From: a virus
Direction: 5' to 3' (one strand)
IMG/VR virus record: IMGVR_UViG_3300048008_000100
Location: 1-37,614 of that record
DNA: 37,614 bases
Under the pieces are notes generated by a model. That model had not been told where the DNA came from and did no database searches. It saw nothing but the letters and a program-made list of their open reading frames with translations. Of the stretch, positions 1 through 37,614 are shown piece after piece (the first letter of the stretch is position 1; each line of letters opens with the position of its first letter). A program made the position numbers and the translations under genes.

Positions 1-179
1 CTAGAATAGGCTGGACTCAAAGTGCTTTTAGTCAGTATTTAAACGGTACTACTAGACTAAATACGCCAGCTATTCTTAAACTAGCTAAGCTTTTAGAAAT
101 ACCTCCAACTGCTATAGACCCTAGCCTTAGTGAGTTTACTCTAAAAGTATGCCCTAATTGCAATAAGGGACTACCATAA
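1..179 (+). CDS. C-terminal fragment of an XRE/Cro-CI type regulator
   Basis: The frame starting at base 3 is open from the window edge to a TAA at 177-179 and gives 58 residues. RIGWTQSAFSQYLNGTTRLN is the second half of a Cro/CI helix-turn-helix: a recognition helix with Q-S-A-F-S-Q-Y-L-N-G, followed by the N-T-P-A-I-L-K-L-A-K-L-L-E-I helix. Family knowledge says such proteins bind operators and control early phage transcription or lysogeny. The tail carries a CPNC pair before the stop, reminiscent of half a zinc ribbon, which is unusual for a simple Cro. The N-terminus lies outside the window. The stop overlaps the next start by one base (TAATG), so the two genes are probably co-translated. 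I am confident of the fold; the regulatory role is inferred. Confidence 0.75.
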   Translation, partial: RIGWTQSAFSQYLNGTTRLNTPAILKLAKLLEIPPTAIDPSLSEFTLKVCPNCNKGLP

Positions 180-310
180 TGTCAGGCAAAGGAAGCAAGC
201 CACGGCCTGTTACAGACCGTGAAAAGTTTGAGGCTAACTGGAATAAAATATTTGGCGTTAAAAAAGAACAAAAGCCCGTTGAAAAAACGCCTAAGCCTTC
301 TTCTTCTTAG
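179..310 (+). CDS. conserved 43-residue phage protein (MSGKGSKPRP family)
   Basis: This 43-residue frame starts at the ATG that overlaps the TAA of the upstream regulator and ends at TAG 308-310. It begins MSGKGSKPRPVTDREKFEAN and continues with W-N-K-I-F-G. Small proteins of this G-K-G-(S/D)-K-P-R-P ... F-x-x-N-(W/Y)-x-x-I-F type recur in many marine phages, to my knowledge without assigned function. It is hydrophilic and basic, with a lysine/proline-rich tail and no membrane segment. It is the last gene of the rightward block; its final 20 bases overlap the end of the converging leftward gene. I recognise the family but do not know its role. Confidence 0.75.
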   Translation: MSGKGSKPRPVTDREKFEANWNKIFGVKKEQKPVEKTPKPSSS

Positions 311-389
311 AATACCCCTTATTTGTCTTTGACTTAGGCATCTTCATTTTGCCCGGTTTTTGGTTAATGCAAGGTTGACCATTGTGCAT
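291..389 (-). CDS. tiny basic protein, end of the late block
   Basis: A 32-residue leftward frame starts at ATG 389-387 and stops at TAG 293-291. A clear Shine-Dalgarno GGAGAG lies about 5 bases upstream, inside the end of the preceding gene, whose stop is two bases before this start. The product (MHNGQPCINQKPGKMKMPKS, then T-N-K-G-Y-S and a K-K-K-K tail) is strongly basic, like the lysine-rich microproteins at 27.5-28.8 kb. Its 3' end overlaps the converging rightward gene by 20 bases. The ribosome binding site and tight spacing favour a real gene, but the size and lack of a recognised family keep this uncertain. Confidence 0.5.
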   Translation of the reverse strand: MHNGQPCINQKPGKMKMPKSKTNKGYSKKKKA

Positions 390-391
390 GA

Positions 392-595
392 TTACTCTCC
401 TTTGGGTCTAGCACTTTTAATAGCTTGCCTAGCAGCAAGCGTCTCTGTCATTTTCTGGCCTAAATCCATCCCATTAGCTTGTAATACAGCAAACGCTTCA
501 AATATAGCCTCTTGCGCCGCCCCTTCTTTTTCTAGCTTTTCATAAGCGTGCCGTCGAGACTCTATCGGGTCTTTTGTTAGATTTCTATGCGACAT
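392..595 (-). CDS. hypothetical small phage protein
   Basis: A 67-residue hydrophilic protein, mostly predicted helix, that I do not recognise. It starts MSHRNLTKDPIESRRHAYEK and has an alanine/glutamate-rich middle. Its ATG overlaps the end of the upstream gene by 11 bases, and its stop is two bases before the next start, so it sits in the leftward late operon. It has no cysteine pair, signal peptide or membrane segment. Its place at the extreme 3' end of the late block, after the tail genes, would suit an accessory or assembly role, but that is only inference. Confidence 0.6.
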   Translation of the reverse strand: MSHRNLTKDPIESRRHAYEKLEKEGAAQEAIFEAFAVLQANGMDLGQKMTETLAARQAIKSARPKGE

Positions 596-971
596 CTACA
601 GTTAGCCTTTTCGATAAGTACAAAGGGTGGCGGAACTCAAAAAAATATTCTCCGCCTACGTCAGCGGTAAACGACAGCTCTCCATCGTCTTCAGATGTTA
701 CTACGTTATCAGGCCATTTAACTTTTGACCCAGTAGGAATATTAGTAATGCTTATTAAACTACCTACTATTGCGGAAGACACATTAAGCTCAGGAAACTC
801 AGTTTTATCTGTAATAGCATTGTTACTAACATATTGAGTGTCGTGATCAGCAAAAACATCAGTTGCCATAAACAACTGACCTTGGTCGATGTTCATTTCT
901 ATCTCTTCTTCTGAGCAGCAAATAGCTTTTACTATAGTGCCATCAGGCTCATAAACAGCATATATGTTCAT
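585..971 (-). CDS. tail-associated small protein downstream of the DUF1983 protein
   Basis: A 128-residue protein starting MNIYAVYEPDGTIVKAICCS. An N-terminal 'M-N-I-Y-A-V-[YF]-...-G-x-I' start and a central D-T-Q-Y-V segment are features I associate with small proteins next to phage tail fibres or central tail proteins. The C-terminal half (A-D-V-G-G-E-Y-F-F-E-F-R) looks like a short beta-sandwich. The start overlaps the stop of the upstream tail protein by four bases (ATGA), indicating translational coupling. It is likely a structural or chaperone partner of the 565-residue protein. No enzymatic motif is visible. Confidence 0.6.
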   Translation of the reverse strand: MNIYAVYEPDGTIVKAICCSEEEIEMNIDQGQLFMATDVFADHDTQYVSNNAITDKTEFPELNVSSAIVGSLISITNIPTGSKVKWPDNVVTSEDDGELSFTADVGGEYFFEFRHPLYLSKRLTVDVA

Positions 972-2665
972 CGTTTAACGCCTAGTAAAGATATAAACCA
1001 GTTGCCACCAGTAGCACCGGATCCTGTACTACTTCCGTATATCCGATACGTAGTTGAACCAGTACTAGGTGTATGGACAAAACCTGCGCTCATACAATCT
1101 GAAAAACCTTGAAGACTAGATTGGCCGACTATGCCGTCTTGAGTACCCGAAGATATTCGAAGCCCCCGCGTAACTTCATTAGTGCCAGTTGCAGTAGCAA
1201 TAATATTAAGCTGTCCAAAAAACTGTACTTGAGAAGGAAGAAGAGAAGGATCAGACCCCCAGTTAACGGTAATAGACCCTATTTGCGTCCAACCAGAACC
1301 GATAGAAACACCACTTCCGCCTGACACTGCTCTTGGTACAGTTACGTTTTCACCGGCAATCTTTAAAGTTTCTACTTGTGCATTGCCGATTTTAGCAGTT
1401 GTTATTTGAGCATCTTGTATTTTAGCAGTAGTAATTGCAGCATTAGCTATCTTAGCGTTTGTAACTGCTAAGCTATCTATCTTACCTTCTGTCACTGCTA
1501 AGTTAGCCATTTGCGCAGTATCTACGGCTAGCAAACCTATTCTAGCAGTAGTTATAGTTCCGTTTTGTATAAAACCATCTTTTATATAAACGCCAGCAGG
1601 TACAGACACACCGTTCAAAGTGCCAGTTGTTGTCCTTATAATAAATGGAATTTCAGACGAACTTGTTGTATTTCCTACAGCAAACGTATCGGCTCGAACG
1701 TAAAAAGAACTAGAAAGAGGCCCATTAATTAATCCAAACCCTGCAACAACACCGTTGGCATCAATTTTAACGGAGTACTCACCTTCTATTCCGTTGATAG
1801 AAGTTGAGTTAGTTTGCACAGTTGTAGACAGATTCCCTACAGTTGTGTTCACTTGAGATACGTCAGAAGAAAGCGTCTGCACCTCGCCATCTAAAGTAGT
1901 AACCGAAGTTGTGAGCTGATTCACAGCCGTAGCTGTTGCAGCAACTCCTGTAGTCGGATCGTTTACAACTACTTTAAGGCCGTTTATTTCAGTTGCATTA
2001 TTACCTATAGATACATCATGAACTTCAATAAGATCAATTCTATCGTTTAGCCCTTGGTAAAAGGCATCTTCAGTTATAGACCCTTGTAAAACATCTAACG
2101 TGTTCACTACGTCTAATGCTGTTTGACCTAGCGTGCCCGCAGTAGAGTTATAAGGGCCTATTATCCCATTAGTATTTACATTTCGAATCCAGTAGTAAAA
2201 AGACTGTCCTTCACCACAAGGATCAGAGAAAGAAAACCCGCTAGATACACCTACAAGTTGAGCATCGCCAAGTACATCTGAGTCATGCCGCCACACCTCT
2301 GTAAGAGAGTGGTTACTGTATTGGTCATAAGGCGCATCCCAAAACAATAACATGACAGAGTAACCGCCATTTACTGTAAATCCAGTAGGAGCGGGAGGTA
2401 TAGTAGTGTCTGCAACCTCAGTATCGCCGGTAAAATTGCTACCGCCGTTAGGATCAAACGGTCTATTTAGCAACTCCGTAGCTAACCCGCTATCAATTAA
2501 CTCACGAAGCGTAACAGCACGGTCTCTTGTGTCGCCTCTTCTACCAAGCCTAATTTCTACAGCTTCAGAAAGACTCTCTAAGTACCTGCGTAGCCCCGGC
2601 GATATGTCTGCTGGAGCTTTAGGTAACCCAGGAACTTTAGTAGGTTTAGTAGTTCTAATGGTCAT
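968..2665 (-). CDS. tail protein with DUF1983-like (lambda J C-terminal type) module
   Basis: 565 residues. Around residues 90-180 there is a fibronectin-III-like stretch (P-P-A-P-T-G-F-T-V-N-G-G ... W-D-A-P). A coiled-coil-like S/T/V-rich stalk follows at about 220-300 (T-T-L-D-G-E-V-Q-T-L-S-S-D-V-S-Q). Next comes the hallmark EYSVKIDANGVVAGFGL with F-Y-V-R-A-D-T-F-A-V, which matches the DUF1983 region of lambda gpJ-type central tail proteins. Residues about 370-430 form a decapeptide ladder of the form (A-I/Q-I)-T-T-A-K-I-x-x-A, likely a beta-helical shaft, before a globular C-terminal tip. By family analogy it is a tail fibre/hub tip touching the host surface. It overlaps both neighbours by four bases. 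Confidence 0.75.
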   Translation of the reverse strand: MTIRTTKPTKVPGLPKAPADISPGLRRYLESLSEAVEIRLGRRGDTRDRAVTLRELIDSGLATELLNRPFDPNGGSNFTGDTEVADTTIPPAPTGFTVNGGYSVMLLFWDAPYDQYSNHSLTEVWRHDSDVLGDAQLVGVSSGFSFSDPCGEGQSFYYWIRNVNTNGIIGPYNSTAGTLGQTALDVVNTLDVLQGSITEDAFYQGLNDRIDLIEVHDVSIGNNATEINGLKVVVNDPTTGVAATATAVNQLTTSVTTLDGEVQTLSSDVSQVNTTVGNLSTTVQTNSTSINGIEGEYSVKIDANGVVAGFGLINGPLSSSFYVRADTFAVGNTTSSSEIPFIIRTTTGTLNGVSVPAGVYIKDGFIQNGTITTARIGLLAVDTAQMANLAVTEGKIDSLAVTNAKIANAAITTAKIQDAQITTAKIGNAQVETLKIAGENVTVPRAVSGGSGVSIGSGWTQIGSITVNWGSDPSLLPSQVQFFGQLNIIATATGTNEVTRGLRISSGTQDGIVGQSSLQGFSDCMSAGFVHTPSTGSTTYRIYGSSTGSGATGGNWFISLLGVKR

Positions 2666-4374
2666 ACTGTACGTATCTCATCTATGCTTTGAGCTAGGCA
2701 AACTTCATCTATCTCTACTGCTCCTGACACTTCTACTTCCCAAACCTGTGCTACAACAGATGGCAACCGCATAACAGGCTCTCGCAGCGTACCATTAGAC
2801 AGCCCAGACGGCGTGGTTATAGTTTGTGTATACACACCTGCAGACAAACTTACGGTGTAATCTGCAATAAGTACGTCATCAGCCCATACTTTAACAGTTG
2901 CTGGATACTCCTGAGCAGTAACAGATACCCATGACATGCTTACAGGCGCTGGCATAACGATCTGCTTTGACTTCCAAGACAAAGATAAGTTTGTAGTCCC
3001 GCCTCTGTACTTCTTAATCTCGTTAGCTACGATTAAATAAACCTCGCCGTCTTTGGGGTTCCTATAACCACCTCGAATATCCTCGTTGTCTGCTAACTTA
3101 GACAAGGCAGTTTCTTCGGCTCGCGGGTCATACACAAAACCGCCGCCATCCCAAAAAGCGACATACGTTCCTTCGTGCTTAAAAGCACGATAGGTAGTTG
3201 GGTTAAAGTCAGCGTTCCACTGCTTAACAGAGACAAGACCCTTTGTAATAACGCTGCCATCACCCCCTGTTACGGCACATAGTCCATCAGGGCTTGCGTA
3301 AAGAAGATAATCACCCATGTCTACGACGCTGTTTACGTTGACACAAGCTTGGGCTAAATCAACCCTGACAGCTGTCATTGCACTAGGTTCAGTGCCAGTT
3401 ACAAAGTACGGTGCGCCATCTGTCAGGCAAATGATGCCGTTAGCCACTGCTCCTATAGCAACAATGTCTTCTTCTAGGGTTATTCTATAGCCTATAGGCC
3501 AAGCGTGAGGCAGATATGGCTCACTTAAACAAAACCGTTTTCCAGTAAACCCAGCAAACGTACCGTTAGCAACAGCAATTAGCCCTTGTAAGGGGCCATC
3601 TGGGTACAAAGAAGTGTTATCGTCAGGCGGGCCTATCCAAGTCTCGCTCGGAAGAACTTCGCCTAAGCCAGCTGACGGGGTAGTGTCTACGTACGACGTA
3701 GCCGAAAAAGACACCTCTGCAACAAACTGAAAAGTAGTGTTAGTAGAGCCAGTGTTAGACCTGTAGATACGCTTTAAAGCACCGTCCGCCACACTGAAGT
3801 TGTAGTTACCAGACGGATGATCCGCAGAAGGCATACTAACCGTGACAGACTCTGTGTCTGTACGTTCAAGCACAGCACTAGCGGGGCTAGGAGGCCCCTC
3901 TTCCCCAAAAGCAGTAACAAACGTATAAACATAAGCTACGTCATCAGGAGTCTGCGTTTCATCAGCAGTACCGCTTTTAACTATAGAAGGGGCATTAGCG
4001 GGGGCAGGCACACCAAGCCTATAAGAGTTAGCAGGATACCCACTAGCACCACTGACTATAGTAGCTGCGGTGCCCATGCGCGGAAAGTCTTGACCCGTCC
4101 AATACAGCCTATCAAGAGTGTCTCCGGGTATAGGTCCGGGGACAGCTTTTACCCCATCCTCTGGCCACTCTAACCAGTTAGTATCTCGGTAAAAGTAAAT
4201 AGAACGCTGAAGCCCGCTGTTTAGGGTGTAAACTGCTGAGTTATCAGTTATAGGGGTTAACCTGCCTGCTTCAAAGTCTACATTGGCTGCAGTCTGACCG
4301 AACTGCTCAGCTAACAATCTAGGAGAAACAGCAGGGGCTATTCCGCTAAACCTATCGCGCTTAAAATAAGCCAT
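2662..4374 (-). CDS. P22 gp10-like tail/DNA-stabilisation protein (putative)
   Basis: 570 residues, beginning MAYFKRDRFSGIAPAVSPRL with a following Q-F-G-Q-T-A-A-N-V-D-F-E-A-G-R-L-T-P. This opening ('G..P..S.R.L....A..A.N..l..G.L.P') and the run of beta-rich repeats resemble podoviral tail tube/head-completion proteins of the P22 gp10 (packaged DNA stabilisation) class. Residues about 145-235 look like a fibronectin-type insertion (Y-T-F-V-T-A-F-G-E-E-G-P-P-S-P). The middle (I-A-V-A-N-G-T-F-A-G-F-T-G-K-R-F-C-L-S-E-P) suits a propeller-like body. Its place near the end of the late block, next to the DUF1983 tail protein, supports a tail role. The assignment rests on pattern memory, so the exact function is tentative. 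Confidence 0.6.
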   Translation of the reverse strand: MAYFKRDRFSGIAPAVSPRLLAEQFGQTAANVDFEAGRLTPITDNSAVYTLNSGLQRSIYFYRDTNWLEWPEDGVKAVPGPIPGDTLDRLYWTGQDFPRMGTAATIVSGASGYPANSYRLGVPAPANAPSIVKSGTADETQTPDDVAYVYTFVTAFGEEGPPSPASAVLERTDTESVTVSMPSADHPSGNYNFSVADGALKRIYRSNTGSTNTTFQFVAEVSFSATSYVDTTPSAGLGEVLPSETWIGPPDDNTSLYPDGPLQGLIAVANGTFAGFTGKRFCLSEPYLPHAWPIGYRITLEEDIVAIGAVANGIICLTDGAPYFVTGTEPSAMTAVRVDLAQACVNVNSVVDMGDYLLYASPDGLCAVTGGDGSVITKGLVSVKQWNADFNPTTYRAFKHEGTYVAFWDGGGFVYDPRAEETALSKLADNEDIRGGYRNPKDGEVYLIVANEIKKYRGGTTNLSLSWKSKQIVMPAPVSMSWVSVTAQEYPATVKVWADDVLIADYTVSLSAGVYTQTITTPSGLSNGTLREPVMRLPSVVAQVWEVEVSGAVEIDEVCLAQSIDEIRTV

Positions 4375-4435
4375 GTCGTCTTTTCCCGTTTATAGCTGTT
4401 TTAAAACCAAGAGCATTTTAGCTAATGTGTACAGG

Positions 4436-4675
4436 TTATTCAGCGCTTTTGGTTACGCCGTCTTCGGCGTTTTCCTCTTCTACTATTTCGTCAATGGTGT
4501 CGCACACATCAGGTAAAACCACACCCGCAGTAGCAGAAAGGGCAGTGCGGCCTATCGCTCGCATACCTTTGTACAAGCCAGAACAATACACTTCTTTGTT
4601 TGCTTGAATCTGCTCAACAGTCGTGCAGGAAGTCATTAGTAGGACTATGCTAAATACCAACGCCAGTCTTGCCAT
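4436..4675 (-). CDS. small phage lipoprotein (possible o-spanin-like)
   Basis: 79 residues. The N-terminus MARLALVFSIVLLMTSCTT is a short basic start, a hydrophobic core and a lipobox (L-M-T-S-C17), so the mature protein should be acylated on Cys17. The mature part is only about 63 residues, with two more cysteines and an acidic tail. It follows the lipase gene with a 26-base overlap. Small lipoproteins at the end of phage lysis cassettes often serve as outer-membrane spanin subunits. Here that is an inference from topology and location; no spanin sequence signature is recognised. The 61 bases downstream, before the next gene, show no clear terminator. Confidence 0.6.
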   Translation of the reverse strand: MARLALVFSIVLLMTSCTTVEQIQANKEVYCSGLYKGMRAIGRTALSATAGVVLPDVCDTIDEIVEEENAEDGVTKSAE

Positions 4676-5351
4676 TTCTCTGATCCTCTAAAAATTTATT
4701 AAGTCGTTCTTTGTAGCCGTCCATAAAATGGTCTGCAACGCGGTCTTTGATACCCCTGTCCTTCCTACGAAGGTACTTGCTTGGGTTTATGTAGTCCACG
4801 CCACCATTAGAAAAGTACAACATGTTTTGCGATTTACTAGGCCCATAACACAGGCGGGGTACCCTAGCCACGGAATCGCTACCGTTTACTACTGAAATCT
4901 GGTCGTCTAGCTTTAAAGGGCGTTTGAACCCTTTGAAGAACGTATTGGGCTTACCAAACGTAATCAGGCTCAGGTTGTCGTGTTTGCCGTTTAACTTGGC
5001 CGCAGACAGCTCTGCTAGCGCCCCACCCAGACTGTGCCCACAGATTAGCGTACGCTTACTGTAGTCTATATGCTCTTCGATCTCGTCCCATACTGAGGCA
5101 TGAGCAGCAACAAATCCACCATGACAAAGCCGACCAACATAGGGTACAGGCACAGGAAACAAGTTAAATGCCCAGTCGCCTATCTGCTGCGTGCCACGGA
5201 ACACTATAATGTCTATGGTCTTACGCTTAACTACGTAGGCTGTGGTAGAAGTCAGTGCTGACTCTATCTTAATGGCGTCCTTGTTCTTGTCGTTATATGC
5301 CTTCATTGACCACGAGCAGGCCATGTTCAGTAGTACGGGGTCAAGTTTCAT
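4650..5351 (-). CDS. class 3 lipase-like alpha/beta hydrolase
   Basis: 233 residues with the complete layout of the lipase class 3 family. F-R-G-T at 51-54 is the oxyanion loop. CGHSLGGALAELSA has nucleophile Ser107. Asp159 in N-G-S-D-S-V-A-R-V-P and His208 in A-D-H-F-M-D-G-Y complete a Ser-Asp-His triad. The family hydrolyses acylglycerols or related esters. There is no signal peptide, so release would depend on membrane permeabilisation. It overlaps the upstream 73-residue membrane protein gene by four bases and the downstream lipoprotein gene by 26, inside a run of small membrane proteins. That context suggests a lysis or envelope role, for example attack on outer-membrane phospholipid. 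A virion role is possible. Confidence 0.85.
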   Translation of the reverse strand: MKLDPVLLNMACSWSMKAYNDKNKDAIKIESALTSTTAYVVKRKTIDIIVFRGTQQIGDWAFNLFPVPVPYVGRLCHGGFVAAHASVWDEIEEHIDYSKRTLICGHSLGGALAELSAAKLNGKHDNLSLITFGKPNTFFKGFKRPLKLDDQISVVNGSDSVARVPRLCYGPSKSQNMLYFSNGGVDYINPSKYLRRKDRGIKDRVADHFMDGYKERLNKFLEDQRNGKTGVGI

Positions 5352-5569
5352 TTGTCAGCCTTGTTATCTAGACGCTTAAATATAGCCCCAAGCATTTCTT
5401 TTACTTCACGGATGTCTTCACGATAATCGTCTTTAGATACGTAAAGCATAGGAATAGCTTTCATATCAGCGTCAATCCGGTCTAACAGAGCAAATACACG
5501 ATTAACTAACCACCCGACAACAAATCCAGCTAGGGCGATAGCTATGTTAAACATCACCTGATAATCCAT
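5348..5569 (-). CDS. single-span membrane protein with D-D-Y-R motif (lysis/holin-like candidate)
   Basis: 73 residues, MDYQVMFNIAIALAGFVVGW. Residues about 5-28 form one membrane segment, followed by a helical tail with the recurrent Y-V-x-K-D-D-Y-R-x-D-I-x-x-V-K-x-M-L-x-x-I-F-x-R-L-D-x-K-A-D-K pattern. I recognise this as a widely distributed small phage protein that commonly sits near lysis or tail genes. It has been suggested to be holin- or spanin-related but is not, to my knowledge, established. Its stop overlaps the lipase start (ATGA), linking the two products in translation. I would treat it as a lysis-cassette membrane protein of unproven mechanism. Confidence 0.7.
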   Translation of the reverse strand: MDYQVMFNIAIALAGFVVGWLVNRVFALLDRIDADMKAIPMLYVSKDDYREDIREVKEMLGAIFKRLDNKADK

Positions 5570-5581
5570 CGCACTACCCTT

Positions 5582-6046
5582 CTACATTACTAACTTTATC
5601 ATTCCGACAATAACGCCTATAGTAACGGCTGCCATTAACATTATTAAAGCACCGTCAATCAATAAACGTCGGTTTGTGGCCCGTGCTTCAGCTTCCGCTA
5701 AGCGTTTTGCGCGTATCGTCCTGCGCGTTTTCATCATCTCATTATAAAAAGCTTCGCCCGGCCCGTACAGCACGATGATTTCTCTGAGCTGAGTCTCCAT
5801 CTGCTGCGTCTTGTGTTTTGCCATCTGTATTTCTAAGGCTTGGGCCTCTACCGACGAGCCTCGCAGGAATTTAGGGCCGTGCTGGTTTTCTTTCTCTATT
5901 TCTAAGATTTTTTCCTTAGAATCAAAGAACTTACCTATGTACTGGGCGGTATCCTCTATCTCACGTCCAGCATTTACTGCCTTGGCAACCATGTTGTAGG
6001 CACGACTAGCACCGGATATACAAGCAGCTATTGTTACGGGGTCCAT
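5582..6046 (-). CDS. membrane-anchored helical phage protein
   Basis: 154 residues when started at the ATG 6046-6044, which overlaps the stop of the preceding gene as TGATG. A longer frame to 6091 exists, but the coupled start is better supported. The protein opens MDPVTIAACISGASRAYNMV, continues with a long charged helical region rich in Lys/Glu/Gln (about 50-125), and ends in a C-terminal membrane segment (I-D-G-A-L-I-M-L-M-A-A-V-T-I-G-V-I-V-G-M-I). N-terminal helix plus C-terminal anchor is a topology seen in small proteins of phage lysis regions. The family looks familiar from marine phages, but no function is assigned. It may act with the adjacent membrane proteins. Confidence 0.65.
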   Translation of the reverse strand: MDPVTIAACISGASRAYNMVAKAVNAGREIEDTAQYIGKFFDSKEKILEIEKENQHGPKFLRGSSVEAQALEIQMAKHKTQQMETQLREIIVLYGPGEAFYNEMMKTRRTIRAKRLAEAEARATNRRLLIDGALIMLMAAVTIGVIVGMIKLVM

Positions 6047-6258
6047 CAGTATGCCCTCACGCTTACAGGGTCTGCGACTCTTGGCAAACAATACGCCGCG
6101 AGGGTTATCTGTCTTGGTTCTGCCTTAATCGTCCTCTCTACCTTGCCCTTGACGATTGCATTGGCAAAGTAGTTACATCTGTTTATGTCGTAAAAGTACA
6201 TATCAGATGACTCAACTTGTCCATTGACCAACACCATGAGCAAGAACAAATGTGTCAT
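6046..6258 (-). CDS. small secreted or membrane-inserted phage protein
   Basis: 70 residues. MTHLFLLMVLVNGQVESSDM is a short hydrophobic leader, likely a signal peptide or one weak membrane segment. The remainder has two cysteines (R-C-N-Y-F and A-A-Y-C-L-P) that could form a disulphide in the periplasm. The start overlaps the previous stop by four bases and the stop overlaps the next start by one base, so it is locked into a translationally coupled chain. Small proteins with this 'leader plus R/N-C-x-Y-F-A' pattern appear in phage lysis-tail junctions. I do not recognise a function. Confidence 0.6.
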   Translation of the reverse strand: MTHLFLLMVLVNGQVESSDMYFYDINRCNYFANAIVKGKVERTIKAEPRQITLAAYCLPRVADPVSVRAY

Positions 6259-6530
6259 TGATGGTCTTCTTTATGGAATCTTAAATCAGTTTGCAGAATC
6301 AACACATCCTTCTGCAATTGTATGACTTCTTCTTCGAGCTTTCGTATATCAGGAAAGACGTAGTTGTTCTGATTACCCCTGAGATTTCTAGTCTCCTGAG
6401 AATTAACATCTATTCTTTCGCTGATGTTGGCGTAGCCCCAAGTAGCAAACGCCACTATAGAGATGATCTGTAATAACCAAACTATACTGATCGTAATCTC
6501 TGACCTGTCGTTTAACTTTGGGGCTGTCAC
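6255..6530 (-). CDS. membrane protein with periplasmic coiled coil (i-spanin/holin-like topology)
   Basis: 91 residues from a GTG at 6530-6528; no in-frame ATG exists. A hydrophobic segment at about 12-34 (I-S-I-V-W-L-L-Q-I-I-S-I-V-A-F-A-T-W-G-Y) is followed by about 50 residues of charged heptad-like helix (L-E-E-E-V-I-Q-L-Q-K-D-V-L-I-L-Q-T-D-L-R). One N-terminal span plus a coiled coil is the topology of inner-membrane spanins, but many phage membrane proteins of unknown function look the same. The weak ribosome binding site (GAG) and four-base overlap with the next gene suggest low or coupled expression. It sits at the head of the membrane-protein cassette. Confidence 0.6.
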   Translation of the reverse strand: MTAPKLNDRSEITISIVWLLQIISIVAFATWGYANISERIDVNSQETRNLRGNQNNYVFPDIRKLEEEVIQLQKDVLILQTDLRFHKEDHQ

Positions 6531-6540
6531 TGTTCATACT

Positions 6541-6807
6541 CTAGGCAGCTACTTCTTCGCGTGGATCAACCCAATCAGGGCAAAGCTCCCAAGCACCATT
6601 AACGTAGTTGTACTTACAGCCGTACCAATCGTCTGGCTCAGTCACGCCTTCGATCAGAGTAGCGTTGCCAGAGTTCAGGTCGCCAATGATAAAGTCTAAG
6701 TTAGCGGGGTCGCCCACTTCGATATGGTCTGCTGTCATGTTGGCTTGCTTGTCGTCGGCAAAGAGGTACTTGGAGCAGTTAGTACCGTTTTCAATAATAG
6801 TTTTCAT
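6541..6807 (-). CDS. small acidic tail-fibre-associated protein
   Basis: 88 residues, acidic and tryptophan-rich at the C-terminus (G-A-W-E-L-C-P-D-W-V-D-P-R-E-E). It starts MKTIIENGTNCSKYLFADDK; the L-F-A-D-D and V-G-D-P-A-N-L-D-F-I-I-G-D-L-N segments are features I associate with short proteins that follow tail-fibre genes in marine phages. It is separated by two bases from the third propeller-type gene and by ten bases from the membrane-protein gene. It may be a fibre chaperone or tip subunit. The family resemblance is from memory and function is unknown. Confidence 0.55.
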   Translation of the reverse strand: MKTIIENGTNCSKYLFADDKQANMTADHIEVGDPANLDFIIGDLNSGNATLIEGVTEPDDWYGCKYNYVNGAWELCPDWVDPREEVAA

Positions 6808-6809
6808 AA

Positions 6810-8240
6810 TTATCCTTCCAATAGGATTGAGGTTGATGATAAAGCCCTGCCCGCAGGGGCAGAGGATACTGTAGTTGAGAGAGTTCCGTTATCTTGGACG
6901 TAGTAGTCAGAGCCAGTAGTTAAGCCTGTAACATTTTCACTAACCCCACCCTGCACAATCACTGCGCCTGTGGCTGTATCTGCTATGGCTTGGTCTGTTA
7001 TGCCTATGAAGTCGGCGGAGTTTGACGGGGCGTGTTGATAAACCAAAGCCTTGCCGTCATCACCTGCCGAGTCACCGTCCTGATAAGAAATTACGGTGGC
7101 CCTGTTTGAAGAATCGTAAACAGTAGATATAAAATTTACATGAACTGACTGAGCTGTTGTAGAAGCGTTAAAACTAATAGAAGTTCCGCTTACTGTGCCA
7201 AGTACATAAGCTAAATAATCGTTTGGGTCTTCGTCAAAAGCTACAAAAATTTTCTGCGCTTGTGCGTTATAACTTGGTGCTAGGTAGGATATTCCGGCGG
7301 AAGTAAACGCAACAGGAGTACCAAAAGAAATAGACGTGCCTGAGATAGTGCCTACGCAAGCAGTTCCGTAGAAAGAGTTACCACCATCTCGATAAAAAAC
7401 AACAACCTTTTGCGCGGTTGCGTCATACGCCGCAATGTTTGAATTTGCAACCGCTGACTCGTAAACGGTTAGCCCTCCGGCAGAGACAGATGTTCCTGAA
7501 ATTGTAAGAACTCGGCTTGACCCGTAGTAACTGTTATTGCTGTCTCTAAAGAAAACCGCAGAGGCTTGTGCATTTGCATCATAAGCAACGGCTATAGTAT
7601 CTCCATTATCCCATTGGTTTGTTGTCCCTTTAGTAATGCTAGTCCCGCTTACTGTTCCGACAGCAGCGAACATTTGTCCATTGGTTTTCGCCCACAAGAG
7701 AAGCATTTTTTGCGCGTTAGTATCATACGCTAAGTTTTGATGATATGTAGTTCCGGTGTTATCTACTACTAATTTTGTGCCAAAAGAAATAGATGATCCG
7801 CTAACAGTGCCTACAATTGCAGAACAATGATTAGAGCTAGTTCCATCCCTCCAAAGAATAACCATTGCCTCAGCATTTTCATCAAAAGCTATGTCGTTTG
7901 CGTTGCTAGCTCCGCTTGAATAAACAACGGAAGTTCCAAAAGAAATAGATGATCCGCTTACTGTTCCTACAATTGCGGTTGAATAGCTAGAGTTGTTATC
8001 GTCCTCGTAAATAATAACGATTTTATCATTGACTGAATCGTAAGCAGACTTCATCCAATCGGGACTACCTGTAGCAAACGTAGTAGGACTGCCTGTTCCG
8101 GGGCTTCCGGTTCCGACAGCCTCAACCGTCCCATCAGTTTTAAGCACCACAGTAACCCCAGACCCTAACGTGCCACTAGCCACGAAGTCTACGCTTTTCC
8201 CCCCGCCACCCGTAGGTAGTAATTCGCTTAAATTGCTCAT
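6810..8240 (-). CDS. predicted seven-bladed propeller fibre/receptor-binding protein, paralogue 3
   Basis: 476 residues. The N-terminus MSNLSELLPTGGGGKSVDFV is shared with the two upstream paralogues. Seven modules follow from about residue 65, each opening with Y/F-D and carrying G-T-V-S-G-(T/S)-S-I-S-F-G strands, then the shared C-terminal domain (S-A-D-F-I-G-I-T-D-Q-A-I ... Y-Y-V-Q-D-N-G-T-L-S). This copy is the most diverged: several modules lose the N-S-x-Y-G-T-A-I-V-G core and one is only about 48 residues long. Repeats of about 50 residues with four likely beta strands suit a beta propeller. Location among fibre genes suggests surface binding. It overlaps the previous gene by four bases (ATGA). 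Confidence 0.75.
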   Translation of the reverse strand: MSNLSELLPTGGGGKSVDFVASGTLGSGVTVVLKTDGTVEAVGTGSPGTGSPTTFATGSPDWMKSAYDSVNDKIVIIYEDDNNSSYSTAIVGTVSGSSISFGTSVVYSSGASNANDIAFDENAEAMVILWRDGTSSNHCSAIVGTVSGSSISFGTKLVVDNTGTTYHQNLAYDTNAQKMLLLWAKTNGQMFAAVGTVSGTSITKGTTNQWDNGDTIAVAYDANAQASAVFFRDSNNSYYGSSRVLTISGTSVSAGGLTVYESAVANSNIAAYDATAQKVVVFYRDGGNSFYGTACVGTISGTSISFGTPVAFTSAGISYLAPSYNAQAQKIFVAFDEDPNDYLAYVLGTVSGTSISFNASTTAQSVHVNFISTVYDSSNRATVISYQDGDSAGDDGKALVYQHAPSNSADFIGITDQAIADTATGAVIVQGGVSENVTGLTTGSDYYVQDNGTLSTTVSSAPAGRALSSTSILLEG

Positions 8241-9709
8241 GTTGTGTAATCCAAGTTAATGCTAGTGGAGGACAGGGCTTTGCCTGCTAGTACGTCTGAG
8301 GCTGTAGTGGACAGTGTGCCGTCATCCTGAACGTAGTATGTTTCGTTAGGCGTGAGCCCTGTGACGTTGGTAGATATACCGCCTTTGATTGTCACCGAGC
8401 CAGATGCAGTGTCGGAGATAGCGGCGTCTGAGATGCCTATGAAGTCGGAGACGTTGCTTTCTTCGTCTTTATAAACAATGGCCTTGCCGTTGTCATTACC
8501 CGCTATGGTTGGCGCGTTAACTATAACCACTCTGCCTAAAGTAGAATCGTAAGTCGCTGCACTGCCAGATTTAGCGTTTATGTCAGGGTCGTCTGTTGTC
8601 CAGACTACTTTGCTACCAAAAGTAATAGAAGTACCAGAAACTGTTCCTATGTTAAATGTTCCGTTTGTCGCGCCACCAACAAAGTCTCTATATACAAAAA
8701 CTACTTTTCCAGAACTTGAGTTAAAAGCCATACCTATAGGCGCAGTTAATTCTGTGCTTGCAGTTGCTGCTGAGCCAAAAGTAATACTTGTTCCGCTGAC
8801 TGTTCCGACTATGGCTGTCGCTGCATCGCTATTTCCGCCATCTTGATAACCTATCACGACTTTGTCGTTAGCCGTGTCGTATGTAGTTTGTATGTAATTT
8901 GTACTACCCGTGTTAAATACAGCGGCAGAGCCAAAACTAATTGAAGTGCCAGACACTGTACCTACTATTGCTGTACCGTACTGTGAGTTGCCGGTGTCTC
9001 TGTAGGCTATAATGGTTTTGTTTTGGTCAGGGTCATATACCGCTGAAGTAAAACTAGTGCTCGCGCTTTCAAAAACAGTAACAGAACCAAAACTAATACT
9101 TGTGCCACTGACCGTCCCTACAATCGCTGTTCCGTAAGAAGAGTTACCATAATCCACATATGAAAAAACAACCTTTTGCGCTGTAGAATCATAAGCCGCG
9201 CCTATATCACCTGCATTTGCAGTTTCAAATACAGTTGCCGATCCAAAGCTAATTGATGTTCCGCTAACCGTGCCTACTATACCCGTTCCGTAAGCACTGT
9301 TGCTTCTATCTTGATAAGCTATTACTACTTTTTCAGCATTTGCGTCATATACTATGCTTTTATTATCAGCATTTGCGGAAGCAAAAACAACAGCAGTTCC
9401 AAAAGTTATAGAAACTCCAGAGACTGTCCCGACTATGGCTGTACCGTAAGATGAGTTTCCAGCATCCCTGTAGGCAATTACTATTTTTTGAGAAGCAACA
9501 TCGTATGCTGCTGTAACTCTGTCGACATTACTGGTACTAAAGGTAGTTAAAGAACCTAGCTCAGAAGGAGAAGCATCACTAGCAACCGCCGTAACAGTTC
9601 CATCACTATTAAGCCCGACAGTAACCCCACTGCCAATCGTGCCAGACGCTACGAAGCTGACGTTTTTCCCACCACCACCTGCGGGCAGTAGCTCGCTTAG
9701 ATTACTCAT
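8237..9709 (-). CDS. predicted seven-bladed propeller fibre/receptor-binding protein, paralogue 2
   Basis: 490 residues and the most regular of the three. After the common N-terminus (MSNLSELLPAGGGGKNVSFV) come seven modules of about 52 residues. Modules 1-5 are nearly interchangeable, with Y-D-x-x-x-x-K-V-V-I-A-Y-x-D-x-G-N-S-x-Y-G-T-A-I-V-G-T-V-S-G-T-S-I-S-F-G written as a consensus. Module 6 carries a longer loop, and module 7 leads straight into the conserved C-terminal domain (F-I-G-I-S-D-A-A-I ... Y-Y-V-Q-D-D-G-T-L-S-T-T). The high internal similarity suggests recent duplication or ongoing homogenisation. The gene overlaps both neighbours by four bases. A host-recognition role is inferred from context, not shown. 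Confidence 0.78.
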   Translation of the reverse strand: MSNLSELLPAGGGGKNVSFVASGTIGSGVTVGLNSDGTVTAVASDASPSELGSLTTFSTSNVDRVTAAYDVASQKIVIAYRDAGNSSYGTAIVGTVSGVSITFGTAVVFASANADNKSIVYDANAEKVVIAYQDRSNSAYGTGIVGTVSGTSISFGSATVFETANAGDIGAAYDSTAQKVVFSYVDYGNSSYGTAIVGTVSGTSISFGSVTVFESASTSFTSAVYDPDQNKTIIAYRDTGNSQYGTAIVGTVSGTSISFGSAAVFNTGSTNYIQTTYDTANDKVVIGYQDGGNSDAATAIVGTVSGTSITFGSAATASTELTAPIGMAFNSSSGKVVFVYRDFVGGATNGTFNIGTVSGTSITFGSKVVWTTDDPDINAKSGSAATYDSTLGRVVIVNAPTIAGNDNGKAIVYKDEESNVSDFIGISDAAISDTASGSVTIKGGISTNVTGLTPNETYYVQDDGTLSTTASDVLAGKALSSTSINLDYTT

Positions 9710-11151
9710 GTTAAGTCCATCATGTTAATCGTGGTTGCGGAGATTGCTTGGCCTACCTTAACGTCTGAGGTGGTGGTAGATAACGAGCCGTCACCCTGAA
9801 CGTAGTAGTCAGAGCCTATGGTCAAACCTGTCTGCGCTTCGTTAATCCCGCCGTAGACGTTGACCGCGCCTGTGGCTGTGTCAGAGATTGCTCCGGCTGT
9901 TATGCCTATAAAGTCTGCGGAGCTGGATGTTAATGATCCTGCTGTAATAACAACGGCGTCTCCTGCTTGCGCCCCTGCTGCATCCTGATATGCAGTGACT
10001 ATTTTATTCTGAGCTGAATCAAACGTAGAGCTTACATACCCTACCTCTCCAGAATCAAATGTTGTCGGGCTGCTAAATGAAATGCTAGTTCCGCTTACAG
10101 AGCCAACAACAAACTCTCCGTCATCTGTGCTTCCAGAATCTCTATAAGAAACTACAACTCTATCTATTGCAGAATCATAAGACGTTGCTGTGTCAGTAGT
10201 AGAGCTAGAGCTAAAAATAACGCCTGAACCGTAAGAAATTGTTGTTCCGCTTATAGTGCCTACAAAAGATGTTCCGTATGAAGAATTGCTTAAGTTTTTT
10301 CCAGATAAAACTATTTTGCTGCTTCCAACTGCGGAAGAAGAAATATTCTGAATTCTGTTGGCTGAAATAGCGGCATAACTGTTATACGTTAGGCTTGTCC
10401 CACTTACCGTACACAAATAAGAAAATGTACCTGACGAAAAATTTTCAGCAAGAAATACTATACGGCCAGAATTTGGTTCGTAAATTACATTACACCAATT
10501 TACACCGACAGAAAACGATACATTGAGAGATGTTCCAAAGGATATTCCTGTGCCAGATACGGTTCCTACAATACCCCTAAACTCCGAATTACCACTACCG
10601 CTGTTTTGCCACCCTAAAATAATTTTTCCATTTGCAGAATCAAACGTAGACGTTAAGTATTGAGAATTAGAACTATACGCGACTGTTGGTGTTCCAAAAC
10701 TAATACTTGTTCCTGATACAGTTCCTACTACAGCGTTCAGATATCCACTAGCACCCGAGTAGGCAATAACAACTTTATTGTTGCTAGAATCAAAAGTTAT
10801 AGTATTCCAAACACTACCTGATGCAAAAACTGTAGCGACAGAGCCAAAAGAGATAGTAGAGCCAGATACAGTGCCAACCACACACTTTACGTGTACAGTT
10901 GAGCCATCATAATAAGCAACGACAATTTTGCCAGTGTCTGAATCGTAAGCCGAACTAATTCGACCTATGCTTGTGTGAAAAGAGACCGATGTGCCTACAG
11001 AAGTAGTAGCATCAAAAGTTTCCGCAACCGCCTCAACAGTCCCATCAGCCTTCAAAGCAACAGTCTGACCAGAACTCAAAGTCCCAGACGCAACAAAATC
11101 CACCGCATTCTGGCCGCCGCCAGAGGGTAGTAACTCTGACAGATTGCTCAT
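9706..11151 (-). CDS. predicted seven-bladed propeller fibre/receptor-binding protein, paralogue 1
   Basis: 481 residues, with start MSNLSELLPSGGGQNAVDFV and the same end domain as its paralogues (F-I-G-I-T-A-G-A-I-S-D-T-A-T-G ... Y-Y-V-Q-G-D-G-S-L-S). I count seven modules, but modules 3-5 carry insertions and unusual loops (for example the N-I-S-S-S-A-V-G-S-S-K-I-V-L region). This copy is therefore intermediate between a clean repeat array and a diversified one. The gene follows the 635-residue fibre gene with no gap (TAA directly before ATG). A trimeric or propeller-tipped fibre is plausible; the sequence shows the repeats but not the binding target. Confidence 0.75.
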   Translation of the reverse strand: MSNLSELLPSGGGQNAVDFVASGTLSSGQTVALKADGTVEAVAETFDATTSVGTSVSFHTSIGRISSAYDSDTGKIVVAYYDGSTVHVKCVVGTVSGSTISFGSVATVFASGSVWNTITFDSSNNKVVIAYSGASGYLNAVVGTVSGTSISFGTPTVAYSSNSQYLTSTFDSANGKIILGWQNSGSGNSEFRGIVGTVSGTGISFGTSLNVSFSVGVNWCNVIYEPNSGRIVFLAENFSSGTFSYLCTVSGTSLTYNSYAAISANRIQNISSSAVGSSKIVLSGKNLSNSSYGTSFVGTISGTTISYGSGVIFSSSSTTDTATSYDSAIDRVVVSYRDSGSTDDGEFVVGSVSGTSISFSSPTTFDSGEVGYVSSTFDSAQNKIVTAYQDAAGAQAGDAVVITAGSLTSSSADFIGITAGAISDTATGAVNVYGGINEAQTGLTIGSDYYVQGDGSLSTTTSDVKVGQAISATTINMMDLT

Positions 11152-13059
11152 TTACACACTCCAACCGATAGTCGCATCAACATAGGTCATAGTGATTTCT
11201 GCATAGTTCTTATCAAAAGTCAGATCAGTTGCAGAACTTGCGATGTTAGAGCCGTTCCTGGCAACAGTAAACGAAGAGCTTGCTGCCGCGCCTGTGCCGT
11301 CCTTAACAATAACGTAGTCACCCACGCTTGGTGAGGCAGGTAAAGTAATAGTAATTCCCGCTGTGTCTACTACCAAAAATTGACCAGACGAAGCAGAGGT
11401 GTTTGCGCTTATAACAGTAGGTTCTGCGCCACCTGCCGCATCAGCAAACGTAGCATTACCAGAGCCATCAGTTGTTAATACTTGTCCTGCTGTTCCGTCT
11501 GTTGCAGTATAAGCAACCGCACCAACAGTCAAGCTATCAGCAGTGACTGTGCCAGTAACGTCTATGCCTGTGGAGGTTGTTCCTAACTTAAGGTCGCTGT
11601 TGTAATATAAATTAACCTGACCACCATCAAATCCTGTAATTATTTGTCCGGCGTTGTCCGCAGTTCTAACTCTGAAATCTTGCGCTAATATACGCAAAGA
11701 CCCTGTGCCTACATCACTAATATAACTATTAGACCCATCATGATAAATCTCAAGGTCGTTAGAGTTACCAAACGTAGCCTTGTCATCATCACCAAGAGAC
11801 AAACCATCAGCCGTGACTGTGCCTGTGAAGGTTGGGGAGGCTAGTGGAGCTTTAGTAGCTATACTGTTTGTTACAGTAGTAGCAAAGTTAGGATCATCAC
11901 CAAGCGCAGCCGCAAGTTCATTGAGCGTGTCTAGTGTTGCAGGAGCGGAATCAACTAGATTGGCAATAGCTGTATCAGTGTAGTCTGTGTAGTAGCTACC
12001 TTGTTGACCATCTAATAGGTCAGCGTCTAATCCTGAACCAGACCCATCTACTGTTTTGATCTTAGTTAGGACATCTGACGCAGTGTAAGAACTGGAAGGG
12101 AGCTTGGAGTCTAACTGTGTTTGAATGCTAGAAGTAACGCCGTCTGTGTAGTTCAGCTCTGTGGCTGTAGCCGTAAGATCAGATACATCCGCTGCAACGA
12201 TGGCTCGCTTATCGTATGTGCCAGAAGCGTTACCGATAAAGACGTTGCCGTCTGTCAGGTTTGGTACGTCATTGGCTCTGCCTGAACCCATGACCACACC
12301 ACCGCCATTGGAAGCGTCAACCTTCGTTACTCGACCGAGGTTCTGTACCAATACAGTCTGACCAGTAGGACGAGTGTTAGTATAACCGCCGCCAGAGGCA
12401 ACGTAGATGATATCGCCCTCGCTGAACGCGCTTGTATCTACGCCAGAGATGCGCCCCATTAAGATTAGAGCGCCCTCAGAACCTGCTGTAAGGTCTTCTC
12501 CCAATACCCCTACTGCTGGCATAGTAGCTGCGCTAGACGCATCAGCCGGAGCTATCTCCATAAAGTTACCAGAAGTGCCTGTCTGGTAAACCGGAGTGCC
12601 TTTTAAAATAGTTGAGCCAGTGCCGTTCTTACACAACTCCTCGATGGTATCTGACTCTATTGTCAGCTCGCCATTGATGTCATCGTAGGACGTAGTAATA
12701 CCTAAGCCAGCCTGGATTAAGGCATTCACCCGATCATCTACGCGCTCATTGTCAAAATCTGACGCGTCGTTTAACAACGCGGCAGTTAACCTAAGCTCGA
12801 CTGCTACGCCCGCATCAAATGCAGTAGCAGAAGTTCCATCTTGCCCACGGACTACAGTAAGTACATTACCAGCAATCGCAGTAACTTTAACCACTTCCCT
12901 AGAAGCAGGGATAGTATCAGCGTCAAGCGTTACATACGTGTAATCTCCAGCGCCTAGCGTAGGAAAACTAGACGCATCTGTAACGGTAATGCTGGTAACC
13001 GTAGTATTAATCGCAGATGCGAGCGTAGTAGACGCGTTGTTGCTAAACTTCACTGCCAT
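11152..13059 (-). CDS. marine-phage tail fibre protein
   Basis: 635 residues. N-terminal 1-90 is a virion-attachment-like beta domain (A-I-N-T-T-V-T-S-I-T-V-T-D-A-S-S-F-P ... V-V-R-G-Q-D-G-T-S-A) found in fibres of many marine phages. At about 150-255 is a G-x-L-x-x-G-S-E-G-A-L-I-L-M-G-R-I-S-G-V-D-T 'envelope' repeat. At about 345-400 is a helical D-T-A-I-A-N-L-V-D-S-A-P-A-T-L-D-T-L-N-E-L stretch. At about 426-455 is the widespread LEIYHDGSNSYISDVGTG motif. The C-terminus has T-I-T-L-P-A-S-P-S-V-G-D. It is probably a structural fibre, set between a small tail protein and the triple propeller array, and could be the trunk onto which those attach. Confidence 0.8.
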   Translation of the reverse strand: MAVKFSNNASTTLASAINTTVTSITVTDASSFPTLGAGDYTYVTLDADTIPASREVVKVTAIAGNVLTVVRGQDGTSATAFDAGVAVELRLTAALLNDASDFDNERVDDRVNALIQAGLGITTSYDDINGELTIESDTIEELCKNGTGSTILKGTPVYQTGTSGNFMEIAPADASSAATMPAVGVLGEDLTAGSEGALILMGRISGVDTSAFSEGDIIYVASGGGYTNTRPTGQTVLVQNLGRVTKVDASNGGGVVMGSGRANDVPNLTDGNVFIGNASGTYDKRAIVAADVSDLTATATELNYTDGVTSSIQTQLDSKLPSSSYTASDVLTKIKTVDGSGSGLDADLLDGQQGSYYTDYTDTAIANLVDSAPATLDTLNELAAALGDDPNFATTVTNSIATKAPLASPTFTGTVTADGLSLGDDDKATFGNSNDLEIYHDGSNSYISDVGTGSLRILAQDFRVRTADNAGQIITGFDGGQVNLYYNSDLKLGTTSTGIDVTGTVTADSLTVGAVAYTATDGTAGQVLTTDGSGNATFADAAGGAEPTVISANTSASSGQFLVVDTAGITITLPASPSVGDYVIVKDGTGAAASSSFTVARNGSNIASSATDLTFDKNYAEITMTYVDATIGWSV

Positions 13060-13085
13060 TTTGTAAGCCTCTCAGACGCGGTTAC

Positions 13086-13511
13086 TTAGGAAATAGTCAC
13101 CGTCCAAGTCACGGTCATCGCGTCGGACGCGTTTTTGTTAACAACGCTAAATACCGTCCTGCACAGCATAGTTCCGCCGCTAGAAGCGTTAAACAAACCA
13201 GCCTCTGCAATAGCGCCGGAGCCTTCACCCGCTGCAAACTCTGCTACATAAGTAACTACGTTAGCAGCTACTGTAGTAGAAGTAAGAGTGTTCCGGTGTT
13301 CTTCAGTTCCTAACGTGGTGTCTCCGGCAGCAGCTGCAGTAGCAGAAGTACCTATAGCCATGTGGCTAATAGCCGCCTGTGTTGTGTCTTTCATACGGCT
13401 GGCTACATAATTCTTACCTGTAGTTACAACCAAGTTAGGAACTTCTTGAACCACTTCGCCGTTAATGGCTATGGACAAAGCGCCTTTCATTGTTAAAGTT
13501 TCTTGTAACAT
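13086..13511 (-). CDS. tail structural protein, unknown family
   Basis: 141 residues starting MLQETLTMKGALSIAINGEV, with an AGGAG ribosome binding site 8 bases upstream. The pattern 'v.N.vv..Gk.y.a.rm......i..m.iGt..t.....d..L..E' with A-E-A-G-L-F-N-A-S-S-G-G-T-M-L-C-R-T-V-F at about 110-125 is one I associate with small beta-rich structural proteins beside marine-phage fibres. No catalytic motif or membrane segment is present. It lies between the repeat protein and the large fibre, all read leftward, and is likely a fibre/tail connector or decoration protein. Function is inferred from context only. Confidence 0.65.
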   Translation of the reverse strand: MLQETLTMKGALSIAINGEVVQEVPNLVVTTGKNYVASRMKDTTQAAISHMAIGTSATAAAAGDTTLGTEEHRNTLTSTTVAANVVTYVAEFAAGEGSGAIAEAGLFNASSGGTMLCRTVFSVVNKNASDAMTVTWTVTIS

Positions 13512-13522
13512 AATGGTTACTC

Positions 13523-14278
13523 CTAGTTATTAAACGCGGTTGTGTTAAACGCGTTCGCATTTAACGTTGAAGACAGTTTAGTGCTTTCTACGGTTACAGA
13601 GATTAACTCAGTAACCCCCACACCATCAGAAGCAACTTTCTGTAAATTCTTAGCAGCCTCGTCAGCTACACCTATGTTGTCTACGGGAAACTCAGTGTCC
13701 CCAAAACCTATGGCTTCTGATACGGTTACAGTATCAGTAAACGTACGGTAGAACGTCGTTGCTACTGCTAACGTATCGCCTACTGAAACGCTGTCTTCAG
13801 CTGGCTTGCTTAATGCTATAGCAGTACTGTCAGCTACCGTAGTCAGGTCAGATAGCAACTTAGTAGAAGCTATCTGAATAACTTCATCTATAGTTACTGT
13901 ATCGGCGGCAGCTTTGTTGACCGCAAGCGTAGCTACATCCGAAACAGCTACGTCGTCGCTGTACTGCCTATTAAGTACAAGAAGCACATCAATCGCGTCT
14001 GTTGTACTTACTGCGTCACTTGCTACCTTAGCAAATCCAGTTGCAATAGTGTCAGTTACTGAGTACGTGTCGCCTACCGTTTTGCTGAAGTTTACACTTA
14101 GTTCTTCCAGCGGTATAACAGCGTCATCGCGTATGTATCTGTTCTTAACTATGCTGTTAAGGTATATATTAGATACTTCTATGTTACGGAAGTACACAGT
14201 AGTTGCGACGCGTGCATCCTTAACAGCCGCAAAAACGCGGATATTAGGGGATACAGATAAAAAAGCCCGTATGCTCAT
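13523..14278 (-). CDS. tail protein with D-x-V-x-V-x-D repeats
   Basis: 251 residues. After a beta-rich start (residues 1-60), about eight degenerate repeats of 22-28 residues follow the scheme K-x-x-x-D-x-V-(S/T)-V-x-D-x-(I/L)-x-x-A, seen as V-G-D-T-Y-S-V-T-D-T-I, A-A-D-T-V-T-I-D-E-V-I and A-E-D-S-V-S-V-G-D-T-L. The C-terminus is asparagine-rich (L-N-A-N-A-F-N-T-T-A-F-N-N). Similar Asp/Val/Ser/Thr ladders are found in long structural proteins of marine phages, where repeat number varies. The stop overlaps nothing downstream, and the start overlaps the preceding stop by one base (TAATG). Likely a short rod or spacer in the tail. Confidence 0.65.
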   Translation of the reverse strand: MSIRAFLSVSPNIRVFAAVKDARVATTVYFRNIEVSNIYLNSIVKNRYIRDDAVIPLEELSVNFSKTVGDTYSVTDTIATGFAKVASDAVSTTDAIDVLLVLNRQYSDDVAVSDVATLAVNKAAADTVTIDEVIQIASTKLLSDLTTVADSTAIALSKPAEDSVSVGDTLAVATTFYRTFTDTVTVSEAIGFGDTEFPVDNIGVADEAAKNLQKVASDGVGVTELISVTVESTKLSSTLNANAFNTTAFNN

Positions 14279-14655
14279 TAGTCGAAGTCGCTACGTACTT
14301 TGAGCTTGATTAAATCGTTAACTGTCTGGATGCCGCCGCTGGGGAAAGTTATCTCCAGCTCCGCCTCAAATATACCAGCAGTATCCAAAGTCCCTTCAGG
14401 GAAGTCAGTTTGTACTCTACCGTCGGTAGCAGGGGACGGAATAACGCAAGTAAGGGTAGACTTTACAGTAGTGCTACCAAGCTCTCTGATACGGAGCTTT
14501 ACAGAAGCTCCTGAGAGGTCTACAGCAGCCCAAGTATCCGAGTTATTCTCGTCTAATATCTGCCCAGAAGCCGCTGTATTGCTGTCTTTCAGGGTGAAAG
14601 TCAGCTCAGGAAGCGTATCTCCTGTCACAAGATTTAATGTATCTGAGTATGCCAT
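14278..14655 (-). CDS. BppU-like N-terminal domain protein of the tail/fibre
   Basis: 125 residues. The opening MAYSDTLNLVTGDTLPELTF followed by T-L-K-D-S-N and the later V-D-L-S-G-A-S-V-K-L-R-I-R-E match the 'GDT.P.L.f.l.D..g..vdlsga.v.l.ir' pattern of phage upper-baseplate (BppU) N-terminal and related immunoglobulin-like tail domains. The C-terminal half continues the sandwich (G-I-F-E-A-E-L-E-I-T-F-P-S-G-G-I-Q-T-V). In siphophages such a domain docks receptor-binding proteins to the baseplate; here it stands alone next to fibre genes and may be an adaptor for them. Family match is by motif only. Confidence 0.7.
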   Translation of the reverse strand: MAYSDTLNLVTGDTLPELTFTLKDSNTAASGQILDENNSDTWAAVDLSGASVKLRIRELGSTTVKSTLTCVIPSPATDGRVQTDFPEGTLDTAGIFEAELEITFPSGGIQTVNDLIKLKVRSDFD

Positions 14656-14694
14656 ATTTAGTACCTACTTGGGCTAGAAGTATATTAGTTTAGC

Positions 14695-15111
14695 TTATAG
14701 TTTGCCAGTGCGAATGGTGGAAGTGACCTCTACAGCCCTGCCTCCAACTTGCCTAGCCCATCTACTGTCTAAAAAATGATCGGCGGCTTCGTCAAACAGG
14801 CCTGCCTCCATGCTTTTAAGAGCATTTTTAAACTTAAGCAAAGTCGGTAAACCTAAGTTAAAACAAAGGTTTATCATGGCATACTGCCTAGCTCGGTTTA
14901 GTTCAAGATACCACTTAAAATTATCGCTTAGTTCTTGGCTGCAGCGCTTTATATCATTATTTAGCAGGTATTCTATCTCATCTTCCGTAAGACCAAGACC
15001 GGACTCTGAGATATTTCTACCTACGCCTATAGTCTCAAAGCCAGCTGGACATAAGTAGACGTGAGTTTTAACGCCTTCGTGGCGTTTTAGCTGCTCTATT
15101 AGCTCTTTCAT
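14695..15111 (-). CDS. GH24 (T4 lysozyme-like) muramidase
   Basis: 138 residues. L-K-R-H-E12-G carries the general acid Glu of GH24. Y-L-C21-P-A-G-F-E-T27-I-G-V-G-R is the second catalytic block, in which the residue matching T4 lysozyme Asp20 is a cysteine and Thr26 is conserved as Thr27. The later L-N-R-A-R-Q-Y-A-M-I-N-L-C-F-N-L-G and S-R-W-A-R-Q-V-G-G-R-A elements are the usual GH24 C-lobe. It cuts the glycan strands of peptidoglycan. There is no signal or SAR anchor, so it needs a holin if it is the endolysin. It directly follows the giant ejection protein and is far from the membrane-protein cassette, so it could instead be a virion-associated muramidase. Confidence 0.88.
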   Translation of the reverse strand: MKELIEQLKRHEGVKTHVYLCPAGFETIGVGRNISESGLGLTEDEIEYLLNNDIKRCSQELSDNFKWYLELNRARQYAMINLCFNLGLPTLLKFKNALKSMEAGLFDEAADHFLDSRWARQVGGRAVEVTSTIRTGKL

Positions 15112-15119
15112 CGGGGTTC

Positions 15120-18100
15120 CTATATAGGTAAACGCTGTTTTAGCGTAGTTCCGACATCAAAACCATTCTTAAGTATTACGTCTATAGTTTCAGCAGTAGG
15201 CCCAAGTATCGGTAGTATCGGGTTTTTGCCCCATTCGGCGTTTTGAAGAGCCATGTTTCCAATAGCCAAAGGCCCTACGAAGCCCGATCTATCAAATATT
15301 TCGGCTAGATACTGATCCCAGTCCATGCTATCTGACCTAAAGTACCTATCAGACGCGTCTAGTCCGGGGACAGCCCATGCTAAACCATACTTAGCGTACT
15401 CCCTAAGCTCCAGCGCAAGCATAGCTAAAGGCATAGTGGCTATAGCGGTTAGGAAAAACACAGCTGTTGTGGCTGTCAGCTGCTCTATACCCTTAGTCTC
15501 GTTGCGACGGTTTAACGCCTCTCGGAATACACCGCCAGTGATAACTTTGGTGTAGGCATACAGGAACGATTTCAGCTGCCATACCAAAGCCCAATGCGGG
15601 TCAGACGCCCATTGAGGGCGCTCTGCTGCGTTTGGCCTCAAAATAGATGACTCTACAAACCTCTGTAGCCCGCGTTTTACTTTTACGCCCTCTGGACTAG
15701 TCAGCTTACGCCCACCTTTTTCCCAAGCTATTACTTCAGCGGCTGTCAGCCCAAGCTCTTTCAGGTAGCGCTCGGAACGCGGATTATTAAACTCATTCTT
15801 AGCGTGCTTAAGAATGAACTGAACGCCCATGCCAGCGGCAAACTCCCTAGTGAACTTCGTAAAGAAGTTCAATCCAATAACCGAGAAGAATCGATCGCTC
15901 ATCTTACGGACTTTGGTATCCATGTAGTCTTGTTCGGCTTCCGTAACCCAAGCGTTAGCCACTACTTCACTAGTAATTACGCCTAAGTCTCTTGCAAACT
16001 GAGTAGCTTCAGCTCTGTTCTTTATAGTAGCCCCTATTTGCTTAAAAGCGGTCATGAACGTATCCATGTTTAGCTCTTTAGAGTTAATAATCGGGCCTGC
16101 AAGCTCTGGTACAGAAGCTATCGTTGCAAACGGTAAAATAGTCACAAACTGCAAAAACTGCCCGTAGCTATTAATCTTCCGCCACAGTGGACTAAGCGGT
16201 TTACTTTGATACCCCAAGTAAGTACCGATTATGCCCCTAGCAATCTCAGCGTCTTCTTCAGACAGCTTGGCTAACTCAGCATCAAGTAAACTATTACCGT
16301 TAGCGTCTTTAGTATGCGTGTTCCACTCTACTCTTTTAACGATATGACGCATGTAGCTAACAAAAGCGTCTTGCGGCTCTTGTAAAAAACCAGCGTCACT
16401 AAGGAGCTTACGGTCTATACCTTTTGTTAATATAATAGATCTTTCAACTGCCGCTGCTGGGTCTGTAGGATCAATAGTAATAGGAGCGTTATCTTGCACC
16501 GACTCTGCATACTTACGTAAGTACTGCACAGCTTCTAAAGCCCTTTCTCTAGTAATTCCAGGCTGGTTAGCAACTATAAAGTCTACAAACTCATCAGGCC
16601 TAGACTCTATCTCTAATAGATTAAGAACTACTGGGAAGTAGTTTTCTTGGCGGTTTATGTTTGTGTTGGAAGGCTCTATATAGTCATCAAACAACTGATC
16701 TAAAAACTGACGAACTTTTCGAGCCAACGGATTTTCTAGTTCAGCTGTAGGAGTAGAAGAAGAAGCTTCTAATAAAGCGGCTTGTACTTGTGGGTCAGAT
16801 AAAGGGCCTACCTCATCTTCAAACTTATTCTGCAGCCCGTCTAACTTACGAGACTTCGCGCCTAGCATGCCAAGCCCGCCTTCTTGAGAGGCGTCCTGAG
16901 ACCTAACATAAAACATGTCAGCTATAGGCCTGCTTACAGAGCGCAGTACACCGTCTGCTGTTCTTACTAGCTTCATTATAGGACGAATCGCAGGGTTCTT
17001 AGCTAGGTCAGAAATCTTAGACTGCCAGTGTGAAGCTAGAGCTTCGCCGTTCTGCTTAACGATAACTTCTGTTACTTCTGCAGCTAGCTGCTTAGCTTTG
17101 AAAGGAACTTCGTTAGGCGCTGATTCTTTTACGCGCCCCGTAACAGCGTCCATGTACTGCTCAAACTCTTGGGGGAGTTTTCTACCCATGCGTTTACGGA
17201 CGTTAGTAGACAACGTCCTGTAGAGGGCTTTCAAGCTATCGGCTACTTTCTTAAAGTGTCTGTCGGTCAGCGACGCAGCTTTGCGTTTTACAAACTCACG
17301 GCTAGCCCATTTCGCTACGTTATCAGCGTACCATTCTTCAAACGCAAGATCCTGATTACCGTATTTATCTAGGTAGTTCTGACGGCGAGCATCTCTGTTA
17401 AACGCTTTAAGTAACGAATTCCTTAGTGCCCGCTGCGCCAAAGCCCCGTTTTGCTCCTGCTTGAACAAAGCATGTCCAAGCTCGTGCGCTGCAACAACTG
17501 CATCATTTAACGCATTACCAGACTCTCGTATAACCGCTACATTTGCGGCCTCGTTATAAGTGCCTTTTAGAGTTTCCGAAGCACGCATTCTGTCGCGCTG
17601 TTCTATAACAGACTCTAAGGCTTTACCAGAAAACTCCGCCTGTAGCTGAGCATCAGTAGCCGTGTCTAATTGGGCAAACGTTAGTACACGAGGCGGGTTA
17701 ACAAACTTAACAGCCTTAACCAACGTGTCTATAACGCCTTTCACAATAGGGTTAGTAAACCCTGTAGCTTCTAACCCGCCGCCTGTGGCTGGGCCAGTTG
17801 TGGGTGCTCGACCGGAGCGTTGATCCGGGCCAAAAGAAGGGCCAGCTTCTTGCTCAATGCGCGTTTGTGGTATATCGAGATTAGCGCTGCTTCTTTGCAT
17901 GCGCTCAATCTCTGTCATGTCCGTTGTTTCTATTTCTACGTCAGTTTCTGGGTCAAAAGTACCGTCGTTGCGCTGTGTTTCGTTAGTTACAGTTCGCCCT
18001 GATGTTAGCAGCTGCTTTAGCCCTACATCAGTATTTCCAATACGTGCTGCAGTTACATTAAGTGAGTCTGGTAAAGCGCCCTGTATACTAAACAAAGATT

Positions 18101-20348
18101 GTCCATCTATAAGAACGTCGTAGCCTTCCAGCTGAAGATCGGCAAAAATTTCTTGTAAGCCTTTCCTAGCTGACTCTAGAGGAGCACCACTTTGAAACGT
18201 CTCGTCGCCACGTATGCGGAGAAGGCGTTTACCGGCATTGGTAATATCAACTAAGTTGATTTTAGCAGGCCTGCCCCGCCCTTCAGGAGGCACTATGACA
18301 ACGCGAGAGTCGCGAGCAAACTTACTTCGCTTAGCTTTGTTAACTGCCGCCGCTAGAAAAGCCGCACTGTCGAACTCTGAGTCCGCCGGTAGCCCTTCTC
18401 TCACTACTTTATAAGAGTTGCCTTCCTTTATTACAGAGACTTCGGAAGTTGGGTTTCCATTCTGCTCATCAACAGCTTTTCGCAGTAAAGACTCTGACAT
18501 CTCCCCGTAAAAAGGATCAGTCCAATCAGTGGGGCCAAACGCATCTACATAGTCATTTCTTAAAGACTCAGTGTTATCGAAGACCTCATTAGGGTCGCGC
18601 TTGGGGGCGAAGGGGGAGGACTCAACGCGTTCTACTTCTAGCTCTTGCTCAGTTTGGGTCTCGTCAAATACCGTGGTACTGAAGTCATCTTCAGTTATGT
18701 CCATCTCACGGATAGTCGGGCCTGCTTCTTGTTCAGCTCTTTTACGGCGCTCTTCTAGCGCTTTCTCTACAGTTGTGCGACGTACGCTCCCACCTTCCGG
18801 AGCCAAAGCATTGGCGGCGGAAAAAGCGGCTTCTAGCCCGTCTTTACTTGTAACTTCTTCTGAGATGACGGCCCCGTTAGCATCTAGCGCCTGCACCACT
18901 AGATCACCGGGAGCGGTTGTATCTTTAGCTGCGCTATAGCCTAAAGCTGAAGCGAGAGACTGATCACTCGCCTCTTCTTGTATAACTTGGTCTACCGCTG
19001 TTCTGTTTGTAGATACTATAGTGCCACGGCCCGGAATAAACGCTGCGAACGCTAGTTTGCCATTCACTGTTATTTCAGTCGGCTTATTAGGTCTAGCATT
19101 ATACTGAGGGTCGTTACCGGCGACCCAGACAGCTTCTTTGTTGCTAGTATCATCTACCATCGCACTAAGCTGCGCATTAATATCAGCCTGAGACTCGGGA
19201 GTTGTTATCCCCGACATCATATCGCCGTACTGCTCTTTGTTTATCTCTGAGTCAGTCTGCTGAGTCTGCCCTTGGTCTAGTAGGCGTCTAGCTTTATCTA
19301 CTACGTTAGCCGCCAGATTACCCGTGCCTTCTGCTATATCTTCCCTACGAGATATAACGTTGCCTGCGGCTCCGCCTGCAGCACCTAGAGCGCCGCCGCT
19401 AAAGAACCCTGCAAACGCTGCTTCGCCTAACCTTAAGGCAGCTTCTTGTGCTGTAAACGAGTCGTCCATAGAAGCACGGTTGGCTATGGCTATACCTTCC
19501 TGTACAACCTCAGTGGTGCCTTCAATCGCTGCACTTCTACCGGCAGTAGTAGTTATATCCTTAGCAAGAGTAGAGAATATATCTCCATCTTTTACAGCGC
19601 GTTTTGCCGCTACGTTTCCAAACGCTTTTAGTATAGCCGCTTCACCAAGCGTACCAACCGCCGCTATAGGAGCACCAACCAAGAAAGACCTTAAAGCTGT
19701 ATCTGCCCCAAGTTCTTGGTCTGACTCTACAGCCTCTCTAAGCCCGCCAGCCGCTGCTGGCACATACTCTGCACCGAACGCGCCTGACAGAGCGCCACGT
19801 TTTGCGTAGTCGTACGACATCTGGGCAATAAGGCGTTCGTCGGGCGTTGCTACGCCTTTCGCTGTTCGTTCTAATGAGTCTTTGGCGATACGCTGAGCGG
19901 CTTTGGAAGCTACTTTTTTACCTACAGCCTTGCCTATAACGCCGCCTATGCCACCACCTGCTATAGAAGTAATAGCAGAGACAGAAGTCTGTCCGGTAAA
20001 TTTAGCTACTTGGCTTAGGAATCCGTCTACGGAAGGCTCTTCGAGGAAGTCTTCAAAGCTTTGCATGCCTGTAGTGGCTGCGGCGGCAAGATTTTCCCTT
20101 TGTTGCGCCGAACGTATATTATCTTCGGCGGCTTCTTGGTTACCGACTGTGAGATTAAAAAGACCTTTGAAATACTCAACGTCGGCAGACAAACCTTCCG
20201 CACCCGCCTGTAAACCGCGTGAGAAGGTTTCCCCGAGTCCGACAACAGCTGGTGCGCCCGCTTCTGTAGTACCAGTAACTGCATTTACAGGGTTAACTTC
20301 TTCCGACGTGTCTACCTGAAGAAACTGTTTAATAGGATCGTTAGCCAT
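15120..20348 (-). CDS. giant internal virion (ejection) protein with zinc metallopeptidase motif and LPD38-like end
   Basis: 1742 residues. The N-terminal 350 residues contain two glycine-zipper-like hydrophobic stretches (about 121-143, G-G-G-I-G-G-V-I-G-K-A-V-G, and about 310-335), as expected of ejection proteins that enter the cell envelope. A long low-complexity charged linker follows. At residues 955-959 is HELGH within V-V-A-A-H-E-L-G-H-A-L-F, a zincin active-site motif. The last about 200 residues (R-P-Q-W-A-S-D-P-H-W-A-L-V-W-Q-L-K-S-F-L-Y-A-Y-T-K) resemble the LPD38 domain of large polyvalent proteins. It ends the ejection-protein run and precedes the lysozyme. By analogy with T7 gp16-type proteins it should leave the head with the DNA. 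The peptidase substrate is unknown. Confidence 0.8.
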   Translation of the reverse strand: MANDPIKQFLQVDTSEEVNPVNAVTGTTEAGAPAVVGLGETFSRGLQAGAEGLSADVEYFKGLFNLTVGNQEAAEDNIRSAQQRENLAAAATTGMQSFEDFLEEPSVDGFLSQVAKFTGQTSVSAITSIAGGGIGGVIGKAVGKKVASKAAQRIAKDSLERTAKGVATPDERLIAQMSYDYAKRGALSGAFGAEYVPAAAGGLREAVESDQELGADTALRSFLVGAPIAAVGTLGEAAILKAFGNVAAKRAVKDGDIFSTLAKDITTTAGRSAAIEGTTEVVQEGIAIANRASMDDSFTAQEAALRLGEAAFAGFFSGGALGAAGGAAGNVISRREDIAEGTGNLAANVVDKARRLLDQGQTQQTDSEINKEQYGDMMSGITTPESQADINAQLSAMVDDTSNKEAVWVAGNDPQYNARPNKPTEITVNGKLAFAAFIPGRGTIVSTNRTAVDQVIQEEASDQSLASALGYSAAKDTTAPGDLVVQALDANGAVISEEVTSKDGLEAAFSAANALAPEGGSVRRTTVEKALEERRKRAEQEAGPTIREMDITEDDFSTTVFDETQTEQELEVERVESSPFAPKRDPNEVFDNTESLRNDYVDAFGPTDWTDPFYGEMSESLLRKAVDEQNGNPTSEVSVIKEGNSYKVVREGLPADSEFDSAAFLAAAVNKAKRSKFARDSRVVIVPPEGRGRPAKINLVDITNAGKRLLRIRGDETFQSGAPLESARKGLQEIFADLQLEGYDVLIDGQSLFSIQGALPDSLNVTAARIGNTDVGLKQLLTSGRTVTNETQRNDGTFDPETDVEIETTDMTEIERMQRSSANLDIPQTRIEQEAGPSFGPDQRSGRAPTTGPATGGGLEATGFTNPIVKGVIDTLVKAVKFVNPPRVLTFAQLDTATDAQLQAEFSGKALESVIEQRDRMRASETLKGTYNEAANVAVIRESGNALNDAVVAAHELGHALFKQEQNGALAQRALRNSLLKAFNRDARRQNYLDKYGNQDLAFEEWYADNVAKWASREFVKRKAASLTDRHFKKVADSLKALYRTLSTNVRKRMGRKLPQEFEQYMDAVTGRVKESAPNEVPFKAKQLAAEVTEVIVKQNGEALASHWQSKISDLAKNPAIRPIMKLVRTADGVLRSVSRPIADMFYVRSQDASQEGGLGMLGAKSRKLDGLQNKFEDEVGPLSDPQVQAALLEASSSTPTAELENPLARKVRQFLDQLFDDYIEPSNTNINRQENYFPVVLNLLEIESRPDEFVDFIVANQPGITRERALEAVQYLRKYAESVQDNAPITIDPTDPAAAVERSIILTKGIDRKLLSDAGFLQEPQDAFVSYMRHIVKRVEWNTHTKDANGNSLLDAELAKLSEEDAEIARGIIGTYLGYQSKPLSPLWRKINSYGQFLQFVTILPFATIASVPELAGPIINSKELNMDTFMTAFKQIGATIKNRAEATQFARDLGVITSEVVANAWVTEAEQDYMDTKVRKMSDRFFSVIGLNFFTKFTREFAAGMGVQFILKHAKNEFNNPRSERYLKELGLTAAEVIAWEKGGRKLTSPEGVKVKRGLQRFVESSILRPNAAERPQWASDPHWALVWQLKSFLYAYTKVITGGVFREALNRRNETKGIEQLTATTAVFFLTAIATMPLAMLALELREYAKYGLAWAVPGLDASDRYFRSDSMDWDQYLAEIFDRSGFVGPLAIGNMALQNAEWGKNPILPILGPTAETIDVILKNGFDVGTTLKQRLPI

Positions 20349-20370
20349 TTAGTTTTCTCAGTTAGAACGT

Positions 20371-22554
20371 TTACCTTCTAGACCTAGCTGCTTCAACATT
20401 TTTTTGAGCCGCTTCTGCTACAATGTTGTACAGATTATCATCAAGGTTACGTAAAGCAGTAGCTCGTATTCGCTGATCGGCTATACGACCATCAGGCCCG
20501 GTATAGTAGAACGTTGCAGGCCTACCGCCCCTCATATCTACACCTACGCGGCTTAGATCAAAATCGGTAGACGAGACTACATCCTCTGCATCTATACGGA
20601 AGAAACTGTATAAAGTTTCAGAGAATCCACCTTCCTCTTCTGCAGCATACCCAGCCACAGCTAAGCTGACGCCTTGGTTAATAGCAGCTTGGTAAATTTG
20701 TTGCTCTTCAGGTAATGCTGCGCTTGAAGCTCTAGTCATAATCCTAGGCAATATTGTCGTAGTGTATTTCCTAGCAGATCTAGCAGTAAGTCCATCACTC
20801 TCTTCGCCAAAGAAAGTATCTACAGTTTCCTCGCCAAACTTTGTAGCTTCTTCAGCAGCCTTGTCTACTCTAGCCCGCTGGTCATTGTTTAGATTTCTTT
20901 CAAGCTCACGCTGCCTAGATATAGAATTTCGTAGGTTAGTAAGCGCATTAGTCTGATTTATCCCCTGTTCACCAGCTTCTTGCGCAGACAAACTGAGAGT
21001 GCCAGTCTCTTTGAGGTTACTCATTTCAGCCCGCGCCTGATCTCTAGCAGTCTGATCTGGGGCTATGACAGCTAGTAAAGCTCGGTAAGCTAACTGCTCA
21101 TTAGACGGCAGCTCACTAATCTGCTGCACAGAAGTAATGTTTGATTCTTGCAAACGCTGGCGCATAACGCCTATCTGTTCAGGAGTAAAAGTAAGGTCGC
21201 CATTGTCTACTGCTTCGTCCACTTGTTCTGGGGTCATGGCGTCTAAGCGAGTGAAAACTTGCTCCTCTAGGCTCTTGTACTCCTGAGTCCCCATTACTTG
21301 AGTTCGTAAACCTAAAGCCTCCTCCAGCTGAGTCTTAACAGGCATCCTTTCGTCTATCTGCGATTGATAGCGCTCTTTAAGCTCAGGCAGATACGCTTTG
21401 TTCTGTTTCGCTTTTAGGTCTTTTATCTCTGCGGAAACGGCTTCTAGACTCACGTTGTTTTGGGTGTCTATTATATCTTTCCTTCTCCTAGACAAGTTAT
21501 CGAGCTTGAGCATAATCTCGTCTTTTTCTTCCTCTGACGTAGCAGCGTCAAACTTTGTCCGGGCTTCATTTATCTCCTTATCTAGGAGGGGTATCCGGCG
21601 TAGCATTCTGTTTCTAGATTTAAGAGACGCGTCTTCCGCTGGTTTGCTAAGCACGTCGCTATCTAACTCCGCTGAAAACGGTTCGTACTCTACAAGCTCG
21701 CCTTCCGCTTGTATCTTAGGCAGCTCTATGCCGAGCGAAGTCGCTTGGTCTTCAAGGATAGCTATTTTCTCTTCGCTAGATCCAGCATCCGCCAAAACAG
21801 ATCGGAACTGCCTAGAAAGCCCAACGTCGCCGCTAGAGTCTATAGCAGGCAAAACATTAGCCTGTAGTGTTCTTACTCTTTCGGCTTGAGCTATATCAGC
21901 AGAGTTTGCTCCGCTAAAGGCTAAAAAAGCCACGCCTCTCTGCCCAGATAATATAGAGCTGGCGTTAGTCACATTTATAAAATCGTCACTGACTAAAGAA
22001 GCTGCTTGGGCTGGGGTAAAAGTAGCAACCCTAGAGGTCGGGTCAGAACTGCCGTCCTCGGTAAGAACACCGGGTGACCCGTCCTCATATTCTCCAGTGA
22101 CTACGATAGACCCGTCTTCTGCTCTCTGGTAGTCCGTAAATTTAAAACCTTCTATCGGGTTCTGCCTATTAGCAGCATCTATGAGAAGTTTGCTAGCGGT
22201 CTGATTTTTAGAGCCTAATAGTTCGGTCAGCCTATCTGTAGAAAGAGAAAAATTTCCGCTAGCAGGATTAAACAAGCCAATATTAGCAGCCTCCGCTATT
22301 GTATTATTAGCCGCTTGCTGGGTCATGCCCATGTCAAATAGTGACTGCTCGCGGGCTTCTTGGGCCGCGCTTATTTCGTAAGTTTTTTCAAACTGTTTTA
22401 CGCTTTCATCAAACTCTGTTTTACGTTGCGCGAGAGCAGCATCACGCTGTGTCAGCTGCCTATCTCGGGCAGCTTCATCTCGACGCTGCTGAGCCATAGC
22501 TGACGCGCCTTGGAACCCGGCCAGTAATCCACTACCAAAATCTTGTGCCGCCAT
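20371..22554 (-). CDS. internal virion protein, coiled-coil rich
   Basis: 727 residues. MAAQDFGSGLLAGFQGASAM with the following A-Q-Q-R-R-D-E-A-A-R-D-R-Q-L-T-Q-R-D is a G-F-x-G/A-x-x-x-x-Q-Q start common to podoviral internal proteins. Most of the chain is charged helix with predicted coiled coils (about 20-75, 310-400, 540-600). No membrane segment or catalytic motif is seen. It lies between a 198-residue protein and the 1742-residue protein in the same orientation, the position of T7 gp15-like ejection proteins. It is probably packed in the head core and released with the DNA. Family assignment is by context and composition. Confidence 0.65.
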   Translation of the reverse strand: MAAQDFGSGLLAGFQGASAMAQQRRDEAARDRQLTQRDAALAQRKTEFDESVKQFEKTYEISAAQEAREQSLFDMGMTQQAANNTIAEAANIGLFNPASGNFSLSTDRLTELLGSKNQTASKLLIDAANRQNPIEGFKFTDYQRAEDGSIVVTGEYEDGSPGVLTEDGSSDPTSRVATFTPAQAASLVSDDFINVTNASSILSGQRGVAFLAFSGANSADIAQAERVRTLQANVLPAIDSSGDVGLSRQFRSVLADAGSSEEKIAILEDQATSLGIELPKIQAEGELVEYEPFSAELDSDVLSKPAEDASLKSRNRMLRRIPLLDKEINEARTKFDAATSEEEKDEIMLKLDNLSRRRKDIIDTQNNVSLEAVSAEIKDLKAKQNKAYLPELKERYQSQIDERMPVKTQLEEALGLRTQVMGTQEYKSLEEQVFTRLDAMTPEQVDEAVDNGDLTFTPEQIGVMRQRLQESNITSVQQISELPSNEQLAYRALLAVIAPDQTARDQARAEMSNLKETGTLSLSAQEAGEQGINQTNALTNLRNSISRQRELERNLNNDQRARVDKAAEEATKFGEETVDTFFGEESDGLTARSARKYTTTILPRIMTRASSAALPEEQQIYQAAINQGVSLAVAGYAAEEEGGFSETLYSFFRIDAEDVVSSTDFDLSRVGVDMRGGRPATFYYTGPDGRIADQRIRATALRNLDDNLYNIVAEAAQKNVEAARSRR

Positions 22555-22564
22555 GAAAGGTCTC

Positions 22565-23161
22565 CTAGAACGCTAGCGCCATGATTGCCATAGAGCCTAA
22601 ACTGCCTAATGTACTGTAAGTTTGGGCCTTAGACGCTGCTTTAGCTTGGGTAAAGGCGTTTTGACGAGATACAGCGTCGCCAGCAGCTGAACCTAGCTGA
22701 CTCTGTGAAGAACGATTAACGCCTTGGCCTATGTTTATAAGGTCTGATAGCAGCCCAGTATTCGCTTCTCTCTGAGCAATACGAGCGTCGTTCACTGACT
22801 GCACTCCGCCTAAAGTGTTTGCCCGCTGCAGCATAAGCTGTTGCTGCTGAATTTGTGCGGGAGTTAGAGCGGCACCGTAGCGAGAAGCAGTGCGACTGGC
22901 TATACCACCCGCCAAACCTTGAGCAGTGCCTACATCCTGCCGCGCCTGATCTATAAGACTAGTATCTGTCTGGGCTTTATTCAGAAGATTTTCTTCAAAG
23001 CCACGATAGTTCTTAATGTAGTCTAGATACTCTTGGCGAGTTATGTTTGCATAAGCCTGATCGGGGTTATTAACTGTAGGAAGCGCATTCGTTGGCATTG
23101 CTGTGTTACCTAGACCACGCTCTAGTAAAGACTCTGTATCCATGTACGCTAGGCTAGACAT
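22565..23161 (-). CDS. internal virion protein, Ala/Gln-rich helical
   Basis: 198 residues, Ala/Gln/Ser-rich, with a short hydrophobic C-terminus (L-G-S-M-A-I-M-A-L-A-F). The central Y-G-A-A-L-T-P-A-Q-I-Q-Q-Q-Q-L-M-L-Q-R-A segment is one I recognise from small podoviral ejection proteins (T7 gp14-like position), which form the outer-membrane part of the ejection channel. It sits three bases after a similar 211-residue protein and before the 727-residue protein. The hydrophobic end may insert in a membrane. Exact homology cannot be claimed without a profile search. Confidence 0.6.
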   Translation of the reverse strand: MSSLAYMDTESLLERGLGNTAMPTNALPTVNNPDQAYANITRQEYLDYIKNYRGFEENLLNKAQTDTSLIDQARQDVGTAQGLAGGIASRTASRYGAALTPAQIQQQQLMLQRANTLGGVQSVNDARIAQREANTGLLSDLINIGQGVNRSSQSQLGSAAGDAVSRQNAFTQAKAASKAQTYSTLGSLGSMAIMALAF

Positions 23162-23164
23162 ACC

Positions 23165-23800
23165 CTACCCTCCGAATACTTTCGAGAAACCTAAGCGGCT
23201 AGACGGACTCGACATTTTGTTGCCAGCCTCATCTACAGGAGTAAAGAACGTGCCTTTAAACTGATTAGGTGATGCTACGCCGCCCCTAGTAGACATGTTA
23301 TCTAACCCCTGTCCTAAAATTGTTCCGGCGACCTGCCCCGCCGCGCTCATCTTAGCTTGAGCTACGTCTTGGTTCGCCCTAGCACGAGTTAGTGCCTGTG
23401 AAGTAGCCAAACGAGAGGCTTGAGCCATACCGCTTTGTGCGTCTGCAGCTTGACCGCGAGCAGTACCGAGCACGTTTGTCTGCATTTTATTCTGAACGTC
23501 TTTTGCTGCTACGTTAGCAACGCCTAGCTGCCCTTGATAGGCCTGAGCTAGATCGCCAGTTCGTGTGGCACTTTGGGTCTGTGCGTAGGAAGGAGCTGCT
23601 GTAAGCGCTTGCATGGTATCAGCGCCTGCACGCCCTCTGAGACCGGACTGCACGTCTGTTGTGAGGGACTGGTCCCGCATCTGCTGTAGCAGGGGGTCGT
23701 ACTTCTGTTTGAAGTACTGGTACTCCGCCATAGCGGTTGAAGCAGACGCTTGTTCAGCTGCTGAAGCTTGGTAATCTTGTGACTTTGGTCTAGCACCCAT
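23165..23800 (-). CDS. internal virion protein, Ala/Gln-rich helical (paralogue-like partner)
   Basis: 211 residues, starting MGARPKSQDYQASAAEQASA, with Y-F-K-Q-K-Y-D-P-L-L-Q-Q-M-R-D near residue 30 and a central Ala/Gln/Thr-rich helical region. The C-terminal 40 residues are glycine- and serine-rich. Composition and size resemble the adjacent 198-residue protein, so the two may be distant duplicates or partners in the ejection apparatus. Start and preceding stop share one base. There is no enzymatic motif. It belongs to the ejection group by position between the head-tail adaptors and the large internal proteins. Confidence 0.6.
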   Translation of the reverse strand: MGARPKSQDYQASAAEQASASTAMAEYQYFKQKYDPLLQQMRDQSLTTDVQSGLRGRAGADTMQALTAAPSYAQTQSATRTGDLAQAYQGQLGVANVAAKDVQNKMQTNVLGTARGQAADAQSGMAQASRLATSQALTRARANQDVAQAKMSAAGQVAGTILGQGLDNMSTRGGVASPNQFKGTFFTPVDEAGNKMSSPSSRLGFSKVFGG

Positions 23801-24258
23801 TACAGATACCTCTTAAATACGACTGTATCGACCTCCCATCCAGTATGCTCTAAATAAGAGATAACTTTAGGTACAGCCGATCTTGTTTCTATCTTTGTAA
23901 ACCCAGCAGCTTTAGCTACTTCTTCAAAGAAAGATAGGTGTTTTACAGCTAGGTTGGTACCACGTTCTTTAGCCCACGCTAGCCATATTAAAAATGTTCT
24001 TTCGCCGTTAAAAACGTCTGTCTCGCCGGTGGATACTACAAACCCTTCGTCAGTCATCCATAAAACGGCTTGCTCCGCCTTACAAGCACCGTACACATGT
24101 TCTGGTGTGAATGTAAGATTAGAGTCAGCTTTCAGTACATCTTCTACGCCTTGCTTAACCCAGTGCCATTCATTTTCTATGTCGGCAAATACCGGGTTAC
24201 TAAACGTCTGATCTGTATCTGTGGCGTCGTCGCTTTGTGGGGGTGTAGAGTCCACCAT
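23800..24258 (-). CDS. GNAT-like / T7 gp13-position protein
   Basis: 152 residues. The core W-x-x-V-K-x-G-V-E-D-V-L ... T-P-E-H-V-Y-G-A-C-K-A-E-Q-A-V-L-W-M-T-D-E-G-F-V-V ... R-T-F-L-I-W-L-A-W-A ... and the end S-Y-L-E-H-T-G-W-E-V-D-T-V-V-F-K-R-Y-L resembles small phage proteins with a minimal acetyltransferase-like fold found at the start of internal-protein clusters (T7 gp13 position). I see no clear acetyl-CoA binding motif, so an assembly role is as likely as catalysis. The ATG has an AGGAAAG ribosome binding site, and the first 59 bases overlap the upstream adaptor gene out of frame. Confidence 0.55.
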   Translation of the reverse strand: MVDSTPPQSDDATDTDQTFSNPVFADIENEWHWVKQGVEDVLKADSNLTFTPEHVYGACKAEQAVLWMTDEGFVVSTGETDVFNGERTFLIWLAWAKERGTNLAVKHLSFFEEVAKAAGFTKIETRSAVPKVISYLEHTGWEVDTVVFKRYL

Positions 24259-24886
24259 AGTTAACTTTCCTAGCTATTCCTGAGTCCGCATGTCTAGCCC
24301 TGCGTTCTGCAGTCTGAATTCCTTCAGCAAACAAAGATCCGTATACCTGAGCGCCTGTGTAATCCGTCCAATCCTTGCTAGGCAGACGTAGCAACCTAAA
24401 CAAAGCGCCACTAACTATAGTATCCCTGTAATCATTTATAAGATCGTTATCTACAGCCGTAGAAGTGTGCGTGGGCTTAAGCTGCGCTCTAACAATAGTA
24501 GAAGATGCTTGTGTGACATCAGGTGTGGGGACAAGCCAGAAAGAAGACTGGGTCTGCTTTACATAGTACTGCGGAGTGCCCGCGCTATCAGCTTCTCTCC
24601 ACTTAGGGATGCGCTGTTCTAACAGATTAGTGCTTATAGGCTCCAAGTCTTTGCCTTTATGCACTGCCCACATAATCTTGTGCACGACCGTGCCTGAAGG
24701 CGGCTCTAAGTCATACTCGTATATGTTGGCTACAGTTGTCACTGGGTCAAGTTCGGCCTGATAAACGCCGCTCTTCTCACATAGCTCAATTACTGCCGCA
24801 CGAATATTGGTTTCGATGAGAGTGTCGGGGCATCCGGGCACCATTGGGATTATTTCTGGTAGCAATGTTTCGTAGGCTATTGCCAT
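24200..24886 (-). CDS. head-tail adaptor (gp6/SU10-adaptor-like)
   Basis: 228 residues. MAIAYETLLPEIIPMVPGCP followed by D-T-L-I-E-T-N-I-R-A-A-V-I-E-L-C-E-K-S is the helical start typical of podoviral adaptor/connector proteins. The centre carries beta strands (I-Y-E-Y-D-L-E-P-P-S-G-T-V-V-H-K-I-M-W) and the end a helix with basic tail (K-R-R-R-H-R-Y-R-S). Such proteins form a ring beneath the portal after DNA packaging. It follows a second adaptor-type gene and precedes the internal protein genes, the expected order. The upstream Shine-Dalgarno is poor, so translation may depend on the preceding gene, which ends six bases away. Confidence 0.7.
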   Translation of the reverse strand: MAIAYETLLPEIIPMVPGCPDTLIETNIRAAVIELCEKSGVYQAELDPVTTVANIYEYDLEPPSGTVVHKIMWAVHKGKDLEPISTNLLEQRIPKWREADSAGTPQYYVKQTQSSFWLVPTPDVTQASSTIVRAQLKPTHTSTAVDNDLINDYRDTIVSGALFRLLRLPSKDWTDYTGAQVYGSLFAEGIQTAERRARHADSGIARKVNYGGLYTPTKRRRHRYRSDV

Positions 24887-24892
24887 AGGAGA

Positions 24893-25591
24893 TTACCCCG
24901 TTGGAGATATGGTGGCAGGACGGGCGTTTTCTACATTAGGGGACGTTACTGAGTCTAATTGCCCTTTACCAGTTATTGAAGCAGTAAATAGCTGGAAGTG
25001 GTTTACTGCCCGCTGTGAGTTGCCTGCATACTCTGCATCTTTCATATATGCCATGTACAGAACATAGTTCATAACGGCGTTCGCAAAAATGTCCGGTATA
25101 CCCAAATTATCACCTTGGGCTACAACAACCGGATTAGCAGAATAAATAATCTCTAAGTAGGCTGAGCCGCTAACTCCAGGGTAGACATAAAAATTACGGG
25201 GGTTACTTTCGTCGTATACATAGTGCTTGATTACGCTAGTGTGAGCTGCGTCGCCAGTTACCGTTGGGTCATGCCAGTCAGGAGTCTGTGCGTCTAGTAC
25301 TTCTCTTGACACTATACGAACAGATCGTTTGCCAACACCGCCTGACGCTGCTGACATGTTACGCACGACTCGTAACAGCCGGTTGCCGTCGCTAGGAATA
25401 TCTTGTTTGGTGCCGGTAGCTAGCGTAATAGTGGTGTTTTTAGCGGCAGCGTCAGGTTTTAGTAATGTTATTTCGCGTTGGGCATCGTTGACCCACAACA
25501 CTAACTCTCCGACTACAGGCCAACGCACGCCTGTGGTGTCTTGTAAGGTTGTCTGAACACGGTCTATAACGCTTTGTACTGTAACTGACAT
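24893..25591 (-). CDS. DUF6682-type phage adaptor protein
   Basis: 232 residues. MSVTVQSVIDRVQTTLQDTT then G-V-R-W-P-V-V-G-E-L-V-L-W-V-N-D-A-Q-R-E-I-T-L-L-K-P-D-A is a distinctive start of a phage family I recall as DUF6682, annotated as an adaptor/head-completion protein. The body has W-H-D-P, F-Y-V-Y-P-G-V-S-G-S-A-Y-L-E-I-I-Y-S-A-N-P and a helical end (Y-M-A-Y-M-K-D-A-E-Y-A-G-N). It likely acts with the next adaptor in head-tail joining, in the interval between capsid and internal proteins. The family name is from memory; the structural context agrees. Confidence 0.7.
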   Translation of the reverse strand: MSVTVQSVIDRVQTTLQDTTGVRWPVVGELVLWVNDAQREITLLKPDAAAKNTTITLATGTKQDIPSDGNRLLRVVRNMSAASGGVGKRSVRIVSREVLDAQTPDWHDPTVTGDAAHTSVIKHYVYDESNPRNFYVYPGVSGSAYLEIIYSANPVVVAQGDNLGIPDIFANAVMNYVLYMAYMKDAEYAGNSQRAVNHFQLFTASITGKGQLDSVTSPNVENARPATISPTG

Positions 25592-25602
25592 GAATTGCCT
25601 CG

Positions 25603-26013
25603 CTATGCGTTAAGGGCTATTTCCCAAGCTTGCTCGCGTTCGTCAGAACGTACTGTCCTGCCAACAGCCCTGTTAACTACAGCAGCTTTTGGGGACCCGT
25701 CTGACTTAAAATCTTGCGGATTACCCGCCGCTATTAGCCGCTCGAGGGCAGAGATTAACTCTAAGTCTATAACATCCGTAGTTTCTTCTGGTTCAACGAC
25801 CAGAGTGTCTACGTCTGTAATTGTTTCTGTAATTTGAATCTCTAGAGGAGCTTTCTCTACAACGCCCTCTATGTCTTCTACCTGTCTAGCACCCATTTGA
25901 AGGGCTATAGCGCCTATAGTTTTAGACACGGTTCGTGGCTCATCGGCCTTTAGTAAAACAACCGCTCCAGACAAGGTGGCTATCCGTAAGTCTTTTCCAG
26001 ACACTATTCTCAT
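25603..26013 (-). CDS. head protein downstream of major capsid, unknown
   Basis: 136 residues with a CGGAG ribosome binding site five bases before the ATG. MRIVSGKDLRIATLSGAVVL forms a short beta domain; the middle is acidic (V-E-P-E-E-T-T-D-V-I-D). The C-terminus (L-I-A-A-G-N-P-Q-D-F-K-S-D-G-S-P-K-A ... A-V-G-R-T-V-R-S-D-E-R-E-Q-A-W-E) looks like a small helical HeH/LEM-like module seen in proteins encoded just after capsid genes. It may be a decoration, head-completion or capsid-associated protein. It is the first gene after the capsid terminator and is therefore likely made at lower level than capsid. Confidence 0.55.
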   Translation of the reverse strand: MRIVSGKDLRIATLSGAVVLLKADEPRTVSKTIGAIALQMGARQVEDIEGVVEKAPLEIQITETITDVDTLVVEPEETTDVIDLELISALERLIAAGNPQDFKSDGSPKAAVVNRAVGRTVRSDEREQAWEIALNA

Positions 26014-26025
26014 GTTAACTCCGTT

Positions 26026-26060
26026 AAAAAGATCCCCCCTCCGGTATGGAGAGGGGATCT
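26026..26060 (-). terminator. strong intrinsic terminator after the major capsid gene
   Basis: Read leftward, a 13-bp stem (one G-U pair) with a 5-base loop, AGATCCCCTCTCC / GGAGGGGGGATCT, is followed at once by five U residues. It starts 12 bases past the capsid stop and ends 13 bases before the next start. This is an almost ideal rho-independent terminator. Partial read-through would give a step down in expression after the capsid gene. Confidence 0.9.
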
Positions 26061-26071
26061 GAGCTTACTTA

Positions 26072-27217
26072 CTACTGTGCAGTATCAAGAGCGATAACAC
26101 CGAAGTCCTGTACAGAACCGTTGTAATCGCTGTTGTACTTAGGCTTACGGAGACCAAAGATCTTACCGATGCTGATACCAGACTGGTTACCATAGTCGAA
26201 AGTATCTTCGACAACTTCAGGCATACCGATGTCAGCCATTGCAAGAGCTTGAGCGCCGCAGAACAGAGCGCGTGCACCAACTACGTCAGCGTCAGCACCC
26301 CACTTGTAGCCGGGATCGCCTGCTTCAGCAGAAGTACCAGTGGTAGCGCCTTCAGTGCTGAATACGTGACGGAACTCGTGAACCATGACTCCATCGACCA
26401 TCAGGCTAGAAGAACCCGCGAACAGCTGGTTAGAGCTACCGCGAACGCCTGCGTTGCGGACGTTTGCAAGGAAGTCTGAGTCTAGCTTCAGATCAGCCAT
26501 CTGCTGAGGAGTTACGAAGAGGTGGAATACCTCGTCGTTACCTGCACCGCGAATACCACGGATGTAGTTATCCTTAGCGTAAGCCTTGAGGTCTACGATG
26601 TGGCGGTACTTGATCTTGTCAGTAGCAACAAGAGCAGTAGTATCACCAGTAACGATGTCATCGCCGTCTGTGCGAAGGTGACGAGCAGAGCTAGGAGCTG
26701 CTACATCTGATGCGAACTCGAGGTCAACAAGCTCGTGACCAGCAGTTGCAGATGTAGGACGCAGAGCACCGTTAGTCTTGTGAGTGTAAGCAACACCCGC
26801 TAGCGTCAAGAACGCCAGCTGATCCATACGGTCAGCCATTGCATAAGCAAGAGCGTCGCGTGATGTCTCACGGAAGTTAACTACAGACTTTTGGTCAGCC
26901 ATACGGCCCGCAATGCGGTTAGCAAAACGCAACTGGTCAAGCTCTACAGTAATGTCGTAGGCGCGAAGCGCTTCTTCATTACCTTCCAGAGTGAAGTCAC
27001 CAGTGATACCGTCACCAGTCATGTCAGCGAGAAGCGTGATAACCGCTCGAGCGCCTTTGTCAGACTTGGTTAGCTCAGTAACTCGCTGAACCATAGCGTT
27101 TGAGCCAGTTCCAGCAAATTGATTAACGAAAGACATGTTGCGGGCAACACGCCAGAAGTCGCGACTCCACGCGGTTAACTGCTCGGAAGTCAACGACGCA
27201 AAATTGGTATTAGCCAT
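26072..27217 (-). CDS. major capsid protein, N4-gp56 / Phage_capsid_3 type
   Basis: 381 residues. MANTNFASLTSEQLTAWSRD is followed by F-W-R-V-A-R-N-M-S-F-V-N-Q-F. The block L-L-A-D-M-T-G-D-G-I-T-G-D-F-T-L-E-G-N-E-E-A-L at about 62-85 and F-A-N-R-I-A-G-R-M-A-D-Q-K-S-V-V-N-F-R-E are hallmarks of the N4-gp56-type capsid family. Later V-H-E-F-R-H-V-F-S and A-R-A-L-F-C-G-A-Q-A-L-A also fit. It forms the icosahedral shell with an HK97-like fold. The ribosome binding site is strong (GGAGG, 6 bases before ATG), there is a long structured leader, and a strong terminator follows, all consistent with very high expression. Codon use is visibly more regular than in its neighbours. Confidence 0.92.
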   Translation of the reverse strand: MANTNFASLTSEQLTAWSRDFWRVARNMSFVNQFAGTGSNAMVQRVTELTKSDKGARAVITLLADMTGDGITGDFTLEGNEEALRAYDITVELDQLRFANRIAGRMADQKSVVNFRETSRDALAYAMADRMDQLAFLTLAGVAYTHKTNGALRPTSATAGHELVDLEFASDVAAPSSARHLRTDGDDIVTGDTTALVATDKIKYRHIVDLKAYAKDNYIRGIRGAGNDEVFHLFVTPQQMADLKLDSDFLANVRNAGVRGSSNQLFAGSSSLMVDGVMVHEFRHVFSTEGATTGTSAEAGDPGYKWGADADVVGARALFCGAQALAMADIGMPEVVEDTFDYGNQSGISIGKIFGLRKPKYNSDYNGSVQDFGVIALDTAQ

Positions 27218-27446
27218 GATAGGCCTCCAAAGAATTTAAAATATGCGTACAATTTATGGGCACAAGTGCCCGCTAGTAGCCGACTTTAGGAGCGGCTAAC
27301 CCGTTCCTTCGTATCGTGAAGGCAACGACTTAGCGCTTATTTACGAGGCGCGACCTCGGCAAGTTTTACGCCTTGTGCAGGCGGGGTGAGATACGGTTTT
27401 TACGTGTACGGCACGGCTAGATGTCGTTCTAACGGACGAATGTAAA
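27218..27446 (-). promoter_or_regulatory. hairpin-rich 5' leader of the major capsid gene
   Basis: About 230 bases upstream of the capsid ATG contain no gene but at least five perfect short hairpins, listed in transcription order. CGCCT/AGGCG is at 27369-27383, CGAGG/CCTCG at 27344-27358, CCTTC/GAAGG at 27306-27322, TAGCCG/CGGCTA at 27277-27298, and GGGCA/TGCCC at 27258-27271. The last ends about 40 bases before the start codon, leaving the GGAGG site in an A/T-rich unpaired stretch. Likely roles are mRNA stabilisation, translational control by coat protein, or transcription pausing. The density of stems is directly visible; the role is inferred. Confidence 0.6.
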
Positions 27447-27450
27447 CTGT

Positions 27451-27479
27451 ATATTAGCGCCCCTAATAAAAAGACGCAA
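27451..27479 (-). promoter_or_regulatory. possible sigma70-like promoter for the capsid transcript
   Basis: Read leftward, TTGCGT, a 17-base spacer and TAATAT lie just after the stop of the DUF5872-like gene and ahead of the capsid leader. Matches to the -35 and -10 consensus are partial (3 and 4 of 6), but the spacing is ideal and the site is the only long gap in the late block. Initiation near 27444 would produce the hairpin-rich leader. Confidence 0.35.
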
Positions 27480-27482
27480 GGT

Positions 27483-27878
27483 TTATCTATATCTTGCTGT
27501 CTTCTTAGCTATTTTCTTGGGTTGCTTAGAAAACTGCTTACCAGCCTTAGTATCGGCACGTTTCTTACGGCTAGTAGCTGAATATTCTTTAGAGCTAAGC
27601 GACTGCCTAGCCTTCTTGGGTAGATACCTTTCCCCCGTGGCTTTCTTGCCTTGGGTAGACGGCTTACCTGACTTCGTGCCCCAGTCCTCTTTAGTCCACT
27701 TAGATAAAGACTTCTGGGCTTTGGTTTTAGGCCCACTGTACCCGCCCCCAGCACTCTTGTAGCGCTGGGTTGCAAGCTGCGCTTTCCTAGCGCTCCATTG
27801 GCCTGATTTACCGCCTTTCGATCCTGCCTTAACACTTGCGACGATGCGTTTCCATTTAGCCTCGTCAGTCCTAGCCAC
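27483..27878 (-). CDS. DUF5872-like basic protein
   Basis: 131 residues from a GTG start whose first G is the last base of the preceding TAG (TAGTG). The protein is very lysine- and serine-rich. W-K-R-I-V-A-S-V-K-A-G-S-K-G-G-K-S-G-Q-W-S-A-R-K-A-Q-L-A and W-T-K-E-D-W-G-T-K-S-G-K-P-S, followed by E-R-Y-L-P-K-K-A-R, match what I know as the DUF5872 family, shared by phages and large eukaryotic viruses. It has no known enzymatic activity. It is the last of five basic proteins between scaffold and capsid genes. Tight DNA association or incorporation in the head is an inference from charge and position. Confidence 0.75.
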   Translation of the reverse strand: MARTDEAKWKRIVASVKAGSKGGKSGQWSARKAQLATQRYKSAGGGYSGPKTKAQKSLSKWTKEDWGTKSGKPSTQGKKATGERYLPKKARQSLSSKEYSATSRKKRADTKAGKQFSKQPKKIAKKTARYR

Positions 27879-28009
27879 TAGTACATACCGCGCTTCGACT
27901 TAGGTTTGGCTTTGGCTTTGGCTTTAGGCTTAGCGCGCGTTTTACCCATACACTTACCAGCTGCTTTGCACTTTGCGGGGGTTGGACATCCTTTACAAGT
28001 CTTCATCAT
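27878..28009 (-). CDS. cysteine-rich, lysine-tailed microprotein
   Basis: 43 residues from ATG 28009-28007 (a second ATG follows immediately) to TAG 27880-27878. The N-terminal half, M-M-K-T-C5-K-G-C8-P-T-P-A-K-C14-K-A-A-G-K-C20, carries four cysteines in a C-x2-C-x5-C-x5-C arrangement that could bind zinc. The C-terminal half is a K-A-K-A-K-A-K-P-K-S-K-R repeat similar to histone H1 or nucleoid-protein tails. The stop overlaps the GTG start of the next gene. Such a knuckle plus basic tail suggests nucleic-acid binding; no family function is known to me. Confidence 0.6.
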   Translation of the reverse strand: MMKTCKGCPTPAKCKAAGKCMGKTRAKPKAKAKAKPKSKRGMY

Positions 28010-28014
28010 AACCG

Positions 28015-28200
28015 TCATTCCTCTGTTTGCTTGCCGCCTTTTAGGCTAAAAAGCTGGGGTTTACCTGTATCTTCGTCGTCTAAATTAATAGTCTCTAAAG
28101 TGTACGAGAATGTCAAAACCTCTTCCGGCGTCCAACGTCCTTTTGAGTACTTTAGTACAGAGAGCGCCACATCAACCATAGAATAGTCTAAGTCCTTCAT
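28015..28200 (-). CDS. hypothetical small phage protein
   Basis: 61 residues starting MKDLDYSMVDVALSVLKYSK with the following G-R-W-T-P-E-E-V-L-T-F-S-Y-T-L-E. Unlike its neighbours it is acidic to neutral. No motif, membrane segment or cysteine pair is seen. It lies within the microprotein cluster between scaffold and capsid, spaced 19 bases from the upstream gene and 5 from the downstream start. I do not recognise it; conservation of the W-T-P-E-E helix start suggests a small helical protein, perhaps a partner of the basic proteins around it. Confidence 0.55.
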   Translation of the reverse strand: MKDLDYSMVDVALSVLKYSKGRWTPEEVLTFSYTLETINLDDEDTGKPQLFSLKGGKQTEE

Positions 28201-28219
28201 AGCTAACTCCTTGTTTCTA

Positions 28220-28510
28220 TTACCATTTGACCTTATCGGCCCAGTAAGCCGCGCTCATCTTGCCCTTGGCAATGTTCTTACCGTGTCGAGCTTTAAACGA
28301 TTTGCGCTTTGCTTTCATGCGGGCAGACTCACCAGCTTTAGGTTTACCGGCAGTAGACGCGCCTTGTTCACCAAAACGAATAGTTTTAACTTTATCGCCT
28401 TCCTTGGCGACCACCACATGTGACTTCTTCGGGTGGGAAGGGGTTTTCTTAGGCTTGTTATAACCGGAGACGCCTGCTCTGGCTAATCTGGGGTCTTTTT
28501 TTACGGGCAT
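28220..28510 (-). CDS. conserved basic phage protein (D-P-R-L-A-R-A-G-V-S-G-Y-N-K-P family)
   Basis: 96 residues, very basic. The opening MPVKKDPRLARAGVSGYNKP followed by K-K-T-P-S-H-P-K-K-S-H-V-V-V-A-K-E-G and the end F-K-A-R-H-G-K-N-I-A-K-G-K-M-S-A-A-Y-W-A-D-K-V-K-W are near-invariant in a family that I have seen across many marine phages and metagenomes, without known function. The first half may be an unstructured DNA- or capsid-binding arm and the second a helix. It sits between the HNH-like protein and the 61-residue protein, in the head gene block. Recognition of the family is firm; role unknown. Confidence 0.75.
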   Translation of the reverse strand: MPVKKDPRLARAGVSGYNKPKKTPSHPKKSHVVVAKEGDKVKTIRFGEQGASTAGKPKAGESARMKAKRKSFKARHGKNIAKGKMSAAYWADKVKW

Positions 28511-28519
28511 AACAAGCTC

Positions 28520-28771
28520 CTACTTCATCTTCGCTGTGCGTGTGCGCTTAAAAGACCTATTCTTTTTAGCAGACACCACATTTAAATTTTTACTGCCATT
28601 GCCGCCGCCCTTTGAGAGCGGCTTTTTATGGTTAACGTCTTTTCCATCGCCTTTTTTAGTCTTACCAGCAGCAGTCATTGCTCTCCTAGCGGCATTACGT
28701 TTAGCACGGCGCTTCTTTTGCTCTGCCGTGCCTTGGTAATTATCGTATTCACTGCGGTAATTTCTAGGCAT
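28520..28771 (-). CDS. small basic protein with HNH-like motif
   Basis: 83 residues, starting MPRNYRSEYDNYQGTAEQKK. After an arginine/lysine-rich region, V-N-H-K-K-P-L-S-K-G-G-G-N-G-S-K-N-L-N-V-V-S-A-K-K-N-R at about 46-72 matches the core of an HNH motif (D/N-H ... G-G ... N-L ... N-R), though without flanking zinc cysteines. This short type occurs often beside phage structural genes. It could be a minimal HNH nuclease or a degenerate nucleic-acid-binding relic. It is two bases from the scaffold stop and belongs to the basic protein cluster. Activity is uncertain because the protein is so small. Confidence 0.65.
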   Translation of the reverse strand: MPRNYRSEYDNYQGTAEQKKRRAKRNAARRAMTAAGKTKKGDGKDVNHKKPLSKGGGNGSKNLNVVSAKKNRSFKRTRTAKMK

Positions 28772-28772
28772 T

Positions 28773-29795
28773 TTATACCACGTCTCCTCTTAAGCGGCGT
28801 AACGTAGCTTCTGGAAGTGCATTAAATTCGTCTTCGGTCATGTTGCTGACATCTAACGGACGTTCGCCGCGGTTAGCCGAACTTTCGCCGGGCAGCTCTG
28901 GCGGCTGTGCGTCTGCTGCTTTTAGCTTTTTGCTGACCTCAGCTCTCTTTTTAGCTACTTCGTCGATAGTCTTAGTTGGTTTAGTCGATAAAGAGGGCGC
29001 TACCTCGTTATCCAAACCGTACTCACGTACTACAAACTTAGCGGCTTTAGATAGAGCGGCAACGGCGTTTTCGCCTTTAAGTATAAAGGCATCCCGCAAC
29101 TCTATAACTTCTTGTGTGTACTCGGCGTTGTAATCAGAGCTGCCTTGATCAAACACAGGGAAACTGGCTTCAAGCTCAGAAGCGGCCTGTTGCAAAGCCG
29201 TCAGCTGTTGATTCTCGCTGACGGTCTTTGTCATCTTTTGGGTCATTTCGTATTCGAGTTGCGTTCTTTCCGCTGCTCTAATTTCCGCCCGTAGTGCTGC
29301 CGCTTTTTGCGACTCTCCGTCCAGTACCAAGTTTTGATACTCGACCTCTTTCTCTGCGAAGTCATATTCGCTTGGGGCCTCTTCTGCTAAAGTTTGAGCG
29401 GCCTTCATATCGTCTAGCTGCTTCTGCAAAGCTTTCTGCTTAGCCAGAACTTCGTCTAGACGTGACTTCGGCACCATCTGCTTTTTAGCGGGTGCTTCAG
29501 CAGGCTCAGCTTCATCTTGTGCAACTTCAGGCTCATCGTCAAGGGCAGGTTGCTCTTCTGCTTCCGCCTCTACTTCAGTTTCTGCCTCAGCTTCGGCTTC
29601 GGCTTCCGCCTCTACCTCAGTCTCTGCTTCTACCTCTGCATCAGAGTCTGCTTCTACTTCTGGAGCAGCTTCTGCTTCTACTTCAGCAGGCTCTTCGCCT
29701 AGACCAAAGTTCATATCTAGGTTTTCTGCCTGCTCAATCGTGTCAGCGCCGGGCATAGCATCAAACTGAATCTTATCATTAGAATCTTCTGACAT
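28773..29795 (-). CDS. capsid scaffolding protein
   Basis: 340 residues, strongly acidic. Residues 38-81 are an E-V-E-A-E-A low-complexity stretch, followed by D/E-rich sequence to about 102. Residues about 105-200 form a long coiled coil (L-A-K-Q-K-A-L-Q-K-Q-L-D-D-M-K-A-A-Q). The C-terminus ends with a short helix T-E-D-E-F-N-A-L-P-E-A-T-L-R-R-L-R-G-D, the usual site for coat binding by scaffolds. Its position, portal then scaffold then capsid, is canonical. It should guide procapsid assembly and then exit. A good AGGAGA ribosome binding site overlaps the portal gene end. Confidence 0.85.
   Translation of the reverse strand: MSEDSNDKIQFDAMPGADTIEQAENLDMNFGLGEEPAEVEAEAAPEVEADSDAEVEAETEVEAEAEAEAEAETEVEAEAEEQPALDDEPEVAQDEAEPAEAPAKKQMVPKSRLDEVLAKQKALQKQLDDMKAAQTLAEEAPSEYDFAEKEVEYQNLVLDGESQKAAALRAEIRAAERTQLEYEMTQKMTKTVSENQQLTALQQAASELEASFPVFDQGSSDYNAEYTQEVIELRDAFILKGENAVAALSKAAKFVVREYGLDNEVAPSLSTKPTKTIDEVAKKRAEVSKKLKAADAQPPELPGESSANRGERPLDVSNMTEDEFNALPEATLRRLRGDVV
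29553..29684 (-). repeat. Glu-Val-Ala codon repeat tract in the scaffold gene
   Basis: A 132-base stretch encodes alternating Glu-Ala/Glu-Val/Glu-Thr. On the + strand it reads as reiterated CTTC(G/C)GC and CTCTACTTC-like units, for example GCTTCGGCTTCGGCTTCCGC. Short in-frame units of 6 and 12 bases make it prone to slippage, so its length may differ between relatives. Confidence 0.7.
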
Positions 29796-29804
29796 AACAA
29801 TCTC

Positions 29805-31955
29805 CTATTGGTTAACTGGCGGTCGCATATTAGGTATATCGACTTGCTTTGGTTGCTGCTGTTTTGCAGCTGTCTGCATTGCTGTAGCAGCAATTCTGGT
29901 AGCCGCGCTAGTCTCAGACTGAGAAGTGCGGGTTCTATTAGTGAGGTCAGCAAGCTCGCGACGTAACGCAAGCTCCTGCTCTTTGATTGACAGCTTAGAC
30001 TGCAGTTCTGCCATACGCATCTGAGGATTGACCTCGGCAACGTCCTGCACCTTAGCGATGTTAACAGCTGCTTCAGACTGTGTCTTTCTAACCTCAGCTT
30101 CGAGCTTAGCAATCTCAAGCTGCAGCTGCTGCATAGCCATCTGTGCCTGTACAGCGGCCATCTCTTGCTGCTCTGGAGACTGCTCGACGCCTGTGAGCAT
30201 GCGAATGCGCTTAGCCAGCTCTCCTTTACGAGCGAGGTGGCTGTACTCAATAATTGCGTCATCTGGGATGTTAACGCCGACCTGACGTAAGTTAAGCGCC
30301 TCTGCGAACTGCGTCTCATCAAAGCTGTCACGAGCAGGTGCTGTAGCGATGACCACGTCATACTCACCTAACGTGAGGTCATTGATGATGCGGCCTTCGG
30401 GAGTCATCTGGTTAACCACCATAGGCTCACGGGGGCGTGTGGGGTCGTCCTCGTTAGTCACCTGAATAATACGCTGCTCAGTGTAAAAGGTCTGGATGCA
30501 CTCCAAGATCTTCTCTGCCAAATAGTGGCGAGCTTTCCGCAGGTTATCCAGCGGAACCTGAATCATTACAGCGCCGCGATTCTGCTTGGCTTGGATAGCT
30601 ATACCTGATACTTCCGCACTGTCCGTACCAAGCATCGAGTCGTTAATACCGCTGATGGTCTTAATATTCAGCGCTGCCTTCTGAGCTATACGATCAAGGC
30701 CAGTAGGAATCTGGTTCGGTTGAATCTTCTGCGGCGGATTAGAACCACGGTTGTATTCTACTACTAAGCCTGTTTGAGCGCCGTGCTCTTCAAGGTCATC
30801 AGCCGTCATACCTACTAAAGAGCCGCTTTCTACCATCCAGCCGCTGTTAGCTGTGGTGTTAACAATATGCAGCTCTTGGCTGGCGATCTTGTTCAGCTGC
30901 TCTTGTGGAGACAGCAGGTTACGCACCATGCCGAACGGCTTTCCGCGTCGGAAGTATGCAAAGAACGGAACAATCGTGAAGCTGCTGTACGGAGACCAGT
31001 CGTCGTGGAGGACGATCTTGTCGCATGTAACTGTCCAGCGGACTTTTCGCTTCACCTTAGAAATGAGGCTAAGGTTGTACTTCTTAGCGAACTTCTTAGC
31101 CTTTCCGTCTGACCAATCTTCCGGCACGTCGCGCTGGTCGCCGGTGTCTGGGTCTACAAAGCAGTCTACGCGGTGCATGCGGCGGTGCTGCCGCTCAATC
31201 ACCCGTAGAGCTTTAACGTTGCGATACTCACTCTCGCCGGGGATACCCGCGCCTAGATAGTCAGCGTCTGCCTCTATGTCCCCAAAGCGATTCTCTTCGT
31301 ATTCCACTGAGTCACGCCCGAAGCTATTACCGTTCTCGGCAATAAATCGCAGCTGCTCTGCTTTTTTCTTACCGTACAACTCTTCGATCTCGTCGAGCGT
31401 CATCCACTTAGTCTCGAAGATCTCGTTCCAAGTCTTAGGGTCGTACTCCTTAGCATCTGGGTCTATAAGGATGTCCAGAGGATCTTTGGCGGTAATTCGT
31501 ACTTCGCCCTCTACATGGTCGCTGAAGTCCATACGAACATCGAAGTAACCGCGTCCGTCCATAATAAGACCGTCGCTGAATACGTTCTGCTCTACCCAGT
31601 CCAGCTTATTGTTATCAGCGATCTGCATGTACAGCTTTGTTAGAGTATGGGCAACTTCAGCTTCGCCGCCACGGCGTGGTTTAAACTGCACATCTGCACG
31701 GCGGGTGGACTGCTCTCCGAGGACAGTATTAACTGTCGGCAGAATGGTGTTGATCGTCAGGGCAGGTCGGCCCTCGGCTTCCAGTGCATCTACATCTGAA
31801 TCATCCCACTGCTCGCCACGGTAGTAAGAATCGCACTTCTTAGCCATGTAGATGTATTCAAGATGGCCGTTGTCACGAGCGCGAACGTAACGATCCCACT
31901 GGCTTGACGCTATGTCGTTTTGCTCTTCTACGCTTAAACGATCTGCCTTTTTCAT
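29805..31955 (-). CDS. portal protein, P22 gp1-like
   Basis: 716 residues. The N-terminal region (Y-Y-R-G-E-Q-W at 48-54, then R-P-A-L-T-I-N-T-I-L-P-T-V-N-T-V-L-G) and the long series of G-I-N-D-S-M-L-G, Q-N-R-G-A and L-L-S-P-Q-E-Q-L-N-K-I-A-S blocks match the P22-type podoviral portal family. The last about 130 residues are a glutamine/alanine-rich coiled coil (A-A-V-Q-A-Q-M-A-M-Q-Q-L-Q-L-E-I-A-K) equivalent to the portal barrel or tail. Twelve copies should form the packaging vertex and DNA gate. It follows TerL with two bases between and precedes the scaffold, as expected. Confidence 0.93.
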   Translation of the reverse strand: MKKADRLSVEEQNDIASSQWDRYVRARDNGHLEYIYMAKKCDSYYRGEQWDDSDVDALEAEGRPALTINTILPTVNTVLGEQSTRRADVQFKPRRGGEAEVAHTLTKLYMQIADNNKLDWVEQNVFSDGLIMDGRGYFDVRMDFSDHVEGEVRITAKDPLDILIDPDAKEYDPKTWNEIFETKWMTLDEIEELYGKKKAEQLRFIAENGNSFGRDSVEYEENRFGDIEADADYLGAGIPGESEYRNVKALRVIERQHRRMHRVDCFVDPDTGDQRDVPEDWSDGKAKKFAKKYNLSLISKVKRKVRWTVTCDKIVLHDDWSPYSSFTIVPFFAYFRRGKPFGMVRNLLSPQEQLNKIASQELHIVNTTANSGWMVESGSLVGMTADDLEEHGAQTGLVVEYNRGSNPPQKIQPNQIPTGLDRIAQKAALNIKTISGINDSMLGTDSAEVSGIAIQAKQNRGAVMIQVPLDNLRKARHYLAEKILECIQTFYTEQRIIQVTNEDDPTRPREPMVVNQMTPEGRIINDLTLGEYDVVIATAPARDSFDETQFAEALNLRQVGVNIPDDAIIEYSHLARKGELAKRIRMLTGVEQSPEQQEMAAVQAQMAMQQLQLEIAKLEAEVRKTQSEAAVNIAKVQDVAEVNPQMRMAELQSKLSIKEQELALRRELADLTNRTRTSQSETSAATRIAATAMQTAAKQQQPKQVDIPNMRPPVNQ

Positions 31956-31957
31956 AA

Positions 31958-33598
31958 CTATGCACTCATTGATGATTTAATACGCGGTTCTTTTAGAAAG
32001 CCATCTAGGCGGTCTCTCCAAGTTGACTCACGGCTGACGGGAGTAGGCTGGAAAGCTGCGAACTCCGTCATCATAAGACCTAGCCACGCTAATGCGTCCA
32101 CTTGGTCATCGTGTACCCCGTTGGGGAACCTTAATAGCTCTGCTACCAAAGGCCCAGTGAACACTTCGTTCTTAGGCAGGAATACCATACCCTGCTGCAT
32201 TCGGCCTTGTATTGCTCTGGCACGCGCTTCTTTATCACGTCGTCCCGTCTTCAAATCTTTAAAATACGCTTCGTACAGCCCGCGCTCGCGAACCCTTTTC
32301 TCCAAGAACGGGCCTAGGGCCATTTCTATGTGCCCTTTCTCGATGCCAATTATCGAAGGGTGCCACGTCTCGTATAGGTCTAGTATCTGCTCTACCAGCT
32401 CAAAACCGTCGAATCGGCCTCTGACTACGTCAACGACGTATAGCCTATCGTATTCGTCTACGCCTACTACCATCCCGACTGAGTAGTCGTTGCGGTCATT
32501 CTTACCAATCGCCAAGTCCCATGCGCAGTAATAACGTAACCGATCTAAATCTATCGAGTCCTCGTCGTAATACTGCACCATGTCGCGGTTGAAGTAGTCA
32601 CCATCGTCTGCAACTGGGTTCTGCTGAAACAGTGCTGCCCAGTCTCTGGGGCCTACCGCGTTTCGTATCCGCTCTAGCGCTTTCTCGTCATACCGTTCTC
32701 TATGCAGCGCTTCTCCAGCTGCTCTGAATTCTTCGTCCTCTTCGGCTATTGCTGGGTAGCTAACAACTTCCCACTCATCGCCGCCTTCTTTACCCGCACT
32801 TAGCAGACGACCCGCTAGGTCATCGTCATGCCAACGGGTAAGAATAACCAGCACGCCCCCTCCTGGGGCTAGGCGGGTGTACGCCGTTGACGTATACCAA
32901 TCCCAGTTACTGTCTCTGTTGTTCTGACTCTCCGCATCGTCCCGGTTTTTAACGGGGTCATCGATTACAAGGATATGCGCACCCTTACCCGTGATACCAC
33001 CGCCCACACCGGCTGCTACGAAGCCTCCACCGTTTGCTGTCAGCCAAGCCTCAGCAGACTGCGAATCAGGGTCGAGTCTAGTTTTGAAAGCAGTTTTGTA
33101 AGAAGGCTCACGAAGTAGCTGGCGCACTTTCCTAGAAAACCCCATAGCGAGCGAGCCAGAGTATGAACAGCTGATAAACTCGTGGTCGGGGTTCCGCCCA
33201 AGGTGCCAAGCGGGGAATGCAATTGACGCGAGCGTAGACTTACCGTGCCGAGGCGGCATAAAAAGCATGAGGCGTGGCGACTTCTTGTCCACAACGTCTT
33301 GACTGAACTGCTCAAGGCGGCGGCAGATGTCTTTGTGTACCCATCCGGCATTGTAATCAGGGTTAAACCTCTCAACGAACGGCAATAGCCGCTTTCTAGT
33401 GAGGAACCGCAGTGCGAGTTCCGCCCTAGCCTTGTCTTCTACGGACTCTTCAGCCTCCGCAGGCTCTTCGACGGGCACGTTTTCTGCATCGTCTGCTTTG
33501 CAGTAGACGCATAACCCGTCTATTTCTTCAGAGTACAAGGTTTCTGGGCGTTCTTCCTTGCACCTTTTGCACCGTCTGGTGACTATTTCATCGCTCAA
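31958..33598 (-). CDS. terL: terminase large subunit
   Basis: 546 residues from a TTG at 33598-33596 that overlaps the TerS stop (TTGA). ATPase: Walker A M-P-P-R-H-G-K-S-T at 114-122, Walker B I-L-V-I-D-D-P at 209-215, coupling motif I-L-T-R-W-H at 252-257. Nuclease: Asp360 in C-A-W-D-L-A-I, Glu419 in I-G-I-E-K-G, and H-D-D-Q-V-D-A at 495-501. The protein translocates DNA into the procapsid and cuts it. An N-terminal C10-x2-C13 ... C30-x2-C33 makes a zinc-ribbon-like extension ahead of the usual domain, which is not standard. The alternative ATG at 33591 is out of frame, so TTG is the only start keeping the conserved N-terminus. Confidence 0.95.
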   Translation of the reverse strand: MSDEIVTRRCKRCKEERPETLYSEEIDGLCVYCKADDAENVPVEEPAEAEESVEDKARAELALRFLTRKRLLPFVERFNPDYNAGWVHKDICRRLEQFSQDVVDKKSPRLMLFMPPRHGKSTLASIAFPAWHLGRNPDHEFISCSYSGSLAMGFSRKVRQLLREPSYKTAFKTRLDPDSQSAEAWLTANGGGFVAAGVGGGITGKGAHILVIDDPVKNRDDAESQNNRDSNWDWYTSTAYTRLAPGGGVLVILTRWHDDDLAGRLLSAGKEGGDEWEVVSYPAIAEEDEEFRAAGEALHRERYDEKALERIRNAVGPRDWAALFQQNPVADDGDYFNRDMVQYYDEDSIDLDRLRYYCAWDLAIGKNDRNDYSVGMVVGVDEYDRLYVVDVVRGRFDGFELVEQILDLYETWHPSIIGIEKGHIEMALGPFLEKRVRERGLYEAYFKDLKTGRRDKEARARAIQGRMQQGMVFLPKNEVFTGPLVAELLRFPNGVHDDQVDALAWLGLMMTEFAAFQPTPVSRESTWRDRLDGFLKEPRIKSSMSA

Positions 33599-34113
33599 GT
33601 GGTAGCTGGCTCCAAATAGTCGTCATTTTTACCGGCAATCTTCAACAATTCTTCATCGGTCATGCGCTCTAGCTGCTTAGCGCCCGTGTTTATGTTGATA
33701 TTTACCTGCGGAGTATCGCTATTTGAGGCCAAACCGTGCAATTTCACCAAAGAATCTACAGTATTCTTCATTTCGGTGGCTGTTGCAGAGGCATTATACG
33801 CTTCCATGTACATCATGTGCGCATTTTCTACCTCAAAATGCACTTCTTCGCGCATTTGTTCGCGAAAATACTCAATTGCCTTCTTAACGGCGGGTCTTTT
33901 TGCTGCATCTAGAGCAGTTTGATAGCTAGAATACCCAGCTCCGCGTCCTGCAGCAGCTATACTCATACCGCTGACAATTAGGGATACGAGTTTTTCTTGC
34001 TGGACTGTCAGCTCGTTTAGCTGCAGCCCCATATAAGGCAGTTGAGACTGGAACTCTGTATGTGAGCTAACAAGGTCAGTGGATAACTCTGTCTCTTGTT
34101 TGTTCAGACTCAT
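33595..34113 (-). CDS. terminase small subunit-like
   Basis: 172 residues when started at the ATG 34113-34111, which has GGAG six bases upstream; a longer frame reaches 34167 but with a weaker site and more overlap. Residues about 35-75 (L-T-V-Q-Q-E-K-L-V-S-L-I-V-S-G-M-S-I-A-A-A-G-R-G-A-G-Y-S-S) form a helix-turn-helix of the sort that binds the pac/cos site in small terminases. A helical middle and the end M-T-D-E-E-L-L-K-I-A-G follow. The stop overlaps the TerL TTG start. Position immediately before TerL supports the call. The exact subfamily is not recognised. Confidence 0.8.
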   Translation of the reverse strand: MSLNKQETELSTDLVSSHTEFQSQLPYMGLQLNELTVQQEKLVSLIVSGMSIAAAGRGAGYSSYQTALDAAKRPAVKKAIEYFREQMREEVHFEVENAHMMYMEAYNASATATEMKNTVDSLVKLHGLASNSDTPQVNININTGAKQLERMTDEELLKIAGKNDDYLEPATT

Positions 34114-34345
34114 CAAGTACTCCGTCGTCCAGAAACACGAAAATAGGGGCCTCTGGCCCAAGTTCATCTATACCTAGCATATGCAGATAGTCTACTAAGG
34201 TTATCCCTTCATACCCGAGCTGAGACAGTATCCATTGTGCTCTGTAACCGTCATATACTAGGACTTCACGGTCGTTTGAGCGTAACCCCGTGCCAATTAA
34301 CGCTTCGTCGAAGCCTTTGACGCCTACCATCTGTCTACTGCTCAT
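34076..34345 (-). CDS. GFDEALIG-family small phage protein
   Basis: 89 residues, MSSRQMVGVKGFDEALIGTG. G-F-D-E-A-L-I-G-x-G-x-R followed by V-L-V-Y-D-G-Y-R-A-Q-W-I-L and D-Y-L-H-M-L-G-I-D-E-L, ending E-A-P-I-F-V-F-L, is the pattern of a widespread small phage protein, mostly found near early or packaging genes, without known activity. The protein is acidic and probably alpha/beta. It precedes TerS with 38 bases of overlap and follows the HNH nuclease by 25 bases. This family being next to terminase in several phages might suggest a packaging link, but this is unproven. Confidence 0.65.
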   Translation of the reverse strand: MSSRQMVGVKGFDEALIGTGLRSNDREVLVYDGYRAQWILSQLGYEGITLVDYLHMLGIDELGPEAPIFVFLDDGVLDESEQTRDRVIH

Positions 34346-34370
34346 GGGCGAATATTAGCCTAACTTATAC

Positions 34371-34865
34371 TTAATCACAAGAATGGTCGTGAATCGTTTT
34401 TACCCACCAGTAGAAGTCACTTGTACTTAAGCTGTGGCGCATCAGATTAACCCTAGTACATACCAACTGTACGTTACCCGGGATATAGCCTTTTTCGGAG
34501 TCTATACGGTCTACGGACGCATTTAAATCTTTACGCCCGCCCCCGTCACTGTGGTGTGTCATGTGGACACCGGACAGCGCACAACGGCCATCGTTCTCGG
34601 TCCATAGGTTTTTTAGGTGGTCTTCGGTTATAGAGAACTCATTTACAGGGGCATCTTTCCTAGAGACTCTGTTTTTTGTCCTTACCCAGAGATGATGTAG
34701 AAACGATTCGTAGCTGGCGCTAACTCGGCTGCGCCTTTGAAGTTCTACGCACTCATAACACACTTTTCGTTTAAACGAAGTTTCGCTACGAATACCGAAC
34801 TCTGGCAGCGGCTTCGTCTTCTCGCATATTTTGCAGTACTGCGTCTTGTCTTTCATGCGGGGCAT
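34371..34865 (-). CDS. HNH endonuclease with N-terminal zinc ribbon
   Basis: 164 residues. C11-x2-C14 and C36-x2-C39 form a zinc ribbon. G-R-C-A-L-S-G-V at 93-100 and A-S-V-D-R-I-D-S-E-K-G-Y-I-P-G-N-V-Q-L-V-C at 116-136 with V-N-L-M-R are the classical phage HNH signature, in which Asp/His side chains position the metal and N-V-Q-L the ring. HNH proteins beside terminases can assist cleavage of concatemers, as in HK97-type systems; alternatively it is a free-standing homing nuclease. It is the first gene of the late leftward block. The ribosome binding site is weak (AAG). Confidence 0.9.
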   Translation of the reverse strand: MPRMKDKTQYCKICEKTKPLPEFGIRSETSFKRKVCYECVELQRRSRVSASYESFLHHLWVRTKNRVSRKDAPVNEFSITEDHLKNLWTENDGRCALSGVHMTHHSDGGGRKDLNASVDRIDSEKGYIPGNVQLVCTRVNLMRHSLSTSDFYWWVKTIHDHSCD

Positions 34866-35155
34866 CTTACTTGTTTTGCTGGTTTATTAGCAAGTTATCG
34901 TACTGCGCGGGGCTATTTTTACTAGAAAAAATTTTATAAAAAAAAATTTGGTTTTACTTTCAGAATCACTCACTCACTATCTCCCCCTTCCGTTATTAAC
35001 CGACCCCCTCCCCCCGATTTCCGATTTGGAACCTTGTTTCGTTTTTGCTTTTAGGAACCTTGTCTCTCAGTAACCCCCCAGCACTCACGAGTTCCTCGTT
35101 CGTGGTTAGCATTGTTTGTGTAACAACTTATATCAATTAACAAAGGATCAATATC
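34866..35155. promoter_or_regulatory. divergent control region between late and early blocks
   Basis: Gene-free stretch of 290 bases between the HNH start (leftward) and a rightward microgene. It holds an A/T block at 34915-34962 with a 9-base A run. A C-rich tract follows (34982-34986, 35004-35008, 35010-35015), so the opposite strand is G-rich. Next are a tandem CCGATTT repeat at 35014-35027, two GGAACCTTGT copies at 35028-35037 and 35054-35063, and a hairpin ACGAG-TTC-CTCGT at 35087-35099. It should contain at least one promoter in each direction; none is a strong consensus match. The A/T block could be the -10 area (TATAAA) for the leftward late transcript. Confidence 0.5.
35106..35134 (+). 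promoter_or_regulatory. weak sigma70-like promoter candidate for the rightward block
   Basis: TTAGCA, a 17-base spacer and TATATC (4 of 6 at each element) lie 22 bases ahead of the first rightward microgene. The spacing is ideal but the matches are only partial, so this is a candidate, supported mainly by its position. Confidence 0.25.
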
Positions 35156-35278
35156 ATGCTCATACTCGCCTTTATTCAAGAACAAATATCTTACGCAACA
35201 CCCGGTGAACTCATCGCTACTGGCCTTCTGCTCCCCATCTTTATCTTCGACATATACGCTCTCATCAAGGACTACTAA
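35156..35278 (+). CDS. 40-residue membrane microprotein
   Basis: A short frame from ATG 35156 to TAA 35278 with the Shine-Dalgarno AAAGGA eight bases upstream. The product MLILAFIQEQISYATPGELI continues A-T-G-L-L-L-P-I-F-I-F-D-I-Y-A-L-I and ends K-D-Y, so most of it is one hydrophobic span. Its ribosome binding site lies in an AACAAAGGA context repeated before two other rightward genes. It is the first gene of the early side. Early phage membrane microproteins often inhibit host functions or block superinfection, but nothing specific is recognised here. Confidence 0.6.
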   Translation: MLILAFIQEQISYATPGELIATGLLLPIFIFDIYALIKDY

Positions 35279-35280
35279 CC

Positions 35281-35391
35281 ATGAAAAAGAAATCATTCGA
35301 ATCAATCATCGCTGACCTTACAGGTGTTGTCTTATGTGGCCTTTATGGTCTGTTCTTCGTCTACCTAATATGTGGCACTCTCTGGTGGTAA
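35281..35391 (+). CDS. 36-residue membrane microprotein
   Basis: From ATG 35281 to TAA 35391; AAGGA sits nine bases upstream, inside the end of the preceding microgene, whose stop is two bases before. The product begins MKKKSFESIIADLTGVVLCG and ends F-F-V-Y-L-I-C-G-T-L-W-W: a basic start then one strongly hydrophobic segment with two cysteines. Positive-inside rule would place the N-terminus in the cytoplasm. It is likely co-expressed with the 40-residue protein as a membrane pair. No family is recognised. Confidence 0.55.
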   Translation: MKKKSFESIIADLTGVVLCGLYGLFFVYLICGTLWW

Positions 35392-35455
35392 GTAACCACT
35401 AACATAGAACGGTAGCCCCCAGCATTAGCAATCCCCACACAACGGAGCATTAACA

Positions 35456-35653
35456 ATGTCATTTATCACTGACTTTAAAGAAGTAAAAGAAACAGCTGCC
35501 AAGCACAACTACTCTCACTCAAATTGGGAGACCTTTAAGATCGCAGCAAGAATAACGGCCAAGCGCAACCAACAAGGATTAATCGTCCTAGGTACGTTCT
35601 TACTGTTCAGCGACATCGTCCTTACCTTAGCGTTGTTACTTGAGCGTGGATAA
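35456..35653 (+). CDS. 65-residue membrane protein
   Basis: MSFITDFKEVKETAAKHNYS is hydrophilic and followed by a basic helix (K-I-A-A-R-I-T-A-K-R-N-Q-Q) and a single C-terminal span (L-I-V-L-G-T-F-L-L-F-S-D-I-V-L-T-L-A-L-L-L). The GGAG ribosome binding site lies eight bases before the ATG. It is the third membrane microprotein in a row on the early side and the last gene before the repeat-rich gap. Function unknown; a tail-anchored early protein affecting the host membrane is one possibility. Confidence 0.65.
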   Translation: MSFITDFKEVKETAAKHNYSHSNWETFKIAARITAKRNQQGLIVLGTFLLFSDIVLTLALLLERG

Positions 35654-36047
35654 GGGTCATTTAGCCGCTGTCCTCGGCCCACGGGCCTCGGTCATCGCCC
35701 CCACGGGATGTGTGCAGCTAACTCAAATGTGTGCAGCAAACAGAGCTTTCCCTGCACACATTACAACTCATTGATTTACTTAACAATTACATCAATGTGT
35801 TCAGTGTGTTCAGTGTGTTCACCCTTTTTCACACTTAATATATATACATTTTGTATTTTTAAAAAACATTTCCTTTTGAACTTAGAAGAAGAAATAGACG
35901 AACACACTGCACACATCAATGTTTATGCGGCCTGTAGCTCGATTTTGCCTGCACACATGCCTGCACACATTGCTGCACACACCCCTGTTTGCTGCACACA
36001 TTTCACGATTTACTGTATAAATTAACAGCTAACAAAGGACACTAACC
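35654..36047 (+). other. repeat-rich gene-free stretch; candidate replication origin or master operator
   Basis: 394 bases without a convincing gene. ATGTGTGCAG occurs at 35708-35717 and 35727-35736. Its complement CTGCACACA(T/C) occurs at 35752-35761, 35907-35916, 35949-35958, 35961-35970, 35973-35982 and 35992-36001. A 9-bp unit (A/G)TGTGTTCA is repeated three times in tandem at 35795-35821, with an inverted partial copy GAACACAC at 35900-35907. Between the groups lies an AT-rich core at about 35825-35880. This clustering of iterons around a melting-prone core is typical of theta-type origins; a large operator is the alternative. Confidence 0.6.
35725..36003. repeat. perfect 19-bp inverted repeat bounding 241 bases
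   Basis: Left arm AAATGTGTGCAGCAAACAG at 35725-35743; right arm CTGTTTGCTGCACACATTT at 35985-36003. The arms are exact reverse complements and embed one ten-base iteron each. An internal CATTGAT/ATCAATG pair at 35769-35775 and 35791-35797 forms a further stem. No duplicated target site flanks the arms, so a transposon-like origin is not supported. Confidence 0.85.
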
Positions 36048-36281
36048 GTGGACAAAGAACCTCTAACTACTATCACTGCTAACTGTCAGCTATGCACTCG
36101 CACAGACCAGTTATCTGTACCAACTGAAACACTAAATAAGTATCTCAACTCAAATGATGTGATTCAGAATGTATTCGCTAGAGACCAATTCACCCCGGAA
36201 GAACGAGAGATAATCATGGCTAAGAAGACCTCATTCTATCTATGCCCAGTATGTTGGAATAACTCATTTCCAGACGAATAG
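36048..36281 (+). CDS. small zinc-ribbon-like phage protein
   Basis: 77 residues from a GTG at 36048, eight bases after AAAGGA in the AACAAAGGA context. N-C13-Q-L-C16 and L-C66-P-V-C69-W give a C-x2-C ... C-x2-C pair that likely holds one zinc. The segment Q-F-T-P-E-E-R-E-I-I-M before the second pair recalls a widespread family of small phage and plasmid proteins of the form 'CxxC ... F-p-x-x-s-x-x-e-r-e-x-l ... C-p-x-C-w'. Function is unknown. It is the first gene to the right of the repeat-rich region and may be controlled by it. Confidence 0.7.
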   Translation: MDKEPLTTITANCQLCTRTDQLSVPTETLNKYLNSNDVIQNVFARDQFTPEEREIIMAKKTSFYLCPVCWNNSFPDE

Positions 36282-36343
36282 GCTCCTCGTTCCTCGTCGC
36301 CTGTAAGCATTAACCGTGAACCACCAACAAAGGATATTTAACC

Positions 36344-36547
36344 ATGTTCAAACAAACAGCATTGCAAGCAGTAACCTCAGCTAAACCAACACTAATCAAA
36401 GTGTGGAACCACCTAAAAGAAAACCCTTCAGACGCTATTCTTGGTGTTATGGCAATCACGATGCTTGGCATTGACGATTCACTAGACCAAATAGAAGAGA
36501 TGGAAGAACTTCAAACTATCATCGATGTTAATAACTACAGAGGATAA
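36344..36547 (+). CDS. hypothetical small phage protein
   Basis: 67 residues, MFKQTALQAVTSAKPTLIKV, with AAAGGA nine bases before the ATG and the same AACAAAGGA context as its neighbours. The middle (A-I-L-G-V-M-A-I-T-M-L-G-I-D-D) is hydrophobic enough for one short span, and the end is acidic (Q-I-E-E-M-E-E-L-Q-T-I-I-D-V-N-N-Y). Its end supplies the AGAGGA ribosome binding site of the next short gene. I do not recognise it. The intergenic gap before it contains CTCGTTCCTCGTCG, related to the hairpin near 35090. Confidence 0.55.
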   Translation: MFKQTALQAVTSAKPTLIKVWNHLKENPSDAILGVMAITMLGIDDSLDQIEEMEELQTIIDVNNYRG

Positions 36548-36552
36548 GCCTT

Positions 36553-36711
36553 ATGTATATGCATTCGTTAAACACTGACCACTGGTCATGGGTATTAGAT
36601 AGTGAAACCGAGCAAGACCAACCAACCAATAACAATGGAGAATTAACCAATGAACAACTCATCAACGACCAATTCAACAGCCAATTCAACGGAGACACCA
36701 TCAGTGAATAA
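36553..36711 (+). CDS. 52-residue Asn-rich protein overlapping the next gene
   Basis: ATG 36553 to TAA 36711, with AGAGGA eight bases upstream. The product starts MYMHSLNTDHWSWVLDSETE and continues with an asparagine/glutamine-rich tail (Q-P-T-N-N-N-G-E-L-T-N-E-Q-L-I-N). Its last 62 bases overlap the next gene in another frame, and the next gene's ribosome binding site lies inside it. Both frames show Asn/Gln/Thr richness in the overlap, as the AAC/CAA-rich DNA dictates. The good ribosome binding site supports translation; whether the protein matters or it only couples translation is open. Confidence 0.45.
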   Translation: MYMHSLNTDHWSWVLDSETEQDQPTNNNGELTNEQLINDQFNSQFNGDTISE

Positions 36712-37345
36712 TTCATTCATCGAACAAGCAATCAGCAAGCTAGCAGAGCAAAACTCCTCATCAACAGGTAAAGCAGCGCGTGTCGTAGAAGCACAGGATC
36801 ACAAGAACCCAGCAAATCGCATCGCTCTTGCATACCTTCAGCTGTCTCGCGAGCGTCTAGAAGCCGCCAAAGCAGAGAAAGCAACAGGCGTCAGGGGCAC
36901 AGACCCCATCGTCAAGCCAGAGCTAATGCTTAGCTTTGTGCAAAACGTAATGAACCAAGTATGTTGGAACGCACGACGTCTAGTTGTAGCTAACTCAGCA
37001 GAAGACTTTGCCAACGGCATCGACTTCAGCCAAGACGTAGCAGAACAGACAGGCGTCAGCAGCGAGACAGAAAACGTCAATCAATTCGTTGACGACGACT
37101 TCATGACGCTCAACAACGTACAGACATGGCTCGGTGCGCAGATGTCATACCTCGACGACATACAGCCTCTGTTCTACTTTGCGCAGTCAGAAGAAGTAGA
37201 CGGTGAATGGGTGCAGACGCATCAATCTATGAGCTTCTACGATGCACAGTGCTCAATGACAGAGATCATCGAATCGCTAGACGACAAGAACGTAGTCAAG
37301 CAGCGATCAGAAGCAGCATCAATGGACTTCAGCGCAGCAGCTTAA
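36650..37345 (+). CDS. hypothetical early phage protein
   Basis: 231 residues with GGAGA eight bases before the ATG. The first 22 residues are Asn/Ser/Thr-rich and probably disordered (MNNSSTTNSTANSTETPSVN). The rest is mainly helical, with a conserved-looking centre (P-E-L-M-L-S-F-V-Q-N-V-M-N-Q-V-C-W-N-A-R-R-L-V-V) and an acidic second half (F-V-D-D-D-F-M-T-L-N-N-V-Q-T-W-L-G-A-Q-M-S-Y-L). No catalytic motif or membrane span. It is the largest rightward gene seen and ends just before a strong terminator, so it closes a transcription unit. Codon choice is more C-ending than in the late genes, which may reflect different expression or origin. Confidence 0.75.
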   Translation: MNNSSTTNSTANSTETPSVNNSFIEQAISKLAEQNSSSTGKAARVVEAQDHKNPANRIALAYLQLSRERLEAAKAEKATGVRGTDPIVKPELMLSFVQNVMNQVCWNARRLVVANSAEDFANGIDFSQDVAEQTGVSSETENVNQFVDDDFMTLNNVQTWLGAQMSYLDDIQPLFYFAQSEEVDGEWVQTHQSMSFYDAQCSMTEIIESLDDKNVVKQRSEAASMDFSAAA

Positions 37346-37358
37346 GTCCTTAACCAAG

Positions 37359-37391
37359 AACCCACTGGCTTCACGGTCAGTGGGTTTTTTT
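37359..37391 (+). terminator. intrinsic terminator closing the early transcription unit
   Basis: A perfect 9-bp stem AACCCACTG / CAGTGGGTT with a 10-base loop, then seven T residues (37385-37391). It begins 14 bases after the 231-residue gene. This is a textbook rho-independent terminator in the rightward direction. Confidence 0.93.
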
Positions 37392-37415
37392 ATGCCCGAA
37401 CCGTTCCAGGCTGGC

Positions 37416-37499
37416 ATGAGCTTAACAGCGTGCCCAACTACTATCATCGCTGAAAGCCAACAGCTGACAGCGTGCCCGCACATGGAAGCTGTCAAATGA
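37416..37499 (+). CDS. 27-residue microprotein, possible coupled leader
   Basis: The frame is open from ATG 37392, but that ATG follows directly on the terminator's T run with no ribosome binding site. ATG 37416, preceded by AGG five bases away, is the better start. The product MSLTACPTTIIAESQQLTAC ends P-H-M-E-A-V-K and contains the unit (S/Q)-L-T-A-C-P twice. The TGA overlaps the next start as ATGA. It may act mainly to couple translation of the following membrane protein. No family is recognised. Confidence 0.35.
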   Translation: MSLTACPTTIIAESQQLTACPHMEAVK

Positions 37500-37614
37500 T
37501 AAAAGACCTCAAACAGCTGAAAAAAGAGCAATCCGCGAGACAAAGGAAAGATCGATTATTGCTAGCCTTAGAAGTGGCAACAGCAACCATCCTGATTTCA
37601 CTAGTCTTACTTCT
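37496..37614 (+). CDS. partial membrane protein at the window edge
   Basis: Starts at ATG 37496, overlapping the upstream stop by four bases, with GGAAG seven bases before. The visible 39 residues are a basic helix (MIKDLKQLKKEQSARQRKDR) followed by a hydrophobic stretch (L-L-L-A-L-E-V-A-T-A-T-I-L-I-S-L-V-L-L) that looks like a membrane span with the positively charged side in the cytoplasm. The gene runs off the right end. The pattern is that of yet another early membrane protein; function cannot be inferred. Confidence 0.5.
   Translation, partial: MIKDLKQLKKEQSARQRKDRLLLALEVATATILISLVLL

Follow-up and report, generated by a model that had tools for sequence, protein, structure and literature searches.

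The window is an IMG/VR virus record (37,614 bases, no end repeats) from an uncultured aquatic phage, and a cluster of short repeats lies near its right end. We read this cluster, with a probability of roughly 80%, as a replication origin of the SaPI/PICI kind that is bound by an SF3 helicase. In this reading, two blocks of 9-bp iterons would face each other over an AT-rich unwinding element of ~78 bp, and a DUF5906 (D5-like, SF3) primase-helicase would bind the iterons through a C-terminal winged helix, assembling as two facing hexamers, one per arm. The AT-rich core would then melt, the helicase would load and bidirectional replication would start together with the phage family A DNA polymerase.

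Iterons and AT-rich core in the window

On its minus strand, the window encodes a P22-like portal, major head protein and TerL; the right end holds small early ORFs on the plus strand. As the first-pass annotation had noted, the cluster sits between early genes, with small plus-strand ORFs on both sides. The features discussed below are as follows.

35708..36003, no strand: whole iteron cluster, the proposed replication origin, supported by its repeats, by shuffles and by position and layout kept in relatives
35709..35736, plus: outer iterons of the terL-side arm (TGTGTGCAG at 35709 and 35728)
35752..35760, minus: single odd-orientation iteron within the terL-side arm, at a similar place in most clade relatives (~240-263 on a normalised map)
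35796..35822, plus: inner 9-bp tandem triplet of variant iterons TGTGTTCAG TGTGTTCAG TGTGTTCAC, with a corresponding tandem in relatives
35822..35899, no strand: AT-rich core by base composition, the proposed unwinding element
35900..35915, minus: inner iteron(s) of the early-gene-side arm (GAACACAC half-site plus CTGCACACA at 35907)
35949..36000, minus: outer iterons of the early-gene-side arm (copies at 35949, 35961, 35973 and 35992)
35708..36025, plus: 105-residue open frame over the cluster, judged not to be a gene from its substitution pattern and the absence of a Pfam or PHROG match
36344..36547, plus: small conserved early ORF of 67 aa, with homologues near the cluster in many clade members
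36650..37345, plus: conserved early gene of 231 aa, mostly helical, with homologues beside the cluster across the clade
31958..33598, minus: terminase large subunit, identified by TerL homology and used as the anchor for placing the cluster in relatives

Exact copies of TGTGTGCAG occur eight times in the whole window, every one inside 35709-36000: on the plus strand at 35709 and 35728, and on the minus strand at 35752, 35907, 35949, 35961, 35973 and 35992. The eight copies in mixed orientation described at first pass therefore stand, whereas the ten-base form given for them, ATGTGTGCAG, is exact in only seven, the copy at 35973 reading GTGTGTGCAG. The three tandem 9-bp units of that description are also present, as TGTGTTCA(G/C) at 35796, 35805 and 35814, and its GTGTGTTCA triplet is the inner tandem of the clade layout. 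Together the iterons form two opposed blocks enclosing the AT-rich core that the annotation had proposed, whose best placement (35822-35899; 78 bp, 77% AT) is matched in AT content by only 0.04% of the window's 78-mers. The best 8-mer cluster per 350 bp has eight copies, compared with a maximum of four in 60 dinucleotide shuffles of the window; the cluster is far above chance.

Exact 19-bp inverted arms (35725-35743 and 35985-36003, 241 bp apart) are present as first claimed, but they are not the cluster's defining feature, because they consist of two opposed iterons with matching flank and are imperfect in the nearest relative, L133. The early-gene-side outer iterons follow a 42-12-12-19 spacing that resembles 42-12-12-18 in L133. 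GC skew, suggested at first pass as a check on the origin, gave no support: in the window it runs monotonically across the cluster, and among relatives it is inconsistent.

Comparison with L133 also bears on whether the 105-residue frame encodes a protein with internal repeats. The frame is open from 35708 to 36025 and shares 50% protein identity with the aligned stretch of L133. Nucleotide differences at codon positions 1, 2 and 3, however, number 34/106, 30/106 and 25/105, and iteron bases changed at 8/106 sites compared with 81/211 for other bases. Since there is no third-position excess while iteron bases stay conserved, we conclude that the cluster is non-coding; to judge from these substitutions, constraint rests on the repeats, on both strands, and follows no codon pattern. 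Pfam and PHROG searches with the frame gave no match, and its likeness to more distant relatives is weak and partial. A coding function is thus scarcely credible, in line with the annotation's view that no convincing gene lies here and with the outcome of its proposed test of repeat conservation against codon pattern in relatives.

Several other window genes merit description. An HNH/endonuclease VII-like protein (34371-34865, minus) recurs in many relatives, where its homologues lie between terL and the cluster. Three adjacent minus-strand ORFs of 476-490 aa (6810-8240, 8237-9709 and 9706-11151) share the start MSNLSELLP and GTVSGTSISFG-type repeats and have the look of tandem paralogues, possibly tail or fibre proteins; their Pfam matches are weak at best. 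A 233-aa phage protein (4650-5351, minus) contains a Lipase class 3 domain (PF01764, E 1.8e-16). A 1742-aa protein (15120-20348, minus), for which Pfam gave no match, has the HELGH motif typical of zinc metalloproteases and is possibly an internal virion protein.

Constant geometry and changing letters in relatives

We placed the cluster in relatives by anchoring on TerL homologues and counting those with enough upstream DNA (n = 27). A mixed-orientation 8-mer cluster was found ~2-3 kb upstream of terL in 26 of them, and in 20 shuffles per upstream stretch the count never exceeded four copies. The single miss, L068, is a contig that begins about where the cluster is expected. Searches by other routes were less productive: the 231-aa early protein retrieved no close relatives from viral contigs, and megablast of the early region against phages gave no match. 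Among genome contigs, TerL host assignment came down to doubtfully binned MAG contigs and two loci in named isolate genomes. These two, in Parendozoicomonas haliclonae (L310) and Motiliproteus coralliicola (L312), have a related TerL (59-61%) and an iteron cluster, and each contig also encodes DUF5906, ~14 and 19 kb away from the cluster; surrounding phage genes mark them as apparent prophages.

About a dozen different iterons are used across the clade on a layout that is mostly constant. They include TGTGTGCAG, TGTGTGCCA, TGTGTGTCA, TGTGTACCA, TGTGTGTCC and TGTGTGTAC, further TGTACCAGC, TTGTAGCAG, TGTTGCAGG, TGTGTAGCA, TTCGTGCCA and ACTGTGACA, and others; many have a common TGTGT-like half and a variable remainder. 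On a normalised map, the first arm has outer iterons near 0, 20, 31 and 43 and an inner 9-bp tandem near 95/104; past the core, the inner tandem recurs in mirror image near 188/197/206, followed in most cases by one odd-orientation iteron near 250, and by outer iterons near 276-306. The window's own layout agrees with this map, running 0, 19, 31, 43 and 85 before the core and 178, 187, 196, 240 (odd), 264 and 283 after it. In most clade A clusters the longest stretch free of iterons measures 74-79 bp, and over 57 non-identical clusters of all families, a set that takes in L045, a short GC-rich match that is probably not of this kind, it averages 69% AT compared with 50% in the flanks.

Two iteron variants are combined in some single origins, for example TGTGTGTCA and TGTGTGCCA in L036 (7585-7891) and in L031 (4320-4616), and the window origin likewise bears two variants. 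Such origins may be intermediates in a change of letters, and so of specificity.

These observations weigh on the alternative named at first pass, a multi-site operator at which a phage regulator binds the iterons and controls the early operon on either side. The cluster does lie among small plus-strand early ORFs, early-region regulators are common in phages, and the relative L079 encodes what reads from its sequence as an XRE-like early-region protein. However, 10-13 sites in two opposed blocks about a nearly fixed AT-rich core would be unusual for an operator, and in unrelated phages comparable clusters are again found next to SF3 primase-helicase genes. The XRE-type regulator invoked in the annotation was not found among the window proteins scanned with Pfam, which covered part of the ORFs; a DUF5906 SF3 primase-helicase is the likelier partner. 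Because geometry is kept despite the change of letters, the AT-rich spacer is nearly constant, the iterons are constrained, the cluster co-occurs with SF3 genes and the plan matches that of SaPIs and PICIs, we side with the annotation in preferring an origin and regard an operator as improbable.

The presumed SF3 primase-helicase

Clade relative L136 encodes an 847-aa protein with a DUF5906 domain, and relatives of this protein occur at 71 loci; in clade relative L107 there is a gene for a family A DNA polymerase. Where one clade locus holds both, the cluster lies ~8.4-9.8 kb upstream of the DUF5906 gene. DUF5906 was detected in 22 of 44 cluster-bearing or clade records, the negatives comprising family B, mostly short clade A records and one 5-kb family D fragment. 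By comparison, 2 of 50 records taken as cluster-negative contained it, in a sample of few lineages. In one of the records that encode it, L192, the cluster was found de novo; the record was then checked, and the DUF5906 gene is present with the cluster ~1 kb past it. Two DUF5906 records, G088 (whole) and G057 (over 20 kb), showed no cluster by scan. The initiator gene is absent from the window, which counts against the origin reading; we infer from the relatives that the window's phage carries an SF3 gene, the record stopping ~1.6 kb past the cluster and before the gene's expected position.

Clusters of families B-E were fetched by motif scan alone, in phages unrelated to that of the window. 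Across families C, D and E, six of seven cluster records contain a DUF5906 gene, the miss being a 5-kb fragment; the gene adjoins the cluster in families C and D and is 3.4 kb away on the same contig in family E. In family B, a large DnaG-type primase fusion precedes the cluster by 110-155 bp. This fusion (~1080 aa, with a C-terminal part that has no clear Pfam match) is present in four of the five family B records (L088, L115, L130, L150 and L180) and was not seen in L088; the GTGTGCAG clusters of this family read outward (--- +++) rather than inward.

We also searched the fetched stretches of 12 named phages picked by primase homology. Six have clusters: NrS-1, Lodos, Moraxella Mcat9, Proteus 2207-N35, Stenotrophomonas Suzuki and Porphyromonas 030a. 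The cluster is directly past the primase gene in NrS-1 and 0.7-3.4 kb away in Proteus 2207-N35, Suzuki and 030a. That of Lodos was missed by the scan and found by eye (0+, 9+, 20+, 40-, 85+ and 94+, then 195-, 204-, 213-, 259+, 270+ and 290+). No cluster was found by scan in the fetched stretches of the other six. Aeromonas phiA008 and Pseudomonas KPP25 have homologous SF3 proteins (28-29% identity) but no such cluster; a tandem repeat in KPP25 was set aside as a likely coding repeat, nearly all of its copies having one orientation. The NrS-1 ORF NRS1_29 (AB746912.1; L298 5889-6290), annotated as hypothetical, overlaps the 11-copy iteron cluster directly after the primase gene and may be an annotation artefact.

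The same placements speak to another reading, in which the small terminase subunit would recognize the cluster as a packaging (pac/cos) array. The clade cluster is upstream of terS-terL, the NrS-1 cluster is directly before terS, and those of Proteus phage N35 and Stenotrophomonas phage Suzuki are near terS or a predicted cos site. Yet the cluster comes after the primase-helicase gene in Lodos, Mcat9 and families B, C and D. Physical termini at the cluster were considered and rejected, since the pile-up of contig ends there shows at most mild enrichment. We hold a packaging role to be very improbable.

For the preferred SF3 initiator, we modelled the L231 protein with AlphaFold2 (30 sequences; mean pLDDT 78, pTM 0.43, domain arrangement uncertain). 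Its best structural match was the C-terminal region of NrS-1 (E 8e-19), followed by poxvirus D5/E5, ASFV PrimPol and PriRep1. Residues 731-810 of the model run helix-strand-helix-helix-strand-strand, an order from which the C-terminus of the DUF5906 protein is predicted to be a winged helix. Comparison of SF3 C-termini with iteron letters revealed no clear co-variation or determinant within the few independent lineages available.

That co-variation did not emerge would also suit an origin opened by another initiator, for instance the neighbouring 231-aa protein or a host factor like DnaA, while SF3 would serve as replicative helicase only. In the clade members examined, whatever their iteron class, a gene of the 231-aa family adjoins the cluster. 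However, the 231-aa protein matches no known family, a fold search with it gave no significant match, and its modelled secondary structure, as we read it, suggests no known DNA-binding fold. In families B-E, what accompanies the cluster is an SF3-type or primase-fusion gene, and searches there found no homologue of the 231-aa protein. The window has no more DnaA-box-like matches than chance would give (29 with at most one mismatch compared with 31 expected, none exact), one of them, TTTTTCACA at 35825, falling in the core. Opening by a different initiator is therefore unlikely in our judgement, and SF3 binding is the reading that we carry forward.

Comparison with known origins and implications

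Satellite P4 has short repeats at ori and crr, two separate cis elements, that are read by a fused primase-helicase, the alpha protein. One cluster was found here, and the likeness to P4 implies no claim of sequence homology. Lambdoid O-protein origins and Rep_3-type iteron plasmids have direct-repeat iterons on one side of an AT-rich element; the window shares iterons and an AT-rich region with these, but here two opposed arms enclose that region, and the DnaA boxes that accompany iterons in Rep_3/DnaA-dependent origins are not a feature of the cluster. Another comparable system is NrS-1, whose helicase domain is homologous to that of the clade SF3 protein and whose gene is directly followed by 11 GTTACACTT-type iterons; it differs in that the cluster adjoins the gene, the iteron letters are others and the record lists the stretch as a hypothetical ORF.

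Every PICI origin is reported to carry two sets of iterons with an AT-rich region between them; that work tested pri-ori function in EcCICFT073, and its authors state that the organization is shared by no other known bacterial replicon (PMC6092414). The present cluster has the same two sets around an AT-rich region. The SaPI Rep protein reportedly recognizes its iteron origin through a C-terminal domain and apparently binds as two hexamers (PMC7581432). PICIs and SaPIs thus pair the origin with a pri-rep helicase initiator whose C-terminal domain recognizes it (PMC6092414, PMC7581432); here, the partner is predicted from clade relatives, which encode an SF3/D5 protein with a predicted C-terminal DNA-binding domain. 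Against the likeness, the clade origin does not adjoin the helicase gene: in PICIs and SaPIs the origin is immediately 3' of the initiator gene, whereas the clade DUF5906 gene is ~8.4-9.8 kb away. Families B, C and D, NrS-1, Lodos and Mcat9 do have the cluster immediately past the presumed initiator gene. PICIs are, moreover, helper-dependent satellites, whereas the window phage has its own P22-like portal, major head protein and TerL homologue. In SCCmec, the C-terminal domain of the D5-family helicase Cch2 binds short direct repeats at a putative origin (PMC7581432); there, three 5-bp iterons lie directly downstream of cch2, compared with ~11-13 sites in two arms here. The novelty would be that full-size phages use an already known origin plan, displaced by ~9 kb from the presumed initiator.

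Tentatively, the initiator-iteron pair may change letters repeatedly within the clade, at nearly fixed geometry and through intermediates whose single origin bears two iteron variants; competition between co-infecting relatives, satellites or origin-directed nucleases could be the driver, with private replication types as the result. For the PLE satellite, joint replacement of initiator and origin has been reported, with attack by an origin-directed nuclease as the probable cause (PMC8263062), and by analogy a similar pressure could possibly act on the clade origins.

If the origin reading is correct, full-size phages also use the satellite origin plan, in a large aquatic clade and in the cultured NrS-1 and Lodos, which would bear on the source of the satellites' replicons. 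The clade forms a natural series, with nearly constant geometry and about a dozen iterons, that would make the evolution of initiator specificity directly testable, and matched and mismatched origins among related phages could be used to test how origin recognition evolves. The apparent prophages in Motiliproteus coralliicola and Parendozoicomonas haliclonae offer cultured starting material.
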